From: Candidatus Competibacteraceae bacterium
GTDB taxonomy: Bacteria; Pseudomonadota; Gammaproteobacteria; Competibacterales; Competibacteraceae
Length of the DNA: 64,000 nt
Direction: 5' to 3'
Assembly: GCA_027492875.1 (NCBI GenBank)
Contig: JAPUDV010000071.1
Coordinates: forward strand, 1 to 64,000
Shown: in pieces, positions 1-64,000 of the stretch
Layout: each line of letters begins with the position of its first letter
Position numbering within the stretch: the stretch's first letter is position 1
Translations under genes and position numbers: made by a program
Notes under the pieces: model-generated
Databases searched by the model: none
The model's input: the letters and a program-made list of their open reading frames with translations, nothing else
What the model was told of the DNA's origin: nothing

Positions 1-22
1 CGCGTTTGATGGGGGTGGTCAT
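1..22 (-). CDS. 5' end of an unknown gene cut by the window edge
   Basis: On the minus strand an ATG at 22-20 opens a frame that runs off the left edge (MTTPIKR...). A purine-rich AGAGG lies a few bases upstream of the ATG, which is why a real start is suspected. Seven codons are too few to name a family. It would be transcribed away from the hic loci to its right, in the same direction. Confidence 0.3.
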
Positions 23-70
23 GGGAGCCTCTTTAGTGTGCGACGACGGTTCGGGATTAGATTTTTCAAA

Positions 71-295
71 TCATTTTGATGTCTTAGTAAACTCGTCAAC
101 AGTCATCTCTGACGAGCGAATTAAAGTTCTCAAAGTACCTTGGCTACTTCTTTGTGATCAGGGATAGTAAAGCGTTGCCATGCGCCCCTCTCTAACCATA
201 ATAATATGACTGCTCTGGCGTCGTACCACTTCCCAGCCTAGCTGTTCGAACGTCTCAACAACTTTTTTTCCACTCAACCGAGGCAAATGAGACAC
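71..295 (-). pseudogene. hicA: hicA toxin gene broken by two compensating frameshifts
   Basis: A GTG directly after the hicB stop begins HLPRLSGKKVVETFEQLGWE, the typical start of the HicA mRNA-interferase fold, and continues to the conserved SHIIMVREGR segment that carries the catalytic histidine. The frame then slips by one base near 159-165 (LYYP then stop). The family sequence IPDHKEVAK continues in the next frame, and a second slip returns to the first frame for GTLRTLIRSSEMTVDEF, ending at the TGA at 73-71. The total of 225 nt is divisible by three, so the two indels cancel in length but destroy the middle and C-terminus. Either the toxin is dead or the assembly has two indel errors here. 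Confidence 0.7.
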
Positions 296-502
296 TTACG
301 CCAGTACCTCAACCTGCCGTGTCTCAACGGTCAAGGGCAAGCCGCGCTCTGCTCTCACCTCCAAGCAAAGGTGGATGGCTTCCTGAATATTCTTTAAAGC
401 CTCTTCTTTCATACTGCCTTGGCTGACACAACCTGGAATAGCTGGGCATTCAATCACCCAAACACCATCCTCGTCTCTATCGATTATCACAGTAAATTTC
501 AT
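296..502 (-). CDS. hicB: HicB-family antitoxin
   Basis: This 68-residue protein has the compact HicB fold: MKFTVIIDRDEDGVWVIECP followed by a PAIPGCVSQG turn, then a helix (EEALKNIQEAIHLCLEVRAE). In HicAB systems the antitoxin binds and blocks the HicA RNase and represses its own promoter. It lacks the C-terminal DNA-binding extension of longer HicB proteins, so repression by this protein alone is uncertain. The gene precedes hicA and its stop abuts the GTG of the damaged hicA, so the pair was translationally coupled. The antitoxin frame is intact while its toxin is not. Confidence 0.85.
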   Translation of the reverse strand: MKFTVIIDRDEDGVWVIECPAIPGCVSQGSMKEEALKNIQEAIHLCLEVRAERGLPLTVETRQVEVLA

Positions 503-548
503 ATGAATCCCCAGGGCTTTTTGAGGCGTAATGATGATTTTACTTCAT

Positions 549-767
549 TCACAAGTCTTCTGGCTTTGACTTTAATCCGGTATGTTTCGCAATTCTCACC
601 AACATACGTGGTCCGATCTCTTCTCGATCATGAAAAGAAAACACGAAGTCAGGTCATTCTGAACGTGAACGAGTACGATGTAAGTTTGACTGGCGCTTGA
701 GTTGCCAACCGATACTCATCAGCGCTGCGAACACTTGATTAGCTTTCGTTGATGGCCATCGATTCAT
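549..767 (-). pseudogene. hicA: second hicA toxin gene with an in-frame stop
   Basis: Seven bases after the upstream hicB stop an ATG starts MNRWPSTKANQVFAALMSIG, followed by WQLKRQSNLHRT, matching the HicA type with a KRQxGSHRT motif. Codon 38 (656-654) is TGA at a place where relatives usually have tryptophan just before PDFVF. The same frame then continues with PDFVFSFHDREEIGPRMLVR and IAKHTGLKSKPEDL to a normal stop. A single G-to-A change from TGG would explain the stop. The truncated 37-residue product would lack most of the fold, so the toxin is very probably inactive unless the stop is read through. Confidence 0.75.
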
Positions 768-773
768 GCGGAA

Positions 774-968
774 CTACATGAAATAGTGGTTGACTGAGGA
801 ACTTTCTTCTTGTTCCAATTTCTCAGCTAATACTCTCAAAGCCAGAGCTTCCGCTTTGATTATTGCCTTATCTGGCGTATTTCCATAAGCCAACACTCCA
901 AGTAGCCCGACAACTTCGGCCAACCAGCGCCCATCAACTTCCTGTTCATACTCGGTATTGAAATTCAT
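774..968 (-). CDS. hicB: HicB-family antitoxin, second locus
   Basis: This 64-residue protein (EYEQEVDGRWLAEV, a turn, then DKAIIKAEALALRVLAEKLE) resembles the small HicB-like antitoxins paired with the HicA type found just downstream. The ATG at 968 is preceded by a perfect AAGGAGG ribosome-binding site, so the gene is well expressed at the translational level. It is not a close copy of the hicB at 296-502, so the two loci are independent toxin-antitoxin modules rather than a duplication. Its toxin partner at 549-767 carries a premature stop. Confidence 0.75.
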   Translation of the reverse strand: MNFNTEYEQEVDGRWLAEVVGLLGVLAYGNTPDKAIIKAEALALRVLAEKLEQEESSSVNHYFM

Positions 969-1272
969 TTAAAACCTCCTTAGAGAATATCCGATCTCTT
1001 TACTTCGCAGCATCCCATTCTGGAAACTTGGCATTCCAAATAGTAGTACCGTTATCCATCACCTCAGCAACCGTATTACCAGCCAGAGTTCATATACCAA
1101 AGTAAGAGACTGTCGAAAAACTGCCCGTGTAAAATAAAAGCTTTGTTGATGCAGGAACCTTTTTTCGGACGATTTTGGCTGATCATCTTTGGATATTTTG
1201 TTTATTTAATCAATAAGTTAGTTTTTATACAGCTTCTGAAGGTACGCAGCGTATACCCTAACTTGGCTCGAA
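969..1272. other. intergenic stretch with a possible short coding remnant
   Basis: No complete gene is visible. On the minus strand 1089-1000 reads a 29-codon open tail (TLAGNTVAEVMDNG then TTIWNAKFPEWDAAK) ending in TAA. The frame is closed upstream by a TGA at 1092-1090, beyond which STVSYFGI continues the same protein-like texture. This could be the last part of a decayed gene, but I cannot name the family. The rest is AT-rich and featureless. Confidence 0.3.
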
Positions 1273-2412
1273 TCATTTCTTTTCACCTAATACCAACCCA
1301 GCAACCAACAGTGGTAATGTAAACATCACATATCCTTTACCTTCCCAAGTTTGCCATGATTTCAAGTGAAATAATCCATTACTTAGCAATTCATTAATAC
1401 CTACAAATATAAATGGTGTAGATAAGACTGTCCATAAGAAAAACATCCAAGTTGAAGGACATTTTGTTAAATGTCGCCATCCATACCATCCGAACATAGC
1501 CCAGATTAAAGTACCAAAAAAAAGGATTATTAGCGATCCACCATGAGCTGCCCGACCAATCACATGTAATGGCTGATAAAAAACTCCTTGGCTATATGCC
1601 CAAATCCAAAAGATGAGATGAACAGTTACAGTGATTCCAACTGATAAAATTAAAAACACTCTTGCTCGGAAATAATCTATTTTTACCAAGCAACTGCTTA
1701 ATGCTACAGGAAAAATAATAAATGGCACCCTAGCTGTTGCAACCAAACCAACCAGAACGGCAATGATGATAAAATAGATGTCGTCTTTGTAATAAAAGTT
1801 TAGCGCTAACGTTAGGCCAACTAAAGCTAAAATTATTGCTGGCAAATCATGGCCAATGATACTCATTTGCAGAAAATTTAGAGATAATAGCGTCAACAGA
1901 ATATAAATTAAAGCGTGTGTTGCTTTGCAAATCTTAGCAAGCATAAACCCAGAAAAAAATAAGTAAATAGGCGTAAGAATCGTAATTAATCCACCTAATA
2001 ATAGAGGAGAGTTCAATAGTATCCATCCTGGCCCAGGACTAATTGGCGCACCATCAAATATTCTGATAGAATAAGGATTTAACCCATCATAAAATAGCGC
2101 CGCCGCCGGCCCTATCAAGGCACTAGGCGCCGAGCTGGGATTTGGTACTAACCGAGTTCCTGGATAAAGCAATATATTTAGTAGGCCAAGCACCACAATA
2201 AGTAAAAGCCACAGCAGATTATAATCTAAGATTTTTGACTTTTTCAGACCAAGTTTTTCAATTAAAAAAACAAAAAAAACCAAGAAAATAGCATAAGATA
2301 AGATAAGAAAAACAGAATATTCATAAAAAAATACCATAAAGAAAGGCGCAGAAGTAACTATTGAAATTACTATATATAAAATATAATAAAAATATGATTC
2401 TTTATCTGTCAT
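1273..2412 (-). CDS. AT-rich polytopic membrane protein, glycosyltransferase-like topology
   Basis: The product of about 379 residues is almost entirely hydrophobic, with roughly ten predicted membrane segments and a longer loop after the second third (LLYPGTRLVPNPSSAPSALI). A polyprenol-phosphate-dependent GT-C glycosyltransferase of the GT87 kind has this general layout, but I see no diagnostic acidic motif, so the function is unassigned. ATG 2412 is preferred; an in-frame TTG at 2430 would add six residues. Base composition is strikingly AT-rich compared with the GC-rich genes from 2642 onward, with many AAA, ATA and TTA codons. It is flanked by toxin-antitoxin remnants and a mobile-element-like hairpin block, which points to horizontal acquisition. 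Confidence 0.65.
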   Translation of the reverse strand: MTDKESYFYYILYIVISIVTSAPFFMVFFYEYSVFLILSYAIFLVFFVFLIEKLGLKKSKILDYNLLWLLLIVVLGLLNILLYPGTRLVPNPSSAPSALIGPAAALFYDGLNPYSIRIFDGAPISPGPGWILLNSPLLLGGLITILTPIYLFFSGFMLAKICKATHALIYILLTLLSLNFLQMSIIGHDLPAIILALVGLTLALNFYYKDDIYFIIIAVLVGLVATARVPFIIFPVALSSCLVKIDYFRARVFLILSVGITVTVHLIFWIWAYSQGVFYQPLHVIGRAAHGGSLIILFFGTLIWAMFGWYGWRHLTKCPSTWMFFLWTVLSTPFIFVGINELLSNGLFHLKSWQTWEGKGYVMFTLPLLVAGLVLGEKK

Positions 2413-2432
2413 TAGATTGCAATTACTCAACT

Positions 2433-2634
2433 ACCCACCACCTAAAAGACGGTGGGTTGGCTAACGGGGGATAAACCCCCGCTTGAAACGCTTCTCAGCG
2501 GATTGAACTGCCGACTAAAGAACGCGACGCCTAAAGGCGGTGATTTGTACCACAGGCTGCCGCTTACGCGGCTAAAGCCGCAGCTATGGAACTCAAAGGT
2601 TAGCCCCTCTCTACATGATCAGAGAGGGGCTTTT
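2433..2634 (+). ncRNA. hairpin-rich block, candidate IS200/IS605-type end or structured RNA
   Basis: Five stem-loops follow each other. ACCCACC (2433-2439) pairs with GGTGGGT (2451-2457); CGGGGG (2465-2470) with CCCCCG (2476-2481); CGCC (2528-2531) with GGCG (2536-2539); GCGGC (2568-2572) with GCCGC (2577-2581); and an 11-bp terminator stem ends the block. The first four have a TAAA in the loop. Such a series is reminiscent of the right end of TnpB-type IS200/IS605 elements, where a guide-type RNA is encoded. No tnpA or tnpB is present, so this is a remnant or a free-standing RNA. Orientation is inferred from the terminator. Confidence 0.4.
2602..2634 (+). terminator. rho-independent terminator
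   Basis: AGCCCCTCTCT (2602-2612) and AGAGAGGGGCT (2621-2631) form a perfect 11-bp stem with an 8-base loop, followed by a T run on the plus strand. No plus-strand protein gene lies upstream, so it most likely ends the transcript of the hairpin block. Confidence 0.75.
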
Positions 2635-2641
2635 CCCTACC

Positions 2642-3817
2642 TCACACCGGCCGCCGTTTAATCAACAGTCGCCGTTCGATCTCGAAGATCTTGCTGCTGA
2701 TCTTCTCCTTGCTCAGCTTCTGCTTATCGTTCTCCTTGATGAACAGATCCGCCCCATAAGTTTCCAGCGCGGCGGCGGCACTGATGTTCTTCACCCCGAT
2801 GAACTGGAAGGTGACGATGCCAACGGCGTCGGTATTGGACAGAGTTTCCGTCGCCACCACCCGCGACAGCGCCGCCACCGTATCGCCGGACACCGCCGGC
2901 TGGGTGTGATAACCCTCGGTGAAGCCCAGTTCCCACAGTGCGTTTTCGCTGACATCGCGACTGGCCAAGCCCTCCAGCCAGGCGAACACCAGCCCGCCGT
3001 ACACAATCGGCTCGCCGCTCATCTTGCCCGACAGGCCGGTGCTATACACCCGATCAAAATGCAACGGATGGGTGTTACCGACCAGATAGGTCCAGGCCAT
3101 GTGCTCGTCGGTGATGGTGCGACCGTTGGCGTGGACGATCAGATCGCCGAGCGAGAAGTCCTCGAAATAGGTGTTGGGACCGGTCAACTGACTCGGATAG
3201 CCGCCCGCGTTGATCGGCAGATCCACCACCGGATGTTCCACCCACGGAAATTCGACCGGTGTGGTCGGCGCGGGGGTGGTCGGCAGGCGGTCGCCGCGAT
3301 AGCCGACCATGATCTTGCGTTCGTACTGCAACACCACCTGATTGTGCTGGTTCACGCCCAGGGTGCGAATCAGCACGATACCCGGCTTGTCTTCGCCGCG
3401 CGCCTTGCGGTCCATCACCTTGGTGTAGCCGCGCAGGGTGTCGCCCGGATAGACCGGCCGCAGGAACTGCACGTTGTAGTAACCGAGATTGGCGATGGCC
3501 TTTTCGGAGTCGTTGTGGACCCCCAGCGACAGCACCACGTTGAACACCATCTGCGGGCTGGCCGGCAGATCCTGGAAACCGTGCGCCCTGGCATATTCCA
3601 GATTCAGATACAGCGGGTTGCACTGCATGAACACCCGGGCGAAGTCCAGCATCGGTCCGCGTTCAAAGGTATAGCCGCGCGGATGGACAAACACCTGTCC
3701 CGGCACGAATTCATCCAGATAGCGCCCGTACTGCGGCCGGCGCACCCATTCCAGGTTGACCGCCACCGACCCCGCCATTTCCGCCGTCTGTTCGCTCAGT
3801 CGCATCGAGAAACTCAT
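2642..3817 (-). CDS. mch: mesaconyl-CoA hydratase-like double MaoC (hotdog) protein
   Basis: The 391-residue protein has two MaoC/hotdog halves. The first (about 40-190) contains the GYTFERGPMLDFARVF segment. The second (about 215-360) contains the hydratase motif TITDEHMAWTYLVGNTHPLH with the Asp and His expected to activate water. Double-hotdog proteins of this length include mesaconyl-CoA hydratase, which converts mesaconyl-CoA to beta-methylmalyl-CoA in the ethylmalonyl-CoA pathway. The gene starts three bases after the stop of the methylsuccinyl-CoA dehydrogenase gene, whose product mesaconyl-CoA is its substrate. The assignment rests mostly on this pairing; a general enoyl-CoA hydratase cannot be excluded. 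The last 40 residues are lysine-rich. Confidence 0.75.
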   Translation of the reverse strand: MSFSMRLSEQTAEMAGSVAVNLEWVRRPQYGRYLDEFVPGQVFVHPRGYTFERGPMLDFARVFMQCNPLYLNLEYARAHGFQDLPASPQMVFNVVLSLGVHNDSEKAIANLGYYNVQFLRPVYPGDTLRGYTKVMDRKARGEDKPGIVLIRTLGVNQHNQVVLQYERKIMVGYRGDRLPTTPAPTTPVEFPWVEHPVVDLPINAGGYPSQLTGPNTYFEDFSLGDLIVHANGRTITDEHMAWTYLVGNTHPLHFDRVYSTGLSGKMSGEPIVYGGLVFAWLEGLASRDVSENALWELGFTEGYHTQPAVSGDTVAALSRVVATETLSNTDAVGIVTFQFIGVKNISAAAALETYGADLFIKENDKQKLSKEKISSKIFEIERRLLIKRRPV

Positions 3818-3820
3818 GGC

Positions 3821-5542
3821 TCAACCCTCCACTTCGGCCTTGGCCTTGGCGTTGTCCACCAGCGAACGGGCAATCACCTTCAAGGCCAGGGTTTCCTCGG
3901 CGCCTTCGAAGATCGACAGCACCCGTGCGTCGATGAAATAGCGGCTGACCGGCATTTCCTCGGCGTAACCCATGCCGCCGTGAATTTGTAGCGCCTCACG
4001 GGTCACCCACTCGGCGGTCTTGCAGGTGAAAAACTTGACCATGCTGGCTTCCATATCGCCCTCGCCCTGATCCATCAGCCGGCCCACCGAGTAGGTAAAC
4101 TGGCGGCTGACCGCCAGATAGGTCGCTATCCGCGCCAGCTTGATTTGAGTCAACTGATAATCGCCAATCGGATAACCGAACACCACCCGTTCCTGGGCGT
4201 AGCTCAGCGCCCGTTCGTAGGCCGCCTGCATGACACCCACCGCCCGGGCAGCGGTCTGGATGCGGCCACCGGCGAAACCGGCCATGGTGAAATAGAAACC
4301 CTTGCCCTCGCCTTTCGGCCCTCCCAGCATGTTTTCTTCCGGGACAAAGACGTTGTCGAAGAACAGGTCGAAGGAGTGCATCCCGCGATAGCCGATGGTG
4401 GCGATCGCCTTGCCGGTCAACTTGCCGCCGCTTTCCTGAGTGAACTCGAAGGAATGGCCAGGATAAGTCGGCTTCTCAAGCAGGAACATCGACAGGCCGC
4501 GATGACCGATGGAAATGTCGGGGTTGGTGCGGGCCAGAATCAGCAGCACCCCGGCCTTGCCGCCGAAGGTGCACCAAGTCTTGGCGCCGTTCAGCAGCCA
4601 GCCACCCTCGGTCTTGGTGGCTTTCAGCCGCATGTTGGCCACGTCGGAACCGTAGTTGGGTTCGGTCACCGCCACCGCGCACAGCAGATCGCCGGACGCC
4701 AGTTGCGGCAGCCACTTCTCTTTCTGTTCCTCGGTGCCACCCTTGAGCAGCGCCTTGGACAGGATTTCGGGCCGGGTGATCAGGCTACCGGCGGCGCCCA
4801 GCGAGCCGCGAGTCAGTTCCTCGGTCACCACGATCATGCCCAGATTGTCTTCGCCCTCGTCGCTCTGGATGCCGCCGAAGCGCTCCGGAATGGAAATGCC
4901 GAAGCAGCCCATTTCCCGGACCTGATCGAGGATGGTGTCGGGAATGTCGAGATCGTGGCGGTGGATTTCCTCGGCCAGCGGCATCACCACTTCCTCGGCC
5001 ACCCGGCGGAAGGTGTCGCGCATCATCTCGTGATGGTCGTCCAGCAAATAGGCGCCGGTCACGCCATCCTGGCTGCGAACCCGCTGCCCCAGGTCGGCGA
5101 CCAGGGCCGCCGGCAGTTGCGCCAGGCAGAACCCGCGTACCGTCGGATGATCCACGGTGGCGTTCAGCCAGTTGTCGTTCAGGCCGAAATCGGCCGGGCG
5201 CGAACTCAGGCGATTGCGGAGACTCTGAATGGCCTCGGCGGCGAACAGCAGCGCGAACCGCTCTTCCAGAATCGCCTCGCCGGTCGGGCCGCCGCCGGCC
5301 GCGCGCGCGCGCTTGGCGTAATCGAGCATGAAGCGGGCGCCGGTCACTTCCGCACAGGACAACGCCAAGTCGTAACTCACCAGTTGGTGTTGGTCGAGCA
5401 GAGCGGCGGATACTTTGCCATCGGCTTTCTGGGTCCGTTCCTTGAGATCCGCCAACGCGAAGTCGAGTGCTTTCTGGACGGCGGTTAGTGCCAGGGCGGC
5501 CTGCTGCAACTGCTCTGCCGGATTCTGGATCGGTGCGGACAT
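3821..5542 (-). CDS. mcd: (2S)-methylsuccinyl-CoA dehydrogenase
   Basis: This acyl-CoA dehydrogenase has 573 residues. The last 400 are the usual flavin domain: FAD-binding CAVAVTEPNYGSDV, the C-terminal helices with ALQIHGGMGYAEE, and SIFEGAEETLAL, whose Glu is the likely catalytic base. It has an extra N-terminal helical region of about 150 residues. That extension is characteristic of methylsuccinyl-CoA dehydrogenases, which oxidise methylsuccinyl-CoA to mesaconyl-CoA in the ethylmalonyl-CoA pathway of acetyl-CoA assimilation. The following hydratase gene completes the next step. The ATG is preceded by GAGGT. A minus-strand promoter is likely in the 335-base divergent gap, though no strong -35/-10 pair stands out. 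Confidence 0.82.
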   Translation of the reverse strand: MSAPIQNPAEQLQQAALALTAVQKALDFALADLKERTQKADGKVSAALLDQHQLVSYDLALSCAEVTGARFMLDYAKRARAAGGGPTGEAILEERFALLFAAEAIQSLRNRLSSRPADFGLNDNWLNATVDHPTVRGFCLAQLPAALVADLGQRVRSQDGVTGAYLLDDHHEMMRDTFRRVAEEVVMPLAEEIHRHDLDIPDTILDQVREMGCFGISIPERFGGIQSDEGEDNLGMIVVTEELTRGSLGAAGSLITRPEILSKALLKGGTEEQKEKWLPQLASGDLLCAVAVTEPNYGSDVANMRLKATKTEGGWLLNGAKTWCTFGGKAGVLLILARTNPDISIGHRGLSMFLLEKPTYPGHSFEFTQESGGKLTGKAIATIGYRGMHSFDLFFDNVFVPEENMLGGPKGEGKGFYFTMAGFAGGRIQTAARAVGVMQAAYERALSYAQERVVFGYPIGDYQLTQIKLARIATYLAVSRQFTYSVGRLMDQGEGDMEASMVKFFTCKTAEWVTREALQIHGGMGYAEEMPVSRYFIDARVLSIFEGAEETLALKVIARSLVDNAKAKAEVEG

Positions 5543-5737
5543 TGGTTTACCTCGTCTGGTGACGGTTATTCACGAAAACCATAAATTTAGTAAGCTCTAA
5601 CCGCGAAGTGTAAGGGAAAATCGCTCGGAGCACACGGTTTGAACCGGCGCGGCGGCAAAAAATTCCGGCGGAAATCGGCCGCTTGCATTTTGAAAGCGGC
5701 CGTTGTGAGCCGTCTTGCCGGTTCTGGCGCGAGTGAG

Positions 5738-5766
5738 TTAGTCCGCCGACGATTATCCCTTATAAT
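5738..5766 (+). promoter_or_regulatory. sigma70-type promoter in the divergent gap 5543-5877
   Basis: TTAGTC (5738-5743) and a consensus TATAAT (5761-5766) are 17 bases apart, pointing to transcription toward the gene at 5878 with a leader of about 105 bases. The rest of the 335-base gap between this gene and mcd holds only a pair of GC-rich short repeats and no coding signal. Confidence 0.55.
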
Positions 5767-5877
5767 CCGGGATTTCCAGGGCCGGGGCACGAGCTTCATT
5801 CCCCCGATCACCCCTTCAATCGTCATGGCCGGCGCCTCCGAAATTCGGGCGCGACGCCGCACCGAAAGAGATCCATC

Positions 5878-7167
5878 GTGGCCACAACCTCTACCGCATC
5901 GAACGAACTTAGCCACTATGCCGGCTTGCTGGCGCTCGAACTGGACCCACAGCGGGCCGATTTCACCGGCGTGCCGCCCGAGCCGCTGAGCGTCACGGCC
6001 GCCACCGCCCTGGCCGGCCATCTCGCCAAGGATCTGGACCGTATTCTCGACGGCATCCACCATCTGGGGTTGATCCTGCCGGGGGCGCTGTACGATCAGA
6101 CTGAAATCCTCCGCCCCGGCTTTCCCTTGATCAACGCCTTAACCGAATTGTACAGCGGCAGCGACCGCGACCGGATGTTCAAACCCCGGCTGATCGCCCT
6201 GGGCAGCGACCATGGCTATTTCCCGGTGGCCGCTATCAACCCGCAGCGCCGGCCCGGTTCCGGTCCCCTGCTGTTGCTGCCGTTCTGCTTCGTCGGCCCG
6301 CGCGACGACATCGCCCGATTGGCGCGCGTCATGGAAGATACCCTGCTGCAAAATGGCGAAACCTCGCAGGCTACGCGCGAGGCGGCCCAGGAAGCGTTTG
6401 GACTGACCGCGATGAATCTGTCCTACGCCACCATCGGCGACCTGTGCGCTCTGCTGCGGGTACAACTGGATGGCAACGGTCTGCTGCCGCTGTGGGAGCT
6501 GCTGGAGCAATCCTGGTTCGAGCGGCCCGGCGCCCGTGCCGCGACCCTGGACGGCGGCAACCGCTTCCTGGTGGCCGGCGACCACGCCCATACCCCGTTC
6601 TACACCTTCGACGACTGGGCGCAGTTCGGGCCGGGTCGTTCCCTGCCAGCGACGGAACTGGGGGAAGGTTATCGGCGCTGGGCGCACTTGCAGCGGCAAT
6701 ATGCACTGGCCTTGGAAGCCTACGGACTGCATGTGCGCTGGGTGCTGGCCAACCCGCAACTGGAGACAACGCTGGCCACCGTGGAGGGTGAAGCGGCGAA
6801 GGCGGCGTTCCGGGAAATTCCCTGCCTGTCGGGAGATTATCTGGTCGAGGCGATTTTCCAGAACGACAGCGAGCATCCAGAACGGCGGATGTCGATCACC
6901 AACCAGGCCGACCCGGAACTGGGCACCTTGGCCTATACGGTCACCACCCTGGACGCTGGCGGGCAATTGTTGCGGCTGGAGCATCACTACCCGCTGCGAC
7001 CGCAGGGATTGAATGCGATCATCGACCGGCTGGTCCAGCGCTGCAACGAACAGGACGCCGAGCGGCAGGTGCTGCATCCCGGCCGGCTGCTGTACTCGGA
7101 GAGCGGACGAAATTTGCGAGCCGCGACCGTCACCGACCTGCCGGCGTCAACGGAGCGGCTGCATTAA
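5878..7167 (+). CDS. conserved-looking cytoplasmic protein of unknown function
   Basis: The frame encodes 429 residues starting at GTG 5878, with AAAGAG ten bases upstream. There is no signal peptide or membrane segment. Recognisable texture includes a repeated aromatic/acidic pattern (HTPFYTFDDWAQFGPG) and a C-terminal half rich in beta-like segments. I do not recognise the family. Codon usage is strongly GC3-biased like the surrounding core genes, so it is a real, resident gene. It stands alone between mcd and the convergent lipoprotein gene and has its own promoter, so its context gives no functional hint. Confidence 0.7.
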   Translation: MATTSTASNELSHYAGLLALELDPQRADFTGVPPEPLSVTAATALAGHLAKDLDRILDGIHHLGLILPGALYDQTEILRPGFPLINALTELYSGSDRDRMFKPRLIALGSDHGYFPVAAINPQRRPGSGPLLLLPFCFVGPRDDIARLARVMEDTLLQNGETSQATREAAQEAFGLTAMNLSYATIGDLCALLRVQLDGNGLLPLWELLEQSWFERPGARAATLDGGNRFLVAGDHAHTPFYTFDDWAQFGPGRSLPATELGEGYRRWAHLQRQYALALEAYGLHVRWVLANPQLETTLATVEGEAAKAAFREIPCLSGDYLVEAIFQNDSEHPERRMSITNQADPELGTLAYTVTTLDAGGQLLRLEHHYPLRPQGLNAIIDRLVQRCNEQDAERQVLHPGRLLYSESGRNLRAATVTDLPASTERLH

Positions 7168-7248
7168 CGGCGCGGGCAATATCGGCAACCCACCGCGTCA
7201 TCGGCCCTGTCCCGTGACGGGAAAGGGTCCGAGCGCGGAAAAAGTATT

Positions 7249-7719
7249 TCAATAATGCGCCACCCGGGTCGTGCCGTCGTTACCGATCAACACCCGTACC
7301 CGGTCGCCGGGATAAAACGGCTCGTCGGCCGCCTGGGTGACGGCCAGCATCCGACCGTTATCCAATTGGACGGTGATTTCCAGACCCGGCTGCCGGGTCG
7401 CGTTCTCTTCGATCGCCGAACCAGCCAGCCCGCCCAGCACCGCTCCGCCGATAGCGCCGGCCACCTGGCCCCTGCCCCTGCCGATGGTGCTACCGGCCAC
7501 GCCGCCCAAGGCCGCGCCGCTCACTGCGCCAACGCCACTCCTGGTCCCCTCGATCAAAACCTGGCGGACGCTCTCCACATAACCCAAGCGCACATCCTGG
7601 GCCTCGCGGACCTGATCACGGCTATACGCACCGCCGGACATGCTGGCCGGACAGCCGCTCAACACCAGGCCCGCCGCCAAAACCACCGCCACAATCGCTG
7701 TCGTTTTCATCAATCGCAT
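7249..7719 (-). CDS. glycine-zipper outer-membrane lipoprotein, SlyB/Pcp-like
   Basis: From ATG 7719 (GAGGTGG five bases upstream) the protein begins MRLMKTTAIVAVVLAAG and carries a lipobox LVLSGC, so it is exported and lipidated at that Cys. Residues about 62-105 form a glycine-zipper 2TM segment (VSGAALGGVAGSTIG and GAIGGAVLGGLAGSAI). A C-terminal domain contains VQLDNGRMLAV and YPGDRVRVLIG. This is the layout of the SlyB/Pcp family of small outer-membrane lipoproteins thought to stabilise the envelope under stress. It is about 156 residues, a normal length. The frame could be extended upstream, but the signal peptide fixes the start. Confidence 0.85.
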   Translation of the reverse strand: MRLMKTTAIVAVVLAAGLVLSGCPASMSGGAYSRDQVREAQDVRLGYVESVRQVLIEGTRSGVGAVSGAALGGVAGSTIGRGRGQVAGAIGGAVLGGLAGSAIEENATRQPGLEITVQLDNGRMLAVTQAADEPFYPGDRVRVLIGNDGTTRVAHY

Positions 7720-7856
7720 CGTCCACCTCGTCGCGCATCGGCATTGTTCGAATTGAAATCGGTCCGGCATTATAGCCAAACCCACCCGTCAACATAGTCA
7801 GTGACACTGAATCGCGACCAGGCTTGCCCGCCACCACTCTTAGCGCCTACTCCACA

Positions 7857-9179
7857 GTGCAACGCCGCTCCTTTCCGTCCGTCTTGCCGCCAGCCCGTCG
7901 TGATGCCTGGGCCGGCATCCTGCTGGCGCTGATGATCGCCGCCTCGGTCGCCCCGGGCGTGTCGCTGCTGCCCGCCGGACTCTTGGGTTGGGCCGCCGCC
8001 CTGCTGCTGAGTTACCGGCTGGGCCGACGGCAGCGCATTCAAATCGCCTGGCTGATCGGGCTCGGCGTCGCCGGCATCGCCTGGGGCACGCTGCACGGCA
8101 CGCCATTCAAGGCAAGCCCGATATTCGCCGGTAATCAGGGACTGGTCAGCCTGTTGGCGGCGGTGTCGTTCCTGCGGCTGGTGACCCGGCCGGGTGGAGT
8201 CGATCCCGAGCTACCCACGCCGCGCGGTCGAAAAGCCTTGTGGCGGACCCTGCTTGGAGTGCATCTGTTCGGCGCGGTGATCAACCTGTCCACCGTGGTG
8301 ATCCTGGGTGACCGCATGGCCACTCGCGGGCGTCTGGGCAAGCGCCGGGCGCTGGCGCTGACCCGGGGTTTCGCGGCGGCGGCGTTCTGGTCGCCGTTCT
8401 TTTCGGCCATGGCCGCCGCGCTAACCTACGCGCCGGGCGCGCGGCTGGGCGTCGTCGTGTTGGCGGGCCTGCCGATGGCCGCGTTCGCCCTCTGGCTGAC
8501 CGCCCGCGAAATCGATCCCGAGAATCCCAAGCTGGGGGCGCCGTTCATCGGTTACCCCATGCGTTTCAGCGCATTGTGGATTCCCGGCCTGCTGGTGCTT
8601 ATCGTGCTGACCGTCCACGCTTGGACGCCGGATTGGTCGATCCTGGCCATCATCGCCCTCAGCGCGCCGCTGCTGACGGTCCTGATCCTGGTCGCGCAAC
8701 ATGGATTTGCAGCGTGGCCCCCGCTCAGGGAGCATGTGGCGCAAGGCCTGGCCAGCACGGTCAACGAACTGGCGCTATTCCTGGCGGCCGGCGTGCTGGC
8801 GGCGGGTTTGATCAGCCTGACCGGAACGCTGGGGGATTGGCTGCCGTTCGAGCGATTCGGAGCGTCGCAGGCCAGCCTGCTGCTGATCGTCATGGTCGGC
8901 GCCGCCGCGCTGGGCGTACATCCGGTCATCACCATCGCCAGTTTCGGCGTCTGGCTGGCGCCGCTGCATCCCGAACCCAATCTGCTGGCGATCACCCTGT
9001 TGATGAGCTGGGCCATCGGCGTGCCGGCCAACCCGCTGTCCGGCCTGCACCTGATGATGCAGGGCCGCTATGGGATCGACGGCTACGCCTTCCTGCGCTG
9101 GAATGCCGGCTACGTCTTGAAGTGTTTGGGAGCGGCCATCGCGCTGCTGTACGTCTATTCGGCGCTGCTGGGAGTCTGA
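7857..9179 (+). CDS. polytopic permease of uncertain substrate
   Basis: This protein of about 440 residues has 10-12 membrane segments and polar loops such as LGDRMATRGRLGKRRAL and MMQGRYGIDGYAFLRWN near the end. Paired hydrophobic halves and mid-membrane breaks (for example VPANPLSGLHLMM) recall ion-transporter superfamily permeases of the ArsB/NhaD type, but no family motif allows a substrate call. GTG 7857 is chosen; an in-frame TTG at 7824 would add 11 residues, and neither has a strong ribosome-binding site. It diverges from the lipoprotein gene at 7249 and has no operon partner. Confidence 0.65.
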   Translation: MQRRSFPSVLPPARRDAWAGILLALMIAASVAPGVSLLPAGLLGWAAALLLSYRLGRRQRIQIAWLIGLGVAGIAWGTLHGTPFKASPIFAGNQGLVSLLAAVSFLRLVTRPGGVDPELPTPRGRKALWRTLLGVHLFGAVINLSTVVILGDRMATRGRLGKRRALALTRGFAAAAFWSPFFSAMAAALTYAPGARLGVVVLAGLPMAAFALWLTAREIDPENPKLGAPFIGYPMRFSALWIPGLLVLIVLTVHAWTPDWSILAIIALSAPLLTVLILVAQHGFAAWPPLREHVAQGLASTVNELALFLAAGVLAAGLISLTGTLGDWLPFERFGASQASLLLIVMVGAAALGVHPVITIASFGVWLAPLHPEPNLLAITLLMSWAIGVPANPLSGLHLMMQGRYGIDGYAFLRWNAGYVLKCLGAAIALLYVYSALLGV

Positions 9180-9229
9180 GGAGGAAGGGACAATCCACGC
9201 TTCGCCCGCCCGACTCCCAAGCAAACGCC

Positions 9230-9553
9230 TCAGGGCAGCAGCAGGTCGCCGCCTTCCATATGCAGCACTTCCACCCGCCAGCCGACCAGCAACACGCTGC
9301 CGATCTGGCGGCGCTGACCGGTGTCGGTGAACTCGAACACGTACAGCCGCTCCAGCTTGAGCCGGCCATCGAGATCGCGCCGCAGCCACAGCCGCTCCAG
9401 CGCCACGGTGTCGTCCAGCAATTGCACGTTACTCCGCCGGCAGGCGCGCGAACTGGCGGTGCGCGCCTGTTCGCGGGCACCGAGACTATCGCGCCAGAAC
9501 CACAGGCCAACTCCCATCACCGCGAGTATGCCGATCAGCGTCGTAAAGCTCAT
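9230..9553 (-). CDS. DUF3301 family membrane-anchored protein
   Basis: The 107-residue product starts with one membrane segment (TTLIGILAVMGVGLWFW) followed by a charged helix with ACRRSNVQLLDDTVALERLW and a short beta domain ending GWRVEVLHMEGGDL. This matches the small DUF3301 proteins of gammaproteobacteria, whose role is unknown. ATG 9553 is preferred over one six codons upstream because the hydrophobic anchor then begins almost at once. It lies convergent to the permease gene and about 100 bases past the end of the EAL regulator gene on the same strand. Confidence 0.75.
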   Translation of the reverse strand: MSFTTLIGILAVMGVGLWFWRDSLGAREQARTASSRACRRSNVQLLDDTVALERLWLRRDLDGRLKLERLYVFEFTDTGQRRQIGSVLLVGWRVEVLHMEGGDLLLP

Positions 9554-9659
9554 AAGCGGGCAGTCCTGCAAATAGTGGCGTTCGGCGAGTCGGGCCGCCC
9601 GACGGACGGCAGATCGGGCCGGGATTATGCGCTATCCGCCTGCGGGCGGTTCCCTTCAT

Positions 9660-11828
9660 TCAACCGCCCCCCAAGTCCACGCCAGCCGCATATTCGGCCG
9701 CCGGCAGCGGTTCGCCCAGTAAAAAACCCTGCGCCCGGCGACAGCCTGCGGCACGCAGCCAAACCAACTGCGCGTCGGTTTCGACTCCTTCCGCCACGAC
9801 GTCGAGGCCCAGGTTGCGGGCGAGGCCGATCACCGCCGCGCATATGACCTCGCCGCCGACATCCTCGCCGATATCCCGCACGAAGGAGCGATCGATCTTC
9901 AACGCGCTGACCGGAAACCGTTTCAGATAGGCCAGCGACGAATAACCGGTACCGAAGTCATCGATGGTCAGCATGACGCCCATGGCATGCAACACGCGCA
10001 GAGTGTCGACCGTCGCCCCCGCATCCTGCATCACTACACTTTCCATCACCTCCAGTTCGATGGCGCCCGCTTCCACCCCCGCGTCGGCCAGGATGGAACC
10101 CACCTGCCCGGCCAGCGCCGGCTGCCGGAACTGCAAGGCCGACAGATTGACCGCTACCCGAATCCCCGGCCACGGCCCGCGCCGCCAGACGACGGCCTGT
10201 CGGCAGGCTTCCCGCAGCACCCATGCTCCCATGGGCAAGATCAGACCGGTTTCCTCGGCCAAAGGGATGAAATCCATCGGCGACACCAGCCCCCGCTCGG
10301 GATGGCGCCAGCGCAACAGCGCCTCGAACGCCACCACCCGGCCGGATTCGAGATCGATCTGCGGCTGGTAAAACAGTTCGAACTCTTCCTGCCTTAGCGC
10401 CTGCCGCAACCGGTTTTCCAGCAGCAACCGCTCCAGCGTCCGCGCGTTCATCTCCTGCTGGAAAAACTGATAGTTGTTGCGACCCTGCTGCTTGGCCTCG
10501 TACATCGCCAGATCGGCGTGTTTGAGCAGGGTCTCCAGACTCTCGCCATCGTCGGGGGCGATGGCGATGCCGATGGAGGGCGTCACCGTCAGGTCGTGGC
10601 CCTCCAGCACGCACGGCTCGCCCAGTTCCCGCAGCAGCTTGTGCGCCACCAGGGCGGCATCGCCGGGATCGCCGATCTCGGACAGCAGGACGACGAATTC
10701 GTCTCCTCCCTGCCGCGACACGGTGTCGGTGGCGCGGATCAGGGCGGACAGGCGTGCGGCCACGTTGCATAAAAGCCGGTCGCCGGCGCTGTGACCGAAA
10801 GTGTCGTTGATGTCCTTGAAGCGGTCGAGGTCGATGAACAGCAGAGCAAACCGCTTGCGGTGACGGTGGGCATCGGTCAGCAGTTGCCCGAACCGGGCAT
10901 CCAGCAACAGCCGGTTGGGCAGGCCGGTCAGGAAATCGTGGTGCGCCATGTGCTGGATACGCGCTTCGTCGGCCTTGCGGCGGGCTTCATGCGCCTTGCT
11001 CTCGCTGATGTCCGAGAACATGGCGACATAGTGACAAACCCCCTCTTTTTCATCGCCGATCGCGCTGACCGACAGCCAGACCGGGAACACCTCGCCGTTC
11101 TTGCGCCGGCTCCAGATTTCGCCTTGCCAGTAACCCTGCGCGCGCAGGATCGCCCATGTGTTTCGATCGTAGCCGGGGTCGGGGCGCCCGCTGATAAATA
11201 ATCGCGAATTCTGGCCCTCCATCTCGGCGCGGCGGTAGCCGGTAATGTTCTCGCAAGCGCGGTTGACCTCGACGATGCGACCCTGGGCGTCGGCGATGAC
11301 GATGCCCTCGCCGCTGTCGTCGAACACGCGCTCGGCCAGGCGCAGGCGGGCTTCCGCCGCGATGCGGGCACGGGCGTCGCGCCCCAGCAAAACGCCGTAC
11401 CGGCGACCCTCCAGCTCGGCGATGCGGTAGGTCAGATCGAGCGGGAACGGCCTGGAGCGACTTTGCACGGTTGCTTCGATCCGCCGCGACGCGGCGCCGG
11501 CCGTATCCCGGGCCAAGGAGCTCAGTATTTCGGTGGCGCGGTCGAGGCCCAATTCGCCAAGCCGGCGGCCGATCAGCGCTTCGAGCGGCTGGCCGAGAAT
11601 CTCGGCCGCCGCCGCGTTGGCGTCGATCATCTCGCCGTCGGGCAGGGCGATCAGCAGCACCATGTCGCCGGCAAAATCCAATAGTGCGCGGAACCGTTCC
11701 AGCCGCGACAGGTTGCGGCGCAATTCGGGGTAGTAGCTCTTGCGGAAGGAGCGCTCGCCCAAACCGATGATCTGGTCCCGCAGCAACGCCCAGGCGTGGT
11801 CGCCGGCTGACTCAGAGGGCTTCGGCAT
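9660..11828 (-). CDS. PAS-PAS-GGDEF-EAL cyclic-di-GMP signalling protein
   Basis: The 722-residue soluble protein has, in order, a short N-terminal helix region, a PAS domain (about 50-155), a second PAS domain with a PAC tail (about 165-285), GGDEF (about 310-465) and EAL (about 480-720). The GGDEF core reads RQGGDEFVVLL, intact for diguanylate cyclase activity. The EAL core reads VAFEALLRWRHPE, with later conserved acidic motifs DDFGTGYSSLAYLKRFP and EGVETDAQL, so phosphodiesterase activity is also possible. No membrane segment was seen, so it senses a cytoplasmic signal through PAS. Its ATG lies inside the last codons of the ErcA-like gene, a 17-base overlap that implies translational coupling. 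Confidence 0.9.
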   Translation of the reverse strand: MPKPSESAGDHAWALLRDQIIGLGERSFRKSYYPELRRNLSRLERFRALLDFAGDMVLLIALPDGEMIDANAAAAEILGQPLEALIGRRLGELGLDRATEILSSLARDTAGAASRRIEATVQSRSRPFPLDLTYRIAELEGRRYGVLLGRDARARIAAEARLRLAERVFDDSGEGIVIADAQGRIVEVNRACENITGYRRAEMEGQNSRLFISGRPDPGYDRNTWAILRAQGYWQGEIWSRRKNGEVFPVWLSVSAIGDEKEGVCHYVAMFSDISESKAHEARRKADEARIQHMAHHDFLTGLPNRLLLDARFGQLLTDAHRHRKRFALLFIDLDRFKDINDTFGHSAGDRLLCNVAARLSALIRATDTVSRQGGDEFVVLLSEIGDPGDAALVAHKLLRELGEPCVLEGHDLTVTPSIGIAIAPDDGESLETLLKHADLAMYEAKQQGRNNYQFFQQEMNARTLERLLLENRLRQALRQEEFELFYQPQIDLESGRVVAFEALLRWRHPERGLVSPMDFIPLAEETGLILPMGAWVLREACRQAVVWRRGPWPGIRVAVNLSALQFRQPALAGQVGSILADAGVEAGAIELEVMESVVMQDAGATVDTLRVLHAMGVMLTIDDFGTGYSSLAYLKRFPVSALKIDRSFVRDIGEDVGGEVICAAVIGLARNLGLDVVAEGVETDAQLVWLRAAGCRRAQGFLLGEPLPAAEYAAGVDLGGG

Positions 11829-12963
11829 AGAGCGTCTTGAGGTCGGCCAGACTGGCGCGGCGCGGGTTGGTGAACAGACAGGCGTCGCGGGCGGCGGGCG
11901 GCGCCAGATCCACGATCTCGTCGGAGGTCACGCCGCGCGCCGCGAGGCCATCGCGGATCCCGCACGCCTCGCGCAGCGCTCGCAACGCCTCGGTGAGGCT
12001 CCTTTCCCCACCGGCGCCGCCCGCGAGCGGCACACCGAACGCTTGAGCAATACGCCGGTAGCGCTCTTCGGCAACGCGGTAGTTGAAACGGATGACGTGT
12101 TCAAGCAACAGGGCGTTGCTTTCCCCGTGCGGCAGATCCAGATAGCCGCCCAGGCTGTGGGACAGGGCATGCGTCGCGCCGAGGCTGGCGTTGGAGAAGG
12201 CCAAGCCGGCTTGCAGGCTGGCCAACATCATATTCTCCCGCGCCGCCAGGTTGGCCGGCTCGGTGACGGCCCGTAATAGAAAGTTGCGGATGAGTTCGAC
12301 GGCGGCCAGCGCATGGATGTCCACCACCGGCGAACTCGCCGTGGACACGTAGGCTTCGACGGCGTGGCTGAGCGCGTCGAGACCGGTGCAGGCGGTGAGA
12401 TGCGGGTCCATGGTGAGGGTGACTTCCGGGTCCACCAGCGCCACGTCCGGCACCACGCTCTTGCTGATGATGGCGATCTTGTAACGCCGCTGGGTATTGT
12501 TGATGATGGCGAACTGCGAGATATCGGCGGCGGCGCCGGCCGTGCTGGGGACGCAGATCAGCGGTGGGCCGGGATGGACGATGCGGTCGACGCCCTCGAA
12601 ATCGAGAATGTGACCGCCGTTGGCGGACACGATGCCGATGCCCTTGGCGCAATCGATGACGCTGCCGCCGCCCAGGGCCACGATCACGTCGCAGCCGCCG
12701 TCGCGGTAGACCTGCTCGCCCGCCATGACCTCGTGATCCCGGGGGTTGGGCGTAACCCCGCTGAACACCACCGCGTGCAACCCGCTTTCTTCCAGATCGG
12801 CGAGCAGCCCGTTCAGCCAACCCGCGCGGATGACGCCCGGATCGGTGACGACCAGGACGCGCCGTGCCTGCAGGTTACGCGCGTAAAACCCCGTGCGCCG
12901 ACGCGCGCCGACGCCGAAAATAAACTCCGGCGCGACGAATTTACGCATGTCGTAGAGTGGCAT
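11812..12963 (-). CDS. ercA: ErcA-like iron-containing alcohol dehydrogenase
   Basis: The 383-residue protein belongs to family III Fe-dependent alcohol dehydrogenases: NAD-binding GGGSVIDCAKG, then the metal-binding histidine stretch GATHALSHSLGGYLDLPHGE. The N-terminus MPLYDMRKFVAPEFIFGVGA closely resembles ErcA proteins, which in pseudomonads sit next to signalling genes and take part in control of alcohol oxidation. The ATG at 12963 follows CAGGAG. The gene overlaps the downstream PAS-GGDEF-EAL gene by 17 bases, so the enzyme or its product may feed a signal to that regulator. A purely metabolic role is the alternative. Confidence 0.8.
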   Translation of the reverse strand: MPLYDMRKFVAPEFIFGVGARRRTGFYARNLQARRVLVVTDPGVIRAGWLNGLLADLEESGLHAVVFSGVTPNPRDHEVMAGEQVYRDGGCDVIVALGGGSVIDCAKGIGIVSANGGHILDFEGVDRIVHPGPPLICVPSTAGAAADISQFAIINNTQRRYKIAIISKSVVPDVALVDPEVTLTMDPHLTACTGLDALSHAVEAYVSTASSPVVDIHALAAVELIRNFLLRAVTEPANLAARENMMLASLQAGLAFSNASLGATHALSHSLGGYLDLPHGESNALLLEHVIRFNYRVAEERYRRIAQAFGVPLAGGAGGERSLTEALRALREACGIRDGLAARGVTSDEIVDLAPPAARDACLFTNPRRASLADLKTLYAEAL

Positions 12964-13164
12964 GGTTTCTCCTGTGCGAGCGATGGCTAACGGCCCTTCG
13001 GGATGCGATTTCCCCGGACCACCGGGCGGAGGAAAAGCGTGGAGTCTTCCGGCTCTGGCCGTTGGGGTTTCCGCTTTTTATCGCGTGCCCTGCATAAGTC
13101 TAATGTGGGTTGGACAAACATCCCAGATTACGGGCATCACCCAAACAAGTTCACGTCAATATCC
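12964..13164. other. intergenic region with no gene seen
   Basis: This stretch lies between ercA and the hsdM scar. It shows weak open frames only and no clear promoter or hairpin. The composition drops in GC towards the right, in line with inserted and then decayed DNA. Confidence 0.4.
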
Positions 13165-13290
13165 ATGGCCATCAAGAAAAGCGAAGTCTCCGACAAATAC
13201 GCCGGACCGAAGGACGCGCTGATCGACGTGCCCCAGGGTGGCGGTTTCGCCGATATGGTGGCGTTGGTAGTGTTCTTAACGTGGTTATGA
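13165..13290 (+). pseudogene. scar of a type I restriction methylase gene (hsdM)
   Basis: From ATG 13165 the frame reads MAIKKSE and then directly VSDKYAGPKDALIDVPQGGG and FADMVAL. In intact HsdM proteins a stretch of some 30 residues separates the first heptad from the SDKYAG segment, so an internal deletion has joined them. After FADMVAL the similarity stops and the frame ends at 13290. Nothing else of hsdM, hsdS or hsdR is nearby. The remaining 41 codons cannot encode an active methylase. Confidence 0.6.
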
Positions 13291-13618
13291 ACAATTTCAA
13301 CTATCTTAATTAAAATGATTTTATTGCACAGGCATCCACTTTTAGGGCACTACCCGCATGGCGACCGGTTCACCGCGTTGATGGACCACCATTTGCCGAT
13401 GTAGCGCATCTGCCGGGAAGCGTTGAATCGCGCGCCATCGAGCCACGAACAGTGGCCATGCTGACCGGCAAGATCCGCCCGTGGGCCGACATCTTGAGCG
13501 GTGGGCTGGATGCTATACTCGCTTCCTTGTTCCCCGGCGGCGTCACCGTGCGATGCGCGGTCGCGACATAAATACATAAGCCACGACATACAATGAAAAA
13601 ATACTTAAATCATCATTC
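13291..13618. other. intergenic region upstream of xthA
   Basis: The region begins AT-rich after the hsdM scar and becomes GC-rich again near 13480. A TATACT at 13513 could be a -10 element for xthA, but no convincing -35 is paired with it. I see no gene, repeat or RNA here. Confidence 0.35.
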
Positions 13619-14395
13619 ATGAAAATCGCGACATGGAACGTCAATTCCCTGAAGGTGCGCCTGCCGCAGGTGCTGGACTGGCTGCGCGAGCGGCAGCCGG
13701 ACATCCTGGCCTTGCAGGAAACCAAGCTGACCGACTCCGATTTCCCCACGCTCGATCTCGCCAGCGCCGGCTATCGGGCCGCCTTCGCCGGTCAGAAAAC
13801 CTACAACGGCGTGGCCGTGTTCAGCCGTCTGTCTACCAGCGAAACTGTCGCCGACCTGCCGGGATTGGATGATCCGCAACGGCGGGTCTTGGGCGCGACC
13901 ATCGGCGGGGTGCGCGTCATCAACCTCTACGTTCCCAACGGTCAATCCGTCGGTTCCGACAAATACGCCTACAAGCTGAACTGGCTGGATAAACTGGCGC
14001 AATGGCTGGAAATTGAACTGGCCCACCATCCCCGCTTGATCGCGCTGGGCGATTTCAACATCGCGCCGGAAGACCGCGACGTGCACGACCCCGCCGCCTG
14101 GGCCGGCCAAATCCTGTGCAGCGACGCCGAGCGGGCCGCGTTCCGGCGGTTGCTGGATTTGGGCCTCCAGGATGCGTTTCGACGGTTTCCGCAGGAAGAA
14201 AACACCTTTAGCTGGTGGGACTACCGCGCCGCCGGCTTCCGCCGTAACCGGGGGCTGCGCATCGACCATATTCTGCTCAGCCCGGCGCTGGCCACGGTCT
14301 GCACCGCCTGTCGGGTGGACCAGGCCCCGCGCCGACTGGAACGCCCGTCCGATCATGCCCCAGTGATCGCCGAATTCGACCTCGAACTCCACTGA
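13619..14395 (+). CDS. xthA: exodeoxyribonuclease III
   Basis: The 258-residue protein is a complete ExoIII/AP endonuclease. It starts [20 protein letters not shown], has the metal-binding LALQETKL, the YNGVAVFSR loop, the active-site [13 protein letters not shown], and the C-terminal RIDHILLS and [11 protein letters not shown] with the catalytic His. It repairs abasic sites and removes 3' blocking groups in double-stranded DNA. Length is normal for the family. It lies 11 bases upstream of rfbB, so the two may be co-transcribed although they are functionally unrelated. Confidence 0.96.
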
Positions 14396-14406
14396 ACTGA
14401 GCCTCC

Positions 14407-15450
14407 ATGGAACATCATCCCCGCAACGTACTGGTGACCGGCGGCGCCGGCTTCATCGGCTGCAATTTCGTTCGCCACCTGCTGGCCACCGAGCCGGACG
14501 CCCGCATCGTTACCCTCGATCTGCTGACCTACGCCGGTTCGCTGGACAACCTGCGCGAACTGCCCGATCCCGCCCGGCATACCTTCGTCCAGGGCGATAT
14601 CTGCGACCGGCTGCTGGTGGATCGGCTGCTGCGCGAGCACGCCATCGACACCATCGCCCACTTCGCCGCCGAAAGCCATGTGGACCGCTCCATCACCGGC
14701 CCGGCGGCCTTCGTGCAAACCAATCTGGTCGGCACCTTCACCCTGCTGGAAGCCGCCCGCGGCGCCTGGCTGGAGGGCGGCAAAACCGTCGAGCGCCGCC
14801 GCTTCCACCACATCTCCACCGACGAAGTCTACGGCACCCTCAAACCCAACGATCCACCGTTCAGCGAGACCACGCCCTACGCGCCCAACTCGCCCTACTC
14901 CGCCTCCAAGGCCGGCTCCGACCATCTGGTGCGGGCCTATTTCCACACCTACGGCCTGCCGGTGGTCACCACCAACTGCTCCAACAACTACGGCCCTTAC
15001 CAGCACGGCGAGAAATTCATCCCCACCGTGATCCGCTCCTGCCTGCTGCAACGACCGATTCCGGTCTACGGCGACGGTAGCAACATCCGCGACTGGCTGT
15101 ACGTCGAAGACCATTGCCGGGGCATCGATGCGGCGATCCGGCGCGGCGTGCCGGGCGAAACCTACAATATCGGCGGCGACAACGAATGGGCCAACCTCAA
15201 CATCGCCAAGCTGATCTGCGCGCTGCTGGACCAGCGCCGGCCGACACACGCCCCGCACGAGCGGCTGATCCACTTCGTCGCCGACCGGCCCGGCCACGAC
15301 TGGCGCTACGCCATCGACCCCCGCAAGATGAGCGAAGAACTGAGCTGGCGGCCGGCGGAAACTTTCAACACCGGTATCGCCAAGACCGTGGACTGGTATC
15401 TGGAGCGGCACGCCACCGACCCCGCCTGGGGCGGTATGACCGGAGAATAG
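14407..15450 (+). CDS. rfbB: dTDP-glucose 4,6-dehydratase
   Basis: The 347-residue short-chain dehydrogenase begins with the NAD-binding VLVTGGAGFIGCNFVRHLL and has the FAAESHVDRSI segment, catalytic HISTDEVYG with Thr/Asp/Glu, and the YSASKAGSDHLVRAY motif with the Tyr and Lys. It makes dTDP-4-keto-6-deoxyglucose, the second step in dTDP-rhamnose synthesis for lipopolysaccharide or exopolysaccharide. No other rml gene is adjacent, which is unusual because rfbB normally sits with rfbA, rfbC and rfbD; the rest of the pathway must lie elsewhere. Confidence 0.95.
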   Translation: MEHHPRNVLVTGGAGFIGCNFVRHLLATEPDARIVTLDLLTYAGSLDNLRELPDPARHTFVQGDICDRLLVDRLLREHAIDTIAHFAAESHVDRSITGPAAFVQTNLVGTFTLLEAARGAWLEGGKTVERRRFHHISTDEVYGTLKPNDPPFSETTPYAPNSPYSASKAGSDHLVRAYFHTYGLPVVTTNCSNNYGPYQHGEKFIPTVIRSCLLQRPIPVYGDGSNIRDWLYVEDHCRGIDAAIRRGVPGETYNIGGDNEWANLNIAKLICALLDQRRPTHAPHERLIHFVADRPGHDWRYAIDPRKMSEELSWRPAETFNTGIAKTVDWYLERHATDPAWGGMTGE

Positions 15451-15459
15451 AGAGAAACC

Positions 15460-18366
15460 ATGCTTCATTCCGCTTTTCAACACCTGCGCAGCCACCCCGT
15501 TCCCGCCCTGCGGCTGGAGTTCCAGGAATACCGCCACCGCGCCACCGGCGCCCGGCATTTTCATCTCGCCGCCGACGACCCGCACAATGCCTTCATGGCC
15601 GCGTTCCTGACCGTGCCGCAAGACTCCACCGGCGTGGCGCACATTCTCGAACACACCGCCCTGTGCGGCAGCCGGCGCTACCCGGTACGCGATCCGTTCT
15701 TCATGATGATCCGCCGATCGCTCAACACCTTCATGAACGCCTTCACCAGCGGCGACTGGACCGCCTACCCTTTCGCCAGCCAGAACAAAAAGGACTTCAA
15801 CAACCTGCTGGATGTCTACCTGGACGCGACCTTTTTCCCGCTGCTGGACGAGCGCGATTTCGCTCAGGAGGGCCACCGGCTGGAATTCGCCCAGCCCGAC
15901 GACCCGAACTCGGAGCTGCTGTTCAAGGGCGTGGTGTTCAACGAAATGAAGGGCGCGATGAGTTCGCCGGTGCAGCGACTCGGCCAGGAATTGCAACACC
16001 GGCTGTTTCCGACCATCACCTATCACCACAACAGCGGCGGCGACCCCGAGGCGATTCCCGATCTCACCCACGCGCAACTCAAGGCCTTCCACGCCCGCCA
16101 CTATCACCCGTCGAACGCCATTTTCCTGACCTACGGCGACATCCCCGCCACCGAGCATCAGGAACGCTTCGAGGCGCAAGTCCTCAACCGTTTTCAGGCG
16201 CTAACCCTGGATTTGGCCATTCCCGACGAACGCCGCTTTTCCACCCCGATCAGCGACCTCATCCACTATCCCCTGGACGGCGTCGAGGACCTGAGCGACC
16301 AAACCCACATCGTGCTGGGCTGGCTGCTGGGATCGACCACCGATCCGCTGGCGACGCTACGAGCCCGCCTGTTGAGCGATGCACTGCTGGACAACAGCAG
16401 TTCGCCGCTGCGCCATGCCCTGGAAACCTCGGAACTGGGCGCCGCGCCCTCGCCGCTGTGCGGCTTCGATACCGCCACCCGCGAAGCCACCTTCGTTTGC
16501 GGGTTGGAAGGCTCCAATCCCGAACACGCTGAAGCGGTCGAAGCGCTGGTGCTGGACGTGCTGCGACAGGTCGCGGCCGAGGGCGTACCGCAAGAGGCGG
16601 TGGACGCCGCCCTGCACCAACTGGAATTGAGCGAGCGGGAAATCACCGGCGACGGCTTTCCCTACGGCCTGCGCTTGCTGATGGAAGCGCTGGCGCCGGC
16701 GATCCACGGCGCGGATCCGCTGCCGGCGCTGGACAGCAATCCGCTGCTGGAGCAGTTGCGGGCGGAAAGCCGCGACCCGGAGTTTATCCCGCGCCTGGTC
16801 CGGCAACTGCTGTTGGATAACCCGCACCGGGTCCGGCTGACCATGGCCCCGGACGCCGGGCTGAGCGCGAAACAGGCGGCGGCAGAACGGGAGCGGCTGG
16901 CCGCGATCCGCGCGGCGCTGACCGACGCCGACCAGGCCCGCCTGGTCGAGCAGGCCCGCATCCTGACCGAACGCCAGCAGCGCCAGGACGACCCCGAACT
17001 GCTGCCCAAAGTCGGGTTGGAAGACGTGCCGCCCGATTTGAAAATCGCCGAGGGCGTCGCCCGCCCGGTCGGCGCGCTGCCCGCCGCCTGGTACGCGCAG
17101 GGCACCAACGGCATGGTGTACCTGCAAGCCGTGCTCGACCTGCCGGCGCTGGACCCCGAGGAATTGGACCTGTTGCCGCTGTTCTGCGCCTGCCTGCCCG
17201 AGGTCGGCAGCGCCGGGCGCGACTACCGCGCCACCCAGGCCCGGCAGGCGGCGGTGACCGGCGGCCTCAGCGCCCGAGCCAGCGTGCGCGGCGGGGTGGA
17301 CGACGTGCATCAGGTCAAGGGCGTCCTGGTGCTGGCCGGTAAGGCGCTGGCCCGCAATCAGTCCGCGCTGTCCGAATTATTGTGGGAAACGCTGACCCGT
17401 CCCCGCTTCGACGAATTGCCGCGGCTGCGGGAACTGGTCGCCCAGATGCGCGCCCAGCGCGAGGAAGCGGTCACCGATCACGGCCACATGCTGGCGCTGG
17501 CCGCCGCGAGCGCCGCCCTCAGCCCGGTCGCGGCGCTCAGCCACCGCTGGGAAGGCATGCAGGGTTTGAAAAACCTCAAGGCGCTGGACGATACGCTGGA
17601 CGACCCCGAGGCCCTGACCGCCTTCGCCCGACGGTTGGAACGGTTGCGCGACCGGTTGCTCGACACGCCCCGGCAACTGCTGGTGGTCAGCGAAGCCGAA
17701 CGGCGGGACGACATCGCGGCGGCGCTGGCGACTCGCTGGCGAGATGGCGCGACGACCGCGATCGACCCATTCGCCCTGGCCGCGCCGGAGGCTCCGCCGA
17801 CCCGACAGGGTTTCAGCGTCAACACCCAAGTCAACTTCTGCGCCAAGGCCTACCCCACCGTCGCGCCCAACCACCCCGACGCCCCGGCGCTGCACGTACT
17901 GGGCGATTTCCTGCGCAACGGCTACCTGCACCGGGCCATCCGCGAACAGGGCGGCGCCTACGGCGGCGGCGCCGGCTACCATCCCGACGGCGGCGCGTTC
18001 CGCTTCTACTCCTACCGCGATCCCCGGCTCATGGACACCCTGGCCGATTTCGACCGGGCGCTGGACTGGCTGCACGCGCACGATCATCCCGCCCGAACGC
18101 TGGAAGAAGCCATTCTCGGCGTCGTCGCCGCCATCGACAAACCCGGCTCCCCGGCCGGCGAAGCCATCAGCGCCTTCTTCGGCACGCTGTTCGACCGTAC
18201 CCCGGAACAGCGCCGGGCCTACCGGCAACGAGTGCTGGCGGTCACGCTGGACGATCTCAGACGAGTGGCGGCACACTACCTGCAGCCGGAACAGGCCCGC
18301 TGCGCGGTGTTGAGCAACGCGCGGACGCTGGCGGAGCAACGAGATTTCACCGTCATCTCGATTTGA
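15460..18366 (+). CDS. PreP/Cym1-like M16C metallopeptidase
   Basis: The 968-residue protein is a full-length presequence-protease type M16C peptidase with four domains in two halves. The inverted zinc motif is HILEHTALCG (HxxEH), and the distal Glu is probably in FKGVVFNEMKGAM. The characteristic RSLNTFMNAFTSGDWTAYPF follows the zinc motif. The C-terminal half contains the substrate-binding GGAYGGGAGYHPDGGAFRFY. No signal peptide is present, so it should degrade unstructured peptides in the cytoplasm. The ATG lies ten bases after the rfbB stop behind AGAGA, suggesting read-through from xthA-rfbB. Confidence 0.92.
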   Translation: MLHSAFQHLRSHPVPALRLEFQEYRHRATGARHFHLAADDPHNAFMAAFLTVPQDSTGVAHILEHTALCGSRRYPVRDPFFMMIRRSLNTFMNAFTSGDWTAYPFASQNKKDFNNLLDVYLDATFFPLLDERDFAQEGHRLEFAQPDDPNSELLFKGVVFNEMKGAMSSPVQRLGQELQHRLFPTITYHHNSGGDPEAIPDLTHAQLKAFHARHYHPSNAIFLTYGDIPATEHQERFEAQVLNRFQALTLDLAIPDERRFSTPISDLIHYPLDGVEDLSDQTHIVLGWLLGSTTDPLATLRARLLSDALLDNSSSPLRHALETSELGAAPSPLCGFDTATREATFVCGLEGSNPEHAEAVEALVLDVLRQVAAEGVPQEAVDAALHQLELSEREITGDGFPYGLRLLMEALAPAIHGADPLPALDSNPLLEQLRAESRDPEFIPRLVRQLLLDNPHRVRLTMAPDAGLSAKQAAAERERLAAIRAALTDADQARLVEQARILTERQQRQDDPELLPKVGLEDVPPDLKIAEGVARPVGALPAAWYAQGTNGMVYLQAVLDLPALDPEELDLLPLFCACLPEVGSAGRDYRATQARQAAVTGGLSARASVRGGVDDVHQVKGVLVLAGKALARNQSALSELLWETLTRPRFDELPRLRELVAQMRAQREEAVTDHGHMLALAAASAALSPVAALSHRWEGMQGLKNLKALDDTLDDPEALTAFARRLERLRDRLLDTPRQLLVVSEAERRDDIAAALATRWRDGATTAIDPFALAAPEAPPTRQGFSVNTQVNFCAKAYPTVAPNHPDAPALHVLGDFLRNGYLHRAIREQGGAYGGGAGYHPDGGAFRFYSYRDPRLMDTLADFDRALDWLHAHDHPARTLEEAILGVVAAIDKPGSPAGEAISAFFGTLFDRTPEQRRAYRQRVLAVTLDDLRRVAAHYLQPEQARCAVLSNARTLAEQRDFTVISI

Positions 18367-18384
18367 TCATTGTTTGATTTTAAA

Positions 18385-20826
18385 ATGCGCAAACCACTCG
18401 CACCCGCACGCACCCGCCTCGACGATCTGAGCACCGGCGAACTGATCGCCCGCGGCGAAAGCCTGCTGTCGGCCCGCAACTACCGGGATGCCATCGATCT
18501 CTACAAGCTGCTGCTGAAACGCGAGCCACAGGCCGAGGCCGGCTGGCGCGAATCGCTGGCCGCAGTCTATCTGGAGCGGGCCAAGGAACTGGCCGGCAAG
18601 GCCATGCACCGCGAAGCCGCCGTGCTCTGGGAGAACATTCCCAGCCTCTGCGGCCGGTCACCGCAGCCCGAACTGTACGTCGGCTGGCTGCTTCACAGCG
18701 GCCAATACGCCAAGGCAGTGCGCGCGTATGCCGACCACGCGGCCGCGCTGGCCGACGCCAGCGAACTGGAAACCCTGCTCGCCGCCCTGGCCCTGGCCGG
18801 GCAAAAGGACGTGTTGCAGGTCCTGCCCCAGGACGCGCCGACGCGCCGGCAACTGACCGTCGCCCAGAACGCGCTGCGCGCCTACAGCCAGGGCGAAAGT
18901 GAAGCCGTCGCGCGCGAAGGCCTGCAACACATCCCGACTCGCTCGCCCTACCGGGACCTGCGCCAAGTCCTCGCCGCGCTGCTCAAGCTGGAAACCGATC
19001 CCGCCAGCGCCCCGGCGCTGGTCGACCGTATCCCCGCGAGCTCGCCCTATCGCGGCCTGGTCGAAATCGTTCGCGCCTGCGCCGTCGCCGAACCGCTGCG
19101 GGCGCTGGCGGCGCTCGATCCCGCCGCGCGCGAAATCGCCAGCGGATTGATCGGTCTGGAGCCGCGCCAGCTCAAGTTGCTCAAGGAATGGACGCGGCTG
19201 GGCGAGACGCCCAGCGATGCGGCGATCTTCGGCTTCATCACCGCCAACCTCGCGGCGCTGGATCGGGATCAGGCCCGCCGCGCCAGCCTGGCGCTGCTGG
19301 CGACCCACCCTGCGGGCCTGGCGATTCACGTCAAGCTGTTCGGACCCTTGCCCCCGTACCAGTCGCACCGCCTGCAAGCCCTGAAAGCGGAGCGGGACGG
19401 CGACCTGCGCGGCATCCTGCATCACTGGCGCGCCTGCGCCGACCTGCTGGCCGAGGACGCCGCCGACCCCGACGGCCGGCTGATGGCGGCGCTGATCCTG
19501 CGCCATCTGGCGTGCCTGTTGGGAGAAGATCCCCCGCCCTCCTGGTTCGTGGAGGCGCGGATCGAGGACTTGCTGGAACATAGCCTAACGCTGGACCCGG
19601 ACGACCGCGACACCTACCTGCAACTGGCCAAGCTGCACCAGGACGCCGGCAACGACAAGGAACACCATCGCTGGGTGGAACGCGCGGTCAAGCAGTTTCC
19701 CGACGATCCCCAGGTGCTACTGGCCGCCGTGGCGACCGCCACCGCCCGCAAGGCCTACAAAAAAGCCGCCGGTTTCGCCGCGCGGGTACTGGAACTGGAC
19801 CCGATCAACAGCAAGGCCCGTAATATCCTGATCCACTCCCATCTGGCCCACGCCCGCAAGCAGCTTCTGGCCGGCAAGCACGAACTGGCGACCAGGGAAC
19901 TGGACAGCGCCGCCCAACTGGAGCGCGACAACGCCCGCAGTGGCGTGGTCGAAATCAACCGGGGTCTCCTGGCCTTCACCCAGCGCCAGCGCGAGCGCGC
20001 CCGGCAGTGGTTGCGCGAAGGCGTCCGCATCGCCGGCAGCCCGCTGCTGGCCCGGCTGCGGCTGGTGGTGGAAACCTCCCGCCTGCGGCTGGAGCCCGCC
20101 CTGTTCCTGCGCGATCTCGAACTCAACGATCCCGGCAAGTTCGCCGTCGGTCGCGCCGACCTGCTGGCCATGACTCGAATGCTCGCCGCGTATCGGGAAG
20201 AAGGCGTCGAGGATCTCGGCTCGGCGCTGGAAGATTTGGAAAAACCGCTGAAACGGGCGATCAAGGCGCTGAACGCCGAGGACGACCTGCTGTCGGTCTG
20301 CGAATGTCTGCACCAGGCGCCACATCATGAACTGCTGAAATTCGCCGCGACCCGCGCGCTCGAACGCCATCCGGAACGACCGCTGTTCGTCTACTTTCAG
20401 ATTTTCGGCCGCGCCGAGGGCGATCTCGATCAAGTCAAGGATCGCGACTACCAGCGGCTGGAAGACGCCGAGGAACGTGCCGTCGCCGCCAAGGATCACC
20501 GCGCCAAGCTGTTGATCAGGCAATTCCTCGACCAGGATCTGTTCCACGCGCCCCGATCCCGGCCGGGGCCGGGGCCGGGGCATCCCGCCGAAATGAACCA
20601 GTTGCGCGAGGATCTGGAGCGGCTGCCTCCAGGACTGCGCGACCAGTTGCTGGACGAGATCATGGAAGAACTGCCGATCGACGCCGATGGCCTGCCGCCC
20701 GAAGCGCGCAAGGTGCTCCTGAAAGCCCTGCTGCTGGGCGGCGGCGACCTTGCGGATTTGCTCGACGCCCCCGACTTGCCCCCGCCTGCGCCGGGCCGTG
20801 GCCGACGCAGGAAACGCCGGAGCTGA
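18385..20826 (+). CDS. large TPR-type protein heading a chaperone operon
   Basis: The protein of about 813 residues is built of helical repeats. TPR-like units are recognisable around the N-terminus (LIARGESLLSARNYRDAIDL) and the middle (TLDPDDRDTYLQLAKLHQDA, RVLELDPINSKARNILI). The tail is acidic then basic ([16 protein letters not shown]) after a glycine/proline run encoded by a GC repeat at 20564-20580. There is no signal peptide. ATG 18385 is preferred over an in-frame TTG at 18370; neither has a strong ribosome-binding site. It stops one base before the J-like gene, so it belongs to the following chaperone set and may act as a substrate or partner scaffold. Function is otherwise unknown. 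Confidence 0.75.
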   Translation: MRKPLAPARTRLDDLSTGELIARGESLLSARNYRDAIDLYKLLLKREPQAEAGWRESLAAVYLERAKELAGKAMHREAAVLWENIPSLCGRSPQPELYVGWLLHSGQYAKAVRAYADHAAALADASELETLLAALALAGQKDVLQVLPQDAPTRRQLTVAQNALRAYSQGESEAVAREGLQHIPTRSPYRDLRQVLAALLKLETDPASAPALVDRIPASSPYRGLVEIVRACAVAEPLRALAALDPAAREIASGLIGLEPRQLKLLKEWTRLGETPSDAAIFGFITANLAALDRDQARRASLALLATHPAGLAIHVKLFGPLPPYQSHRLQALKAERDGDLRGILHHWRACADLLAEDAADPDGRLMAALILRHLACLLGEDPPPSWFVEARIEDLLEHSLTLDPDDRDTYLQLAKLHQDAGNDKEHHRWVERAVKQFPDDPQVLLAAVATATARKAYKKAAGFAARVLELDPINSKARNILIHSHLAHARKQLLAGKHELATRELDSAAQLERDNARSGVVEINRGLLAFTQRQRERARQWLREGVRIAGSPLLARLRLVVETSRLRLEPALFLRDLELNDPGKFAVGRADLLAMTRMLAAYREEGVEDLGSALEDLEKPLKRAIKALNAEDDLLSVCECLHQAPHHELLKFAATRALERHPERPLFVYFQIFGRAEGDLDQVKDRDYQRLEDAEERAVAAKDHRAKLLIRQFLDQDLFHAPRSRPGPGPGHPAEMNQLREDLERLPPGLRDQLLDEIMEELPIDADGLPPEARKVLLKALLLGGGDLADLLDAPDLPPPAPGRGRRRKRRS

Positions 20827-20827
20827 C

Positions 20828-21133
20828 ATGCTGAATCCATTTACCGTGCTGGGCGTCGCCGAGACCGCCGACGATGACGCCATCAAGAAAGCCTATCTGC
20901 AACAGGTGCGCGAACATCCGCCGGAGTGGGACGCCGCACGATTCCAGACGATCCGCGCCGCCTACGAAGCGATCAAAACCCGCCGGGATCGCCTGAGCTA
21001 CCGGCTGTTCCAACAGGAAACCCCCGATCTGGCCGGGCTGGTGGCCAGCGCCCTGCAAGCCGGCCCGCGCCGTCGCCCGAGCGAGCAGCAACTCCTGCAC
21101 GTTCTGAACGATCGTCTGACCGGCCCGAAATAA
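20828..21133 (+). CDS. J-domain-like co-chaperone with HPP instead of HPD
   Basis: The 101-residue protein is little more than a J domain: NPFTVLGVAETADDDAIKKA (helices I and II), the loop REHPPEW, then RFQTIRAAYEAIKTRRDRL (helix III). The invariant HPD tripeptide that makes DnaJ stimulate Hsp70 ATPase reads His-Pro-Pro here (CAT CCG CCG). In canonical J proteins changing the Asp abolishes function, so either this is a J-like decoy or targeting factor, or its Hsp70 partner has co-adapted. It lies between the TPR and grpE genes with one-base and 12-base gaps. Confidence 0.8.
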   Translation: MLNPFTVLGVAETADDDAIKKAYLQQVREHPPEWDAARFQTIRAAYEAIKTRRDRLSYRLFQQETPDLAGLVASALQAGPRRRPSEQQLLHVLNDRLTGPK

Positions 21134-21145
21134 AGACCCCCGACA

Positions 21146-21850
21146 ATGGATACCGCACGCAAAGAACATCTGCTGGAACGCTTTCGCGCCTATCTGGACG
21201 AGTTTCCCGAACCGGAACCCACGGCGGAAACAAGCCGGCATACCGACCTCTACTCCCTGTTCGCCGAACTGGTGGCGCTGAAAAACGAGGTCCGGCTGGA
21301 ATCGCGTCAGGTCAAAACGGCGCTGGAGGAATTCCGCGCGGTCTTCGAAACCCTGCAAGCCGGTCAGAGCCAACTCGGCGGCGAACTGGAGCGCGCCCGC
21401 AACGCGCTGCCCGAACAGCGGCGGGCGGCGCTGAAGCCGGTATTGCTGGACCTGTTGGACCTGCACGACCGCCTGGAAGCCGGCCTGCGCGCCCTGCAAA
21501 ACCACCGACCCTCGCCGCTGGGCCGGCTGCTGGGCCGGCGGGAGCATGCGCTGCTGCAAGCGGTCGCCCAAGGGCAGGAGATCAGCCTGCGCCGGCTCGA
21601 TCAGATCCTGAACGCCCAGCAAGTGACCGCCCTCGCCACCCAGGGCCAGCCGCTCGACCCGCACACCATGCGCGCCGCCGAACTGGACCGACGGACCGAC
21701 CTGGCCAACGGCATCGTCACCGGGGAACTGCGGGGGGGCTACACCTGGCAGGGTGAATTGCTGCGGCTGGCGGAAGTCAAGGTCAACCGCCGACCGGAAC
21801 CGGCCGCCGGCGCCGATGCGCCACGCGCCACCGACAACCCATCGAACTGA
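21146..21850 (+). CDS. GrpE-family nucleotide exchange factor
   Basis: The 234-residue protein has the GrpE plan: a long N-terminal helix (LVALKNEVRLESRQVKTALE and onward) that would dimerise as a coiled coil, a four-helix region, and the C-terminal beta wing ending RGGYTWQGELLRLAEVKVNR with the preceding RRTDLANGIVTGEL. GrpE proteins release ADP from Hsp70. It is divergent from a housekeeping GrpE and sits between the J-like and Hsp70 genes, so it probably serves that Hsp70 only. A separate standard grpE-dnaK-dnaJ set is expected elsewhere in the genome. Confidence 0.85.
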   Translation: MDTARKEHLLERFRAYLDEFPEPEPTAETSRHTDLYSLFAELVALKNEVRLESRQVKTALEEFRAVFETLQAGQSQLGGELERARNALPEQRRAALKPVLLDLLDLHDRLEAGLRALQNHRPSPLGRLLGRREHALLQAVAQGQEISLRRLDQILNAQQVTALATQGQPLDPHTMRAAELDRRTDLANGIVTGELRGGYTWQGELLRLAEVKVNRRPEPAAGADAPRATDNPSN

Positions 21851-21868
21851 ATACGAGTCCTGATCCCC

Positions 21869-23614
21869 ATGGCTGAAAAAATCATCGGCATCGATTTAGG
21901 CACCACCAACTCCGAAGTCGCGGTGGTGAACGACGGTCGCGTCACGGTCCTCGACATCACCCCCGATCACCCGATCCTGCCCTCCTTCGTCGGCCTGGCC
22001 GACGACGGCGCGATCCTGGTGGGCGAACCGGCCAAGAACCAGTACGTGCTCTACCCGGAGCGCACCATCAAATCGATCAAGCGGCGGATGGGCGGCACCG
22101 ACCGGATCGAACTGGGCGAGGCCACCTACACCCCGCAGGAAATCTCCGCCATCATCCTGCGACGGCTGAAGGATATCGCCGAAGCCCATCTGGGCGAGCC
22201 GGTCCACAAGGCGGTGATCACCGTGCCGGCCTACTTCTCCGACGCCCAGCGCCAGGCCACCCGCGAAGCGGGCGAGATCGCCGGGCTGGAAGTGGCGCGG
22301 ATCATCAACGAACCGACCGCCGCCGCCCTGTCCTACGAAGCCAACCACCAGGGCCACAAAAAAGTGCTGGTCTACGATCTGGGCGGCGGCACCTTCGACG
22401 TATCGGTGGTGGGCATCGAAGATAACGTGGTCGAGGTGCTGGCCAGTCACGGCAACAACCACCTCGGCGGCGACGACTTCGACGCCAAAATCGTCGAACA
22501 CGTCGTCGACTATCTCAAGGGACAGGGCATCGATCCCACCGGCTCGCGCAAGGCGATGGCCCGCATCACCCGGGCGGCGGAAACCGCCAAGATCGCCCTG
22601 TCCGATCAGCCCTACACCCGGATCGAGGAAGAGTATCTGCTGGAGCGCGACGGCGCCCCGGTCAACCTGGCGCTGGAGTTCTCCCGCGAGAAGTACGAGG
22701 ACATGATCGCCGGCTATATCGACGAAACCCTGGAGGCGGCGCACATCGCCTTGAAGGGGGCCAACCTGACCGTGTCCGCCATCGACGAGGTGCTGCTGGT
22801 GGGCGGCGCCACCCGCACTCCGTTGATCACCCGGCGGCTGGAGGAAGATCTCGGCCTGACGGTGCGGGCCGAGGTCAACCCCGATCTGTGCGTCGCCGCC
22901 GGAGCCGCCATCCAGGCCGGCATGCTGGCCGGCGAGACGGTCTCGGCGGTGCTGGTGGACATCACTCCCTACACCTTCGGCACCAGCGTCGTGGGCGAAC
23001 TGAACGGCATGCCCTACCCCTTCACCTACGTACCGATCATCCATAAAAACACGCCGATCCCGGTCACCAAAAGCGATGTGGTCTACACCATGTACGACCG
23101 GCAGGAAGCGGTGCTGGTGCACGTCCACCAGGGGGAGGATCCGGATGCGCTCAACAACATCGAACTCGGTCAATTCTTCGTGGAGAACCTGAGCAAGGTG
23201 CCGGCGGGCAATCCGATCATCCTCCAGTTTTCCCTGGATCTGAACGGCATCATGAACGTGTCGGCGCGGGAGAAGAAAACCGGCCTGGAAAAATCGATCC
23301 GCATCGACAACGTGCTGTCCCGCTTTCAGGAAGGGGAACTGGAAACGGCGCGCGCCCGGGTCGACGCCCTGTTCGCGGACGGGTCCCCCCCCGCCGAGGC
23401 GACCGGGGGCGCGACCGACCACCAGCTCACGGCGCAGGCGCAGGCGCTGGCGGAAAAGGCCGAGCGCCTGCTGGATAGCGCCACCGAGGACGACCGCGAG
23501 GACATGATCAATTTGATCGAGCGCATCAAGGATGCGCTGGGCAACAGCGATTTCCCCGCGCTGGCCGAACCGATGGCGGCGCTGTCCGACATCCTGTTTT
23601 ATCTGGAATCGTGA
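21869..23614 (+). CDS. short Hsp70 (DnaK/HscC-like) chaperone
   Basis: The 581-residue protein has a full Hsp70 ATPase domain: IGIDLGTTNSEVAVV, the linker-proximal VLLVGGATRTPLI, the phosphate loop VLVYDLGGGTFDVSVV and NEPTAAALSYE. The substrate-binding beta domain follows (NTPIPVTKSDVVYTMYDRQE to FSLDLNGIMNVSA), then a shortened helical lid. It is about 55 residues shorter than DnaK, the size of HscC-type proteins, and lacks the EEVD-like acidic tail. The ATG follows CCTGATCCCC with no strong Shine-Dalgarno, 18 bases after grpE. With its own GrpE, J-like and TPR proteins it forms a dedicated chaperone machine for unknown clients. Confidence 0.92.
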   Translation: MAEKIIGIDLGTTNSEVAVVNDGRVTVLDITPDHPILPSFVGLADDGAILVGEPAKNQYVLYPERTIKSIKRRMGGTDRIELGEATYTPQEISAIILRRLKDIAEAHLGEPVHKAVITVPAYFSDAQRQATREAGEIAGLEVARIINEPTAAALSYEANHQGHKKVLVYDLGGGTFDVSVVGIEDNVVEVLASHGNNHLGGDDFDAKIVEHVVDYLKGQGIDPTGSRKAMARITRAAETAKIALSDQPYTRIEEEYLLERDGAPVNLALEFSREKYEDMIAGYIDETLEAAHIALKGANLTVSAIDEVLLVGGATRTPLITRRLEEDLGLTVRAEVNPDLCVAAGAAIQAGMLAGETVSAVLVDITPYTFGTSVVGELNGMPYPFTYVPIIHKNTPIPVTKSDVVYTMYDRQEAVLVHVHQGEDPDALNNIELGQFFVENLSKVPAGNPIILQFSLDLNGIMNVSAREKKTGLEKSIRIDNVLSRFQEGELETARARVDALFADGSPPAEATGGATDHQLTAQAQALAEKAERLLDSATEDDREDMINLIERIKDALGNSDFPALAEPMAALSDILFYLES

Positions 23615-23895
23615 TGGAACGCTGCCCGGTCTGCCGCGCCCGTTTCAAGGACGAGCCGGTCTGCTATCGCTGCGGCGCGGACTTGAGCGTGCTACTGGCC
23701 ATCGAATCCGAAGCCACCGCGCTGGAGCGCCGGGCCGTGACTCTGCTGGGAGCCGGCGAATGGATCGAGGCGCGCCGGATAGCCGAGCGAGCGCGGGCGC
23801 TGTACTCCAGCCCGCTGGCGGCGGCGGTGCTGGATCTCACCCACCGGGAACTGATCGCCAGCGAAGTTCAGGTGCTGGAACGGCTGCTGCGATGA
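23614..23895 (+). CDS. small zinc-ribbon protein at the end of the chaperone operon
   Basis: The 93-residue protein starts MERCPVCRARFKDEPVCYRC, two CxxC pairs typical of a zinc ribbon, and continues with an all-helical TPR-like tail (LLGAGEWIEARRIAERARAL). The ATG overlaps the TGA of the Hsp70 gene by one base (TGATG), a sign of translational coupling. I know no named family; a role in client or ribosome binding for the chaperone set is inference from position. Confidence 0.7.
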   Translation: MERCPVCRARFKDEPVCYRCGADLSVLLAIESEATALERRAVTLLGAGEWIEARRIAERARALYSSPLAAAVLDLTHRELIASEVQVLERLLR

Positions 23896-23971
23896 AAAAC
23901 TGTCTGATACTCTTCCATTCCATCCCCCCGGCCAAACCGCGCAACATCGTTATCTGCCCAGGATAACCCCC

Positions 23972-24739
23972 ATGGAAATCTTCGTCTACCACACCCCCGA
24001 TCAAGTCCCGGATATCAGCAAAAAGACCCGCAAGGGTGGTCTCACGCTCGATCTGCCGGCCTGCGCCATCGTCATCGACGTGCTGCGCGCCACCACCACC
24101 ATGGCGACCGCGCTGGAATCGGGCGCGGAGGCGATTCAAGTATTCGACGATCTCGACGACTTGTTCCGGACCAGCAAGCGCTGGCCGTCGGAACGGCGCT
24201 TGCTGGCTGGCGAGCGCGGCGGCGAAAAGCTGGAAGATTTCGACCTTGGTAACTCGCCGTCGGAATGTATCCCCGCACGGGTTAGCGGCAAGCGGCTGTT
24301 CATGAGCACCACCAACGGCACCCGCGCCCTGGAACGGGTGCGGCGGGTGCCGATCCTGCTGACGGCCGCGCTGACCAATCGGGCGGCGGTGGTGCGTTAC
24401 CTGCTACGGGAACAACCGCATACGGTGTGGATCGTGGCCGCCGGCTGGCGCGGCGGGTTCTCGCTGGAGGACACCCTCTGCGCCGGGGCCATCGCCTGCG
24501 CCCTCAGCGTCGAGCGGGACAGCGACTGTGCCGGCGACGATGAATCGATCGCCGCCATGGCGTTGTTCGAACGCTGGCAAACCCGCCTGCCGCAACTGCT
24601 GCGCCACGCACACCACGGCCGCGGTCTGGCGGCGCTGGGCTGCGAGCAGGATCTCGACTACTGCGCCCGGCTCGACAGCGTCGACGTGGTGCCGCTGCAA
24701 GTCGAGCCGGGCGTGTTGAAAGCGGCGGCCCTGGACTGA
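23972..24739 (+). CDS. comB: 2-phosphosulfolactate phosphatase family protein
   Basis: The 255-residue protein has the ComB family landmarks: AIVIDVLRATTTMATALESG near residue 30, LAGERGGEKLEDFDLGNSP, then FMSTTNGTRAL and the GAIACAL helix. ComB removes phosphate from 2-phospho-3-sulfolactate in coenzyme M-type sulfonate metabolism. In bacteria without that pathway its real substrate is often unclear. No other sulfolactate gene is near, so the biochemical role here is uncertain. The gene lies 76 bases past the zinc-ribbon gene and may be a separate transcription unit. Confidence 0.88.
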   Translation: MEIFVYHTPDQVPDISKKTRKGGLTLDLPACAIVIDVLRATTTMATALESGAEAIQVFDDLDDLFRTSKRWPSERRLLAGERGGEKLEDFDLGNSPSECIPARVSGKRLFMSTTNGTRALERVRRVPILLTAALTNRAAVVRYLLREQPHTVWIVAAGWRGGFSLEDTLCAGAIACALSVERDSDCAGDDESIAAMALFERWQTRLPQLLRHAHHGRGLAALGCEQDLDYCARLDSVDVVPLQVEPGVLKAAALD

Positions 24740-25099
24740 GGCCGGTCTTGTCCCGACTTCGAACCGGTCGAGGCTGCGGCGCTGAGGGTAAGAACCCGCC
24801 GGCACCCCTTTTCGCACCCAGAACATCGGGGCCGGCGCGGCCTGAAACTTAGCCGGGCCGAACATAGCCTATAATCTCAGGGTCTGGCGGGGCTCGCGGC
24901 CCCGCCGAACCGTCATCCCCGGAGATTCCACCCATCGCCCACATGTCAGCGACTTCGCACAGGGAAGCCCCAAATCCATGCGATGCGGATTTTGCTTGAT
25001 CGCCGCTTTACGGAAACAGGCTAAACTGTCAGTCTGGCATCATGTACTCTCGTAAGCTTCAATAAAATCTGCCTGGCATCATGCCGAGGAGCCGAAGTA
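24740..25099. promoter_or_regulatory. leader of the frd operon with hairpin and direct repeat
   Basis: The 360-base gap holds a perfect 8-bp hairpin, GGCGGGGC (24886-24893) with GCCCCGCC (24899-24906), just after a consensus TATAAT at 24870. Closer to frdA an 11-base direct repeat CTGGCATCATG occurs at 25034-25044 and 25073-25083, 39 bases apart start to start; it could be a pair of binding sites. frdA itself has GAGGAG nine bases before its ATG. No gene is visible in the gap. Confidence 0.45.
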
Positions 25100-26860
25100 A
25101 TGGAGATCATCAAAACAGACGTCGCCATCGTCGGTGCGGGAGGAGCGGGCCTGCGCGCCGCGATCGCGCTCGCCGAAGCCGACCCCAAGCTTCGCATCGC
25201 CTTGATCTCGAAGGTGTATCCGATGCGCAGCCACACCTGCGCGGCCGAAGGGGGCGCGGCCGGCGTCATCAAATCCGACGACAGTCTCGCCCTGCACTTC
25301 AACGACACGGTGGGCGGCGGCGACTGGCTGTCCGATCAGGACGCGGTCGAATATTTCATCAACGAAGCCCCCAAGGAATTGACGCAACTGGAGCATTGGG
25401 GCTGCCCGTGGAGCCGCGAGCCGGATGGTTCCGTCGCCGTGCGCCCGTTTGGCGGCATGAAGATCAAGCGCACCTGGTTCGCCGCCGACAAGTCAGGGTT
25501 CCACATCCTGCACACCCTGTTTCAGACCTCGCTGAAGTATCCCAGCATCCAGCGCTTTGACGAGTACTACGCCACTGACCTGCTGGTCGAAGACGGACGC
25601 TGTCAGGGCCTCACCGCCCTGGAAATTCGCAATGGGGAAATGAAGCAGTTTCAGGCGGGCGCGGTCATCATCGCGGCGGGTGGCGGCGGTAAGATGTTCC
25701 CGTTCACCACCAACGGCAATATCAAGACCGGCGATGGCATGGCTCTCGCCTATCGCGCCGGGACGCCGCTCAAGGATATGGAATTCGTCCAGTACCATCC
25801 GACGGGTCTGCCGAACAACGGCATCCTGCTGACCGAGGGCTGCCGCGGCGAAGGCGGCATTCTGTTGAACAAGGACGGCCGGCGCTACTTGCAGGACTAC
25901 GGCATGGGGCCGGAAACCCCGGTCGGTCAGCCGGTGCTCAAGACCATGGAACTGGGTCCGCGCGACCGACTCAGCCAGGCATTCTGGGGCGAGCAGCAGA
26001 AGGGCAACACGGTCACAACCCCGTGGGGCGACTGCGTGTTGCTGGACATGCGCCATCTGGGCGAGAAGAAAATCGATGAGCGGCTGCCGCTGGTGCGCGA
26101 TCTGTGTATCAGCTACTTGGGCAAGGACCCGGTCAAGGAGCCGATTCCGATTCGCCCGGTCGTTCATTACATGATGGGCGGCATCCATACCGACCTCCAG
26201 GCCGCGACCCGGTTGCCGGGACTGTTCGCCGCCGGCGAATGCGCCTGCGTCAGCATCAACGGCGCCAACCGACTCGGCTCCAACTCGCTGACCGAACTGC
26301 TGGTCTTCGGGCGGCGGGCGGCGCTCAGCGCCATGGCCCATCTGCAATCCAATCAGACGCCTAGCAGTGATGCGGCGCTGGCGGCGAAGGCGAAAGCGTC
26401 GCAAAACCGTATCCAGGCGTTGTTCGACAAGAGCGACGGCACGGAGACCATCGCGGGATTGCGTCAGGAAATGATGGACACCATGGAAGCGAACGTCGGC
26501 ATCTATCGCACCGGCGAAGGTCTGGCGGCGGCCTGCGAAAAGATTTCCGAGCTGCGTCAGCGCTACGCCAACATCGCGCTGACCGACAAGACCCACGTCT
26601 ACAACACCGATCTGATGCAGGCACTGGAACTGGGATCGATGCTCGACTGCGCCGAAGCGGTCACGGTGGGGGCACGGGATCGCAAGGAATCGCGGGGGGC
26701 GCATCAGCGGCTGGACTTCACCGCCCGCGACGATGAGAACCTGCTCAAGCATTCGCTGGCCCACTACCATCCTACGGAACCACCGCGCATCGAGTATCTC
26801 GATGTCGTCATCACCAAGTCGCAGCCCGGTGTCCGTGACTACTCAGGAGCCAAGAAATGA
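25100..26860 (+). CDS. frdA: fumarate reductase flavoprotein subunit
   Basis: The 586-residue protein begins with the dinucleotide fold [20 protein letters not shown], then [15 protein letters not shown], whose His carries covalent FAD. It has the substrate-binding [19 protein letters not shown], and [10 protein letters not shown] segments and the capping-domain arginine region. FrdA reduces fumarate to succinate, or the reverse in succinate dehydrogenase. The operon order ABCD with two small membrane subunits is that of the four-subunit quinol:fumarate reductase. Adjacent rquA argues for the fumarate-reducing direction with rhodoquinol. Confidence 0.95.
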
Positions 26861-27609
26861 GCGAACTCCAGAAACGCCAGATCCAACTGGAGGTGCTCCG
26901 CTACAACCCGGAGACCGATACCGCGCCCCGGTATCAGACCTATTCCGTACCCTGCCTCGACGAATGGGTGGTGCTGGACGCACTGAACTACGTCAAGGAT
27001 CATCTCGATCCCACGCTGAGCTATCGCTGGTCCTGCCACATGGCGGTCTGCGGCAGTTGCGGCATGATGGTCAACGGCGAACCCAAACTGGCCTGCAAGG
27101 CGTTCATCCACGAATATGCCGATCAGATCAAGGTCGAGCCGATGGCGAATTTCCCCATCGAGCGGGATCTGGTCACGTCGGTCGAGGATTTCATTACCAA
27201 GCTGGCCAGCGTCAAGCCCTACCTGATACCCAAGGAAGACAAGCCGATCAGCGCCGGCGAGTTCAAGCAGACGCCGGCGGAATTGAAAAAATTCAAGCAG
27301 TACACGCTATGCATCAACTGCATGTTGTGCTACGCCGCGTGTCCGCAATACGGCCTGGTGCCGGAATTCCTCGGCCCGGCGGCGATCTCCATGGCGCACC
27401 GCTACAACCAGGATTCCCGCGACGGTGGCCGGGACCAGCGTCAGGAGGTGGTCGCCTCCAACGAGGGAGTGTGGGAGTGCTCGTTTGTCGGAGCCTGCTC
27501 CGAAGTCTGTCCCAAACACGTTGACCCCGCCGGCGCGTTGCAGCAGGTCAAGGTGGCCAGCACCATCGACTGGTATAAAGAGCACTTGATGCCTTGGGTG
27601 ACAAAATGA
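26857..27609 (+). CDS. frdB: fumarate reductase iron-sulfur subunit
   Basis: The 250-residue protein has an N-terminal [2Fe-2S] ferredoxin fold with [18 protein letters not shown] and a later Cys. Two further clusters lie in the C-terminal domain: [12 protein letters not shown] ([4Fe-4S] and start of [3Fe-4S] ligands) and [17 protein letters not shown]. It passes electrons from the membrane quinol to FrdA. Its ATG overlaps the frdA stop as ATGA, so translation is coupled. Confidence 0.95.
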
Positions 27610-27992
27610 GCGGCAAACCCTATATCCGTGAGATTTCCAAAACGACCTGGTTTCTAAGCCAGCCGCGCTACAAGCGCTACATGGCCCGCGAGGTGACCTG
27701 CATTTTCATCTTCGCCTACACCTTCCTGCTGATCGTGGCGCTGGCACGGCTGGCGCAAGGACCAGAGGCCTTTCAGGAATTCCTGAACGCGCTGCGCAGT
27801 CCACTGGGCGTGTTGTTCAACGTGGCGGTCCTGATTGCGACGGTGTATCACAGCATGTCGTGGTTCAACGTCACGCCGCAGGCCATGCCCATCCAGCGAG
27901 GTGAAGAATTCGTGCCGGGCAAGATCATCGTCGGAGCCCACTACGGCGCTTGGGCGGTGGTCTCGCTGATCATCCTGATCCTGGGAGTCTAG
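27606..27992 (+). CDS. frdC: fumarate reductase membrane anchor subunit C
   Basis: The 128-residue protein has three membrane helices (CIFIFAYTFLLIVALARLAQ; VLFNVAVLIATVYHSMSW; GAWAVVSLIILILGV) and the FrdC landmark HSMSWFNVTPQAMPI after helix two. It anchors the FrdAB head in the inner membrane and helps form the quinol site. The ATG overlaps the frdB TGA (ATGA). The first codons [15 protein letters not shown] match FrdC starts, so a start four codons upstream is rejected. Confidence 0.93.
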   Translation: MSGKPYIREISKTTWFLSQPRYKRYMAREVTCIFIFAYTFLLIVALARLAQGPEAFQEFLNALRSPLGVLFNVAVLIATVYHSMSWFNVTPQAMPIQRGEEFVPGKIIVGAHYGAWAVVSLIILILGV

Positions 27993-27994
27993 TC

Positions 27995-28336
27995 ATGGCC
28001 AAATCCAATAAGCCGATCTTCTGGGGCCTGTTCGCCGCCGGCGGCACGGTCACGGCGTTCGTGACCCCGGCACTGGTGCTGGTGACGCTGTTCGCCGCCA
28101 TGCGCTTTTCACCAGACCTGTTTACCTACCAATACCTGCACGCCTTCGCGGCGAACTGGCTGGGCAAGCTGGTTATCTTCGGCATTATCCTGCTGTCGTT
28201 GTGGCATGCCGCGCACCGGCTGCGGGTCACTGTTCACGACTTCGGCGTCCGCGCCGACACGCTGGTCGCCTATGTCGTCTATGGGCTCGCCGGTCTGGGC
28301 ACGCTGCTGACGATCATCTACCTGCTGCGCATCTGA
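27995..28336 (+). CDS. frdD: fumarate reductase membrane anchor subunit D
   Basis: The 113-residue protein has three membrane helices, beginning with AKSNKPIFWGLFAAGGTVTA, and the HAFAANWLGKLVIFG and LWHAAHRLRVTVHDFG segments typical of FrdD. The latter holds the His and Arg near the quinone site. It starts two bases after the frdC stop. A strong hairpin at 28424-28453 downstream marks the end of the operon. Confidence 0.93.
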   Translation: MAKSNKPIFWGLFAAGGTVTAFVTPALVLVTLFAAMRFSPDLFTYQYLHAFAANWLGKLVIFGIILLSLWHAAHRLRVTVHDFGVRADTLVAYVVYGLAGLGTLLTIIYLLRI

Positions 28337-28423
28337 CGGGATCAGAGAAGTCCCGCCTGTCCCGCCGCCGCTTCGCTCAGGCCGGCGGGAGGCGCGAACA
28401 TTCCTGTTTCGCCATAACCGTGG

Positions 28424-28457
28424 CGCCGCTCCCCGCAACCGTGGGGAGCGGCGTCTT
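28424..28457 (+). terminator. strong hairpin ending the frd operon
   Basis: CGCCGCTCCCC (28424-28434) pairs perfectly with GGGGAGCGGCG (28443-28453) over 11 bp with an 8-base loop, followed by TCTT. It separates frdABCD from rquA, so rquA probably has its own promoter in the 28458-28643 stretch. The rest of the 28337-28643 gap holds one weaker GC hairpin near 28360-28399 and no gene. Confidence 0.65.
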
Positions 28458-28643
28458 GCCTGTTCGGACGGGCGGACGCTGGCTGAAGCGACAACAACCC
28501 CCGTAAACTCCAAATTTTTAATCGAGGCGTACCGTGCAGAGCTGTTCCACTTGGGATAACCGCCGTCGAGAGGCGGTATCCGGCCAACGCCGGCCCAACG
28601 TGGCGCGGGCGTGCGTACACCCCACAATGAAGGAAACCTCTCC

Positions 28644-29459
28644 ATGAGTTCCCAACCTGCTACGGCCGCACTGGTTCGGCCGCGGTCATCGGATGAAGAC
28701 ATGGTTTTACAGCCAGTAGTCACCGACGTTGAAAATGCGGCCCACCGCGAGGAGTCCGATCGGGAGATCTCCGCCCTGGAACAGGTTCCGCTACCGGCGT
28801 ACCTGCAGCAGGTCTACTGGTGGGCGTATCTTCACCCCGCTGCGGTGCGCGTGTTCGAGCGGCAGTGGCTAGTCAATTTGATTCTGTGGGGCAACTTCGC
28901 CCAGTTGCGCGATGCCGCATTGGATGAAATGGGCGCCACCATCGACGGCAACATCCTTCAGGTCGCCTGCGTCTACGGAGATTTCACCGAGCGGCTGGCC
29001 CAACGGCTGGAACCGACCGCGCGACTGGATGTGGTGGACGTGGCGCCCGTCCAGTTGGAAAATCTAAAGACCAAGCTGGATGGCGGCGCTCCACACATCG
29101 CGCTGCACCACCAGGACTCGACCCACCTCCATTTCGCCGATGCCAGCTACGATTGCGTGGTGCTGTTCTTCCTGCTGCACGAACAACCGGAAGAGGTCCG
29201 CGCGCAAACCATCGCGCAAGCCTTGCGCGTGGTCAAACCAGGCGGCAAGGTGATCTTCGTCGACTACCATCGCCCCAACCTGAGCAACCCTTTCCGTTAC
29301 GTCATGGTCCCCATTCTCACCACGTTGGAGCCCTTCGCCATGGACCTGTGGCGCAAGGAAATCACCGAATGGCTTCCGGAAGAGCGGGTACAGACCGCAA
29401 CCGTCAAGAAAGAGACTTTTTTCGGCGGTTTGTATCAGAAGGTAGTCATCACACTCTAG
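28644..29459 (+). CDS. rquA: rhodoquinone biosynthesis protein RquA
   Basis: The 271-residue protein is a class I methyltransferase fold with the RquA signature PAYLQQVYWWAYLHPAAVRV and FERQWLVNLILWGNF. The SAM-loop motif is altered to QVACVYGDFTERLAQRL, where ordinary UbiE-type enzymes have a DxGCGxG acidic loop. RquA converts ubiquinone to rhodoquinone by replacing a methoxy with an amino group; rhodoquinol has a low enough potential to drive fumarate reduction. The neighbouring frdABCD operon supplies the reductase, so the functional link is strong. The last 11 bases overlap the convergent ratA gene. Confidence 0.88.
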   Translation: MSSQPATAALVRPRSSDEDMVLQPVVTDVENAAHREESDREISALEQVPLPAYLQQVYWWAYLHPAAVRVFERQWLVNLILWGNFAQLRDAALDEMGATIDGNILQVACVYGDFTERLAQRLEPTARLDVVDVAPVQLENLKTKLDGGAPHIALHHQDSTHLHFADASYDCVVLFFLLHEQPEEVRAQTIAQALRVVKPGGKVIFVDYHRPNLSNPFRYVMVPILTTLEPFAMDLWRKEITEWLPEERVQTATVKKETFFGGLYQKVVITL

Positions 29460-29919
29460 GGCGCTGGACCGACAGGGCTTGCCCGGTCTCCATTCGGCGC
29501 GCCCGCGCCGCAAAGGCGTTGACGGTGGTCAGCGCCATCTGCGCCACCAACACATCGCCGAGCGGTTTGAACCAGAACGAGCGAATCTCGCAATCGAGCG
29601 CAAAGTCGATGCGGCAGCCCCCTTCGGCTGCGGGCGCAAACAACCAACGGATATCGAAATGGCGGAAGTTGCGGTCGGCCGAGGTGACGGTGATGGAATG
29701 GGGAGATTCCAGTTCGGTACGGCTACGAAAGCGATACGCCAGCAAGCCCAGCATCAGCACCTGCTCGGTCTCATACCCGTTGGCATGGCGGTGGACGATC
29801 CTCGCCTCCTGCATCAGCGGCAGAAACTCCGGATAGCGCTCCACATCGGCGACAAGATCGAACATCCGCTCGGTGGAAACGGCAACCACCCGGTTTTCGC
29901 GATGGGCTGTCTTGAACAT
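29449..29919 (-). CDS. ratA: RatA/Coq10-like SRPBCC (START-fold) protein
   Basis: The 156-residue protein has the ubiquinone-binding Coq10/RatA pattern: VVAVSTERMFDLVADVERYP, EFLPLMQEARI, WLFAPAAEGGCRIDFAL and a C-terminal amphipathic helix. Members have been described both as lipid/quinone chaperones and, in E. coli, as the RatA ribosome-association inhibitor. The position beside rquA favours a quinone role here, which is inference. ATG 29919 with GAGAGG upstream is chosen over a longer frame. It converges on rquA with an 11-base overlap. Confidence 0.88.
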   Translation of the reverse strand: MFKTAHRENRVVAVSTERMFDLVADVERYPEFLPLMQEARIVHRHANGYETEQVLMLGLLAYRFRSRTELESPHSITVTSADRNFRHFDIRWLFAPAAEGGCRIDFALDCEIRSFWFKPLGDVLVAQMALTTVNAFAARARRMETGQALSVQRPRV

Positions 29920-30065
29920 GTCGCCTCTCTCCTCATTGCTCGCCGCCGCTGTTCGCCCGAGGGTCACCAGCGGCGTGCTTCCCCGCAATAGTAGTCGATT
30001 CCGCTGCTCCACATGGGGGGTTCATTATGGCCCACGCGCCGACACCAACCCCTAGCGATCCACAT

Positions 30066-30092
30066 AAAAAAACCCGGTTTACCCGGGCTTTT
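30066..30092. terminator. bidirectional rho-independent terminator
   Basis: CCCGG (30073-30077) and CCGGG (30083-30087) form the stem. On the minus strand it is followed by seven Ts, ending the transcript that carries the gene at 30111. On the plus strand four Ts follow after one C. Confidence 0.7.
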
Positions 30093-30110
30093 CGGTGAAA
30101 TCGCCTGAGA

Positions 30111-30530
30111 TCAGGCACTTGGCAACAGGTGCATCCTGGAAAATAAGCTGTCTTCAATGTGTCGCCACGCTTTTGGAAAAAGCACTGAAACCGCAGCGCC
30201 GGCGGGGATCAGGAATAGCGCAGCGCCGACCAGCGCGACGATCCAGAAACCCAGCATGGGAGATAACGCCAAAGCCAAACCTGCTAGAACTACCATTTTG
30301 ATGATGTCTTTCATGCTATGCACGCGGTGGAAACCCCATCTCTCAGGACAGAGACCACTCACGTCCTCCATCTGTTTAGATGTCAGAAGTCTGGTCTGCG
30401 GGCGGCTTCGTATTCTGACGCTGCGTTTGCCGTCCGGGATCAAAACGATCAAGCGAAGACTGATCCAGCCTTCGGGCACACCACCTAGCCACGGAGAGAC
30501 TCGCGCTTCGGGGTCCTGTAAACGAGTCAT
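30111..30530 (-). CDS. small protein with C-terminal double membrane helix, unknown function
   Basis: The frame of 139 codons has an Arg-rich N-terminal part (LRLIVLIPDGKRSVRIRSRP) and a C-terminal hydrophobic hairpin (MVVLAGLALALSPMLGFW and LVGAALFLIPAGAAVSVLF). An internal ATG at 30314 would give only the 67-residue membrane part, and could be the true start; neither start has a clear ribosome-binding site. Codon bias is weak in the upstream half. It sits between a good promoter (30615-30643) and a terminator (30066-30092), so a short transcript of about 540 nt is well supported even though its product is not recognised. Confidence 0.5.
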   Translation of the reverse strand: MTRLQDPEARVSPWLGGVPEGWISLRLIVLIPDGKRSVRIRSRPQTRLLTSKQMEDVSGLCPERWGFHRVHSMKDIIKMVVLAGLALALSPMLGFWIVALVGAALFLIPAGAAVSVLFPKAWRHIEDSLFSRMHLLPSA

Positions 30531-30614
30531 TTCAAAGCTGCCTGGGCAGAACGCCCCCCTTTCCTGCTGACAAGAGGCTTGGCTTTCCCTCTATAGTGCC
30601 CCCGAGTTGCAGGC

Positions 30615-30643
30615 ATTCTAACAAAAAAAATGCTGCACTGCAA
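30615..30643 (-). promoter_or_regulatory. strong sigma70 promoter with a TGC/GCA-rich operator-like sequence
   Basis: On the minus strand TTGCAG (30643-30638), 17 bases, then TAGAAT (30620-30615) with TGT just upstream makes a near-consensus promoter. The -35 region sits within TGCTGCACTGCAATA (plus strand 30631-30645). That resembles the TGC/GCA-rich sites bound by PhaR in polyhydroxyalkanoate-storing bacteria. The PhaR link is only a resemblance. Confidence 0.65.
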
Positions 30644-30659
30644 TAAATTTTGCGCTCGA

Positions 30660-31874
30660 TCAATTGGGCGTTCGGGATTCCTCGACAATCAAGTCAAACC
30701 CGACGCACGGATCGAGCGCCGTCGCCAGCAAGGCAACGGCGCGGTGAACCGATACGGCGGCATCATCGACCCGCGCGTCCAACAGGCCACACGCCAGCGC
30801 GCCTTGCGGGTGAAAATTCCATTCGGTCGGCGCCAGGATTTTGTAATCGGTCACCCGTCCCGCTATTACCGCCACCCGGTGGCACAAACGACCGCGCGCG
30901 CTTTCCACATAACTTAGACCAGCGCCGGCGCTGCTTTGCTCCATCGATACCCCAGGGTCCTCTCCCAGCAGTGCGAACTGCGCGCGGAGTTCCGCCAGAA
31001 GCCCATCCATCTCCACCCACCGCGCCACCCAACGGACAAGCAACCCATTTCCGTAACCAGCACGCAGTTCGACGATTAGCGGATGCCACCACAACCGGGC
31101 CAGCGCTCCGGTTTCATGGACCACGCCATCCAGATCGGGCCTGGCGCAAAACCCATAACCATCGGCCGCCGCCATCCGTCGCTCCAACACGGCAACATCA
31201 AACACCGGCAATGGCGACACCGTGCTGCGCCCGAAATCCGCCAAGCCCTGATCGTACAGGCAGCGCAGCACCAGCGCAGTGGGGGTGGAGGCGTAACGCA
31301 ACCAGCGCTCGAAGCTCCGGCGGTCGTTCAAGGGCCAACCATCCCCGGTTGCATCGCCGCAAACTACCCGCCGGATCGTCTGCTGGAGCCCGTCGAGCAT
31401 CGCGGCGAGATCCGCCAAGGCCGGCGCCAGCCGCGCGCCGCCAATGCGATTCCAAGCCGGATCGGGGAATAGCTTGAACGGCAGGGCGAACAGGCGTTGT
31501 CGCAGCCGTTTCAGGGGTTCGAGAGCGGGGTCAACACCGAGATGGCGCGGCCAGTCCAGCAGCAGGCGCCAAGCGGTTTGTTCGAGGGATTCGGCGGCCA
31601 CCAGAAAACGGCGGGCAGCCAGTTGGGGACCTGTGGGAACAATGCCGAGCGCGGACTCGACCGCAGCAAGACCGGCGACCGTTTGCGCGATGCGGCACAC
31701 GCCAAACAGCCGGGGCAGCAGCGCCATGGCGGCGCTGACGTCGCGCCCCGTCAGCGCGGCGCAAAGGGCCACCGGGCGGGTCGAACTGAGATCGACCGCT
31801 GCGATGCGGCCATCTTGCACCATGACCCGAATACGGAGGCCGCCTTCGACGCCGCCAGCCACGCCGTCCGCCAT
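30660..31874 (-). CDS. hupK: hydrogenase accessory protein HupK (large-subunit-like)
   Basis: The protein of about 404 residues is related to the [NiFe] hydrogenase large subunit but lacks the four metal-binding cysteines: the N-terminal RICGVC region is degraded to LFGVCRIAQTVAG. Near the C-terminus ATALDPCVGFDLIVEESR is a remnant of the DPCxxC motif. HupK/HoxV proteins are thought to act as scaffolds during Fe(CN)2CO cofactor assembly. It is the last gene of the hyb operon, after hypC. ATG 31874 is chosen; a TTG at 31904 would add ten residues. The coding density and length fit HupK. Confidence 0.82.
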   Translation of the reverse strand: MADGVAGGVEGGLRIRVMVQDGRIAAVDLSSTRPVALCAALTGRDVSAAMALLPRLFGVCRIAQTVAGLAAVESALGIVPTGPQLAARRFLVAAESLEQTAWRLLLDWPRHLGVDPALEPLKRLRQRLFALPFKLFPDPAWNRIGGARLAPALADLAAMLDGLQQTIRRVVCGDATGDGWPLNDRRSFERWLRYASTPTALVLRCLYDQGLADFGRSTVSPLPVFDVAVLERRMAAADGYGFCARPDLDGVVHETGALARLWWHPLIVELRAGYGNGLLVRWVARWVEMDGLLAELRAQFALLGEDPGVSMEQSSAGAGLSYVESARGRLCHRVAVIAGRVTDYKILAPTEWNFHPQGALACGLLDARVDDAAVSVHRAVALLATALDPCVGFDLIVEESRTPN

Positions 31875-31940
31875 GTCAGGATTGGCGGCCCCGTCGCGGG
31901 ACAATGCGAGGATCGAGCAACGCGATGAGCGACTTCGCCG

Positions 31941-32183
31941 TCATGCCGCCGCGTTGTCACCGGTCACGCCGACGAATTCATCGAACAGACGATAAATCTC
32001 GGCCGCTTCCTCGGGCGCGATCTTCTCCACGGCGTAGGCGCGTGCTTGCAGGATCAGAAAATCGCCGACTGCGACCTCGTCTTCAAGCAGCAGCAGGCTC
32101 ACGTCCAGCCGCTCGCCGTAGCGCTCCACCACCGCGCTGGCGCCGCAGACTTCGATGACCTGGGCCGGAATGGCGACGCACAT
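31941..32183 (-). CDS. hypC: hydrogenase maturation chaperone HypC/HupF
   Basis: The 80-residue protein starts MCVAIPAQVIEV; Cys2 is the essential ligand that carries the Fe(CN)2CO group and contacts the large-subunit precursor. The small beta-barrel (VERYGERLDVSLLLLEDEVA then GDFLILQARAYAVEKI) is typical. It lies nine bases after hybD in the hyb operon, so it is probably the chaperone for HybC. Confidence 0.92.
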   Translation of the reverse strand: MCVAIPAQVIEVCGASAVVERYGERLDVSLLLLEDEVAVGDFLILQARAYAVEKIAPEEAAEIYRLFDEFVGVTGDNAAA

Positions 32184-32192
32184 GGCCTGGAA

Positions 32193-32732
32193 CTAGGCCG
32201 AAACTCCCCTCTCCCCTTGCGGGAGAGGGGTTGGGAGCGAGGGAGAAAACGCCGGGGACCAGGGCGCGAGGGCCAAACCCAATCCACGCAACACATCCGC
32301 CAAACACTCCAGCGCCTGCTCCACCACGGCCGCCACCTCGGGTGACAGTTCAGTACCCAACTCCAGATCCGCCGGCACCACTCCAATCAGGGTGATCGTG
32401 GATGGCGCTTCTTCCATCAGGATCAAGGTCGCCAGCACCTCCGCCAAACCGAGTTGATGGGGGGAGAAGCGAGTCTGAAACAAAGCCGGTACTTCGGCAT
32501 CGGCCAGTTTCACCACTGACGCCGGCGGCGCGCCGGTCTGCGCCGCATCGCACACCAGCAGATGATCGCAACCGGCCAGCGTATCCAGCAGATCCATGCC
32601 CACGGTGCCGCCATCCACGACCTCGACTCCCGCCGGCAGGATGTAGCGCGCCGCCAGCGCCTCGACCACTCGGACACCGACACCCTCGTCGCGCAGCAGA
32701 ATGTTGCCGAGACCCAGCACCACGACCCTCAT
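32193..32732 (-). CDS. hybD: hydrogenase maturation protease
   Basis: The 179-residue protein belongs to the HyaD/HybD endopeptidase family: VVLGLGNILLRDEGVGVRV with the nickel-sensing Glu, VVDGGTVGMDLL with the Asp, and a His in the FSPHQLGL segment. It removes the C-terminal peptide of HybC after nickel insertion. The ATG overlaps the hybC stop (TAATG). The last 17 residues (SPSLPTPLPQGERGVSA) are an oddity: they are encoded by an intergenic-type palindromic repeat that has been incorporated into the frame. Confidence 0.92.
   Translation of the reverse strand: MRVVVLGLGNILLRDEGVGVRVVEALAARYILPAGVEVVDGGTVGMDLLDTLAGCDHLLVCDAAQTGAPPASVVKLADAEVPALFQTRFSPHQLGLAEVLATLILMEEAPSTITLIGVVPADLELGTELSPEVAAVVEQALECLADVLRGLGLALAPWSPAFSPSLPTPLPQGERGVSA
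32204..32232. repeat. palindromic repeat inside the 3' end of hybD
   Basis: CCCCTCTCCC (32206-32215) and GGGAGAGGGG (32221-32230) form a 10-bp hairpin with a 5-base loop. This type of element, translated as PLPQGERG, is common as a dispersed intergenic repeat in GC-rich proteobacteria. Here it forms the C-terminal codons of hybD. Confidence 0.65.
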
Positions 32733-34438
32733 TAGAATGCCCGCACCTGGACGGTGGACCGTCGGCGGGTATCCGTCAGGTGAATCGCGCAGGCCAGGCA
32801 GGGATCGAAGGAATGCACCGTGCGCAACACCTCCAAGGGCAGTTCGGGATTGGCGACCGGATTATCGACCAGCGACGCCTCATAAGGCCCCATGGCGTCG
32901 GCGTCGTCGCGCGGGCCGGCGTTCCAGGTGCTGGGCACCACCGCTTGATAGTTCTTGATCTTGCCGTCCTCGATCACCGTCCAGTGCGACAAAACCCCGC
33001 GCGGGGCTTCGTGATAACCGAAACCGCGAATCTCGCCCTTGGGAAACACCGGCCGGTTGAAGGTAGTGAAATCCCCCTTGGCGATGTTATCGATCAGCAG
33101 TTGCCACTGATTTTGCAACGATTCCAGCAACACCGCGCAACGCACCGCGCGGGCGGCGATCCGGCCGATGGTCGAGTGCAGCGCCGTGATCGGAATGGGA
33201 CTGCCCGCGACCGTGCTGGCGATTCCCAGCAAGCGGTTGAGATGGCGCTGGGTCGGCTCGTGGCCGGCGGCCACCATGGCCAATACGTTCGCCAGCGGCC
33301 CCACCTGGACCCGCTGGTCGTAAAAGGTGGGAGCCTTGACCCAGGAATATTTACCGTCATCCTGAAAGGTCGTGTGATGCGGGTGGGTCTGCCCCTCGTA
33401 GGGATGACGCGCATCGCCGCCGCCCTTGTACTGGTACCAAGCATGTTTGACGCTTTCCTTGACTCCGTCGCGGAAATAGGTGTCCTGATAACTGGTGATG
33501 GGCTTGAAACCCGCGACATCGCCCTTGGGAACGTAGCCGCCGGGCAGTTCGAACTGAGTGCCTCGGGTGTCCAGCGGCATATCGGGCACCGACAGATAGT
33601 CGGTGACGCCGGCCCCGTAGCCAGTCCAGTCGGCGTATAGCGCCCCCACCGCCGCCACGTCGGGAATCATCGCCTGATTGACGAACTCGCCGAGTTTGTC
33701 GATCTCCGCCTTGATGGCGAACAGCCGTTCCAAGGTGAGCGTGGATTGGCTATCCGGATTGATCGGGTTGGCCACCCCACCGACGGCGAGGTTCTGGATA
33801 TGGGGGGTCTTCGAACCCAGGATGGCGACGATCCGGTTGGCGATACGCTGATATTCCAGCGCCTGCAAGTAGTGGGTCGCCGCCAGCAGGTTGACTTCCG
33901 GCGGCAATTTCATCGCCGGGTGGCCCCAGTAGCCGCTGGCGAACACCCCCAACTGACCGGTGCCGACAAATGCCTTGAGCTTTTCCTGTACCTGGCGGAT
34001 CTCCGGCAGACTATTGCGGCGGTAGCCGGACAGACTGGCCCCCAGCTTGGCCGCGCCTTCGGGACTGGCCGACAGCGCGGAGACGATATCGACCCAGTCG
34101 AGCGCCGCAAGCTGGTAAAAATGCACGATATGGTCGTGAATGCCGTGCGCGGCGATGATCATGTTGCGGATGTACTGGGCGTTGAGCGGCACCTCCAGAT
34201 TCAAGGCATTCTCGACCGCGCGCACCGACACGATGGCATGGACCGTGGTGCAAACCCCGCAGATACGCTGGGTGAACAGCCAGGCGTCGCGCGGGTCGCG
34301 GCCCTGCAAAATGACCTCGATGCCTCGCCACATCTGCCCCGACGACCAGGCGCTGGTTACCTTGCCGTTGTTGACCTCGCAGTCGATCCGCAGATGGCCC
34401 TCGATGCGGGTGATGGGATCAATGGTTATTCTGGCCAC
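32732..34438 (-). CDS. hybC: [NiFe] hydrogenase large subunit
   Basis: The 568-residue protein carries both nickel motifs: RICGVCTTVHA near the N-terminus and FDPCLACAIH near the C-terminus, so the active site is complete. The 15 residues after that His (LTDTRRRSTVQVRAF) are the peptide removed by the HybD protease. GTG 34438 is used as start (VARITIDPITRIEGHLRID) with GGAG seven bases upstream; the longer ATG frame is rejected. The group 1c-type (Hyb) assignment rests on the gene order small subunit, ferredoxin, NrfD-type anchor, large subunit. It oxidises H2 in the periplasm. Confidence 0.94.
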   Translation of the reverse strand: MARITIDPITRIEGHLRIDCEVNNGKVTSAWSSGQMWRGIEVILQGRDPRDAWLFTQRICGVCTTVHAIVSVRAVENALNLEVPLNAQYIRNMIIAAHGIHDHIVHFYQLAALDWVDIVSALSASPEGAAKLGASLSGYRRNSLPEIRQVQEKLKAFVGTGQLGVFASGYWGHPAMKLPPEVNLLAATHYLQALEYQRIANRIVAILGSKTPHIQNLAVGGVANPINPDSQSTLTLERLFAIKAEIDKLGEFVNQAMIPDVAAVGALYADWTGYGAGVTDYLSVPDMPLDTRGTQFELPGGYVPKGDVAGFKPITSYQDTYFRDGVKESVKHAWYQYKGGGDARHPYEGQTHPHHTTFQDDGKYSWVKAPTFYDQRVQVGPLANVLAMVAAGHEPTQRHLNRLLGIASTVAGSPIPITALHSTIGRIAARAVRCAVLLESLQNQWQLLIDNIAKGDFTTFNRPVFPKGEIRGFGYHEAPRGVLSHWTVIEDGKIKNYQAVVPSTWNAGPRDDADAMGPYEASLVDNPVANPELPLEVLRTVHSFDPCLACAIHLTDTRRRSTVQVRAF

Positions 34439-34454
34439 GGACAGTCTCCGATCG

Positions 34455-35624
34455 TCATGGTTGGACCTGATGGGCACCGTGCAGCACCGGCAGGGTCTTG
34501 ATGAACAGTAGATACAACATGATTTCCAGACAGACGACACCGATGGTGATCATCAGCTCCGGCGCCGAGGGGAAATAGGTCCAACCATTGCCGGGCCGCA
34601 CGGCCATCAGGTAGGAGTTAAGCCGATACAACGAACCGCCGGCGAGCAGGGAAATCGCCGCCAGAAACTGCCAGCGCTGGCTAACGCGGCGGTGCGAGAC
34701 CAGTACGAAGAGAGGCACGAGAAACAACACGGTTTCGATCAGAAACAGGTTGCCGTCCCAATCGCCGGCGAAGGCCAGACCCAGATAACCACGATAGGCC
34801 AGATCGCCCCAGCGCAGCAGCAGAAAGCCCGCCAGCAGGCCGGCGACAACCCACGCCAGCCGCGCGAACAACCTCGCCTCGGACGGCGTCTTGAACGCCC
34901 GATTGACCAAAGTAGCTTCCAGCATCACCACGCCGTACCCCATGGCCAGCGCGGACATCAGGTACAACAGCGGCAGCCAGATCGTGTACCACAAGGGAGA
35001 AAGCTTGGAGCCCATGATCAGCAGCACCGAGCCCAGCGAGGACTGATGCATGGTCGGCAACAACACGCCCAGACCAACGAACACGTACATGTAGCGTTTG
35101 AGGAAAGCTTGCAGCTTGTCCAAATTGAAGCGCTTTTTGAACGCTGGCGGCATCCGTTCCAAAAATGCCGGCCAGAATTCGATCCACAGCACGGTGATGT
35201 AGGCCATGACGCACAACGCCACCTCGAAAATCACCGAGTTCGGCTGGGCGTACCAGGGCAGCAGCAAATTGAAGGCGTTCCAGTAGCGGCCCAGATCGAT
35301 CATCACCGCCAGACCCGCCAGCGTGTAGCCGAACACCCCGCCGAGCAGGGCCGGCCGCATCAGTGGATGATAGACGTTGCGATTGAAGATGTAGACCAGC
35401 AGCGCCATGGCAAAACCGCCGCAGCCGAAAGCCGTGCCGATCACCACATCCAGCACCACCCAGGTGCCGATGGGATAACCGTTGCTCATATTCGAAACGT
35501 CGCCCATCCCAAACAGAAAGCGGCGCAAAATGTAGTAGGCCGCGACCAGCAGGAAAAAACCGAGGATCAGAAACGGTTTAGTGACGACTTTGCCGCCGAG
35601 CGGCCGATGCGCGGTTTCGCTCAT
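34455..35624 (-). CDS. hybB: NrfD/HybB-type integral membrane subunit
   Basis: The 389-residue protein has about ten membrane helices, beginning FLILGFFLLVAAYYILRRFL, and the HybB/NrfD motifs YPIGTWVVLDVVIGTAFGCG and MHQSSLGSVLLIMGSKLSPL. HybB passes electrons from the hydrogenase ferredoxin to the quinone pool and may move protons. The start overlaps the stop of the ferredoxin gene by four bases (35621-35624). Confidence 0.92.
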   Translation of the reverse strand: MSETAHRPLGGKVVTKPFLILGFFLLVAAYYILRRFLFGMGDVSNMSNGYPIGTWVVLDVVIGTAFGCGGFAMALLVYIFNRNVYHPLMRPALLGGVFGYTLAGLAVMIDLGRYWNAFNLLLPWYAQPNSVIFEVALCVMAYITVLWIEFWPAFLERMPPAFKKRFNLDKLQAFLKRYMYVFVGLGVLLPTMHQSSLGSVLLIMGSKLSPLWYTIWLPLLYLMSALAMGYGVVMLEATLVNRAFKTPSEARLFARLAWVVAGLLAGFLLLRWGDLAYRGYLGLAFAGDWDGNLFLIETVLFLVPLFVLVSHRRVSQRWQFLAAISLLAGGSLYRLNSYLMAVRPGNGWTYFPSAPELMITIGVVCLEIMLYLLFIKTLPVLHGAHQVQP

Positions 35625-36643
35625 GACGACGGATCCTCATCGCTGCGGGTCGGGTCTTCATCGCGGTAGGTCTTGGCGCTGCGCCGTGCCAGAAACACCA
35701 AACCGCCCAACAGGGCCAGCGGCGCCGCCATACCCTTATATAAGGTATGCTGCATGCCTTCCGACACGGCGGCGAAGGAGTGATCGGGCAGCTTGGGCAA
35801 ACCCAGTTTTTCATGGGGCACGCCGGTCAGATAGCGCACTTGGGTGCCGCCGGATTCCTTCTCGCCGTAGATATGCGGCTGGTACTCGCCGGCCGGCGAC
35901 ACTTGGCCGGGCCGATCGCCGCCCAGCTTGCCGCGCGGGAACTCGTGCAGTTCTCCAGGCTTGAGCGCCATGCGCCGCTCCGCCTCCTTCTGCAACTCTT
36001 CAACCAGCCCGAACAGCGAGGCGCCGGTCGGGCACACGTCGCAGCAGGCCGGGATCTTGCCCTGTTTCTGCAAATGGTTGCAGAACTGACACTTGGAAAT
36101 CCGGCCGAACGGCTGGTCGAACTGATACTGCGGCACGTTGAACGGGCAGCCATAGACGCAATAGCGGCAACCGATGCAGGCATCCGGATTATGGGTCACG
36201 ATGCCGGTGACCGGGTCCTTGCGCATGGCGCTGACCGGACAAACCGAGATGCAGGACGGATCGACGCAGTGCAGGCAGTGGCGCTTGACGAAGGCGTAGC
36301 CGTCAACCTCGCGGTCCTTCTGGGTCATGGCGCCGTTCTGGTAAACGCGGATCACGTTCAAGGTCTTGCCGGAAATGTCTTCTGCGGTATCCCAGGTCCC
36401 CTCGTTCCAAGCGGCCAGGCTTTGCGGTTGTTCGACCGGCATGCCATTGGCTTCCTTGCAGGCGGCGACACAGGCTTTACAGCCGATGCACTGGGTCGAG
36501 TCGTACAGCATACCGACCGCCTTGGGCGGCAAGGTTTTCGGTTCGCGCCGGTCGAAAGCCGCAGCCTCGGCGACCGGCGCGGCGGCGGCGGTGGTGACGG
36601 CGCCGATGGCGCCCCGCAGGAACTGACGACGGTTGATAGCCAT
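35621..36643 (-). CDS. hybA: Tat-exported 4x[4Fe-4S] ferredoxin of the hydrogenase
   Basis: The protein of about 340 residues starts MAINRRQFLRGAIGAVTT, a Tat signal. Four cysteine groups follow: CIGCKACVAACKEAN, CLHCVDPSCISVCP, CIGCRYCVYGCPFN and CQFCNHLQ with CCDVCPTGA. A hydrophobic C-terminal anchor (MAAPLALLGGLVFLARRS) tethers it. It links the small subunit to HybB in the periplasm. ATG 36643 is preceded by AGGAGGG; the longer frame upstream is rejected because it lacks the signal start. Confidence 0.93.
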   Translation of the reverse strand: MAINRRQFLRGAIGAVTTAAAAPVAEAAAFDRREPKTLPPKAVGMLYDSTQCIGCKACVAACKEANGMPVEQPQSLAAWNEGTWDTAEDISGKTLNVIRVYQNGAMTQKDREVDGYAFVKRHCLHCVDPSCISVCPVSAMRKDPVTGIVTHNPDACIGCRYCVYGCPFNVPQYQFDQPFGRISKCQFCNHLQKQGKIPACCDVCPTGASLFGLVEELQKEAERRMALKPGELHEFPRGKLGGDRPGQVSPAGEYQPHIYGEKESGGTQVRYLTGVPHEKLGLPKLPDHSFAAVSEGMQHTLYKGMAAPLALLGGLVFLARRSAKTYRDEDPTRSDEDPSS

Positions 36644-36653
36644 GCGCACCCTC

Positions 36654-37820
36654 CTACTGCTGCGGGGTATCGTGATCGGAAGCGGCGGGTCCATCCTTTT
36701 TGTCCATGCCGTGCAGGGCCATCGCGACCGCGCCCACCCCCAGTCCGGCAACGCCGGCCACGACCGCCGCCGCCGCCGGGCTGACGCCCTTACCTTTCGG
36801 CGCGTTCACCGTCGGAAAGGCGGTCGGCGGCGTGAAGGTCTTGACCTTCGCCAGCGCATGGAGCGGCTTGGTGAAACCCACGCCCTGCTCGGTGCAGCCG
36901 AAGCAGGGATGACCGATACCCACCGGCCAGTTGCCCTCGCCGACATCGCCGAAACCGATGGCCGGACAATTGGCGTGAGTCTCCGGTCCCTTGCAGCCCA
37001 GTTTGTACAGGCACCAACCCTGACGGTGGCCAAAATCGCCGTATTCCAGGGCGAAGCGACCGGCGTCGAAATGTGGGCGCCGCTCGCAGTTTTCGTGGAT
37101 CAGCCGGCCGTAGGCGAATTTCGGCCGGTTCTGCACGTCCAGCGCGGGCGGCTTGCCGAAGGTCAGCAGGTATAGAACGGTGGATAGGAAGTTGTAGGGA
37201 TTGGGCGGACAACCGGGAATGTTGATCACGGTTTTTCCGGGTAGTACTTCGTGCACCGACCTCGCCTCGGTCGGATTGGGATCACTCGATGGAATACCGC
37301 CCCAGGAGGCACAGGAGCCGATGGCGATCATCGCCGCCGCGCCCTCGGCCGCTTCCCGAACCGTTTCCAGGATCGGCTTGCCGGCAACCATGCAGTAGAC
37401 GCCGCCGTCCTTGGTGGGAATCGAACCGTCCACCACCAGGATGTACTTGCCCCGGTTCTCCTTCATCGACTTCGCCTTGTACGCCTCGGCCTGATGGCCG
37501 GCCCCCGCGCAAAGAGCCTCGTGGTAGTCGAGGGAGATCATGTCGAGGATCAGAGTTTCCAGCGTCGGATGATAGGCGCGCAGCAACGACTCGGTGCAGC
37601 CGGTGCATTCCTGCGCCGACAGCCAAATGACCGGCGGCCGGGTCGCGGCGGTGGCTGCCGCCGCGATGCGCGACCCCATCAGCGACGATAGCCCCAAGGT
37701 CGCGGCGACGCCGGTGCAGTAAGTCAGGAACTGACGGCGGGTAAGCCCGCCGAGCGAACCCTCGTAGCCGTCGGGATTCTGGACGGCGCGGTCAAGATCG
37801 GTATCGCTGACAACATTCAT
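36654..37820 (-). CDS. hybO: [NiFe] hydrogenase small subunit
   Basis: The 388-residue protein has a Tat signal (LTRRQFLTYCTGVAATLGL) and the proximal-cluster motif WLSAQECTGCTESLLR. Distal-cluster ligands are in HENCERRPHFDAGRF and CLYKLGCKGPETHANCPAIG. The C-terminus has a membrane anchor (SPAAAAVVAGVAGLGVGAVA) and a charged tail. It relays electrons from the Ni-Fe centre to HybA. First gene of the operon, with an FNR-like box about 60 bases upstream. Confidence 0.94.
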   Translation of the reverse strand: MNVVSDTDLDRAVQNPDGYEGSLGGLTRRQFLTYCTGVAATLGLSSLMGSRIAAAATAATRPPVIWLSAQECTGCTESLLRAYHPTLETLILDMISLDYHEALCAGAGHQAEAYKAKSMKENRGKYILVVDGSIPTKDGGVYCMVAGKPILETVREAAEGAAAMIAIGSCASWGGIPSSDPNPTEARSVHEVLPGKTVINIPGCPPNPYNFLSTVLYLLTFGKPPALDVQNRPKFAYGRLIHENCERRPHFDAGRFALEYGDFGHRQGWCLYKLGCKGPETHANCPAIGFGDVGEGNWPVGIGHPCFGCTEQGVGFTKPLHALAKVKTFTPPTAFPTVNAPKGKGVSPAAAAVVAGVAGLGVGAVAMALHGMDKKDGPAASDHDTPQQ

Positions 37821-37880
37821 TACCCGTTTTCCCCCGCAAATTTGGCCTTTATAAAGTTAGTGGGGAGAAAATCCGACCGC

Positions 37881-37894
37881 TTGACGATCATCAA
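37881..37894. promoter_or_regulatory. FNR/CRP-like operator upstream of the hydrogenase operon
   Basis: TTGACGATCATCAA differs by one base from the FNR consensus TTGAT-N4-ATCAA. Relative to hybO (minus strand) the site is centred about 67 bases before the ATG, and a TAACTT about 31 bases nearer the gene could be its -10, the class II FNR arrangement. The CRP/FNR gene next door is an obvious candidate regulator. Confidence 0.65.
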
Positions 37895-37930
37895 TTTTTA
37901 CGAGTTTTTTTTGGCCGCCCCGACGGCACT

Positions 37931-38659
37931 CTAATCCAGCAAGGAGGGCCTGATTTCATGGAGGAGCGAGGTGGGATGGCTCACGCAAACGGTGCGCCCC
38001 GAAAAGCGGGCCACGCCGTCCTCCTCAAGCCGGCCGATGATTCGGGACAGGGTCTCATGCCGGGCACCGATCATGGAGGCGAGATCGCGCCGCGACAACG
38101 GTAACTCCATCACCCGGCTGCCGTCGGTGGCGGTCCGCCCGTGGCGGTTCATCAACGCCAGCAGCAGGTGGATAAACTTGGTGCGGTTGGAGAGCGTCGC
38201 GTTCCGCACCAGTTTGTCGTGCGCGTCGTCCACATCGGTCACCACCCGGCGGAGGAACTGCTGGCCCAAGGTCGGGTTTCTTTCCAGCAAAATCTGAACG
38301 GTGTGCCTGTCGATGAAACAAATCTTGCTCGGCCCCAACGCTTCGGCGCTGGAACGGCGATCCTCGTCGAGCAGCACGCCGCGATAGCCCAAGGTATCGC
38401 CGGGGTAAACGAGGTGGAGCAGAATCGAGTTGCCCACCTCGTCGATCTTGCGAATGGCCGCTCCGCCCGAGACGATGCAATAAATACCGTGGCTGGGTTC
38501 GCCCATGGCGAAGATCGATTCACCAGCATGATATTTTCGGCACTTTTTCGCCTGCGCCAGCAACTTGAGTTCTTCGTCGGCCAAGACGCTCCATTCGTTG
38601 CGCTCGCGCGGCAGGCACGCAAAACAGCTGATGCCCGGCATAATCTTGGGTCTTTCCAC
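37931..38659 (-). CDS. CRP/FNR-family transcription regulator
   Basis: The 242-residue protein has a cyclic-nucleotide-type sensor domain (GESIFAMGEPSHGIYCIVSG) and a C-terminal winged helix-turn-helix with LPLSRRDLASMIGARHETLS as recognition region. Cysteines at 12 and 15 (ISCFAC), 40, 61 and about 114 raise the possibility of an FNR-like iron-sulfur cluster, though the classic N-terminal spacing is not complete. Located just upstream of hybO on the same strand with an FNR-like box between them, it probably couples hydrogenase expression to oxygen or redox. ATG 38659 follows AAAGGAGG. Confidence 0.9.
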   Translation of the reverse strand: MERPKIMPGISCFACLPRERNEWSVLADEELKLLAQAKKCRKYHAGESIFAMGEPSHGIYCIVSGGAAIRKIDEVGNSILLHLVYPGDTLGYRGVLLDEDRRSSAEALGPSKICFIDRHTVQILLERNPTLGQQFLRRVVTDVDDAHDKLVRNATLSNRTKFIHLLLALMNRHGRTATDGSRVMELPLSRRDLASMIGARHETLSRIIGRLEEDGVARFSGRTVCVSHPTSLLHEIRPSLLD

Positions 38660-38750
38660 ATCCGCATCCTCCTTTCGCTATATTTCTTTGTGATGCAGCA
38701 TCGCAGCTTCATTCGGCCCCGCATTTAGGGATATTACTGAAACTCATGAC

Positions 38751-38775
38751 TATAATTGGATTGAACTATAGTTCA
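38751..38775 (+). promoter_or_regulatory. -10 element followed by a perfect palindromic operator
   Basis: TATAAT (38751-38756) is followed by the 14-bp perfect palindrome TGAACTATAGTTCA (38762-38775), which would cover the start site of the cytochrome c gene. No matching -35 is present, so an activator may be needed, while a protein on the palindrome would block transcription. Confidence 0.5.
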
Positions 38776-38799
38776 GGAATAACCGGAAGGAGATCAGAC

Positions 38800-39249
38800 A
38801 TGCCAAGAATCCCGATGCAGCCGCTGTTGGCGATCACCATCACCCTGCTGGTCCTGGTCGGCTCGTTGTGGGTGATCGACCCCAGCGGTGGCTTTTTCTC
38901 CCTGTTTCCGGGGGCATTGGCCAAGGAAAGCTACCAGTACGCCAGCAAGCCGATGGGTTGGAACGGCCCCGCCGGGCAATGCGTGGTCTGTCACAACCTA
39001 GAAAAAGGCGACTCCTATCGGGTAGGCCCCAACCTCTGGGGCATTGTCGGCGCACCAAAAGGGGGCTCCAAGGGTTTTGGCTATTCCCACGCGCTGGCCA
39101 CGGCGGGCGGGGTGTGGACCGAACAGGATCTGGACCGGTATCTCAGCAACCCCACTCAGTTTCTACCCGGCACCAGCAAAACGATTTCCGGTCTGAATTC
39201 CCAGGAACGCACCAAAATCATCGCCTTTCTGGCGAAGCTGAAGGACTGA
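38800..39249 (+). CDS. membrane-anchored or exported class I cytochrome c, atypical sixth ligand
   Basis: The 149-residue protein has an N-terminal hydrophobic segment (LLAITITLLVLVGSLWVI), a heme c site CVVCH, and the mitochondrial/c2-type landmarks RVGPNLWGIVGAPKG and FGYSHAL. Where relatives have PGTKMTFAGL, with Met as the sixth heme ligand, this one has FLPGTSKTISGL, with Lys at the Met position. No other methionine is available in that loop. The heme may be five-coordinate or have a different ligand. ATG 38800 follows GGAAGGAGA. Between the regulator and hupE it could accept electrons in H2 oxidation, but this is unproven. Confidence 0.88.
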   Translation: MPRIPMQPLLAITITLLVLVGSLWVIDPSGGFFSLFPGALAKESYQYASKPMGWNGPAGQCVVCHNLEKGDSYRVGPNLWGIVGAPKGGSKGFGYSHALATAGGVWTEQDLDRYLSNPTQFLPGTSKTISGLNSQERTKIIAFLAKLKD

Positions 39250-39375
39250 GCCGCCCAATCGTCCGGCCCGGCACAAACCGCCGGCTGATGGTTTTTTATC
39301 TGTATCGAGTACGCTTGTTTTACACGCAACCGGTTGTTGACCATTTCAATTCATCATCTATGGGGGAGCGCGCAC

Positions 39376-39963
39376 ATGCAAGTATTGTCGGATAAACGTG
39401 GGTGGGTGGCGTTGTTGCTGCTGGCGGCGAGTGGCATCGCCCACGCCCATACGTCGGGATTGCCGCACATGGATTTCGCCACCGGTCTCGGGCACCCATT
39501 CAGTGGTCCGGATCATATTCTGGCGATGGTGGCGGTCGGGCTATGGGCAGCGCAACTGGGCGGTCGCGCCCTGTGGCTGGTCCCGCTGACTTTCGTGCTG
39601 ACCATGGCGGCGGGCGGCGCGCTCGGCTTTCTGGGTATACAACTACCCATGGTGGAACTGGGGATCGCCGGCTCCGTTCTCGTGCTCGGAACGCTAGTGG
39701 CGCTGGCCTCGCGGCTACCTCTCGCGGTCAGCATGGCGCTGGTCGGGTTGTTCGCCCTGTTCCACGGCTACGCTCACGGCGCGGAAATGGCGGCGGAATC
39801 CAGTGCGCTGTGGTATAGCCTGGGCTTCATGCTCGCCACCGCGGCGCTGCACCTAACCGGCATCGGCGTTGCGCTGGCGGCGAACCAGGGTATTCCAGCG
39901 CGACTGCTGCGGGTCGGCGGCGCGGTGATCGCGGCCAGCGGCGTGCTGCTGCTGGCGGTTTAA
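39376..39963 (+). CDS. hupE: HupE/UreJ family nickel-transport membrane protein
   Basis: The 195-residue protein starts with a signal-like helix ending AHAHTSGLPH, and has the family metal motif GHPFSGPDHILAM and a second His motif FALFHGYAHGAEM. Six membrane segments are likely. HupE mediates nickel uptake for hydrogenase. It is followed by hypA, hypB and hypF, consistent with a nickel-insertion function. ATG 39376 follows GGGGGAG. A modest GC hairpin with six Ts (about 39261-39298) upstream may terminate the cytochrome gene. Confidence 0.92.
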   Translation: MQVLSDKRGWVALLLLAASGIAHAHTSGLPHMDFATGLGHPFSGPDHILAMVAVGLWAAQLGGRALWLVPLTFVLTMAAGGALGFLGIQLPMVELGIAGSVLVLGTLVALASRLPLAVSMALVGLFALFHGYAHGAEMAAESSALWYSLGFMLATAALHLTGIGVALAANQGIPARLLRVGGAVIAASGVLLLAV

Positions 39964-40035
39964 ACCGCTTTTCTCCCCCGGTCTTCCCCACGTCGTGCGG
40001 GACGAACCGGGACAATCCTCCCGACAATACCCGTC

Positions 40036-40377
40036 ATGCACGAACTTTCGCTGTGCGAAAGCATCATCGAAACCCTCACCGTCCAAACCCGCCGGCAGGG
40101 ATTTAGCCGGGTGCGGCGGGTGTGGCTGGAAATCGGCGCGCTGGCTAATGTCGAACTGGACGCCCTGCGCTTCGCCTTCGAGATCGCCCGCCGGGATACC
40201 GTGGCGGACACTGCGAAGCTGGACATCGTCACCCTGCCCGGTCAAGCCTATTGCCTGGACTGCGCACACGCGATCATGGTCCATCAGCATTACGATCCCT
40301 GCCCGCGCTGCGGCGGTTTTCAGTGGCGGCTAACGGGCGGCAATGAAATGCGAATCAAGGAATTGGAGGTCGAGTAA
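40036..40377 (+). CDS. hypA: hydrogenase nickel-insertion protein HypA
   Basis: The 113-residue protein begins [14 protein letters not shown]; the N-terminal Met-His-Glu binds nickel. The zinc site is [10 protein letters not shown]...CPRCGG. HypA works with HypB to insert nickel into the hydrogenase precursor. Its last base overlaps the first base of hypB (TAATG), so the two are translated in fixed ratio. Confidence 0.95.
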
Positions 40378-41210
40378 TGTGCAGCATCTGCGGTTGCGGC
40401 GAAAACGAACTGGCCATCCACGCGCACGACCACGCGCACGACCCACCTCACGCGCATCCCCACGCCCACGATCCTGCGCCTGAAGCCCAGAGGATCACCC
40501 TGGAACAGGACATTCTGGCGAAAAACGCCGAATTCGCCGCTGTCAACCGGCGCCTGTTCGCGGAACGGGGTGTCTTTGCCCTGAATCTGGTCTCCAGCCC
40601 CGGTTCCGGCAAGACCACGTTGCTGGCCCGGACGGTTCAGGCGTTGCGCGCCGAATTTCCGGTTGCGGTGATCGGTGGGGACCAGCAGACCGCCAACGAC
40701 GCCGAACGCATCCGCGCCGCCGGAGCGCCCGCGCTGCAAATCAACACCGGCAAGGGTTGCCACCTCGACGCGCACGGCATCGGTCACGCACTGGAACGGC
40801 TGCCGCTCCCGGAACATGGGGTGCTGTTCATCGAAAACGTCGGCAACCTGGTCTGCCCGGCGGATTTCGATCTGGGCGAGGCGTTCAAGGTGGTGGTGCT
40901 ATCGGTGACCGAGGGCGAGGACAAGCCGCTGAAATACCCGAACATGTTCGCCGCCTCCAGTTTGATGCTGCTCAACAAGACCGACCTGCTGCCCCATCTG
41001 GATTTCGATGTAGTCCGCTGCCTGGACTACGCGCGGCGCGTGAACCCGGAGATCGAGATCCTGCAACTGTCCGCCCGCACCGGCGAAGGTATGGATGCCT
41101 GGCTGGACTGGCTGCGGCAGGGCCAACGGTCGGCGCTGGCGCGGCAGGTCAACCGTTTGGAAGCGGATCTTGCCGCGGCGCGGGCGCGATTGGCCGAGAG
41201 CGCCGCCTGA
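40377..41210 (+). CDS. hypB: hydrogenase nickel-insertion GTPase HypB
   Basis: The 277-residue protein has the N-terminal CSICGCG nickel motif, then a His-rich store ([18 protein letters not shown]), and a G domain with [17 protein letters not shown], the switch region [16 protein letters not shown] and [13 protein letters not shown] hydrolysis drives nickel delivery to the HybC precursor with HypA. Overlaps hypA by one base. Confidence 0.95.
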
Positions 41211-41250
41211 CCCGAATCCCGAGCCCTCGCTGCCGCCGGCGGAGTATCAC

Positions 41251-43536
41251 ATGACCGCCCCGCAACGCCGCGCCATCCAGATCAGCGGTCAAGTGCAGGG
41301 CGTGGGGTTCCGCCCATTTGTGTACCGCTTGGCGGTGGCACGCCGGCTGAGCGGCTTCGTCCGCAACGACGGCGCGGGTGTGACCATCGAGATTCAGGGT
41401 GACCCCGCCGCGCTGGACGACTTTCTCCACGCACTGCGTCAACCGCCGCCGCTGGCCCGCATCGACGCGCTTGGGATCAGCGAACGGATTCCACAGGAGC
41501 AGGAATCCACGTTCTTCATCGCCGCCAGCGGCGCCGGCGCGGTCAGCGCCGACATCACGCCGGACACGGCGGTTTGCGGCGACTGCCTGGCGGAACTGTT
41601 CGACCCCGGCGACTGCCGCTACCGCTATCCCTTCGTTAACTGCACCAACTGCGGTCCCCGCTACACCATTACCGCCGCCCTGCCCTACGACCGCCCCAAC
41701 ACCAGCATGGCCGGCTTTGCCCTCTGCCCGGTCTGCGCGCGGGAATATCACGATCCCGACGACCGTCGCTTTCACGCCCAGCCCAACGCCTGTCCGGCCT
41801 GCGGGCCTCGCCTGCGCCTGCGCGACGCCGCCGGCGTACCGATCAAAGTGGGCGATGTCATCGCCGCCACGCTGGAACGTCTGCGCGCCGGCGAGATTCT
41901 GGCCATCAAGGGATTGGGCGGTTTTCACCTGGTCTGCGATGCCCAAAACGCCGCCACCGTGGCCCGCCTGCGCCAGCGTAAGCAACGCGACGCCAAGCCG
42001 TTTGCGGTCATGGCGGCTCACCTTGCCTCGCTGGCGTGCTGGGTGGAAGGCAATGAGGCGGACTGGCGGTTGCTGGAGTCGCCGCAACGCCCCATCGTGC
42101 TGCTGCGCCAAAATCTGGATCGCGAGCCACCCCTGCCCGGCATCACGCCGGGTTTGGCGCATCTGGGCGTCATGCTGCCCTACACGCCATTGCATTATCT
42201 GTTGTTCCACGAAGCAGCCGGCCGCCCGACCGGAACGACATGGTTGACACAACCACAACCGCTGCTATTGGTCATGACCAGCGCCAATCCCGGCGGCGAG
42301 CCTCTGGTGATCGACGACGACGAGGCGGTGCGGCGGCTACAAGGCATTGCCGACGGTTTTGTTACCCACAACCGGGCGATTCTGGCCCGCTGCGAGGATA
42401 GCGTGGTGACTGACGACACCTTTATCCGCCGCGCTCGCGGCCACGCTCCTCAAGCCATCCGCTTGCCCCAGGCTGGACCCTCGACATTGGCCTTGGGCGG
42501 TTATCTCAAAAACACCCTCTGCCTGACTCGCGACGACCGGGCCTATCTCTCCCCTCATATCGGTAGCCTCAACAACGCCGCCACCTGCCGGACCCTGGAA
42601 GAAACCATGACCCACCTGCGGGACATCCTGCGGATCACGCCGGAGCGGGTCGCCCACGACCTGCATCCGGATTTTCCCAGCAGCCGGCTGGCGGCGACTT
42701 ACGCGGCGGAACGGGATCTGCCCTGCATCGCCGTGCAGCACCATCACGCCCACATCGCGGCGGTTGCGGCCGAACACGGTCTGCAGGAACCGGTGCTGGG
42801 ACTGGCGCTGGACGGCGTGGGCCTGGGCACGGACGGCGGACTCTGGGGTGGAGAACTGCTACGAGTGGACGGGGCGAATTTCGAACGGCTCGGCCACCTG
42901 CGACCGCTGCCCCTGCCCGGTGGCGACCGGGCCGCTCGCGAACCGTGGCGACTGGCGGCAACGGTGCTACATCTGCTCGGTCGGAATGCGGAGATCGACC
43001 GCCGTTTCGGCGCCAAGGCGACCGTCATCCAGCACATGCTGGGACAGCGCGTCCACACCCCCGAAACCAGCAGCGCCGGCCGACTGTTCGATGCCGCCGC
43101 CGCCCTGCTGGGCGTGCGTGATGTCAACGACTACGAGGGGCAGGCGGCGATGGAACTGGAGGCATTGGCGCACCGCCACGGTCCGGAGAAACCTCTGGCG
43201 GACGGCTTTCTCCTGCGCGACGACGGGGTGCTGGATTTGCTGCCGCTACTGGCTGTTCTGGCCGGCGGGATGGAATCGGGCCAAGGTGCGGCCTGCTTTC
43301 ATGCCACCCTGGCGCTGGCGCTGAGCGAATGGCTACGTTGGGCGCGTGATCAATCCGGTTTGAAACAGGTGGCGCTAGGCGGTGGCTGTTTCCTCAACCG
43401 TTTGCTGAGCACGCAACTCCAGACCCGGCTTGAAGCGGCCGGCTGGCAGGTACTGACCGCCCGGCAGGCGCCGCCCAACGACGGTGGTTTAAGCCTGGGT
43501 CAGGCGTGGGTGGCGATGCTGGCCGAACTGGATTGA
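41251..43536 (+). CDS. hypF: carbamoyltransferase HypF
   Basis: The 761-residue protein has an acylphosphatase domain (VQGVGFRPFVYRLAVARR), two zinc-finger pairs (CGDCLAEL, CTNCGPRY, CPVC and CPAC), a YrdC-like domain (IKGLGGFHLVCDA) and a Kae1-like C-terminal half with HHHAHIAAVAAEHG. It makes the cyanide ligands of the hydrogenase iron from carbamoyl phosphate together with HypE. HypE and HypD are not in the window. ATG 41251 is chosen (MTAPQRRAIQISGQVQ) over a longer frame that overlaps hypB. Confidence 0.95.
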   Translation: MTAPQRRAIQISGQVQGVGFRPFVYRLAVARRLSGFVRNDGAGVTIEIQGDPAALDDFLHALRQPPPLARIDALGISERIPQEQESTFFIAASGAGAVSADITPDTAVCGDCLAELFDPGDCRYRYPFVNCTNCGPRYTITAALPYDRPNTSMAGFALCPVCAREYHDPDDRRFHAQPNACPACGPRLRLRDAAGVPIKVGDVIAATLERLRAGEILAIKGLGGFHLVCDAQNAATVARLRQRKQRDAKPFAVMAAHLASLACWVEGNEADWRLLESPQRPIVLLRQNLDREPPLPGITPGLAHLGVMLPYTPLHYLLFHEAAGRPTGTTWLTQPQPLLLVMTSANPGGEPLVIDDDEAVRRLQGIADGFVTHNRAILARCEDSVVTDDTFIRRARGHAPQAIRLPQAGPSTLALGGYLKNTLCLTRDDRAYLSPHIGSLNNAATCRTLEETMTHLRDILRITPERVAHDLHPDFPSSRLAATYAAERDLPCIAVQHHHAHIAAVAAEHGLQEPVLGLALDGVGLGTDGGLWGGELLRVDGANFERLGHLRPLPLPGGDRAAREPWRLAATVLHLLGRNAEIDRRFGAKATVIQHMLGQRVHTPETSSAGRLFDAAAALLGVRDVNDYEGQAAMELEALAHRHGPEKPLADGFLLRDDGVLDLLPLLAVLAGGMESGQGAACFHATLALALSEWLRWARDQSGLKQVALGGGCFLNRLLSTQLQTRLEAAGWQVLTARQAPPNDGGLSLGQAWVAMLAELD

Positions 43537-44147
43537 TCACTTTTTTGAAAACAGTGTGGTTTATCGCAAGCACCCCGGCTCCTCGGTGAGCTTTCATGAC
43601 TGCCCTCCTGACAGACGGCGAGTTGGATAGCGCCGTTAAAAGTGAGACTGAGAAATGGAAAGCAGTGCAGCAAATTTGGTGAAACCATTCATATTCCATG
43701 TTTACTACACGGGATATACTTTTCTGGCCGCCCTTGACGTAACAATCATAGGCGCTAGGCTCAAAGCAACCTCATGGGTTCCAAGCACTTCAGACCGACT
43801 CATCTAGGCAGGAATAGATGATCGCATCCGGTCTACAAACCGCTAGATTTACCTACGATCCGTCTCCCCTACCGAGGACCGTATCATGGATAGATCGCTC
43901 TGCATACCGATGGACCACCCGCCCCTTCACCAAGGCGCGATCTGATAGCCCGGTGTAGCCGCTCGCAATCCCGACGGCGTTTTCAGACGCACCGGCGCCC
44001 TGCTCCCCATGGACTGGTCCCACCGACCGACAGCGAAAAAAATCTTCGCGAACTTTCGCGTTGTTCAATGGCAAAATTCACCCTACCATTTCGGACTGTT
44101 TTTAGCCGTCCTCGTTTTTCTTTACTTCATTGAGGTTAATATCACCC
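43537..44147. other. intergenic region with a promoter for the phosphofructokinase gene
   Basis: About 610 bases without a recognisable gene; short open frames on both strands lack codon bias. TTGTTC (44061-44066), 17 bases, and TACCAT (44084-44089) make a plausible plus-strand promoter leading to the gene at 44148 with a leader of about 50 bases. Confidence 0.5.
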
Positions 44148-45377
44148 ATGAGCAAGCCCAAGAAAGTTGCAATCCTCACCGCAGGCGGTTTGGCCCCCTG
44201 TCTCAGTTCGGCGGTTGGTGGTCTCATCGAACGCTACACCGAGATCGATCCCAGCATCGACATCATCTGCTATCGCAGCGGCTATAAAGGACTCCTGCTG
44301 GGCGATTCCTACAAAGTCACCCCGGAAATTCGGGAAAAAGCCCGGCTCTTACACGGCTTCGGCGGCTCGCCCATCGGCAACAGCCGGGTCAAGCTCACCA
44401 ACGTCAAGGACTGCGTGAAGCGCGGCCTGATCAAGGAGGGCGAGGACCCACAGAAAGTCGCCGCCGACCAACTGATCAAGGATGGCGTCGACGTGCTCCA
44501 TACCGTCGGCGGCGACGACACCAACACCGCCGCCGCCGATCTCGCCGCCTTTCTGGCCAAAAACAACTACGGACTCACGGTCATCGGTCTGCCCAAGACC
44601 GTCGACAACGATGTGTACCCGATCAAGCAATCGCTGGGCGCCTGGACCGCCGCCGAACAGGGCGCCCGTTACTTCCAGAACGTCGTCGCCGAAAACAACG
44701 CCAACCCGCGCATGTTGATCATCCACGAAGTCATGGGACGCAACTGCGGGTGGCTCACCGCCGCCACCGCGCTGGAATACCGCAAGCTGCTCGACCGCGC
44801 CGAATGGCTGCCCGCCATCGGGCTCGGTCGTCCCTCGTTCGACATCCACGCCGTTTTCATCCCCGAGATGGAAATCGATATCACCGCCGAGGCCAAGCGC
44901 CTGCGCGCCGCGATGGACCAAGTCGACGACATCAACATCTTCGTCTCGGAAGGCGCGGGCGTGGAGGCGATCGTGGCCGAACTGCAGGCCAAGGGTCAGG
45001 AAGTGCCCCGCGATGCCTTCGGCCACATCAAGCTCGACGCCGTCAACCCTGGCAAATGGTTCGGCGAGCAGTTCGCCCAGATGATCGGCTCGGAAAAAAC
45101 CCTGATCCAGAAGTCCGGCTATTTCGCGCGCGCTTCCGCCGCCAACATCGAGGATATCCGCCTTATCAAGTCCTGCGTCGATATGGCCGTCGAATGCGCC
45201 ATGCGCCGCGAAGCCGGCGTCATCGGTCACGATGAGGATCGCGGCGGCGTGCTGCGCGCTATCGAGTTCCCCCGTATCAAGGGCGGCAAGCCCTTCGATA
45301 TCGATACTCCCTGGTTCACCGAGATGCTGGCGGCCATCGGGCAACCGAAAGGCAAGAAGATCACGGTCAGTCACTAG
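44148..45377 (+). CDS. pfp: pyrophosphate-dependent 6-phosphofructokinase
   Basis: The 409-residue protein has the phosphofructokinase fold: AILTAGGLAPCLSSAVGG, then HTVGGDDTNTAAADLA and LPKTVDND. The GGDD motif, where ATP enzymes have GGDG, is the usual sign of a PPi-dependent enzyme, and the adjacent PKTVDND Lys fits as well. It interconverts fructose 6-phosphate and fructose 1,6-bisphosphate using PPi/Pi, so it can work in both directions. The start MSKPKK at 44148 fits the family start. No other glycolytic gene is adjacent. Confidence 0.9.
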   Translation: MSKPKKVAILTAGGLAPCLSSAVGGLIERYTEIDPSIDIICYRSGYKGLLLGDSYKVTPEIREKARLLHGFGGSPIGNSRVKLTNVKDCVKRGLIKEGEDPQKVAADQLIKDGVDVLHTVGGDDTNTAAADLAAFLAKNNYGLTVIGLPKTVDNDVYPIKQSLGAWTAAEQGARYFQNVVAENNANPRMLIIHEVMGRNCGWLTAATALEYRKLLDRAEWLPAIGLGRPSFDIHAVFIPEMEIDITAEAKRLRAAMDQVDDINIFVSEGAGVEAIVAELQAKGQEVPRDAFGHIKLDAVNPGKWFGEQFAQMIGSEKTLIQKSGYFARASAANIEDIRLIKSCVDMAVECAMRREAGVIGHDEDRGGVLRAIEFPRIKGGKPFDIDTPWFTEMLAAIGQPKGKKITVSH

Positions 45378-45385
45378 GAGAAAAA

Positions 45386-45443
45386 CCGGAATACGCCGGA
45401 ATGACGCCGTGCAAGCTCACGGTCGATCCCGGCGTATTTCCGG
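45386..45443. terminator. long hairpin between convergent pfp and ftsK
   Basis: CCGGAATACGCCGG (45386-45399) pairs with CCGGCGTATTTCCGG (45429-45443) apart from one bulged base, and an inner CCGTG/CACGG stem extends the structure. It lies just after the pfp stop and just before the ftsK stop on the other strand, so it may end both transcripts. There is no T run, so intrinsic termination is not certain. Confidence 0.5.
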
Positions 45444-45467
45444 CTCGCGTCCTCCGTCCTCTCCCTC

Positions 45468-48410
45468 TCAAGGCGGCGGGGGCGCGATGACCTCGCGGCT
45501 GCCGTTGGATTGCAACGGCCCCACCACGCCAGCGCTTTCCATCTCCTCGACCAGCCGCGCCGCCCGGTTATAACCGATGCGCAAGCGGCGTTGCACGCCC
45601 GACACCGAGGCGCGCCGGGATTCGGTCACGATGCGCACCGCTTCATCGTAGAGTGCATCGCTCTCGCCGCCACGACCCTCGCCATCGCCGTTGCCGTTAT
45701 CGCTCTCCTCGCGCGGTTCGGCCAGCACCTCGTCGATGTAATCCGGAACACCGGTCTGGCGCAGATAATCGACCACGCGATTGACCTCGTGATCGTCCAC
45801 GAACGCACCATGCACGCGCTGCGGCAAACCGGTGCCGGGCGGTAGGTACAGCATGTCGCCGTGACCCAGTAATTGCTCCGCCCCCATCTGATCGAGGATG
45901 GTGCGCGAATCCACCCGCGACGACACCTGAAAGGCGACGCGGGTCGGGATGTTGGCCTTGATCAGGCCGGTGATCACGTCGACCGACGGCCGCTGCGTGG
46001 CCAGAATCAAATGAATGCCGGCGGCGCGCGCCTTCTGCGCCAGCCGGGCGATCAACTCCTCGACCTTCTTGCCGACGATCATCATCATGTCGGCCAGTTC
46101 GTCGATCACCACCACGATGAACGGCAACGGTTGCAACACCGCGATTTCGCCCGGCGTCTCCGCGCGCTCCGGCGTCCAGAACGGATCGACCAACCCCTCC
46201 CCCGCCGCCAGCGCGTCCAATACCTTGCGATTGAAGCCGGCGATGTTGCGCACTTTCAGCGCCGCCATCAGCCGGTAACGGCGCTCCATTTCAGCCACGC
46301 ACCAGCGCAGGGCGTTGGCCGCTTCCTTCATGTCGGTCACCACCGGGGTCAGCAGATGCGGGATGTCTTCGTAAATCGATAGCTCCAGCATCTTGGGATC
46401 GACCAGAATCAACCGCACCTCGCTGGGGGGCGCCTTGTACAACAGGCTGAGCAGCATGGCGTTGATCGCCACCGATTTACCGGAGCCGGTGGTGCCGGCC
46501 ACCAGCAGATGCGGCATCTTGTTCAGGTTCGCCACCACCGGATTGCCGCCGATATCCTTGCCCAGAGACAGGGTCAGCGTCGCGGTCGACTGGGTGTAAA
46601 CCGGCGCTTCCAACACCTCGCGCAGGTAGACGATCTCGCGGTGCTGGTTTGGAATCTCCAGCCCGATCACCGACTTGCCGGGAATTATCTCCACCACCCG
46701 CACGCCGATCACCGACAGGCCACGCGCCAGATCCTTGGCCAGATTAGTGATCTGGCTGACCTTGACGCCCGGCGCCGGCTCGACCTCGAAGCGGGTAATC
46801 ACCGGACCCGGCTCCACCGCCACCACCTGTGCGTCGATGCCGAAACTCTTGAGCAGGACTTCCACCCGTCGGGACATCTCGACCAGCGTCTCGCTGGAAT
46901 AACCGGCGGTGCGGGCCGGCGGCCGGTCGAGCAGATCGAGGGGAGGCAACCGAGAGGACGCCATCGGGGCTGGCGCGACGACCCGCCGCGCCAGCGTCGC
47001 TACCGGCGCGGGGAATGCCGGCGCGCGCGGCGCGGGGCGAGAGGCTACGGCCGGCGATGGTGTCGACCGCTCCAACTCCTCCAGATCCTCCCGCGCTTCC
47101 GGCTCAAAATCGGATTGCGCGCCCGCAATCGGACAAGGTATCGAAACCGCGCGGGCAACCCGGTCACCGCCGATCGGAATCACTCGGGCGCTTGCAAGCT
47201 CGCCGGCGAAACCTGCGTCCGTGGGCCTGTCCGTCCGTGCGGCGATTGGCGTCACTTGTGGGAGCGTCGCGGAAAGCGGCCGGCCGGCGGCGGGGTTGTG
47301 GCCGATACCCGCGACAGGCACCAGCGTCAGCATATCCAGCGCCGATCCGGCGGATGTCTCTCCCTCGGCTTCGGGGACGACCGCCACCGCATGCGGTCGG
47401 TGGTCCCGCAGCGGCAAATTCAATACCGGCTCGATGCGCGCCGACGGCCGCGAACCCGCCACCGCCTCGGTCTTCCTGGCCGGCGGTTCGGCGTCGACCG
47501 CCGGGAGGGCATCAGCCGGGGCGGGGTTTCCACCGGCGGCATTCGCCGTGGGCGTCCGAGCGATGGCCGGTTCCTCGCTGGACCACCGGGTACGCCATCG
47601 AGCCAACAATCGGCCGGCGACACCGCGCAACCGCGCTCCTGGAGCCGGCCGCTCCAACGCCGCCACGGGCGCCGCTCCGGTATCGGTGGCCAGCAGCTCC
47701 ACGGGCGTGGAATCGGGTGGCGGCGGCTTGGCGTCATCGCCCGCCGGACGGTTCCAGCGCAACGGCGCCAGGATCAAACCGCCCACCCAGTCGCTTGCCT
47801 TCAGCACCACGCTGCCCAAACCCTCCATCAGCGCCAGCCACGACAGACCGGTGCCCAGGGTAAAACCCGCCAGTAACAAGGCCGCCATGAACAGGTTGCC
47901 GCCCGCAAACCCGAAGGCCTGAATCAAAAACTGGCCGACGTGCGCGCCCACCAACCCGCCGGCCGATCCATCGCCGGGCATCGTGCCGGGCGCCACGCGC
48001 AGATGCACCGCCGCCAGACCGCAGGCGGTGGCCAGCGCCACCGCGAACCCCATCACCCGGAACAACACCACCTCCGCATCCAGATCCAGCAGCACGCCAC
48101 ACTTGAACAGCCGCCAGCCGCCGAACACCACGCCCAAGGGCAGCAGACAAGCGGGATAGCCGAAAAAATACAAGGTGATATCCGCAAACCAGGCGCCGAC
48201 CACACCGCCGAGATTATGCAGTTGAGCCACATGCGCGGCATGGGTCCATGCCGGGTCCGCCGGGTTGTAGGTCACCAGCGCGCCGACCATTCCCAACGCG
48301 ACCGCGGCCAGCGACCAGAAGCCGATTTCCCGTAACACACGGTTAAAGAAACGAAGAATGTCGAGCCGAACCCCATGCCGTTCGGTCTTGATTCGATGTG
48401 CCTGCGCCAA
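45468..48410 (-). CDS. ftsK: DNA translocase FtsK
   Basis: The 980-residue protein has an N-terminal membrane domain with four helices ([20 protein letters not shown] and onward), a proline/alanine-rich linker of about 250 residues, and a RecA-like motor with Walker [15 protein letters not shown] and Walker [15 protein letters not shown]. The C-terminal gamma winged-helix ([20 protein letters not shown]) reads chromosome polarity sequences. FtsK links cell division to chromosome segregation. TTG 48410 is the best start, with AGGA upstream. Length is within the family range. Confidence 0.95.
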
Positions 48411-48644
48411 AATGGAATCCTGTGGTGGTATTTGAGGATGCGACCGGAGAGGAAGGGCCGATGCCCGCGCCGGCTGCGATCGCCGCCAGCGGCGACCCCG
48501 AAAAAATCGAATGGCGGTTATTGTCCCATCCCCGGACGATCAGGTGAAGGGCGCCGACAGACCGGGGCGAACCACCGCGCCGTTTCGAGTTCAAAGCCGC
48601 ATGACGCGCCTTCGATCCGATCCCCTACCGCCAACTCATGACTC

Positions 48645-49820
48645 ATGCGCATCCAACGCCTCGATAACTTGAGCGAACTTTCCGCCATTGCGTGGAACGC
48701 GCTCGTACCCGACCGCAATCCTTTTCTCAGCCATGAGTTTCTCAGTGCCCTGGAGCGGCATCACTGCGTCGGCGAACACACCGGCTGGCTACCCTGGCAC
48801 CTCGTCTGCCGGGACGAAAGCGGGCGACTGCTGGGCGCGGCGCCGCTGTACCTGAAATACAACTCCTACGGCGAGTTCGTCTTTGACTGGGGCTGGGCCG
48901 AAGCCTACCGGCGGCAGGGCTTGCCCTACTACCCCAAGCTGGTCGGCGCCATCCCCTACACCCCGGTCAGCAGCCTGCGGCTATTGCTGGCTCCCGGTCA
49001 GCCCGATCCCCAGGCAACGGCGCGGGCCATGATCGGCTACGTGCTGGAGGAGAGCCGCCGCCGCCAGATCTCCTCGATTCACTGGCTGTTCCCCACCACC
49101 GCCGACCTGGACCCGCTGCTGGCCCAGGGCTTTCTCCACCGGTTGGGCTGCCAGTTCCACTGGCGCAACCGCGGCTATCGGGACTTTCAGGATTTTCTCG
49201 ACGGCTTCACCGCTAAGCGGCGCAAAAACATCAACCGGGAACGCCGGCTGGTCCGCGACGCCGGCCTGGAGTTGCGGCGGCTGTCCGGCCACGAGGCGAC
49301 CGAGGCTGAATGGCGGGCTCTGCATGGCTTTTACTGCTCGACCTTCGACCGACTGGGCGGCGCGCCGACCCTGACCCTGCCCTTTTTCCAAGAGATCGCC
49401 ACCACGCTCGGAGACCGGATCGTGCTGGTGCTGGCCCGCGCCCAGGGCCGCGAAGTGGCCGGCGCCATCAGCTTCCGCGACGACGCCACGCTCTACGGCC
49501 GCCACTGGGGCTGCCGGTCCGATTATGACAGTCTGCACTTTGAAGCCTGCTATTATCAGGGCTTGGAATACTGCATCCAGACCGGATTGCAGCGCTTCGA
49601 ACCCGGCGCGCAGGGCGAGCACAAGATCTATCGCGGCTTTTTGCCGGCGCTCACGCATTCGGCGCACTGGATCGCCCATCCGGGTTTCCGGGGCGCCGTG
49701 GCCGATTTTCTCGCCCGGGAAACACCCGCCCTGCGCCAGTATGCCCGGGACCTGTTGCAACATTCGCCCTATCGGGATGAGGTGACGCCGGATGCGCCTG
49801 CCATGGCTGGATCCGCATAA
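48645..49820 (+). CDS. DUF482 (GNAT-fold, FemAB-like) family protein
   Basis: The 391-residue protein belongs to the acyltransferase-like DUF482 group: DWGWAEAYRRQGLPYYPKLV, FTAKRRKNINRERRLVRDAG and a final GNAT-like domain with GRHWGCRSDYDSLHFEACYY. The family is annotated as a possible peptidoglycan- or aminoacyl-related acyltransferase, but its reaction is not established. It overlaps aat by 29 bases, and aat overlaps bpt, so the three genes form an operon of GNAT-fold proteins, the other two being tRNA-dependent aminoacyl transferases. A related activity is plausible. Confidence 0.8.
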   Translation: MRIQRLDNLSELSAIAWNALVPDRNPFLSHEFLSALERHHCVGEHTGWLPWHLVCRDESGRLLGAAPLYLKYNSYGEFVFDWGWAEAYRRQGLPYYPKLVGAIPYTPVSSLRLLLAPGQPDPQATARAMIGYVLEESRRRQISSIHWLFPTTADLDPLLAQGFLHRLGCQFHWRNRGYRDFQDFLDGFTAKRRKNINRERRLVRDAGLELRRLSGHEATEAEWRALHGFYCSTFDRLGGAPTLTLPFFQEIATTLGDRIVLVLARAQGREVAGAISFRDDATLYGRHWGCRSDYDSLHFEACYYQGLEYCIQTGLQRFEPGAQGEHKIYRGFLPALTHSAHWIAHPGFRGAVADFLARETPALRQYARDLLQHSPYRDEVTPDAPAMAGSA

Positions 49821-50526
49821 CGACAGCCAGCCCTTTCCCCATCCGGATCGCGCCCTGTCGGAACCGGATGGCCTGCTGGCCGCTGGCGGCAGCCTGACGC
49901 CGCGCCGCTTGTTGCGCGCCTACCGGATGGGCATCTTCCCGTGGTACTCGGCTGACCAGCCGATCCTGTGGTGGTCGCCGGATCCGCGCCTGGTATTGTT
50001 TCCGGAATCGGCGCGGGTCTCGCGCAGCCTGCGCAAGACCCTCCGCAAGGGCCTGCTCACCTTCACCGCCGACACCGTCTTCGAGCGCGTCGTCGCGGCT
50101 TGCGCCGCGCCGCGCCGGGGAGCGCCGGGCACCTGGATCACCCCGGAGATGCACCACGCCTACTGCCGGCTGCACCGGCTGGGCCACGCCCACTCCATCG
50201 AAACCTGGCAGGAGGGCGAACTGGTGGGCGGGCTGTATGGGGTAGCGGTGGGCCGGGTGTTTTACGGCGAATCCATGTTCAGTTGGACCCGCGATGCCTC
50301 CAAAGTCGCGCTGGTGGCGCTGGCCACTCAACTCTGGCGCTGGGATTTTGCCCTCATCGATTGTCAGGTGACCACCGACCACCTGCTGAGCATGGGCGCG
50401 GCCGACATCCCCCGCACCGCTTTCCTGCAGTTGCTGGAACGATACTGTCCCCAGCCCGGCCAACCCAGCCCCTGGCGGTTGGACGCCGATTTGCTCGATC
50501 GCCTGTTTGCCGGCGCACGCTCATGA
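49792..50526 (+). CDS. aat: leucyl/phenylalanyl-tRNA-protein transferase
   Basis: The 244-residue protein has the Aat pattern: GLLAAGGSLTPRRLLRAYRM, GIFPWYSADQPILWWSPDPR, YGVAVGRVFYGESMFS and LIDCQVTTDHLLSMGA. Aat adds Leu or Phe from tRNA to N-terminal Lys/Arg, marking proteins for ClpAP. Its start lies inside the previous gene (29 bases) and its stop overlaps bpt (ATGA), so the cluster is translationally coupled. Confidence 0.95.
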   Translation: MRLPWLDPHNDSQPFPHPDRALSEPDGLLAAGGSLTPRRLLRAYRMGIFPWYSADQPILWWSPDPRLVLFPESARVSRSLRKTLRKGLLTFTADTVFERVVAACAAPRRGAPGTWITPEMHHAYCRLHRLGHAHSIETWQEGELVGGLYGVAVGRVFYGESMFSWTRDASKVALVALATQLWRWDFALIDCQVTTDHLLSMGAADIPRTAFLQLLERYCPQPGQPSPWRLDADLLDRLFAGARS

Positions 50527-51248
50527 GCAACCCCCGCGATTCGCTGTACGACCTGCGCATGTTTCTGACCACCGATTACGCGTGCAGCTATCTGCCGGGC
50601 CGGCGGGCGCGCAATCTGGTCGCCGATCCGACGGTCACCGATAGCCTCCTGTATGCCCAACTGGCGGAACTCGGTTTCCGCCGCAGCGGCGAGCATGTCT
50701 ACCGGCCGCATTGCCGGGGCTGCACGGCTTGCCGATCGCTGCGCATACCGGTGGAACCGTTTCAACCGAACCGCTCGCAACGGCGGCTGTGGAACCGCAA
50801 CCAGGACCTGCGGGCGCGAATGCTGCCGGCCGAATTCGACGCCGAGCATTTCGATCTATTCGCTCGCTACATCGGAACCCGTCACGCCGGCGGCGGCATG
50901 GACCCCGCCAGCCCGGAGAACTACTGGTCGTTCGTGGCCTCGCGCTGGTGTCCGACCTGGCTGTACGAGTTCCGCCTCGACCAGGAACTGCTGGCGGTGG
51001 CGGTGGTGGACCGGCTGGATGAGGGGCTGTCGGCGGTCTACACCTTTTTCGATCCACTCCATGACGCGCGCGGTCTCGGAACCTTCGCGATCCTGTGGCA
51101 GATCGCCGAGGCGCGGCGGCTGGAACTACCGTGGGTGTATCTGGGCTACTGGATCGAGCAGTGCGACAAGATGGCCTACAAGGCCCGCTTCAATCCGCAC
51201 GAGGTCTTCGTCCCGGAACGCTGGGGGTGGATGGCGGTCGAGCGATAG
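50523..51248 (+). CDS. bpt: aspartate/glutamate leucyltransferase Bpt (arginyltransferase family)
   Basis: The 241-residue protein matches the bacterial Bpt/Ate1 family: TTDYACSYLPGRRARNLVAD, the cysteine-containing HCRGCTACRSLRIPVEPF, LYEFRLDQELLAVAVVD and the C-terminal WIEQCDKMAYKARFNPHEVF. Bpt adds Leu to N-terminal Asp or Glu for the N-end rule. It directly overlaps aat by four bases, joining the two bacterial N-end-rule transferases in one operon. Whether Leu or Arg is transferred cannot be read from sequence. Confidence 0.93.
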   Translation: MSNPRDSLYDLRMFLTTDYACSYLPGRRARNLVADPTVTDSLLYAQLAELGFRRSGEHVYRPHCRGCTACRSLRIPVEPFQPNRSQRRLWNRNQDLRARMLPAEFDAEHFDLFARYIGTRHAGGGMDPASPENYWSFVASRWCPTWLYEFRLDQELLAVAVVDRLDEGLSAVYTFFDPLHDARGLGTFAILWQIAEARRLELPWVYLGYWIEQCDKMAYKARFNPHEVFVPERWGWMAVER

Positions 51249-51288
51249 CGCCGCCGGGCGGCGTTCAGAGGCGTTTTTGCACGGGCTC

Positions 51289-52659
51289 TCAGATCGCCCC
51301 CATCACCTCGGCCAAACGGCTGACGCCGCGCGCCTCCAACCCGTCCACCCGCCCGCCGCGCCGGGGCAGATTGGCGCGCGGCACGATGGCCTGCTTGAAA
51401 CCGTGCTTGGCCGCCTCCCGCAGCCGCTCCTCGCCGTTGGGCACCGGGCGGATTTCCCCCGCCAGCCCGACTTCGCCGAACACTACCAGATCGGTCGGCA
51501 GCGGCCGGTCGCGAAAACTCGACAGCGCCGCCAGCAGCACCGCCAGATCGGCCGCCGTTTCGTTGATCCGCACCCCGCCGACCGCGTTGACGTAGACGTC
51601 CTGATCGTACATCGCCACCCCGCCATGCCGGTGCAGCACCGCCAGCAGCATCGCCAGGCGGTTTTGTTCCAGGCCCAGCGTCACCCGGCGCGGATGGCCG
51701 CCGTGGCACTCGTCCACCAGCGCCTGGATTTCCACCAGCAGCGGCCGGGTACCTTCGCGCGTCACCATGATCACGCTGCCGGCCACCGGCGTGTCGTGGC
51801 GCGACAGAAAGATCGCCGACGGATTGCTGACCTCTTTCAGCCCGCGCTCGGTCATGGCGAACACGCCCAGCTCGTTGACCGGCCCATAGCGGTTCTTCAC
51901 CGCCCGCAGCACCCGCAACCGGCCGCTGGGATCGCCCTCGAAATACAGCACGGTGTCCACCATGTGCTCCAGCACCCGCGGCCCGGCGATGGCGCCTTCC
52001 TTGGTGACGTGGCCGACCAGAAATAGCGCCGCACCGCCGGCCTTGGCGTAGCGCACCAGTTGCGCCGCGCTTTCCCGCACCTGCGCCACCGAGCCCGGCG
52101 CCGATTGCAGCCGTTCGGTGAACACGGTCTGGATCGAGTCGATCACCATCGCCTGCGGCCGTTCGATCTCGGCGGTGGCCAGAATCCGCTCGACGTTGAT
52201 CTCCGGCAGCAACCGCAGGCGGTCGCGCGCCAGACCCAGCCGCTGGGCGCGCAGGCCGATCTGTCGCGGCGACTCCTCGCCGCTGACGTACAGCGTCCGG
52301 TTGCGCGCCGCCAGTTCGGCCAGCACCTGCAACAGCAGGGTGGACTTGCCGATGCCCGGATCGCCGCCGATCAGCGTCACCGAACCATCGACCAGGCCAC
52401 CGCCCAGCACCCGGTCCAGCTCGCCGTTGCCGCAGGACTGGCGGATTTCCGCCGCCGCGTCCACTTCGGCGAGGGTGCGTACCTCCGCCGCCTGACCGGC
52501 ATAGCCGGCGAACCCGGCCGCGTTCTTCCCCGCCGGCGGGACCGCCGGTGTTTCCTGGAGGGTATTCCAGGCCCCGCAGTCGCCGCACTGGCCGGCCCAT
52601 TTGCTGGCTTGCGCCCCGCACTCGGTGCAGACGTAGAGCGTGCGGGCCTTGCTAACCAT
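51289..52659 (-). CDS. radA: DNA repair protein RadA
   Basis: The 456-residue protein has an N-terminal zinc finger (CTECGAQASKWAGQCGDC), a RecA-type ATPase with Walker A GGDPGIGKSTLLLQ, the RadA-specific KNRYGPVNELGVF motif, and a C-terminal Lon-like domain. RadA promotes branch migration during recombination. Its start overlaps the end of alr by eight bases, so it is probably transcribed from the dnaB-alr unit. Confidence 0.96.
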   Translation of the reverse strand: MVSKARTLYVCTECGAQASKWAGQCGDCGAWNTLQETPAVPPAGKNAAGFAGYAGQAAEVRTLAEVDAAAEIRQSCGNGELDRVLGGGLVDGSVTLIGGDPGIGKSTLLLQVLAELAARNRTLYVSGEESPRQIGLRAQRLGLARDRLRLLPEINVERILATAEIERPQAMVIDSIQTVFTERLQSAPGSVAQVRESAAQLVRYAKAGGAALFLVGHVTKEGAIAGPRVLEHMVDTVLYFEGDPSGRLRVLRAVKNRYGPVNELGVFAMTERGLKEVSNPSAIFLSRHDTPVAGSVIMVTREGTRPLLVEIQALVDECHGGHPRRVTLGLEQNRLAMLLAVLHRHGGVAMYDQDVYVNAVGGVRINETAADLAVLLAALSSFRDRPLPTDLVVFGEVGLAGEIRPVPNGEERLREAAKHGFKQAIVPRANLPRRGGRVDGLEARGVSRLAEVMGAI

Positions 52660-53746
52660 CAGTCGACGGCACGGGAATCACTTCGCGCCGCACCCGCGCC
52701 GTTACCCCGCACAGCAGGGTGTAGGAAATCGTGCCGGCGGCCTGGGCGATCCGTTCCACCGGCAACCCTTCGCCCCACAGCAGCACCGGATCGCCGATCC
52801 GTGCTTCGGGATGCTGGCGCAAATCCAGCGTAATCATGTCCATCGACACCCGGCCGACCAATGCCGCCGCGCGGCCGTTGATCAGCACCGGTGCTCCCGA
52901 CGGCGCGTGGCGCGGATAACCGTCGCCGTAGCCGGCCGCCGCCACGCCCACGTTCATATCCTCGGGACAAAGCCAGGTTCCGCCGTAGCCGACCGGTTCG
53001 CCCCGGCGCAACCGCCGGATGGCGATCAATCGGGTGTGGAAGCTCATCACCGGACGCAAATCCTCGTCGGGCGCCAGACTGTTCACGAAGGGAGAAGCGC
53101 CGTACAGCATGATGCCCGGCCGCACCCAGTCGAAATGGGTGTCCGGCCAACCCAGAATGCCGGCGGAATTGGCCAGCGAACGCTCGCCCGGCAGGCCGGC
53201 GATGGCGGCTTCGAAGGTTTGGAGTTGCTGGCGGGTGTAGTCGCAATCCCGCTCGTCGGCCCGCGCCAGATGGCTCATCAGACCGATTTCCGGTTGTACA
53301 GCCGGACAGTCGCGCAAGCGCCGGAACACCGCCGGCGTCGTCTCCGGCGCCAGACCCAACCGGTGCATCCCGCTGTCGATCTTCAGCCAGGTCCGCAGCG
53401 GCCGTTCCAGCCGGGCCAGTTCCAGCATCCGCAACTGCTCGGGGTGATGGACGGCGATATCCAGGGCATGACGGGCGCACAGGGGCAGTTCGTTCGCCTC
53501 GAACACCCCTTCCAGTAGCACAATCCGCCGGTCGACGCCGGCTTCGCGCAAGGCCAGCGCCTCCTCGACGCAGGCCACCGCGAAGGCGTCGGCGTCCAGC
53601 GCGCGGGCGACCCGAACCAGACCGTGGCCGTAGCCTTCGGCCTTAACGGCGGCCGCCACCCGCCGGCCCGGCGCCGCCGCCCGGACCCGCCGCAGATTGT
53701 GAACCAGCGCCCCCAGATCGAGGCGCACCGTGGTTGCTCGACTCAT
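52652..53746 (-). CDS. alr: alanine racemase
   Basis: The 364-residue protein is a PLP enzyme with the Lys motif AVKAEGYGHGLVRVA, the catalytic Tyr in GYGDGYPRHAPSG and substrate RVSMDMITLDL. It supplies D-alanine for peptidoglycan. ATG 53746 (MSRATTVRLDLGALVHNLRR) is fixed by homology. The first 104 bases lie inside the dnaB reading frame on the same strand, an unusually long overlap. Confidence 0.95.
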   Translation of the reverse strand: MSRATTVRLDLGALVHNLRRVRAAAPGRRVAAAVKAEGYGHGLVRVARALDADAFAVACVEEALALREAGVDRRIVLLEGVFEANELPLCARHALDIAVHHPEQLRMLELARLERPLRTWLKIDSGMHRLGLAPETTPAVFRRLRDCPAVQPEIGLMSHLARADERDCDYTRQQLQTFEAAIAGLPGERSLANSAGILGWPDTHFDWVRPGIMLYGASPFVNSLAPDEDLRPVMSFHTRLIAIRRLRRGEPVGYGGTWLCPEDMNVGVAAAGYGDGYPRHAPSGAPVLINGRAAALVGRVSMDMITLDLRQHPEARIGDPVLLWGEGLPVERIAQAAGTISYTLLCGVTARVRREVIPVPSTDG

Positions 53747-55142
53747 AAGCGGAACCTGCCGAGTAGAATTCGGGGGCATAACTCTCAAAGCGGGTGTACT
53801 GCCCCAGGAAGGTCAGGCGGGTGCTCCCGATGGGACCGTTGCGCTGCTTGCCGATGATGATCTCGGCGACGCCCTTGTCGGGACTGTCGGGGTTGTAGAC
53901 TTCGTCGCGGTAGATGAAGCAGATCAGGTCCGCGTCCTGTTCGATCGCGCCCGATTCGCGCAGATCCGACATGATCGGCCGCTTGTCGCCGCGCTGTTCG
54001 AGCGTGCGGTTGAGCTGCGACAGCGCCAGCACCGGCACCGACAGTTCCTTGGCCAGAGCCTTGAGCGCGCGGGAAATCTCCGAGACCTCGGTGGCGCGGT
54101 TCTCGTTGGTGCCCGGCACCTGCATCAGTTGCAGGTAATCGACCACGATCAGCCCCAGTTGTCCTTCCTGCCGGTGCAGGCGCCGCGCCCGCGCCCGCAG
54201 TTCGTTCGGGCTCAGATTGGAGCTGTCGTCGATGAACAACCGCGCCTCCGACAACATGGTCACCGCCGAGGTCAGCCGCGGCCAATCCTCTTCCTCCAGC
54301 CGGCCGGTCCGCACCCGATGCTGGTCGATCCGCCCCAGCGACGACATCAGCCGCATGATCAGGCTCTCGCCCGGCATCTCCATGCTGAACACCGCCACCG
54401 GACACTTAACCTGAATGGCCGCGTACTCGGCGATGTTCATGGCGAAGGCGGTCTTGCCCATCGACGGCCGCCCGGCGACGACGATGAGATCGCCCCGCTG
54501 CAGGCCGGCGGTTTTGTCGTCGAAATCGGACCAGCCGGTGGGGATACCGGTAATCGGGTTGTCGCGCTGGAACAAGAGGTCGATCCGCTCCACCGTGCGC
54601 GCCAGCAAATCCTTGATGTTGGCGAAGCCCTCGCGGGCACGGAAGCCGCGCTCGGCGATGGCGAACACCTTTTTCTCGACATCGTCCAGCAGCTCCCGGC
54701 TGCCGCGGCCCTTGGGATCGTAGGCGCTGTCGGCGATCTCGGTGGCGGTGCGAATCAGCTCGCGGCGGATCGCCCGCTCGCGGATGATGTCGGCGTAGGC
54801 GCGGACGTTGGCGGCGCTCGGCGTATCCCGCGCCAGCACGCCCAGATAGGCAAACCCTCCGCCTTCCTCCAGTTCGTTGTGATCCTCCAGCCATTCGGCC
54901 AGGGTCAGCAAATCGAACGGCTTGCCCTGTTCGGCCAGCCGGCGGATGGCGCGAAAAATCAGCCGGTGGTCGGCGCGGTAGAAATCGTGCTCGTCCAGCC
55001 GGTCGGCCACCTGATCCCAGGTGGCGTTATCCAGCATCAGGCCGCCCAACACGGCCTGTTCGGCCTCGAACGAATGCGGCGGCACCCGCAGCGCCTCGGT
55101 GGCGGCATCCTTGCGATTGGGAAACGGGGAAACGGGCAGCAT
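53643..55142 (-). CDS. dnaB: replicative DNA helicase DnaB
   Basis: The 499-residue protein has an N-terminal helical domain (PHSFEAEQAVLGGLMLDNAT) and a RecA motor with Walker A AGRPSMGKTAFAMNIAEY, LIVVDYLQLM and the SRALKALAKELSVPVLALSQ helix. It unwinds DNA at the fork. ATG 55142 is preferred over an in-frame upstream start. After the normal end (GQYTRFESYAPEFYSAG) it continues for about 40 Gly/Ala/Ser-rich residues that overlap the alr start by 104 bases. This tail may be real or result from an indel at the normal stop. Confidence 0.93.
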   Translation of the reverse strand: MLPVSPFPNRKDAATEALRVPPHSFEAEQAVLGGLMLDNATWDQVADRLDEHDFYRADHRLIFRAIRRLAEQGKPFDLLTLAEWLEDHNELEEGGGFAYLGVLARDTPSAANVRAYADIIRERAIRRELIRTATEIADSAYDPKGRGSRELLDDVEKKVFAIAERGFRAREGFANIKDLLARTVERIDLLFQRDNPITGIPTGWSDFDDKTAGLQRGDLIVVAGRPSMGKTAFAMNIAEYAAIQVKCPVAVFSMEMPGESLIMRLMSSLGRIDQHRVRTGRLEEEDWPRLTSAVTMLSEARLFIDDSSNLSPNELRARARRLHRQEGQLGLIVVDYLQLMQVPGTNENRATEVSEISRALKALAKELSVPVLALSQLNRTLEQRGDKRPIMSDLRESGAIEQDADLICFIYRDEVYNPDSPDKGVAEIIIGKQRNGPIGSTRLTFLGQYTRFESYAPEFYSAGSAYESSNHGAPRSGGAGSQSAAGPGGGAGPAGGGRR

Positions 55143-55203
55143 GACGGAACTCTCGGAAACCACCGGCGATCCGCCGCCCGCCGCAACAACCCGGCGGTAC
55201 GGC

Positions 55204-55239
55204 CACGAAACACCCGCGAGGCACGAAACACCCGCGAGG
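55204..55239. repeat. 18-bp tandem duplication upstream of dnaB
   Basis: CACGAAACACCCGCGAGG occurs twice head to tail (55204-55221 and 55222-55239) in the untranslated stretch between rplI and dnaB. It may be a recent slippage product or a pair of protein sites. Confidence 0.7.
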
Positions 55240-55291
55240 GGGGATGGGCGCAAGGCGCCCGCCCGCGCTGGAACAATCGACTCCTTCAGAC

Positions 55292-55313
55292 CATTCCACT
55301 CGCGGGTGGAATG
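55292..55313. other. hairpin between rplI and dnaB
   Basis: CATTCCAC (55292-55299) pairs with GTGGAATG (55306-55313) around a 6-base loop. No T run follows on either strand, so its role as terminator or operator is open. Confidence 0.45.
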
Positions 55314-55358
55314 ATTTCAGTCTAGTCCAAATCCCGGCGCGGGCACGCCGGACGCGGC

Positions 55359-55808
55359 TCAGGCCTCGGCGATGACGTTGACCCGGATCTGGGTCTTCAC
55401 TTCGTGGTGCAACAGCAGATCCACATCGTACTCGCCGATCTGGCGGATCGAACCGGCCGGCAGCCGGATCTCCTGCTTCTGCAGTTCGATCCCGGCGGCG
55501 GACACCGCGTTGGCGATGTCGGCGGAACCGACCGAGCCGAACAGCCGGCCTTCGCTGCCGGTCTTGACCGACAGGGTGACGATCAATTCGGCGAGTTGTT
55601 CGGCGCGGGCCCTGGCCTTGGCCAGCCCCTCGGCGGCAACCCGCTCCAGCTCGGCGCGGCGGGCCTCGAACCGGGCGAGGTTGGCCGCGGTGGCGGCGGT
55701 GGCCTTGCCCTTGGGGATCAGGAAATTGCGGGCGTAGCCCGGCTTGACCTTGATCCGGTCGCCCAGACCGCCCAGATTGGTGATTTTTTCCAGCAAAATG
55801 ATTTCCAT
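55359..55808 (-). CDS. rplI: 50S ribosomal protein L9
   Basis: The 149-residue protein begins [20 protein letters not shown], the L9 signature, followed by [13 protein letters not shown], the long connecting helix, and the C-terminal rRNA-binding domain. It binds 23S rRNA near the L1 stalk. Order rpsF-priB-rpsR-DUF2232-rplI is conserved in gammaproteobacteria. Confidence 0.97.
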
Positions 55809-55852
55809 GGTCGGACTCCGAGGTGCGCTTCGATGCGCGTGGTGAGGTAAGT

Positions 55853-56761
55853 TCAGGGTTTGGCCGGGCGCGGCCGGACGCGGGTCCGGAAATCGGCCCA
55901 GGCATCGGCGATGCCCAGTGCCATGACCAGTTGCGACAGCAGCGGAACCAGCAGCAGGTAAAACAGTAGCAGCCAGGCCGGCGACAGCCCCAGATTGAAG
56001 ACCAGGGCATGCGCCACGGCGATGCCCTGGATGCTGTAGAGCATCCCCAGCACCAGCACCAGATTGGTCAGGAACGGCCAGCCGGACAGCAGCGCCGCGC
56101 CGAACAGGGTCAGCGCCAACAGCGCCAGCGGGCGACCCAACCGCAGTTGGTGGAATTCGGGACGGAAGCCACCCGGATTGAACAGCAGCGCCTGCCACCA
56201 GCGGCCGAGCAGCAAGCTCGTCAGCACGAACAACAGGGCCGCGCCGACCGTCTGCCCCGGCAGCAGCGCCGCCCAGCTCCGCAGTAAGTCCAGCAACTGT
56301 TCCAGCGTGGCCCGGTCGTCCGGCGTCGCCAGTGTCGCCAGCTCCCGTTGCAGGCCACCCAGGGTTTGGCCCCACCAGACCACCGGATCACCCAGCGCCA
56401 GATAGAACCCGCCCACGCCCAGCAGGGCCAGCAGGGCGGCGGCCCGCACCGTCCCGGACAGCGATACCGTGGCACGCAGCATCAGCGCCAGCGCCCACAG
56501 CGGCGCCCAGCAGACCAGCAACACCCAGAGCATCGGCCACGACGTGCCCAGCACCAGCCAGGCCAGCGCCACCGCGCCCAACCCGGCCAGCCCCGCGAGC
56601 AACGCCCCTTCGGCCGCGCCCCGGCGCAGGGTCACCAGCGCCACCACCGCGCCGGACATGATCAAGAGCGGTGGAAACAGCCAGAACAGCAGCGCCGCCG
56701 GCACCGCAACCAGCACCGCCGCCGGGCGGCCGCGCATGACGAAGGCAGCCAGCGATTTCAC
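55853..56761 (-). CDS. DUF2232 membrane protein
   Basis: The 302-residue protein has about eight membrane helices and begins [23 protein letters not shown]2232 proteins commonly lie between rpsR and rplI in gammaproteobacteria; their function is unknown. The gene has no motif beyond its topology. The position between ribosomal protein genes is the main evidence for the family. Confidence 0.82.
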
Positions 56762-56806
56762 GCCAAGGTCCCGCCGCGACCGGTCCGGCCATTCCGCCCG
56801 ACCGGC

Positions 56807-57031
56807 TTAATGCCGGTCGCAGTACGGCAGCAGCGCCAGAAAGCGGGCGCGCTTGATCGCCACCGAGAGCTGCCGCTGGTAGCGGGCCTTGGTGCCGGTG
56901 ATGCGGCACGGCACGATCTTGCCCGTCTCGCTGATGTAGTTTTTCAGGGTGGCGATGTCCTTATAGTCGATTTCCTTGACGCCTTCGGCGGTGAAACGGC
57001 AAAACTTTTTACGACGAAAAAAACGCGACAT
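56807..57031 (-). CDS. rpsR: 30S ribosomal protein S18
   Basis: The 74-residue protein starts [20 protein letters not shown] and has [20 protein letters not shown] and [15 protein letters not shown], all standard S18 features. It pairs with S6 on 16S rRNA. ATG 57031 is chosen over one three codons upstream. Confidence 0.97.
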
Positions 57032-57036
57032 GGGGT

Positions 57037-57369
57037 TCAATCCTCGGATGGTTCGTGATCAAGCATCTCTATGCGGGCGGCGTGCAGCACCAGGCGGTAT
57101 TCACCCTCGCGATGGTTGGCGCGGCTGACAAAGCCCCGCACCCGCAACCAGGCGCCCGTCGCCAGCCGGCCGGCGATGCCGGCCAGCGCCTCGCCGCAGG
57201 CCACCACCGGAATCCGGCAGCGCGCCTCGCGCGAAACGCCGGCTTCCGTCTGGCTGGAATGATGTTCCAGCAGGAAACGGCTGATGGGAATCCCCGCCGG
57301 CGACCGGCGAGTTTCGCAGGCCCCCGCGACCTGACCGGCGATGATCAGGCGGTTATCGGCGGGTGGCAT
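57037..57369 (-). CDS. priB: primosomal replication protein N PriB
   Basis: The 110-residue single OB-fold protein reads [20 protein letters not shown], then [20 protein letters not shown] and a C-terminal [20 protein letters not shown]. PriB helps restart stalled replication forks with PriA. Its place between rpsF and rpsR is the usual one. Confidence 0.93.
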
Positions 57370-57392
57370 GGCGGCGGGCGGCCGACGTCGGC

Positions 57393-57785
57393 TTAGGCGG
57401 CTTCGTCGTCGACTTCGACTTCGTCGTCGTCCCGGTCGCTGCGGTCGCCGCGAACATCGCGCTCGTCGCGCGCCCTGACCAGCGGCGACGGTTCGGTTTC
57501 CGGCCCGTCCCGCTGGATGACCAGATTGCGGATCACGGCGTCGTTGAAGCGGAAGGCGCTCTGCAATTCGTCCAGCACCGCCTGGCTGCACTCGACGTTC
57601 ATCAGCACGTAGTGCGCCTTGTGGATCTTGTGGATCGGATAGGACAGTTGCCGCCGACCCCAGTCTTCCAGACGGTGGAGATGGCCGCCGTCCTCCTCGA
57701 CCATCGCGCGGTAACGCTCGATCATCGCCGGGACTTGTTCGCTCTGGTCGGGATGGACCAGAAACACGATTTCGTAATGTCGCAT
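57393..57785 (-). CDS. rpsF: 30S ribosomal protein S6
   Basis: The 130-residue protein begins [18 protein letters not shown] and has [19 protein letters not shown], standard S6 features. An acidic tail rich in Asp and Glu ([16 protein letters not shown]) could receive extra Glu residues by RimK. First gene of the operon, with a promoter and a hairpin upstream. Confidence 0.97.
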
Positions 57786-57839
57786 TGCGGCTCCTTACGG
57801 ATGATAGACAGCCTCCCGGAAACGGTGAGGCAAGGAGTC

Positions 57840-57857
57840 GCGGTCCGGGCGGACCGC
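57840..57857 (-). promoter_or_regulatory. rpsF leader hairpin
   Basis: GCGGTCC and GGACCGC form a perfect 7-bp stem with a 4-base loop in the rpsF leader, about 55 bases before the start codon. S6:S18 are known to bind leader structures in many bacteria. Whether this hairpin is that site cannot be judged without the full motif. Confidence 0.45.
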
Positions 57858-57868
57858 AAGGGGCGAGT

Positions 57869-57897
57869 ATTCTAGGAGGAAAGGCACGGGGACGCAA
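57869..57897 (-). promoter_or_regulatory. promoter of the rpsF operon
   Basis: On the minus strand TTGCGT (57897-57892), 17 bases, and TAGAAT (57874-57869) form a good sigma70 promoter that would start a transcript near 57862, just before the leader hairpin. Confidence 0.65.
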
Positions 57898-58265
57898 CGA
57901 CGGAAGCGACCGTTGTAGGAGGGCGCGGAGTCAGAGGCTTCGGGCGAAGTGGATTGAAAATCTGGGCGACGCGCCGGCCGAATGCGGTATGCGCCGGGTG
58001 GCTGACCGCCCGTTGCTGGAAACGCCGCGCCGGACTCAACAACAACGGTGTTCGGCTGCGCTCTTGCTCGACAACCCAATTTCGGCGACCCCATGGCGCG
58101 GTTGCCCTGTTGCGATGGCATCCGAGCCCGGAGCCGAACCGGACCGTCGGACCAGCAGGCAACCCGATCATCATAATGCGTCTTATATTATTGAGTTAAA
58201 TGGAAAAGTGATACGACCTGCGCTATCATTCCCGTCAAATTTGCCTCTGAAATCCGGAGCGTTGC
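57898..58265. other. intergenic region separating core genes from the defence island
   Basis: No gene is visible; open frames here lack codon bias. From 58180 the sequence becomes AT-rich. TATCAT at 58223-58228 may be a -10 for the gene at 58266, without a good -35. Confidence 0.4.
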
Positions 58266-58544
58266 ATGAATCCCGTATCCCGTATCCCGAAACTGAGCGC
58301 GGTTTCGTTTGACGACGCATTGCAGTGGTTCTCCGAAATGCAGTGTCGGGGCCTGCTTTTTCACCCGGATGACGATCCGGCGGATATCGTGGTCATCCGG
58401 AATGGCGAAAAGATGTTCCGGAACCGGGAAACCGAGGAAGTCCAGTTTGTGCTGGACGAACTGTTTACTGCTCTGGGCGATGGCGTTTATGAAGCGGCTT
58501 ATCCCATCATGATGAACGCCTGTGGCATCCGGCTGGATGCATGA
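58266..58544 (+). CDS. small unknown protein ahead of the methylase gene
   Basis: The 92-residue acidic, soluble protein (FDDALQWFSEMQCRGLLFHP; FVLDELFTALGDGVYEAAYP) has no motif I recognise. GGAG seven bases before the ATG supports translation. It lies 30 bases upstream of the methylase gene in the same direction. In restriction islands such small genes are often regulators or immunity proteins, but there is no helix-turn-helix here to support this. Confidence 0.6.
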   Translation: MNPVSRIPKLSAVSFDDALQWFSEMQCRGLLFHPDDDPADIVVIRNGEKMFRNRETEEVQFVLDELFTALGDGVYEAAYPIMMNACGIRLDA

Positions 58545-58574
58545 GCGCGGCAACCCCAGTCTCCATGCCATTCC

Positions 58575-60302
58575 GTGACTAAGCCATCAACGCCTGTCCT
58601 GGGGTTGTCGGTCGAGACCACAGGTGCAGAACCTCGATTCGAGTCGTTGAGCCAAACGACGGATCAGATCGACACGCAGATCCGGGTGATGGATCTGTTC
58701 GCCGGCCCCGGTGGTCTGGGAGAAGGATTTACGACCTTTGAATCCCGTCCCGACTACCGGCCATTCCGGATTATCGCGTCGGTTGAGAAGGATCCCGCCG
58801 CCTGTCGGACCCTGCGGCTGCGCGGTTTCTATCATCGTGTACTCCAGTCCGGCAACCGGAAAGCACTGGACGCCTATTACGCTTATGTTCGCGGTGATCA
58901 GAAAACGCCGGTCGCACCTGACAACGATATGGCCCGGGTCGCCTGGCGGCAGGCAGGAGAAGAGACGCTGGAACGCACCTTGGGAAAATCGGACACTGGT
59001 CTGGAGTTGCAAACCCTGATTCATCGGGTGCAGACGAACGATGATAAGCCGCTGGTGCTGATCGGCGGCCCGCCCTGTCAGGCTTATTCCTCGGTAGGAC
59101 GATCTCGTAATGTCGGTATTGACGGCTATCGGCCTGCTCTGGATAACCGACACTTTCTGTACCGCGTTTATCTGGATCTGTTGAGCAACCATCGGCCGGT
59201 GGCGTTCGTGATGGAAAACGTCAAAGGTATCCTGTCATCGCAGATTGCCGGAAGACGGCTGTTTCCGCGCATTCTTCAGGATTTGGCCAGCCCAGCCACG
59301 GCGTATGGACAGGATAAGCGACGACGATATCCGCAGTACCGGATTTATTCGCTGGTTGATGGCAGTTCGTTCCGGAATGGGCAAGATCCTACATCGATCC
59401 AGACCGAGCGGTTTATTGTTCAGGCAGAGCGCTATGGTATCCCCCAGAACCGGCACAGGGTGATACTGTTGGGCCTACGTGAGGATTTGGCCGAAACCTT
59501 CGACCGTCTGGGTAATGCTTTTCCGTGCCTCAGTCCGCTAACCGGGACGGAGCAACGATCCAGCGTCTTCAGCCGGCACGCGCTGACCGATCTACCTCCA
59601 CTGCGCAGTGGACTGTCCTGGCTCAGGAGCGCGTGCAAGGCTGGCAGTTGGCAGGACACCCTGCTGCCGCTTTTCACCCATAGCGCGCGGACCATCGAGG
59701 ATACCGAGTTGCGCATCGCCTTTGAGGAATCTGCCCGACAGGTAGCAAACTCGAACCTGCCACGGGGCGGGCGTAGCGTCACCCCGTCCAGCGAAGCCGG
59801 CTTTGCCGTCGGCTTGCCGGAAAATTTAGCTGCCTGGTATCGCGGCCAAGATCCACCTCTGGTGCTGAATCACGAAACCCGCAAACACATGCCGGAGGAC
59901 TTGGTGCGCTATCTGTTCTGCGCCGTGTATGCCCGACAGAAGGGGGTTTCACCCAAGGCGACCCAGTTTCCTGCCGCGCTGGCGCCTCGCCACCGGAACT
60001 GGGAGACGGGCAAGTTTGATGACCGCTTCCGGGTGCAGGTGGCAGATCAACCCGCCACGACGGTGATGAGCCACATCGCGAAAGACGGCCACTACTTCAT
60101 TCATCATGATCCGGCTCAATGCCGCAGTCTGACTGTGCGTGAAGCGGCCCGGCTGCAAACCTTCCCAGACAGCTATTTCTTTGAGGGTAACCGGACGGAG
60201 CAGTACACCCAAGTTGGCAATGCAGTGCCGCCGTTTCTGGCGCGGCAGATTGCCGATGTGGTCTGGAAACTGCTGCGGCAGTTGGGATATGGAGCACCCT
60301 GA
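58575..60302 (+). CDS. DNA (cytosine-5)-methyltransferase
   Basis: The 575-residue protein has the m5C-methylase motifs in order: I (VMDLFAGPGGLGEGF), IV (LIGGPPCQAYSSVGRS, catalytic Cys), VI (VMENVKGIL), VIII (YGIPQNRHRVILLG), a long target-recognition region, and X (QVGNAVPPFLARQIADV). It should methylate a specific cytosine-containing site; the site cannot be read. GTG 58575 is the likely start. The vsr gene follows two bases after its stop. Residues 1-35 are an extension ahead of motif I. Confidence 0.95.
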   Translation: MTKPSTPVLGLSVETTGAEPRFESLSQTTDQIDTQIRVMDLFAGPGGLGEGFTTFESRPDYRPFRIIASVEKDPAACRTLRLRGFYHRVLQSGNRKALDAYYAYVRGDQKTPVAPDNDMARVAWRQAGEETLERTLGKSDTGLELQTLIHRVQTNDDKPLVLIGGPPCQAYSSVGRSRNVGIDGYRPALDNRHFLYRVYLDLLSNHRPVAFVMENVKGILSSQIAGRRLFPRILQDLASPATAYGQDKRRRYPQYRIYSLVDGSSFRNGQDPTSIQTERFIVQAERYGIPQNRHRVILLGLREDLAETFDRLGNAFPCLSPLTGTEQRSSVFSRHALTDLPPLRSGLSWLRSACKAGSWQDTLLPLFTHSARTIEDTELRIAFEESARQVANSNLPRGGRSVTPSSEAGFAVGLPENLAAWYRGQDPPLVLNHETRKHMPEDLVRYLFCAVYARQKGVSPKATQFPAALAPRHRNWETGKFDDRFRVQVADQPATTVMSHIAKDGHYFIHHDPAQCRSLTVREAARLQTFPDSYFFEGNRTEQYTQVGNAVPPFLARQIADVVWKLLRQLGYGAP

Positions 60303-60303
60303 A

Positions 60304-60738
60304 ATGACCGACATCGTGGACCAGGCGACCCGCTCCCGGATGATGTCGCGCATCCGCAACCGGGATACCGCACCGGAAATGGCGGTTCGGCGCGAGTTGT
60401 GCAGTCTGGGTATCCGCTACCGTCTGCATAACGGCAAGCTGCCCGGCCGGCCCGATATCGTCATTGGCCGGCTGCGCACCGTGATTTTCGTCCACGGCTG
60501 CTACTGGCACCGGCATCCAGGATGCCGGCTGGCCTACACCCCGAAATCAAATGTTGAGTTCTGGCAGCGCAAGCTGGAAGGCAATGTGGCGCGGGATGCC
60601 CGGAACCAGGCCCTGCTGATGGAACAGGGTTGGCGGGTAGTCGTCATCTGGGAGTGCGAGACCCGCGATCACGGAGCATTGCGCGAGCAACTGGCCCGAT
60701 GGATGGAGCTGGAAGCTCCAGCGGAAATCACGGGCTGA
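60304..60738 (+). CDS. vsr: very short patch repair endonuclease Vsr
   Basis: The 144-residue protein reads TDIVDQATRSRMMSRIRNRD, then RYRLHNGKLPGRPDIV with the catalytic Asp, TVIFVHGCYWHRHPGC with zinc-binding residues, and WRVVVIWECETRD. Vsr nicks beside T:G mismatches formed by deamination of 5-methylcytosine, protecting sites of the adjoining methylase. ATG 60304 behind GGAG is preferred to an ATG 15 bases earlier. The last 11 bases overlap the convergent AIPR gene. Confidence 0.95.
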   Translation: MTDIVDQATRSRMMSRIRNRDTAPEMAVRRELCSLGIRYRLHNGKLPGRPDIVIGRLRTVIFVHGCYWHRHPGCRLAYTPKSNVEFWQRKLEGNVARDARNQALLMEQGWRVVVIWECETRDHGALREQLARWMELEAPAEITG

Positions 60739-62587
60739 TGGGGTCCGGTATTATTGTGATCCCGGTACCGAAAGTTGTATCCACAGGAAGTGGGGATGCC
60801 CCGCTGTCAGCCGATCTCAGTTCCGGGATACCCTCGATCAGTGGGCTGTAGATTCCATTTCGTACCGCCGTCCAGCATTCCGGTTTCTTGGCCCATTCGG
60901 AAACCATTCGGCCATTAGCGGATTTATGCAGTATCTCGTTGACGGTTTTGGCCCATTGGCCCATCTGTTCTTCCAGCCGGGATGACACTCTCTGTTGCCA
61001 CCAGATATGATCCAGATCCAGCCGGTCGTTCAGGCGATGGCTCAACAGAGCCACCAGATAAGTCGTGACATTGGCCTGAAATGCCTTGAATGCCGGACGA
61101 ACCAGTTTCTGGGCAGCCTTGAAAATGATTGCCTTGGCGATCATCCGCTTGTAGAAGAGGACATCAGGTTGTTGTGGCCAAGGGCTGTTCTCAACATCCA
61201 GATTGTTCATGAGGGCAACAAAGTTCTTCTGTGAGCCGAGGCTGACTTGGTCGGGTTTCTGATCCCAAGCACTCAGAAACTTGGCCAAGTCGGTCTTGGT
61301 AATTTTGCGGGAAGAGGGAATCTTTTCCTTGATTTGGCGCAGTTTCGCCGGACTGGTGCCTTCGCGGGCTAGCAATGTGTTGTAGCTGCCGGCAGCTCGC
61401 TCATAGAACCACCGACTGGTGCCGTCTGGACAATAGGTGGTATTGGCAAGTTTCTCGATTTCGACATGGAAAGGCCGATTTGCCGACAAATCGGCCTGCC
61501 GGACTACATTCTGACTGTTAGCATAACGGGACACCGCCGAAATCATATTCTCCTCGGCTTCGGCATCATCAGATCGCAGAATGATGATCTTGGCAGGAAT
61601 GCGAACTCGCTTTAGATCGGTTTTCGGTTCTTTCTTCTTGGTGAAATAAACAGAAGCGGTCGTTTGCCCACCATTGACGATTTGCATTCCTCCCATCCAG
61701 AGAATACCGGGAAGTCCGCCCACAGCAGTTTCCAGCCTGATCTCATCCGCCAGAATCACAATCCCGTTGTTGTAGGCCATAAAGTGTTCGGGGTTGTTTA
61801 TCAGGGTTTCTTTTATGCCCCGGTTGACCTTTCCGGTGACGCTAAGAAACGAGCGGACGTTGGCCTCCAGCAACCGTGCGCCGTATTTTTCGTAGACAAA
61901 CCTCAAGGCTTCGCCCGGAATCACGGTCAACGCATAGTCGTAGTCAGACATTTCGCCGGGGACATAAATGCAGGGTAGTGCGCTGCCGGTAACATCCCTG
62001 AAGTTGACCATGATTTCATCGCGGGGTTTACCTTCTGCGCAGTGGCGGTACAGCCTTTCAATATCCATCACCTCCAGCTTGACGGTCTTGCCACCATTTT
62101 CCCTGAAGGCGAAGTTTTTCGACTTAGCGCATTGATCAGTCAGGACGAAGATCCGAATCTGATCCAAACTTGAGTAGCACTTTTGGATATTCACAGCCAG
62201 CGCATAGGCATCACTAGCTGGATCAATGGCAGATACCAATTTTCCCTCGGCGCATCCCTTCAGAAACTGCCAGCACTGATCTACGGCCTTCAGGGTTTCG
62301 CCGTCGCTGATCGATTTGAGTTCATCCGTTCCGGCATACAGACTGATGAACAGGTCGAGCTGGTCAGTCTCCTCTGACAAGGCATAGCCACTCAGACGAA
62401 TCACCGCGTTTCTGAGCCTGCCCGCGTGAGGACAGATCACCGGTTCAAACGTCATGCCGATTTCAGCCATATGCTGCATGACAATTTCGGTAAAAGCCTG
62501 TTCCTCATAGGGGGTTCCGCCATCCGGGCTGTTGGTGCGTTCTCTTACATCGGCCTGGGTTTGCCGGAAAAAGTCGATCAGTTCCAT
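60728..62587 (-). CDS. AIPR (abortive infection phage resistance) family protein
   Basis: The 619-residue protein has the AIPR core: FMAYNNGIVILADEI, MGGMQIVNGGQTTASVYFTK, KIIILRSDDAEAEENMISAV and SRYANSQNVVRQADLSANRP. Family members occur in phage-resistance loci and often beside restriction genes; their activity is unclear. It follows the DUF4420 gene by six bases and converges on vsr. The N-terminal region (about 1-200) varies between family members and shows no nuclease motif I can identify. Confidence 0.9.
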   Translation of the reverse strand: MELIDFFRQTQADVRERTNSPDGGTPYEEQAFTEIVMQHMAEIGMTFEPVICPHAGRLRNAVIRLSGYALSEETDQLDLFISLYAGTDELKSISDGETLKAVDQCWQFLKGCAEGKLVSAIDPASDAYALAVNIQKCYSSLDQIRIFVLTDQCAKSKNFAFRENGGKTVKLEVMDIERLYRHCAEGKPRDEIMVNFRDVTGSALPCIYVPGEMSDYDYALTVIPGEALRFVYEKYGARLLEANVRSFLSVTGKVNRGIKETLINNPEHFMAYNNGIVILADEIRLETAVGGLPGILWMGGMQIVNGGQTTASVYFTKKKEPKTDLKRVRIPAKIIILRSDDAEAEENMISAVSRYANSQNVVRQADLSANRPFHVEIEKLANTTYCPDGTSRWFYERAAGSYNTLLAREGTSPAKLRQIKEKIPSSRKITKTDLAKFLSAWDQKPDQVSLGSQKNFVALMNNLDVENSPWPQQPDVLFYKRMIAKAIIFKAAQKLVRPAFKAFQANVTTYLVALLSHRLNDRLDLDHIWWQQRVSSRLEEQMGQWAKTVNEILHKSANGRMVSEWAKKPECWTAVRNGIYSPLIEGIPELRSADSGASPLPVDTTFGTGITIIPDPISP

Positions 62588-62593
62588 GCTGTT

Positions 62594-63601
62594 TTACTCG
62601 TTGGGAAGCAGGATATCGGCCAAGGTCCGGTCTCCGCCTTCGATCCGGTCGAGATCGATTTCGTAGCGAACCGTGCTGATTTCCGATGGCACTTTGTGCC
62701 GGGTGAGGCTGGGAAAGTGATCATTTACCCGCAGCAAGCGGCTTCGGTCGTGGACAAAACACCGGGGATAGTGATCCGCCATGGCATCAGCATAGCCGGT
62801 ATGCAGCAGCAACGTGTTGAAGGTGTGCAGCACGGCTGGATCGTTCCGCAGCCGGAGCCGAACCGCCTCGACCCGTCCAGAGAGATTCAGCCCCTCCGGG
62901 TCGGCGCTCAGATGCAATCCAGCCAGATAGAGGGGTTCCGCAAGGCGTGAATCCAGTTGTTCCAGCGACAGGATCTTGACCGGAAAGCCCTGTTCGGAGG
63001 CTGTGGTCTTGACCTCAATAGCGCCAGTGGCGGTTTCAAAGTCATGCAGGCCATGTAGCGGCCCACGCCAGGCCTCGACCGCTGGCAGCGTGTCCAAGCC
63101 TGCATCCAGCAATAGCGTCAACAGGATTAGCTCGCCATGCAGACCCAGTTCGGCTTCTGCGCTCAACAGTCCATCCCGGCCCCGGCGCATGAAGTTCTGC
63201 CAAGCCCGGATCCGGTCCAGAAACAGCCGAAAGAGCACTACTTCATCCAGACTGGAAGCCGCGCCCAGCGTCGAGACCATATCAGCGGCCATCAGGGTAA
63301 ACATTTCAGGATTGCCAGCGGGCTGACGTACCAGCCCAAACCAGACTCGATCCGGATCGGTGGTTCCCAGATTGACGGTCAGAACCGCAAAACCATGCCC
63401 CAGTGGCAATTCAGTCGGGGGGATCGCCAGATGGAACCCAGCCAGCAGCGCCTCCTCATTGCCGGGAAAGCGCCGGCCCGCCAGCAGGTGACAGTGAGCA
63501 TAGGTCGCCACAGGAATACAGCGCCAGCCCAGTTCATTGGTATGGCCTGCCAACGCCCGCCAGGCCACCAGCAGCACCTCGCGTTCATTCGGCAGCGCCA
63601 T
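62594..63601 (-). CDS. PD-(D/E)xK motif protein (DUF4420)
   Basis: The 335-residue protein contains GLHGELILLTLLLDAG and HDFETATGAIEVKTTASEQG, where the ExK of a PD-(D/E)xK nuclease is visible, preceded by a possible Asp/Glu. DUF4420 proteins are predicted restriction-type nucleases. ATG 63601 is chosen; its first 17 bases overlap the end of the Z1 gene, so the two are coupled. It probably supplies the cleavage activity of the island. Confidence 0.87.
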   Translation of the reverse strand: MALPNEREVLLVAWRALAGHTNELGWRCIPVATYAHCHLLAGRRFPGNEEALLAGFHLAIPPTELPLGHGFAVLTVNLGTTDPDRVWFGLVRQPAGNPEMFTLMAADMVSTLGAASSLDEVVLFRLFLDRIRAWQNFMRRGRDGLLSAEAELGLHGELILLTLLLDAGLDTLPAVEAWRGPLHGLHDFETATGAIEVKTTASEQGFPVKILSLEQLDSRLAEPLYLAGLHLSADPEGLNLSGRVEAVRLRLRNDPAVLHTFNTLLLHTGYADAMADHYPRCFVHDRSRLLRVNDHFPSLTRHKVPSEISTVRYEIDLDRIEGGDRTLADILLPNE

Positions 63602-64000
63602 ATTCCAGCTCCCACTGTTCCCAAAGCAAATTATCGACTTTGTATTCCACTTTTCGCCCGGCATTGCTGCCGGGGAAGCTGATGCCAAACGCAATAACGG
63701 GTGGGGTATCGTCGGGTAGTTGTGCGTGTTCTGGATCAAGTGGATAAAGCAGCAACAACCCGCGTTCGGGATGCGCTGCTATACCTTCAGCCCCAAATCC
63801 CCGGATTTTACGGATGGCCGGGCCACTGGGTATTTTGGGAAGTTCCTGGTTCTCATGGAGCCGACCCGGATCCGGCTTGAAGCTGTGTTGGGTCTCCGTC
63901 AGTGCCGCCAGCCACGCAGTCTCATCGAGATCAATGGCTTCATCGCGGGGAGAAAGCAGCCGACCGATGGAGTAGCGATCCGGATGATCCCCCTTTCGGG
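63585..64000 (-). CDS. C-terminal part of a Z1-domain protein, cut by the window end
   Basis: The last 138 codons read RKGDHPDRYSIGRLLSPRDE at the window edge, then GLLLLYPLDPEHAQLPDD, PPVIAFGISFPGSNAG and RKVEYKVDNLLWEQWELEYG. This is the usual ending of Z1-domain proteins, predicted P-loop endonuclease or helicase-like subunits in restriction systems. The gene starts beyond 64000. Its stop lies 17 bases inside the DUF4420 start. Confidence 0.75.
   Translation of the reverse strand, partial: RKGDHPDRYSIGRLLSPRDEAIDLDETAWLAALTETQHSFKPDPGRLHENQELPKIPSGPAIRKIRGFGAEGIAAHPERGLLLLYPLDPEHAQLPDDTPPVIAFGISFPGSNAGRKVEYKVDNLLWEQWELEYGAAE

Follow-up and report, generated by a model that had tools for sequence, protein, structure and literature searches.

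Short, transposase-free elements with near-terminal palindromes related to those of IS605-type elements are known from Haloquadratum walsbyi as palindrome-associated transposable elements (PATEs), and some of them arose by deletion of the core (PMC3119063). The element described here is of the same form and, like the PATEs, has neither inverted terminal repeats nor a target duplication (PMC3119063). ISDra2 of Deinococcus radiodurans also resembles it, with TTGAT beside the left end and insertion 3' of TTGAT without target duplication. The subterminal structure of ISDra2 is bound by the Y1 transposase TnpA, and a structure of the same type is predicted for the present element (PMC2806898, PMC8612924). 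IS608 of Helicobacter pylori has end hairpins with guide and cleavage sequences (PMC5934647), and the element has end hairpins with putative sequences of both types. A PATE-like element of Halanaerobium hydrogeniformans is likewise an ends-only IS200/IS605 derivative in a bacterium (PMC7290912). These likenesses are drawn from the available parts of the cited papers.

The window is a stretch of 64,000 nucleotides (C71:1-64000) from a 3.83-Mb metagenome-assembled genome (MAG) in 146 contigs. Positions 2426-2591, with the minus strand as sense, are read as a complete non-autonomous, transposase-free element of the IS200/IS605 family (PATE/MITE), with a probability of about 0.92. This reading is based on the dispersed copies, the fixed ends and target, the empty sites and the right ends that match tnpA elements. 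The element represents a new family of an already known kind and is not a new system. A literature search on these bacteria and IS200-type elements found no description of this element family. The first-pass annotation had proposed the end of an IS200/IS605-type element; the kind was right, since the family of the element has its right end in common with IS200-type tnpA elements, but the element is complete with both ends.

The element consists of successive hairpins, whose loops read TAAA on the plus strand and TTTA on the minus strand. Its limits come from an alignment of eight copies with unrelated flanks and from empty sites of sister elements, and they replace the 2433-2634 given in the first-pass annotation. 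The window copy is 166 bp long, or 171 bp with its 5-nt target, and the other full copies range from 152 to 199 with the target included. The insertion target TTGAG (2592-2596, minus strand) belongs to the flank and not to the element, as judged from a tabulation of left ends. Like other non-autonomous IS200/IS605 elements, it has subterminal hairpins and lacks inverted terminal repeats.

All parts of the element are given on the minus strand. The left end is a compound hairpin (2550-2589), defined by alignment and helix analysis, and contains the perfect hairpin GCGGC-TTTA-GCCGC (2568-2581), which has a single exact copy in the window's own genome. A 12-13-nt CTTTAG hairpin unit is absent from the left end of the window copy and present in all seven other full copies. 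Three internal hairpins follow. Helix 4 (2528-2539) has a TTTA loop and one compensated pair (C-G/U-A). Helix 5 (2495-2514) has two compensated pairs in the alignment and is weaker in the window copy. Helix 6 (2463-2483), CGGGGG-TTTAT-CCCCCG, has one compensated pair. The right-end hairpin, helix 7 (2433-2457), has a TTTTA loop and two compensated pairs, and hairpins of this kind are found behind tnpA in IS200-type elements. The final bases of the element, TTGAG (2426-2430), are the putative right cleavage site by analogy with IS608 and ISDra2. Four stem-loops with TAAA loops had been reported from the first reading, and they are present on the plus strand at about 2433-2457, 2463-2483, 2528-2539 and 2568-2581, with a weaker fifth at about 2495-2514. 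The reported position at a change from AT-rich to GC-rich DNA was also confirmed: the GC content is about 0.35 before the block and climbs to about 0.60 behind it. A search for repeat pairs in 2200-2900 returned none although the hairpins are there; their arms are short.

The gene next to the target (2642-3817, minus strand) encodes a MaoC-like dehydratase or mesaconyl-CoA hydratase-like protein. A stable hairpin of -22 kcal/mol (2602-2631), followed by four T on the plus strand, lies between the element and the MaoC stop codon. Seven relatives were read at this place, and all seven have MaoC (88-98% protein identity) with a hairpin behind it, at -13 to -26 kcal/mol for the stretch that was folded, and no array. 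Because the relatives fold a hairpin behind MaoC without the array, 2602-2631 is the MaoC gene-end hairpin and lies outside the element. The strong terminator that the first-pass annotation placed in the block is this hairpin, and a terminator scan of 2200-2900 found no site. The 3' side of MaoC is possibly an insertion hot spot beside a conserved gene.

Several features of the surrounding DNA were recorded. The DNA beyond MaoC, on the side of window position 2642 (L012-L018), differs in each of the seven relatives and is AT-rich by eye. On the other side of the element, window 1273-2412 (minus strand) encodes a hydrophobic protein of about 380 aa with no Pfam match, and its likely ATG is 13 nt beyond the right end of the element. 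A HicA toxin/HicB-like antitoxin pair (Pfam PF07927, PF15919) is located at 158-502 (minus strand), near the contig end and in AT-richer DNA, and the HicA frame there is short (45 aa).

A DNA query from the window matched 12 of 59 genomes (E 0.001). Seven of these matches (L012-L018, query positions 203-261) fall on the end of the MaoC gene and not on the element. The element itself was matched in its own genome, G010, G019, G026 and G023, and weakly in G024. Eight full copies (the window, three from G010, two from G019 and one each from G026 and G023) were aligned over 203 columns with a mean column identity of 81%. All eight begin with TTGA and finish with TTGAG in the minus-strand sense, and their flanks are unrelated. 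The bacterial family is represented by 39 genomes, and a covariance model built from these copies gave at least 60 matches in 19 of them; the number is a lower bound because up to 68 candidates were scored per genome, and two of the 60 (G010 C313 and C20) repeat, on the opposite strand, places that the count already includes. The weak model matches include the 3' ends of tnpA elements. An exact-pattern scan of the genome contigs found 10 stretches in proteobacterium A14_bin-2326, 'Ca. Contendobacter' SB13 and RA.bin98, and the block had no match at E 1e-5 in the phage and plasmid collections. Dispersal of copies whose ends are fixed and whose flanks are unrelated is the pattern of a non-autonomous IS200/IS605 element (PATE/MITE).

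Related but distinct elements of 139-147 nt are present in G012, G018, G021, G028, G060, G019 and G024. G024 has the most model matches among the family genomes (16), and a related element of 222 nt occurs at eleven places there (L149-L159) with 300-nt flanks that are mutually dissimilar at E 1e-5. The eleven copies have only two sequences (8 and 3 copies), which differ at positions 200, 209, 216 and 220, all within the right end. Two of these differences form a compensated hairpin pair and one turns TTTAG to TTCAG. The pattern looks as if whole right ends had been exchanged. Two remnants were also seen. An isolated palindrome at G000:C129:38716-38758 (L005 1717-1759), near a contig end, consists of the right end of the element facing itself and matches the window in 33 of 35 nt. 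The other, at G000:C78:29540-29634 (L006), is a piece of a degraded left end from this element family and ends in CATGGAAATCAA.

Short palindromic units in an intergenic position, in genomes that have Y1 transposases (searched as the general family PF01797), could also be REP/BIME repeats moved by a REP-associated tyrosine transposase (RAYT), and GTAG or AGTAG stands just behind the right-end hairpin in the window and the G010 copies. The G019 and G026 copies, however, have no GTAG at this place. REP sequences are dispersed, GTAG-type palindromes of 20-40 bp in high copy number (PMC3733652). Dispersed palindromes of this type in high copy were not found here: the best hairpin has its one exact copy in the own genome, and the units form one element with a fixed order and two different ends after TTGAT or TTTAT. 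An origin by RAYT is therefore very improbable, and the reading as an IS200/IS605 derivative is preferred.

The pentamer before the left end is TTGAT in 21 of 35 tabulated copies, TTTAT in 13 and TTGAG in one, the window copy. The TTGAG flank of the window copy, in place of the TTGAT of its nearest relatives, is a point against the main reading. Right ends were available for 30 of the 35 rows and comprise 16 TTGAG, 8 TTTAG, 4 TTCAG, 1 TTGAT and 1 TCGAG. The table excludes model matches that lack a left end or are truncated where a contig stops (among them L023, L026, L031 and L095/L024), matches at tnpA ends and weak matches. The flanks of L027 are nearly identical to those of L029, and these two loci may represent a single site.

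Empty sites were sought by joining the left flank and pentamer of a copy to its right flank and searching the genomes for this junction in uninterrupted form. Three of the 14 junctions submitted were clearly spanned (L153, L155 and L156). The L153 junction was spanned without gaps in G028 (93% of 178 nt) and G019 (83% of 180 nt), and the L156 junction in G031 (77% of 180 nt). The L155 junction was spanned with one or two gaps in G029, G028 and the window's own genome. Matches to the L096 junction extend only 25 nt past it, and the joined form scored above the filled form at all three loci tested (138 vs 121, 132 vs 99 and 86 vs 64 bits); the start of the element resembles the right flank there, so this case is suggestive only. 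The other ten junctions returned the flanks of the copy itself, matches on one side, or matches reaching only a few bases past the junction. Open reading frames across six joined junctions could be due to chance and were given no weight. The search revealed no clean empty site for the window copy, and the DNA on the array side of its locus is unrelated in the seven relatives. Since the joined flanks are uninterrupted in other genomes, the sister copies L153, L155 and L156 have inserted 3' of the pentamer without target duplication. A short fixed target without duplication is apparent from 34 of the 35 left ends and the gap-free L153 and L156 sites.

The bases before the next hairpin vary with the target. 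By eye, CAAAC is found there in 19 of the 21 rows with a TTGAT target, with CAAAAC in L161 and TAAAC in L090. Among the 13 TTTAT targets, TAAAC is found in L089 and TTAAAAC in the 11 G024 copies and L078. A rule of guide/target pairing is only suggested by these sequences and is not claimed, since L090 breaks it.

The right ends connect the element to transposase genes. A Y1 transposase (PF01797) was found in all five genomes searched, and L044 (G019:C78) and L042 (G026:C13) encode Y1_Tnp proteins (E 7e-34 and 1e-37, respectively) with no internal stops. The right end of the G026 copy L010 recurs behind tnpA in L044 (34 of 34 nt) and L042 (33 of 34 nt), in both cases within 101 nt of the end of the tnpA frame. 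Weaker right-end matches, 82-92% over 24-38 nt, occur behind tnpA in L037, L040 and L041. The right end of the window copy matches L037, L040 and L041, the last of which is the broken tnpA of its own genome, in 82% of 34 nt; at E 1 neither L042 nor L044 was matched by it. The window copy is linked to the tnpA of L042 and L044 by way of its G026 and G019 relatives. Of the 60 model matches, eight are at the 3' end of a tnpA on the same strand, and a ninth lies at the broken tnpA in the genome of the window copy.

At the left end, the tnpA elements agree with the element in no more than the first bases (TTTCCA). A 161-bp element in the own genome (L090, C31:101-261), inserted after TTGAT, has a left end that resembles those of L042 and L043 (38 and 39 of 45 nt) joined to a right end of the kind described above. 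Elements that carry a Y1 (HUH) transposase have in common with this family the right end of L010, less closely that of the window copy, and, over 45 nt, the left end of the sister element L090. The best matches to the window are of the G010 type, for which no tnpA with the same ends was observed; the best tnpA there (C58) is cut by the contig end. No intact tnpA was seen in the window's own MAG, where the one on C9 is broken and the one on C68 is cut at the contig end. With only broken and contig-cut tnpA seen in its genome, the window copy is probably immobile now.

The block could instead be the right end and omega RNA (reRNA) region of an element that has lost TnpB and still makes its guide RNA, as the first-pass annotation suggested. 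The element terminates shortly after a hairpin, the TTGAT before most copies is the TnpB TAM of ISDra2 (available text of PMC8612924), and a folded RNA of about 150 nt would be of reRNA size. However, the right ends match tnpA elements instead, and neither the own genome nor G024, the genome richest in model matches, has a TnpB match (PF07282). The 62 TnpB matches, found in 23 of the 39 family genomes, share no contig with the 60 model matches when the two lists are compared by eye; the contigs are short and this point is not decisive alone. Three element sequences compared with 33 of the 62 TnpB loci gave no match at E 0.01. A right end or scaffold shared with a tnpB-bearing element was not found in these 33 loci. 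Rfam gave no match above the gathering cut-off anywhere in the window. Loss of TnpB with retention of the guide RNA is considered highly improbable, and a candidate guide RNA is removed from consideration.

The fold of the element is stronger than expected by chance, with a z of -4.3 on the plus strand and -5.0 on the minus strand, and none of 200 shuffles was equally stable on either strand. Across the eight copies, the 46 pairs in seven helices are paired in 95.8% of cells, and eight of the 46 pairs are changed on both sides. None of 500 shuffles attained the share of paired cells or the number of both-side changes of the real alignment. The count of further pair types is not above chance, since 349 of 500 shuffles attained it. 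Structures slid along the alignment had 34-57% of cells paired and at most three pairs changed on both sides. The sample is eight sequences from five genomes with uncontrolled relatedness, and the alignment that was tested is also the one that yielded the structure; the pairing and compensatory changes support selection on structure without proving it. The initial proposal had been made dependent on other copies and on covariation in related genomes, and both were found.

A strong fold with compensatory changes, 13 nt from the likely ATG of an AT-rich gene, could also mean that the block serves the genes beside it as a structured regulatory RNA or as an attenuator. The copies are in unrelated contexts, though, the array is absent at the orthologous MaoC loci of the seven relatives, and the Rfam search was negative, which together make such a function extremely improbable. 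A different possibility concerns the element itself. The chain of TTTA hairpins between the ends may be selected in its own right, as extra hairpins that bind or decoy the transposase or as a structured RNA. The compensatory changes in the internal helices fit this, as do the G024 right ends, which differ at four places at once with two forming a compensated pair. It is nevertheless unlikely. If the internal chain were selected, such elements would be more than a left end merely joined to a right end.

The transposase-free IS200/IS605 element would move as follows. The end hairpins would fold while the DNA is single-stranded, during replication or repair. A Y1 HUH transposase (TnpA), encoded by a related IS200-type element and acting in trans, would bind them and make its cuts at the pentamer of the left flank and at the TTGAG of the right end. 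The element would then leave as a single-stranded circle, which would insert 3' of another such pentamer with no target duplication. The dispersal, fixed ends, target, lack of duplication at sister copies and the right ends that some copies have in common, exactly or nearly so, with tnpA elements are apparent from the alignments and genome searches. The biochemistry of this route, and movement of the window copy by TnpA, are presumed. The results add IS200/IS605 families that lack a transposase and are well delimited. They come with empty sites, show two target types (TTGAT and TTTAT) and belong to bacteria whose family is represented here by metagenome-assembled genomes. These element families are natural material for testing how guide sequences set the target.

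The element differs from the known systems in several respects, again as far as the available parts of the cited papers go. The hosts of PATEs are haloarchaea, whereas the relatives of the element are titled 'Ca. Contendobacter' or proteobacterium (PMC3119063). The element has extra internal hairpins with compensated changes, which are not mentioned for PATEs in the available text of PMC3119063. Unlike PATEs, the right ends of its family match tnpA elements that have no tnpB match beside them (PMC3119063). The target of most copies in the left-end table is that of ISDra2, TTGAT; ISDra2 carries tnpA and tnpB, whereas the element has no genes and its window copy stands after TTGAG (PMC2806898, PMC8612924). 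The target of IS608 is set by guide/target pairing, which is only suggested for the element, and the cleavage sites are TTAC and TCAA in IS608 as compared to TTGAT or TTTAT and TTGAG here (PMC5934647). The Halanaerobium hydrogeniformans element is a single sequence in which the final part of tnpB is retained, whereas the present element is multi-copy and has no tnpB match (PMC7290912).
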